Assembly: GCA_021160945.1 (NCBI GenBank)
Contig: JAGHBQ010000196.1
Coordinates: 1 to 9,006, forward strand
DNA: 9,006 bases
Direction: 5' to 3'
DNA from: Thermoplasmata archaeon
GTDB lineage: Archaea > Thermoplasmatota > Thermoplasmata > Thermoplasmatales > Aciduliprofundaceae
Position 1 is the stretch's first letter, and each line of letters starts with the position of its first letter. The notes beneath the pieces were generated by a model that was given only the letters and a program-made list of their open reading frames with translations, had not been told where the DNA came from and did not search any database. Shown here one piece after another: positions 1-9,006 of the stretch. Position numbers and translations under genes: made by a program.

Positions 1-2
1 GA

Positions 3-1190
3 ACATGGCATCATACTCTTGAACTTAAAAAAAACTGGAGTGGTTCTTTATCTTTTCATCTTCCAGATGGATGGAGCTATATATCTTCCTCTCTCAGAGA
101 TGTGAAATTGGAAAATAATATGGTTGAAGGTGTCTTCGAAAAAGGCTTTATCCTCAAGCTAAGAGAAGATAAGTACTATTGGATGAGCTGGGAGGTTTAT
201 AGTCTCCTGGGAATAATTTTTGGCGCCTTTATTTACATCTCCTATAAGAGAAGGCATGTAAAAAGAAGAATAGTGAATCTGATTGTGGGTAGTCTTGTGC
301 GCAACTTAATAGCTCTTTTTATTACCCTCACGATAATTTTCTACTTTCTCTGGGTTCTGGGTCCATCTTTGGAGGCAAGAGTAGCGGGCTTGGCACCCAT
401 ATCTTCCAGATTATTTCTTGTGAAGCTTTACAATCTTGATAAACCTTGGTACGTGCAATTTTACCACTGGTGGGAAAGTGTGTTTACAGGTAAGCTTCTC
501 ACTTCTCTCAACTGGGACCAGAAATTCTCCCTTGGGGATCTTAAAGAGGGAATGATTAAATCCGCCTACATTTTTTCCATATCAACTTTTCTCTCCTATT
601 TTGTATCCACTTATCTGGGTACATTTTCAGGGAAAAAAAGAGAGCTCGATCTCCCTGCCATCATATTTCTCGTACTTTATTCTATCCCAACATTTATAGC
701 AGCACTTCTATTTTTGAGACTCTCCCAATTTAACAACTCTTTCTATATCTTTCTCGTCACTCCCTTCCAGAATGGTTTAGAGTATCTGCGGCTGATTTTC
801 CCAGCATTTATCCTATCTTTTTTGACAATAGCAAAACCCTATTTGCTCACCAAAAACGTGGCCATACGGGAATACCGAGCACCCTATGTCTTCACCTTCA
901 AAGCTGTGGGGGCGGAGAAAAAGAAAATAAGGAAACTGGTGAGAAGAACCTCTTTAATCCCCATAATAACGGATTCTGTTTTGAATTTTGGATGGATCCT
1001 CACAGCACAGCTTTTTGTGGAAGTCATATTCAAGATTAAGGGAATGGTATATCTACTCTTCGTTGGAACTACGAAAGGAAACCCATTTGAGGTTCAGCTT
1101 GCTCTGGTATATCTATCCTTTGTGATGATAACGGGCTCAATACTGGCAGATACACTCCTATTTGCTCTTGATCCCAGGGTGAGAAGATGA
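3..1190 (+). CDS. DppB-type ABC transporter permease, 5' end beyond window, with extra N-terminal exported region
   Basis: Inner-membrane subunit of a peptide/nickel-type ABC importer. Numbering from the GTG at 102, residues 66-362 match DppB-type permeases: a helix at 66-86, the conserved pre-loop NLDKPWYVQFYHWW (111-124), helices near 154-175, 186-207, 232-250, 293-311 and 333-355, an EAA-type loop near 266-290 (FKAVGAEKKKIRK) and the family ending LDPRVRR. Unusually, another helix (about 32-48) and a basic linker precede this core. The frame stays open without a stop from 102 back to the left edge, and the added residues look like beta strands (for example LSFHLPDGWSY), so the GTG at 102 is probably not the start. 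An exported, membrane-anchored N-terminal domain is inferred. The gene overlaps the next permease by 4 bases (ATGA). The substrate is unknown; peptides are likely from the family. Confidence 0.85.
   Translation, partial: TWHHTLELKKNWSGSLSFHLPDGWSYISSSLRDVKLENNMVEGVFEKGFILKLREDKYYWMSWEVYSLLGIIFGAFIYISYKRRHVKRRIVNLIVGSLVRNLIALFITLTIIFYFLWVLGPSLEARVAGLAPISSRLFLVKLYNLDKPWYVQFYHWWESVFTGKLLTSLNWDQKFSLGDLKEGMIKSAYIFSISTFLSYFVSTYLGTFSGKKRELDLPAIIFLVLYSIPTFIAALLFLRLSQFNNSFYIFLVTPFQNGLEYLRLIFPAFILSFLTIAKPYLLTKNVAIREYRAPYVFTFKAVGAEKKKIRKLVRRTSLIPIITDSVLNFGWILTAQLFVEVIFKIKGMVYLLFVGTTKGNPFEVQLALVYLSFVMITGSILADTLLFALDPRVRR
1177..1182 (+). promoter_or_regulatory. Shine-Dalgarno site for the second permease
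   Basis: GGGTGA lies 4 bases before the ATG at 1187, inside the end of the upstream permease gene. It complements the archaeal 16S 3' end and supports both the chosen start and coupled translation of the overlapping pair. Confidence 0.55.
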
Positions 1191-3016
1191 GAAAAAGAGA
1201 GAGAAGAAAGATAAAACTTTCAACCGTCGGAAAAATAAGTGCTGCAATAATAATAATGTATGTTATAATAGCTGTAATAGTTCCTTACCTCAATCTGCCA
1301 AATCCTCTTTACTACAGGGCCCCACCTCAGGACATATTTGCTCCCAAGATCTTGGATAATATAACTTTAAAAGAGAGAATATTAAGAGTAAACGCTGTAA
1401 ATAATGTGTTATATATAATAACCTCTCAGTACAAATTCGAGGCTTTCGATCTCTCTTATAAAAAGTTGATTTACACAACCAATTTAACGGCCCAGAATTA
1501 CTCATCTCTCTATCAGCTTCATTACTCCACTTATACATCCATCATATTTCACTCCTCTGATGCTGTGTATTTTTATGACACCGAAGCATCCCTTTTAAGA
1601 GAATATGAAATGAAAGTTGACAGATTGTTTCTTGTGGAACAACCCTTCTCTTATTTTGCTGGATTTGCTGTCTATAATGGAAGCGCTCTGAACGTTTATT
1701 CAGTATATCCCTTTGAAAGATTGGAATGGAGCATTCTCTTAAACGAGAGTCCCATAGGTATGCATACAGATTTCACCTCCATCTACCTTTCATTCCCAGA
1801 TAAACTTGTAAAGATATACTATGATGGCGCCAAGATGTGGGAGATAGGGGGTAATTTTACCTCCAATCCCACATTTTTAAGCAGCTATGAAGGAAATTTT
1901 GTATATGTAGCTGAGGGAATGCAGATAGATAGAATAAATATCACTGATGGCAAAATAACTGAAAGATTCAACTTCAAGCAAAATATAATTCATCTTGAAT
2001 TTTACGGCCAATCACTCTATGCGATCTCTTCTCAACATACCTTTGGAAAGATTAATCTAATAGGTGGCGGATATTCCTGGATATTAAGCGGAATAAAGAA
2101 ATATTTTATGGATCCCTTCATAGATGGTTTGACTGTTGTATTTTCCAGCGGCAAAATAGGATTTGTGCTTCTAAGCACAGGAGAAATCCAGTGGGGCTAT
2201 GAGCTTCCCGCAGATGGAATATTGATAAATAAAATTGGCTACACAGATCGTAATGTTATAGCCTACATAGGAAATAAAGTACTTATCTTCAGTGCAACTG
2301 GAGAATTGAAAACCCCTCTACCTCCAAGCAAAAAGTATCTTCTGGGTACAGATAATGCTGGCAGGGATGTTCTTTCTCAGCTTTTCTGGTCATTTAGAAG
2401 TGAGCTTTATATAGCATTTGTAAGCATGCTTGTGGTAATATTTGTAGGTACTTTTATTGGAATTATTGCCGGTTATTTTTCAGGACCAGTAGACGATATC
2501 TTAAGATTTATTACAGATTCTTTTCTTTTAATACCTGCAATAGGCTATGCAGCTCTTATGCTCTTTGTGCTTGGAATAACTCAGCATATAAATGCAACTC
2601 TTTTGGCATCTCTTTTTGCGGTATGGCCCATAGAAGCCAGGGCAGTAAGAAACTATACAAAGGTGGTTAAAGAGAAGCCCTTCATAGAGGCAGCAAAAGT
2701 TTCTGGCGCTGGGCACTTGAGGATTATGTTCATCCACATATTTCCAGAAATTTCTGTGATATCCATTGTTTATGGCCTCTCTGGTGCGGCCATGGCACTC
2801 CTTTTGGAGGTCGGTATATCTTTCCTTGGATTTGGAAACTACATGGTGCTCACCTGGGGGTGGATGATTGCCAATGCATATTTTGTAGGTATATGGGATC
2901 GATGGTGGATCATTCTGCCGCCTCTTTTGACTCTCATGCTCCTTGTGATATCACTCTACCTGCTTTCAAAAGATATTCAGGACAAAAGCTTGCCTGAGGA
3001 AGCAACCATGCTTTGA
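1187..3016 (+). CDS. DppC-type ABC transporter permease with a large extracytoplasmic beta-propeller-like insert
   Basis: Second permease subunit, partner of the DppB-like protein just upstream. A basic N-terminus and first helix (about 16-35) are followed by roughly 330 residues (about 45-380) that ordinary DppC proteins of about 300 aa lack. The canonical core then resumes: YLLGTDNAGRDV (384-395), helices near 407-430, 442-462, 470-485, 523-545 and 574-594, and the EAA loop FIEAAKVSGAGHLRIMF (499-515). The insert is beta-rich, with repeated turns such as LSTGEIQWGYEL (329-340) and NITDGKITERF (251-261) that resemble PQQ/WD propeller blades. It contains sequons at N58, N99, N104, N164, N186, N223 and N251, which fits an exposed, glycosylated location between helices 1 and 2. 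A role in docking a binding protein or capturing substrate is only inferred. A frame error is unlikely, because the frame is continuous and both ends fit. Confidence 0.88.
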   Translation: MRKRERRKIKLSTVGKISAAIIIMYVIIAVIVPYLNLPNPLYYRAPPQDIFAPKILDNITLKERILRVNAVNNVLYIITSQYKFEAFDLSYKKLIYTTNLTAQNYSSLYQLHYSTYTSIIFHSSDAVYFYDTEASLLREYEMKVDRLFLVEQPFSYFAGFAVYNGSALNVYSVYPFERLEWSILLNESPIGMHTDFTSIYLSFPDKLVKIYYDGAKMWEIGGNFTSNPTFLSSYEGNFVYVAEGMQIDRINITDGKITERFNFKQNIIHLEFYGQSLYAISSQHTFGKINLIGGGYSWILSGIKKYFMDPFIDGLTVVFSSGKIGFVLLSTGEIQWGYELPADGILINKIGYTDRNVIAYIGNKVLIFSATGELKTPLPPSKKYLLGTDNAGRDVLSQLFWSFRSELYIAFVSMLVVIFVGTFIGIIAGYFSGPVDDILRFITDSFLLIPAIGYAALMLFVLGITQHINATLLASLFAVWPIEARAVRNYTKVVKEKPFIEAAKVSGAGHLRIMFIHIFPEISVISIVYGLSGAAMALLLEVGISFLGFGNYMVLTWGWMIANAYFVGIWDRWWIILPPLLTLMLLVISLYLLSKDIQDKSLPEEATML

Positions 3017-3025
3017 TAAAGCATG
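3007..3025 (+). repeat. Perfect 8-bp inverted repeat spanning the stop codon of the DppC-like gene
   Basis: CATGCTTT and AAAGCATG are separated by 3 bases (GAT), and the TGA stop begins inside the left arm. In RNA this would form a tight hairpin at the end of the permease transcript. No U-run follows, so it is not a typical terminator. It may stabilise or process the 3' end, or be chance. Confidence 0.45.
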
Positions 3026-3039
3026 ACACTGAGAAGATA

Positions 3040-3048
3040 TTAAATATA
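3040..3048 (+). promoter_or_regulatory. Archaeal TATA box for the KaiC-like operon
   Basis: TTAAATATA is centred about 28 bases before the ATG at 3072, in the 55-base gap after the permease pair. This spacing would start transcription at or next to the ATG, giving a leaderless mRNA. No Shine-Dalgarno site precedes the ATG, which agrees. Confidence 0.6.
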
Positions 3049-3071
3049 GAGAAGGCATAAGCTTTATTGTA

Positions 3072-3830
3072 ATGAAAGCGGTGTCCTTGGGCATAAAAAA
3101 TCTGGAGGTCTTTATACCAGGTTTGAAGGAGGGCACAATAAATTTGCTGTATGGCCCTCCAGGCTCGGGTAAAACAATAGTGGGAATGCAGTATCTTTCC
3201 CACGGAGCTAGAAGAGGTGAGGATGTCCTTTACATCTCCCTCGATCAGGTTGGGTGGAATGTTGAAAGAGATTTTGAGGATATGGATTTATTATTGGATG
3301 ATATTTATATATTTGATGCTTTTCCCATAACTTCAGGGAGGAGTGAAGTGAAACCTATCAGAGAGGTGACTCCAATAGCGTATCCTGTAAAAATGAAGGA
3401 TCTAAAAAGGAATAAGAAAATGTTTGAAGCTGATGTGTTATCTTTACAATCCACTCTTAAAAATGTATTTGACAGAAGAAAGTACGATAGGATTGTTGTG
3501 GATTCCATAACCTCCCTCAGGTATTTCTATATGAGGGGACTTAATTCCCTCAGTGGAGTGCACTCTTTTCTACAATTTCTTCAGACTTATGCACATTCCA
3601 CAGTGCTTATAATTGCAGAGAATTTTGAGAATCTTTTAATAGAAAAATCTCTGATGGACTCTGTTTTTTATCTTCAGAAGATGGAGAATTCCAACAAAGT
3701 TGTGAATCTAATAGTTGAGAAAACTTCCTTCAATTGTGATATAGAAAATATACCCCTTAAACTTACCAAAAGCGGTTTCGGGGTCGATGAAAAATTCTAT
3801 CTCAAATTTGTAAGGAGGAAAAGCGTATGA
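3072..3830 (+). CDS. KaiC/RAD55-like RecA-superfamily ATPase, divergent copy
   Basis: Single-domain KaiC-like P-loop ATPase of the KaiC/GvpD/RAD55 group, probably cytoplasmic; its cellular role is unknown. Visible motifs are Walker A GPPGSGKT (28-35), the strand RIVVDS (140-145) with Walker B Asp144, and an IREVT motif (96-100) shared with the next gene. Two KaiC hallmarks are altered. The catalytic Glu-Glu pair after the second strand is Asp58-Gln59. The C-terminal K-x-R-G segment that senses the neighbouring subunit's nucleotide is replaced by VEKTS (215-219). It overlaps the next gene by 4 bases and shares its layout, so the two look like a tandem duplication whose products may form a mixed oligomer. 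ATP binding is likely; hydrolysis may be weak. A RadA recombinase is excluded by length and by the lack of a DNA-binding N-terminal domain. Confidence 0.82.
   Translation: MKAVSLGIKNLEVFIPGLKEGTINLLYGPPGSGKTIVGMQYLSHGARRGEDVLYISLDQVGWNVERDFEDMDLLLDDIYIFDAFPITSGRSEVKPIREVTPIAYPVKMKDLKRNKKMFEADVLSLQSTLKNVFDRRKYDRIVVDSITSLRYFYMRGLNSLSGVHSFLQFLQTYAHSTVLIIAENFENLLIEKSLMDSVFYLQKMENSNKVVNLIVEKTSFNCDIENIPLKLTKSGFGVDEKFYLKFVRRKSV
3814..3818 (+). promoter_or_regulatory. Shine-Dalgarno site for the second KaiC-like gene
   Basis: GGAGG (within AAGGAGGAAAA) lies 8 bases before the ATG at 3827. It supports that start and translation from a shared mRNA with the upstream KaiC-like gene. Confidence 0.65.
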
Positions 3831-4555
3831 GAAAAAAATTTGGGATAACAGGCCTCGATAAGATGCTAAGTGGGGGGTTGAAGGAGGAGAGTACTTATCT
3901 TTTAATAGGTCCCACTGGTGCGGGTAAAACAATAGTTGCGGCCCGCTTTTTGCTGGAAGGGCTTCTCAATGGAGAGAACTGCCTTTACATAGCTGTAGAT
4001 AAGCCTCCATCAATTGTACTTCAGAATGTGATTTTGGGATTTGGATGGAATCTCAGTAGATTAAGGGTGATGGATGCTGTCCCATCCGAAATGCTATACT
4101 CCACAGCCCCTTCGGTGAGGGATATAACTGCCAAAGGCGAGATAAGTGCAGCCCACAAGGTGGAGAATAGGATTGAGAGAGGAGAGCTTAGTGTAGAAGG
4201 TTTGGTCATCAAGATTCTCAATGATGTAAAAGAGAAAAAATACGATAGGGTTGTACTTGATTCTCTAACCGTATTCAAGAGATTCGCGGTGGATGAATCC
4301 ACAGCAATGCAGGGAGTCCATAGACTTTTCACTTTCTTTCCTTCTATTGGTGCCACTGCACTTATCACGGCATCTGATGAAATGAATCTGAAAGCCGAGA
4401 CTCTTCTAAGTTCTGGAGTCATCAAGATAGAGAAAATCCTTACTTCTTCAGGATATGAGAGGTACATTAGAATACTTAAGATGAGGGGAAGTGACTATGA
4501 TCCCAAACCAAAAAGGATGTATATTACAGAGGATGGCATATTTGTTCTTAGATGA
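3827..4555 (+). CDS. KaiC/RAD55-like RecA-superfamily ATPase
   Basis: Second KaiC-like ATPase of the pair. It begins with the KaiC lead-in FGITGLDKMLSGGL (5-18), followed by Walker A GPTGAGKT (28-35), an SVRDIT motif (96-101), Walker B RVVLDS with Asp145, and the classic ending ILKMRGS (216-222) with Lys218 and Arg220 in the subunit-interface sensor position. A KaiC-type tail MYITEDGIFV follows near the end. As in its partner, the usual Glu-Glu pair is changed, here to Asp58-Lys59. At 242 aa it is a normal length for single-domain archaeal KaiC homologues. Because this copy keeps the K-x-R sensor and its partner has lost it, a heteromeric ATPase with unequal subunits is plausible but inferred. 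No archaellum, gas vesicle or sensory genes are nearby to suggest a pathway. Confidence 0.85.
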   Translation: MRKKFGITGLDKMLSGGLKEESTYLLIGPTGAGKTIVAARFLLEGLLNGENCLYIAVDKPPSIVLQNVILGFGWNLSRLRVMDAVPSEMLYSTAPSVRDITAKGEISAAHKVENRIERGELSVEGLVIKILNDVKEKKYDRVVLDSLTVFKRFAVDESTAMQGVHRLFTFFPSIGATALITASDEMNLKAETLLSSGVIKIEKILTSSGYERYIRILKMRGSDYDPKPKRMYITEDGIFVLR

Positions 4556-4558
4556 AGA

Positions 4559-4566
4559 TTTATATA
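4559..4566 (+). promoter_or_regulatory. Perfect archaeal TATA box upstream of the zinc-ribbon gene
   Basis: TTTATATA starts 4 bases after the preceding stop codon and is centred about 27 bases before the ATG at 4589. It predicts a leaderless transcript and separates this gene from the KaiC-like operon. Confidence 0.75.
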
Positions 4567-4588
4567 CCTAAAAAATTATATTGCATCA

Positions 4589-4984
4589 ATGGGCTATGAA
4601 ATTCCAAAAGAAGATGAAGTTGTGAGAATTATACTCAAGATTCTGAAGAGAAGAGGAAGTGTTGAATCTCAGAGAGAATTGCATGATGAGGTTATGAAGC
4701 ATCTTTTAAGAATAAATAAAAATTATAAACTTGGCCCTAGAAGAATGAGGCTCATAGCCTTAAATTCCAGGAAAGTTAGGATGGAAATAAGATACAAAGT
4801 AATGAATAAAAATATAGAAAATATAGAAATCTGTCCGGTATGTGGGAGCAAGATGGTGAAAATTGAGAATGCTACATTAGAGGGTGATAGAATAATTATA
4901 GGATTTAAATGTGTGAACTGCCCCTACTGGACAGGAAAAAAGTTGAGATTGCCCGTGAGATATATATTCAGATATAGGGGATGA
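4589..4984 (+). CDS. Winged-helix-like protein with C-terminal zinc ribbon, uncharacterised archaeal family
   Basis: A 131-residue basic protein. Residues 8-70 are helical and charged; the run KRRGSVESQRELHDEVMKHL suggests a small helix-turn-helix or winged-helix fold. Residues 82-111 hold a zinc ribbon with paired C-x2-C knuckles, CPVC (82-85) and CVNC (108-111), joined by two beta strands. The ending, rich in Arg and aromatic residues, follows directly. I believe similar proteins occur widely in archaea as conserved hypotheticals, but no function can be named from the sequence. A nucleic-acid-binding role (transcription or RNA) is inferred from the fold and charge. It has its own strong TATA box and ends 9 bases from the stop of the convergent small zinc-protein gene. 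Confidence 0.8.
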   Translation: MGYEIPKEDEVVRIILKILKRRGSVESQRELHDEVMKHLLRINKNYKLGPRRMRLIALNSRKVRMEIRYKVMNKNIENIEICPVCGSKMVKIENATLEGDRIIIGFKCVNCPYWTGKKLRLPVRYIFRYRG

Positions 4985-4993
4985 GGATGAGTT

Positions 4994-5188
4994 TCACACC
5001 CACCCTATTCTTTCTAATTCTCTCTCCTTTTTGGTCTTCTTTTTAAATTCTTTATAATGCTCTTTGCAGAGATGAACCTTGGTACTTCTCCCCCCTTTGA
5101 GAGAGAAAATCTTTTCTGCCTTCTTTCTTGCGACTGTTTTAACTGCAGTTTGATTGCATCCCTCAACATCACAGATTTTTTCTGCCAT
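4994..5188 (-). CDS. Small zinc-binding archaeal protein (64 aa)
   Basis: From the ATG at 5188 the product is 64 residues with likely zinc ligands C6, C11 (CDVEGC), C41 and H44 (HLCKEHY), then a Lys/Glu-rich tail KKKTKKERELERIG. This pattern resembles a family of tiny archaeal zinc proteins of unknown function. An alternative ATG at 5212 would add eight hydrophobic residues (MLLVISLT). I prefer 5188, because a TATA-like ATTATTAT lies about 27 bases upstream of it and the added residues do not resemble the family. It is convergent with the zinc-ribbon gene and divergent from the Nre gene. The basic tail suggests a nucleic-acid or ribosome partner, which is inference only. Confidence 0.7.
   Translation of the reverse strand: MAEKICDVEGCNQTAVKTVARKKAEKIFSLKGGRSTKVHLCKEHYKEFKKKTKKERELERIGWV
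5028..5044 (+). terminator. Possible T-rich terminator for the zinc-ribbon gene
   Basis: Two runs of five T (5028-5032 and 5040-5044) lie about 45-60 bases after the stop of the + strand zinc-ribbon gene, with no hairpin. Archaeal termination often needs only U-rich RNA. The same bases encode the Lys-rich tail of the antisense small gene, so the T-runs may simply be lysine codons. Confidence 0.25.
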
Positions 5189-5235
5189 AGTGAGCGATAT
5201 AACAAGGAGCATAATAATCTTTTCACAAAAAATAA
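5189..5235. promoter_or_regulatory. Compact divergent promoter between the small zinc-protein gene and the Nre gene
   Basis: Only 47 bases separate the two starts. One AT-rich element, ATAATAAT (5211-5218), is centred about 27 bases from the ATG at 5188 and about 21 bases from the ATG at 5236, so it could serve as a weak shared or bidirectional TATA element. Neither start has a Shine-Dalgarno site, which fits leaderless mRNAs. Confidence 0.4.
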
Positions 5236-6450
5236 ATGAGGCGAAGGTATTCCTTTTATGTGTTTGGTGATCTATGCACTAGATGCAAGGGAAGATTATG
5301 GTGCGGTTTGTCCAAGTGCCCTATTCTGGAGAGTGTTAAGAACTATATTCCAAGAATAAAGATATTTTCTTCTTCTATTTTCGGTGTGTCACCACCCAGC
5401 ATATTTGTGGGTCACTGTGGCTATCCAAATGTTTTTGCAGGCCCTCTCATCGGTGAGGATGAGAGAAAGATGTTTACATCCACTGCAGAACTCTATGGAA
5501 AAAGTTTAGAGGAAATCTTGGGAAGAACTTCTGTGCTAATAAGAACCGCCCGAAGGATAAATATTAAGAAAATGAGGGGGAAGATGATCGAAACTTCGCA
5601 GGAAATCGCAATGTCAGAAAAAAGTGTGGATACAGAAGTACTAGTGGACAAAGTTTATCAGGTTCCACAGATAGATCAGTTCTTTCATCCTACAGGACCA
5701 AGAATAGAACCTAGGAGAATAGATATTGTGGACAATCCTACAATACCACGTAAAGTTGATATGGTAGTGGATGAAAAATTAAAAGCTGAAAGAGCTCTGA
5801 GGGAACTCTACAGATACGGATACAACGTGGATTATCTTCAGAGACTACTTTCTTCTGGGGTTCTGGGGAGAGATAGAAAACTGGTACCCACAAGATGGAG
5901 TATAACAGCTGTGGATGATACACTTTCTCGAGCAATATTGGAAAGAGTCAAATATATGCAGGAAATGAGTGAGATACTTTACTTCTTCAATTCTTTTATG
6001 GGTAATGAGTTTCATATACTTCTCCTTCCCGGTTCCTGGGAGTATGAGATGATAGAGTCCTGGATGCGAGGCTCTCTTTATTCTCCATCCTCCGTTGTAA
6101 TAGGTGAAGATTATGAACCCTTCAATGGTAGAAAAGATTATGCCAGCAACATTACAGGGGCTTATTATGCAGCCAGATTAGGCGTGGCTGAGTATTTGAA
6201 CCGGATTGGTAGGCAGGCCAGAGTTATAGTATATCGTGAAATTACTTCTGAATACAAGATACCTTTAGGAGTATGGGTTATAAGAGAAACTGTTAGAAAG
6301 GCATTTAAATCATCACCTACAAAATTTGACAGTATTGATGAGGCAGTGAATTATGTAAAGGCAAAAACGAGAGTAAAGGAATGGGCTTCAAAGAGCAGGA
6401 TAATCTATATGTTAAAACATCAGAAAAGGATTGAAGATTTTATGCTCTGA
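5236..6450 (+). CDS. nreA: Nre-family DNA repair protein (NreA)
   Basis: Archaeal Nre repair protein. In haloarchaea, NreA works with UvrABC against DNA damage such as mitomycin C crosslinks and contacts PCNA. The N-terminus has the family's zinc finger C14-x2-C17-x5-C23-x4-C28 (CTRCKGRLWCGLSKC), followed by the hallmark SPPSIFVGHCGYPNVFAGPL (52-71). A variable middle follows, and the C-terminal Nre domain (about 220-375) includes RWSITAVDDTLSR and DYASNITGAYYAARLGVAEYL. The last residues, QKRIEDFML (396-404), resemble a PCNA-interacting peptide (Q-x-x-I-x-x-F) with Met instead of a second aromatic. At 404 aa the length is typical. It is divergent from a small zinc-protein gene, and its last 11 bases overlap the convergent DUF1611 gene. 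NreA rather than NreB is chosen because of the PIP-like tail. Confidence 0.9.
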   Translation: MRRRYSFYVFGDLCTRCKGRLWCGLSKCPILESVKNYIPRIKIFSSSIFGVSPPSIFVGHCGYPNVFAGPLIGEDERKMFTSTAELYGKSLEEILGRTSVLIRTARRINIKKMRGKMIETSQEIAMSEKSVDTEVLVDKVYQVPQIDQFFHPTGPRIEPRRIDIVDNPTIPRKVDMVVDEKLKAERALRELYRYGYNVDYLQRLLSSGVLGRDRKLVPTRWSITAVDDTLSRAILERVKYMQEMSEILYFFNSFMGNEFHILLLPGSWEYEMIESWMRGSLYSPSSVVIGEDYEPFNGRKDYASNITGAYYAARLGVAEYLNRIGRQARVIVYREITSEYKIPLGVWVIRETVRKAFKSSPTKFDSIDEAVNYVKAKTRVKEWASKSRIIYMLKHQKRIEDFML

Positions 6451-7462
6451 GAACGGCATCCAGTAATTTCTTTGCATGAGTTTTAAGAACATCTTCTGCA
6501 GGTAATCCAAGCTCGCTTTCAACTTTCTCTATATATTTCCTCACCTTCACATCACTCATATTTTCAGCATCTACAGAAATACCAACAACCTTCCCGCCAG
6601 AAACATTCTCAGCAAGCTTTTCATAGAGCTCTATTGTTCTTTCCAGAGAAAGTATCGGGAATCCAAGACCCTCGTATCCACTGTGCTCTTTTCTTGTGGG
6701 GTCATGTGCTATTATTATCTTTTTTGCATATGAGCCATGGAGAATTGCCAAGGTAACTCCACTGTACGCTGGATGAGCCAAATCTCCTTGACCTTCCACA
6801 AAAACTATTTCCTTCTCTTCTCCAACTTTTTTAATCATCTCCTCTACAGCACCTGCCATAAAATCTCCAGGTATGCGGTCTATTACAGCACCTGCATCGC
6901 AACCTATCATAATTCCAGTTTGTCCCGTGGCTACAAATCCTGCATTGAGACCTCTTCTTTTTGCTTCCTGAGTTAATTCCACGGCTGTTATCATCTTTCC
7001 AACACTGCAATCTGTACCTGCAACGAGCACTGTGTTTATATTCTTTCCACTGCCATCAGCCACTCTCAAATTCTTTGGGGTTTTTCTCACATCCCAAATT
7101 TTTGCACCGGTTTTTTCTGCAATGCTTACAAATTCATTATCTTCGCTGAGAAAATAGTGAAGTCCAGATATTACATTTTTTCCCTCCATAAGAGCTTTCT
7201 TAATCTCTCCTCTCCAGTCCTCTGGAAGGGCACCACCTATTGGAGCAGCACCTATTATAAGGGTATCGTAATCTTTTACCTCATCTATACTTTTAACGAT
7301 GGGTACTTTTCTCTTACCTGGAAAGAAATCAGAAGCATAATGCCCTGCCCTATCCTTATCAATTATTGCCACTATTTCATGGGGGGAGTAAAGATATACT
7401 CCCCTTGCTGTCTTTCCCCCGAACCCCAAGAATGTGCCATGGGCTAAGATTGCAAGTTTCAT
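6440..7462 (-). CDS. dgcN: DUF1611 family protein, probable D-glutamate N-acetyltransferase (DgcN-like)
   Basis: Members of DUF1611 (COG3367) have a Rossmann-like N-terminal half and a P-loop C-terminal half. The characterised member DgcN acetylates D-glutamate with acetyl-CoA in marine bacteria and haloarchaea. Visible here are the family start MKLAILAHG, a middle strand TLIIGAAPIGG (67-77), the P-loop-like GTDCSVGKM (149-157), FVATGQTGIMIG (176-187), a conserved EGQGDLAHPAYSGV (223-236) and HDPTRKEH (253-260). The 340-residue length is typical. The gene directly upstream encodes a dipeptide-epimerase-like racemase, the same partnership as dgcN-dgcA, which strengthens the call. No Shine-Dalgarno site precedes the ATG, and a weak TATA sits about 28 bases upstream, so it may have its own promoter. 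The substrate is inferred from the family. Confidence 0.75.
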   Translation of the reverse strand: MKLAILAHGTFLGFGGKTARGVYLYSPHEIVAIIDKDRAGHYASDFFPGKRKVPIVKSIDEVKDYDTLIIGAAPIGGALPEDWRGEIKKALMEGKNVISGLHYFLSEDNEFVSIAEKTGAKIWDVRKTPKNLRVADGSGKNINTVLVAGTDCSVGKMITAVELTQEAKRRGLNAGFVATGQTGIMIGCDAGAVIDRIPGDFMAGAVEEMIKKVGEEKEIVFVEGQGDLAHPAYSGVTLAILHGSYAKKIIIAHDPTRKEHSGYEGLGFPILSLERTIELYEKLAENVSGGKVVGISVDAENMSDVKVRKYIEKVESELGLPAEDVLKTHAKKLLDAVLRA

Positions 7463-7485
7463 AGAGTGTAGATTATAAAGGAGAG

Positions 7486-7493
7486 GTATTTAG
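7486..7493 (-). promoter_or_regulatory. Weak TATA-like element before the DUF1611 gene
   Basis: On the minus strand CTAAATAC is centred about 27 bases before the ATG at 7462, the spacing for a leaderless start. A second AT element (TTTATAA at 7473-7479) is too close to the ATG to act in this way, and a third (around 7505-7516) would give a short leader without a Shine-Dalgarno site. Confidence 0.35.
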
Positions 7494-7550
7494 AATTTAT
7501 TGATTAAATATTAAACTCACCTTCAAGTTCTACTGAAAGTAATGCCATTG

Positions 7551-7556
7551 AAAAAA
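7551..7556 (-). terminator. Possible U-run terminator after the epimerase gene
   Basis: A minus-strand run of six T lies 13 bases after the epimerase stop, inside the 106-base gap (7463-7568) before the DUF1611 gene. No hairpin precedes it. It could end or reduce read-through, making the downstream gene partly independent. Confidence 0.3.
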
Positions 7557-7568
7557 TAATTTTAAAGA

Positions 7569-8621
7569 TTAAAAGATGGAGCTCAGCTCTTTTATTCCAA
7601 GTCCAGGTTTATCGTAGACATAGTTGTAGCCCTTTTCGTATTTTAATCCATCAAATGGCTGCTCCTTCAAATCCCAGTAACCATCGAGATCTGCGTAATC
7701 CACGCCTACTCCGAGGGCAAAGTGGGTACCAGCAGCAATTCCCACCTTCGTTTCAATCATACACCCGACCATTATTTTCATTCCTGCAGCCCTTGCAATT
7801 GAAGCCATTTTAAGAGCTTCATAAATCCCACCGCTTTTCATCAGTTTTATGTTTATCGCATCCACTTTTCCAATGAGGTTAAGAATGTCATGAGAATTGT
7901 GTACACTTTCATCAGCCATTATAGCTACTGGCACTTTCTCCCTCAGTATTTTCATCTCCTCCTCGCGACCCACAGGTAGTGGCTGTTCTGCAAACTCTAT
8001 CTCATATTTATCAATGGCGTTTAACACCTTCACAGCTTGTCTTAGAGAGTATCCCTGGTTTCCATCCACTCTTATCCTCACGTCGGTGATCTTCCTTATT
8101 TCTTTTATTCTTTCTATATCTTCATCGGGATTTAGGCCTATTTTTACTTTAAGCACCTTGGCACCCTGTTCAAGAAGCTCCTCTGCATGCTTTACACTTC
8201 TCTCCACTGAGCTTATGTCAACTGTGAGCGAAGTCTCGATTCTCTCTTTTTTTCCACCCAGAAGATTTTTGAGTGGCATACCGGCCATCTGGGCAAGTAT
8301 GTCAAATAATGCAAAATCTATTGCTGCCTTTGCACTGGAGTTGTGAATCATATTTCTATTAATCTCCTCCATTATTTTTCCATAATTTTCCACATGTTGC
8401 CCTATGACTAAAGGCTTAAATCTTTTGAGAGATGCCACAATAGATTGTACGGTGTCCCCCACTATTTTAGGAGATGGAGATGCTTCTCCATACCCGCAAA
8501 ATTCCTCTGTGCAAATCTTCACTACAACACCTTCATAGTTTTCCATTGTACCAAGAGCTATTTTGAAAGGTTTTTTTAGAGGAATATTTAGCACTTTCCA
8601 ATCCATACTTATGATTTCCAT
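7569..8621 (-). CDS. dgcA: Enolase-superfamily dipeptide epimerase / N-acetyl-D-glutamate racemase (DgcA-like)
   Basis: Muconate-lactonizing-enzyme subgroup of the enolase superfamily. It inverts the alpha carbon of L-Ala-D/L-Glu-type dipeptides or, in the DgcA branch, of N-acetyl-D-glutamate. The capping domain (about 1-125) is followed by a barrel with catalytic Lys160 in KVK (158-160), metal ligands Asp186 (RVDGNQGY), Glu212 (EFAEQPL) and Asp237 (MADES), and the opposing Lys262 (NIKLMKSGG). The D-x-D pair D311/D313 (DLDG), which holds the dipeptide amino group in known epimerases, is present, so a dipeptide substrate remains possible. The 350-residue length is normal. It starts 24 bases after the FtsZ-like stop, and the DgcN-like gene follows it, so D-glutamate or D-Glu-peptide catabolism is inferred. 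No well-spaced Shine-Dalgarno site is seen; GAGGT lies 18 bases upstream. Confidence 0.88.
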   Translation of the reverse strand: MEIISMDWKVLNIPLKKPFKIALGTMENYEGVVVKICTEEFCGYGEASPSPKIVGDTVQSIVASLKRFKPLVIGQHVENYGKIMEEINRNMIHNSSAKAAIDFALFDILAQMAGMPLKNLLGGKKERIETSLTVDISSVERSVKHAEELLEQGAKVLKVKIGLNPDEDIERIKEIRKITDVRIRVDGNQGYSLRQAVKVLNAIDKYEIEFAEQPLPVGREEEMKILREKVPVAIMADESVHNSHDILNLIGKVDAINIKLMKSGGIYEALKMASIARAAGMKIMVGCMIETKVGIAAGTHFALGVGVDYADLDGYWDLKEQPFDGLKYEKGYNYVYDKPGLGIKELSSIF

Positions 8622-8645
8622 AGAAAAGAGAAATAACTTACCTCT

Positions 8646-9006
8646 TCATAATTTTTTCTCCAGTTTTTCTGATATTATGGTAACCTTCACTCTCTCTCCA
8701 TACTCATAGGTATGATAAACATCCACAAATGCCGGGTCGTAGGACTTGACTATAGGGATAACATCCTCTTTTTCTATATTTCCACTGAAAACCATAACTT
8801 TTTTTCCATTCCCCATCCAAGGGGAATCCAGAGCATCTTCTATGGCCACCCTTATCTTCTCCTTCCCCACGCCCAGCCCCACACCTACACCGTACTCTCC
8901 CCGAAGATTCATGTTGAGAAAATTCTTTATTATCACCCTTTTAAAATCAAGTACAATATGTTTCATAACCTCTGCAGGAATGCTCATTGCCACGTTAATA
9001 GGTACA
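8646..9006 (-). CDS. FtsZ/CetZ (tubulin-superfamily)-like protein, C-terminal part, truncated by the right edge
   Basis: The frame is open through the right edge, so the GTG at 8993 is unlikely to be the start. The visible roughly 119 residues match the C-terminal half of FtsZ-like GTPases: a Gly-rich strand YGVGVGLGVG corresponding to the FtsZ segment LALMGIG, then IRVAIEDALDSP (helix and SP turn), a VMVFSGN strand, and a final ERVKVTIIS strand corresponding to the FtsZ segment EVRVTVIA. The T7 loop region reads VLDFKRV where FtsZ usually has N-x-DFAD-V, so the first Asp is kept but the Asn and the catalytic second Asp are Val and Arg. This suggests a non-canonical FtsZ-like or CetZ-like protein rather than the main division FtsZ. 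It ends 24 bases before the epimerase start. The GTP-binding half is outside the window, so the assignment rests on the C-terminal domain alone. Confidence 0.62.
   Translation of the reverse strand, partial: VPINVAMSIPAEVMKHIVLDFKRVIIKNFLNMNLRGEYGVGVGLGVGKEKIRVAIEDALDSPWMGNGKKVMVFSGNIEKEDVIPIVKSYDPAFVDVYHTYEYGERVKVTIISEKLEKKL

Follow-up and report, generated by a model that had tools for sequence, protein, structure and literature searches.

A DppC-type permease from Aciduliprofundum-related archaea with a predicted beta-propeller between its first two transmembrane helices

Introduction

Type I ABC importers are thought to depend on a binding protein (SBP), separate or fused, for the delivery of their cargo. 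GlnPQ and OpuA are systems in which the SBP is fused to the permease, and in the maltose importer the P2 loop of MalF, a folded extracytoplasmic domain inserted in a type I permease, makes contact with the SBP. BamB, whose fold is important in what follows, occurs as a free lipoprotein in the outer-membrane assembly machinery. Among peptide importers, the Dpp transporter of E. coli is one of the closest described systems. According to PMC12136057, its SBP caps the gate at the DppB scoop, residues D235, T239, K243, H254 and N258 of DppB contact DppD, and residues S196, N210 and N214 of DppC contact DppF.

Here we describe a DppB/DppC permease pair encoded in a window of 9006 bases, which is the whole of contig C119 from an archaeal genome bin that is 76% complete. 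The source organism groups with Aciduliprofundum/DHVE2 archaea, and the named relatives that were found are MAGs labelled Thermoplasmata archaeon, DHVE2 group or Aciduliprofundum. Such archaea generally have a single membrane and no outer membrane. A literature search, with most subscription papers outside its coverage, turned up no account of a propeller within an Opp/Dpp permease.

The DppC-type permease

The second gene of the pair encodes a protein of 609 residues, the parts of which are listed below.

1187..3016, + strand: DppC-type permease with propeller insert, 609 aa
1226..1291, + strand: transmembrane helix 1 (TM1) of DppC, residues 13-34
1301..1348, + strand: conserved neck NPLYYRAPPQDIFAP (mean pairwise identity of 65% over residues 37-52)
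1343..2302, + strand: predicted eight-bladed BamB-like beta-propeller, residues 53-372
2174..2206, + strand: STGEIQWGYEL hairpin, in blade 7
2318..2371, + strand: linker with the DppC motif LPPSKKYLLGTDNAGRDV
2369..2989, + strand: permease core, residues 395-601
2645..2749, + strand: EAA loop for coupling, on the cytoplasmic side; strongly conserved, it reads PE against PN in the other DppCs compared

The start of dppC overlaps the stop of dppB (ATGA), and a 4-base overlap was present at all seven sites checked. Judged by its motifs and domain match, the C-terminal part of the protein is a DppC permease. The BPD_transp_1 domain scores 53.1 bits, above its gathering score of 26.4, and the motif LGTDNAGRD lies at residues 386-394. 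Both the GTDxxGRD motif before TM2 and the EAA loop, E(A/S)A(K/R)xxGA, are present in 21/21 aligned members. DppC reaches no named NCBIfam equivalog cut-off, the best being Opp4C at 146.4 of 350 bits, so it is not assigned to any named subfamily. With Pfam, at E values up to 0.1, BPD_transp_1 alone was found in the chain and no SBP domain. The whole protein is devoid of cysteine.

A predicted propeller in the TM1-TM2 loop

The loop between TM1 and TM2 of DppC holds an extra domain of about 320 residues. A sequence-only reading of this DNA, which quoted the STGEIQWGYEL hairpin, had pointed to a large propeller-like insert after helix 1, at a place where known OppC/DppC proteins have a short linker. 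The insert is confirmed, and the short linker holds for the solved DppC/OppC chains that were aligned. A frameshift or gene-fusion artefact is ruled out, since the arrangement recurs in 21 database proteins (P0001-P0021) and in eight full-length genomic copies.

Structure prediction bears out the propeller itself. The insert is predicted to fold as an eight-bladed propeller, a closed ring of four-stranded blades, and its best Foldseek matches are BamB/PQQ-type propellers; together these rule out a chance beta-rich linker. In our reading of the strand order, the N-terminal strand 55-60 closes blade 8 and with it the ring. The PQQ-type family PF13360 stays below its gathering score in the window (14.4 of 27.6 bits). 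Sequence repeats in the insert are weak in the window and were dropped as proof of a propeller, because 99 of 500 shuffles score equally high.

The propeller loop would be extracellular, with both the neck and the exit strand on the membrane side of the propeller. The insert carries seven N-glycosylation sequons vs two in the permease part, and it evolves faster than the permease core, which is far better conserved. Conserved spots include the neck, GNFTSNP, PF and the DG loops. The membrane-side loops are slightly more conserved than the outward ones (post hoc; the difference that a conserved outer face would predict is reached in 0.9504 of permutations), and a ligand site on the outer face is therefore unsupported.

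The partner DppB

The contig starts inside dppB, and the region upstream of the pair is thus unseen in the window. The parts of DppB that can be placed are as follows.

3..1190, + strand: DppB-type partner permease, 395 aa seen, 5' end cut by the contig start
3..191, + strand: remainder of the extra N-terminal domain, by alignment
195..245, + strand: likely extra transmembrane helix ahead of the canonical permease, by alignment (hydropathy scan of P0066 below its threshold)
357..449, + strand: counterpart of the SBP-binding scoop region (TM1 to helix 3), shorter by two residues than its equivalent in M. tuberculosis DppB (compared in L011)
879..962, + strand: ATPase-coupling loop, altered to P-T-V-L-T for D-T-K-H-N and one residue shorter

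A full-length near-copy, P0066, has 535 aa and is 97% identical to the window DppB over the shared part. It begins with a signal-peptide-like start and an EF-hand-like loop; in all, DppB has about 230 extra N-terminal residues, made up of these two elements, a further domain and a likely extra helix, before the canonical permease. The loop may be a calcium loop of EF-hand-like type, judging by the pattern DxDxDGxLxxxE, which is found in 6/6 uncut loci and in 9/10 database relatives (P0073 lacks it, and the two sets share some proteins) and in 0 of 2000 shuffles of P0066. The Pfam family EF-hand_1 is below its cut-off in the partner DppB, at 22.6 of 25.4 bits.

A distinctive coupling surface

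To compare the surfaces that face the ATPases, E. coli DppB numbering was transferred to M. tuberculosis DppB by equal spacing. The DppBs of L010 and L057 are absent from this comparison, and L004_321, L072_476 and L073_315 are counted as DppC controls and not as DppB. In the DppB of the propeller pair, four of the five DppD-contact positions are replaced (P, V/I, non-His, T/S) and the coupling loop is one residue shorter, both in 18/18 rows (loci and database copies, partly duplicates); the T is kept in 15 of the 18. Among the other DppBs of these archaea, DTKHN is exact in 10/15, and four differ at one or two places. The equivalent of DppC N214 is E in 29/29 propeller rows vs N in 10/10 others. 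The propeller pair thus has a coupling surface unlike the one in most of the other Dpp systems compared.

The changed DppD- and DppF-contact residues argue against a simple borrowing of other Dpp ATPases. The surface is also conserved within the family as well as distinctive, which hints at one specific partner in the cytoplasm more than at a dead interface. Care must be taken not to read the altered contacts as proof of motor loss, because the L072 DppB of G013, which has its own ATPases, also departs from DTKHN (QSMYN with the same one-residue gap).

Missing ATPase and SBP genes

No ATPase or SBP genes adjoin the propeller pair in the three near-complete genomes G013, G059 and G158. An inventory was made of G013, a single contig, in which the loci L053, L072, L073, L074 and L082 were read. 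Its BPD_transp_1 domains number 11, for five B/C pairs of Dpp type and one further copy; the eight oligo_HPY ATPases form four pairs, each adjoining a B/C pair; and of the four SBPs three adjoin complete systems and one lies apart. The nearest ABC_tran match to the propeller pair is about 19 kb off. G059 has 4 Dpp-type pairs vs 3 ATPase pairs, and G158 has 7 vs 6.

Candidate motors can also be sought by co-distribution, for which 16 non-HPY ATPase regions of G013 were compared with 15 of G059 and 17 of G231 (L095 and L110 gave no ORF). Regions L093 and L097 have a reciprocal best match in G059 at at least 50% identity and none in G231, while L096 has a weak G059 match at 32%; none of the three lies near the propeller pair.

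In genus g1 (G158, L011) a giant SBP gene is found about 2.7 kb upstream of the pair. It has the same orientation as the pair and is separated from it by three genes on the opposite strand; its 3' part is also present in L007. For this reason, the description of the pair as lacking an SBP may fail in genus g1. The giant proteins belong to SBP_bac_5, are about 1400 aa long and carry Ig-like (Big_1) domains:

L011:1431-5699
L082:4868-9181
L058:7673-12001

The L011 protein (1422 aa) ends in a C-terminal coiled stretch and a hydrophobic helix, and these features give it the look of a stalked binding protein. In G013 (L082) and in G059 the giant SBP lies away from all permease matches.

Neighbouring genes

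The genes flanking the propeller pair vary between genera. In the window they are the following.

3072-3830, 3827-4555 and 4589-4984, + strand: KaiC-like ATPases, two in tandem, then a small zinc-ribbon-like protein, 3' of the permease pair
5236-6450, + strand: archaeal Nre protein, both Pfam halves well above cut-off
6440-7462 and 7569-8621, - strand: DUF1611 protein and adjoining enolase-superfamily dipeptide-epimerase-like enzyme

The KaiC-like/zinc-ribbon order recurs in L011 and L007. The KaiC-like ATPases were rejected as a conserved motor partner, as they are next to the pair only in the window, L011 and L007 and absent there in L009, L052, L055 and L057 (L008 left out). Pairs of DUF1611 and dipeptide-epimerase-like proteins are associated with D-glutamate or dipeptide use; if so employed, this pair would fit a peptide-eating cell.

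Distribution and the larger DppC class

A search of the family found the propeller DppC in 9/18 genomes, of which eight have a complete copy and the ninth, G318, has one truncated at the end of a contig. Four of the nine family genomes without it belong to genus g3 and are 93-99% complete (G174, G206, G231 and G234). The insert profile matched 10/400 genomes of the class, nine from this same family and one doubtful, and 5/389 of a phylum sample, four of the family and one doubtful. Two weak matches outside the family, G379 (8e-4; a frame with two stops; L021 not read) and G439 (2.4e-4; two long L083 ORFs untagged by the permease motif filter), are short matches in long frames and were set aside as other propellers or chance. 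The insert is therefore rare and confined to one family. The objection that such an insert might be common and already described holds by half: large ectodomains at this position are indeed common across the class, but this insert is rare and the literature search found no description of it.

The second ectodomain-bearing DppC of Thermoplasmata (here P0045/L054) has 770-840 aa with an insert of about 540 residues at the same TM1-TM2 place. It has the exit motif LPLPPG...LGTD, similar to that of the propeller type, and sits in a B-C-D-F operon with its own ATPases; its size class is spread through the class. In P0045, the one copy folded, the insert is also predicted to be a propeller. No homology between the two inserts was found in a profile-vs-profile comparison (hhalign probability 2.6). 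The larger size class occurs in all 9 genomes with the propeller pair, and the larger-insert profile matches all 9; by frame length it also occurs in 7/9 family genomes without the pair, of which only G333 matches that profile. In this respect the observation goes beyond the sequence-only reading: one genome holds two DppCs with predicted propellers, one of a class-wide size class. The larger DppC system of G231 has the giant SBP gene immediately upstream.

In a tree of the DppC core (33 rows; the DppCs of L003, L005, L006, L072, L074, L084 and P0043 were missed by the motif filter and dropped), the propeller type and the larger type each form one group against the other. The branch leading to the propeller type has a length of 2.34, and the tree therefore gives it no firm nearest relative. 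Other departures from the ordinary size were seen. A further DppC of G013 (L072:3362-4771, - strand) has 469 aa, about 180 residues above ordinary, in a complete system with SBP and ATPases. Some DppBs adjoining larger DppCs are long (L053:3953-5428, L075:6409-8151 and L080:3577-5514, with 491, 580 and 645 aa vs about 330) and may carry extra domains.

Possible roles of the propeller pair

Our preferred reading, held tentatively and at a little under an even chance, is that the pair forms a peptide-type importer in which the tethered propeller is an outside platform above the pore, capturing or docking cargo or a shared SBP, with ATPases from another part of the genome. The propeller would be suspended by its short neck above the outer opening of the B/C pore, beside the DppB scoop, and would hold cargo, or an SBP, at the gate; an ATPase encoded elsewhere would then drive the transport cycle, supplied in trans. 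Of all this, the gene itself, its overlap with dppB, the DppC motifs, the absence of the usual neighbours and the conservation of the pair were observed directly; the fold is a prediction, and the topology, the platform role, the peptide-type cargo and the motor in trans are inferred. The suggestion that the insert replaces or anchors a binding protein stands in part. A pair without an adjoining SBP fits replacement, but docking of an SBP fits at least as well, because the second predicted-propeller DppC has its own ATPases and, in G231, a DppC of that size class is immediately preceded by a giant SBP.

The main rival, with about half the weight of the importer-platform reading, is that the pair is no longer a pump: its ATPase coupling would be lost, and the permease fold would anchor a membrane receptor or scaffold, for example in cell-surface protein assembly or in sensing. 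The absence of ATPase genes near the pair in three near-complete genomes, coupling contacts rewritten in every row compared, and the role of BamB, the closest fold, as scaffold of an assembly machine all speak for it. Yet the cytoplasmic loop RAVRNYTKVVKEKP is strongly conserved, GTDxxGRD is retained, the core is far better conserved than the propeller, and the ATPase-equipped L072 has similarly departed contacts. We regard this rival as unlikely. Fairly unlikely, too, is an evolutionary version in which the B/C pair shed its own motor and binding protein to become a propeller-bearing surface receptor (sensor or assembly scaffold), in a lineage whose DppCs acquired propellers in their TM1-TM2 loop, perhaps on more than one occasion.

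Alternatively, the pair could be an accessory of the larger propeller system, sharing its giant SBP and its DppD/DppF. The larger class accompanies the pair in all 9 genomes, the giant SBP gene lies upstream on the same strand in genus g1 (L011, with the 3' part in L007), and in G013 and G059 it is apart from any permease; however, the larger class is also present in most family genomes without the pair, its giant SBP is directly upstream of the larger system itself in G231, the coupling residues differ between the two systems and the insert profiles do not match. We consider an accessory role unlikely. The propeller could also be a passive spacer or cell-wall tether that lifts or anchors the transporter in the S-layer and takes no part in transport. 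Its faster evolution and its excess of sequons, as expected for an exposed domain, agree with this, but the conserved neck, GNFTSNP, PF and DG loops suggest specific contacts, and a purely passive role seems improbable.

If the importer-platform reading is true, a permease with a large receptor-like propeller mounted over its gate, encoded in a two-gene unit that has neither SBP nor motor beside it, would be another way to load or gate an importer, and would suggest how archaea without an outer membrane keep peptide-capture parts at the surface. Through the class-wide larger DppC, cultured Thermoplasmata offer a direct way to ask whether the ectodomain docks the giant SBP, binds peptides itself or seals the gate.

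Comparison with known systems

The DppCs of E. coli DppBCDF and M. tuberculosis DppABCD (8z1w, 8wda) have no large TM1-TM2 domain, unlike the propeller DppC, and carry PN in the coupling loop where the propeller DppC has PE. E. coli Dpp has its own SBP and two ATPases (PMC12136057), whereas none adjoin the propeller pair. Closer to home, the larger Thermoplasmata DppC has its ectodomain at the same place with a similar exit motif, but its insert is of about 540 residues and its operon is of B-C-D-F type. BamB and PQQ-type propellers (PF13360) share the fold of the insert by Foldseek, with a sequence match below the family cut-off. The P2 loop of MalF works in the way proposed for the propeller insert; it differs in being small, in not being a propeller and in occupying another loop. 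In GlnPQ and OpuA a capture device is covalently tied to the permease, as it would be in the propeller DppC, but the fused domain there is an SBP.
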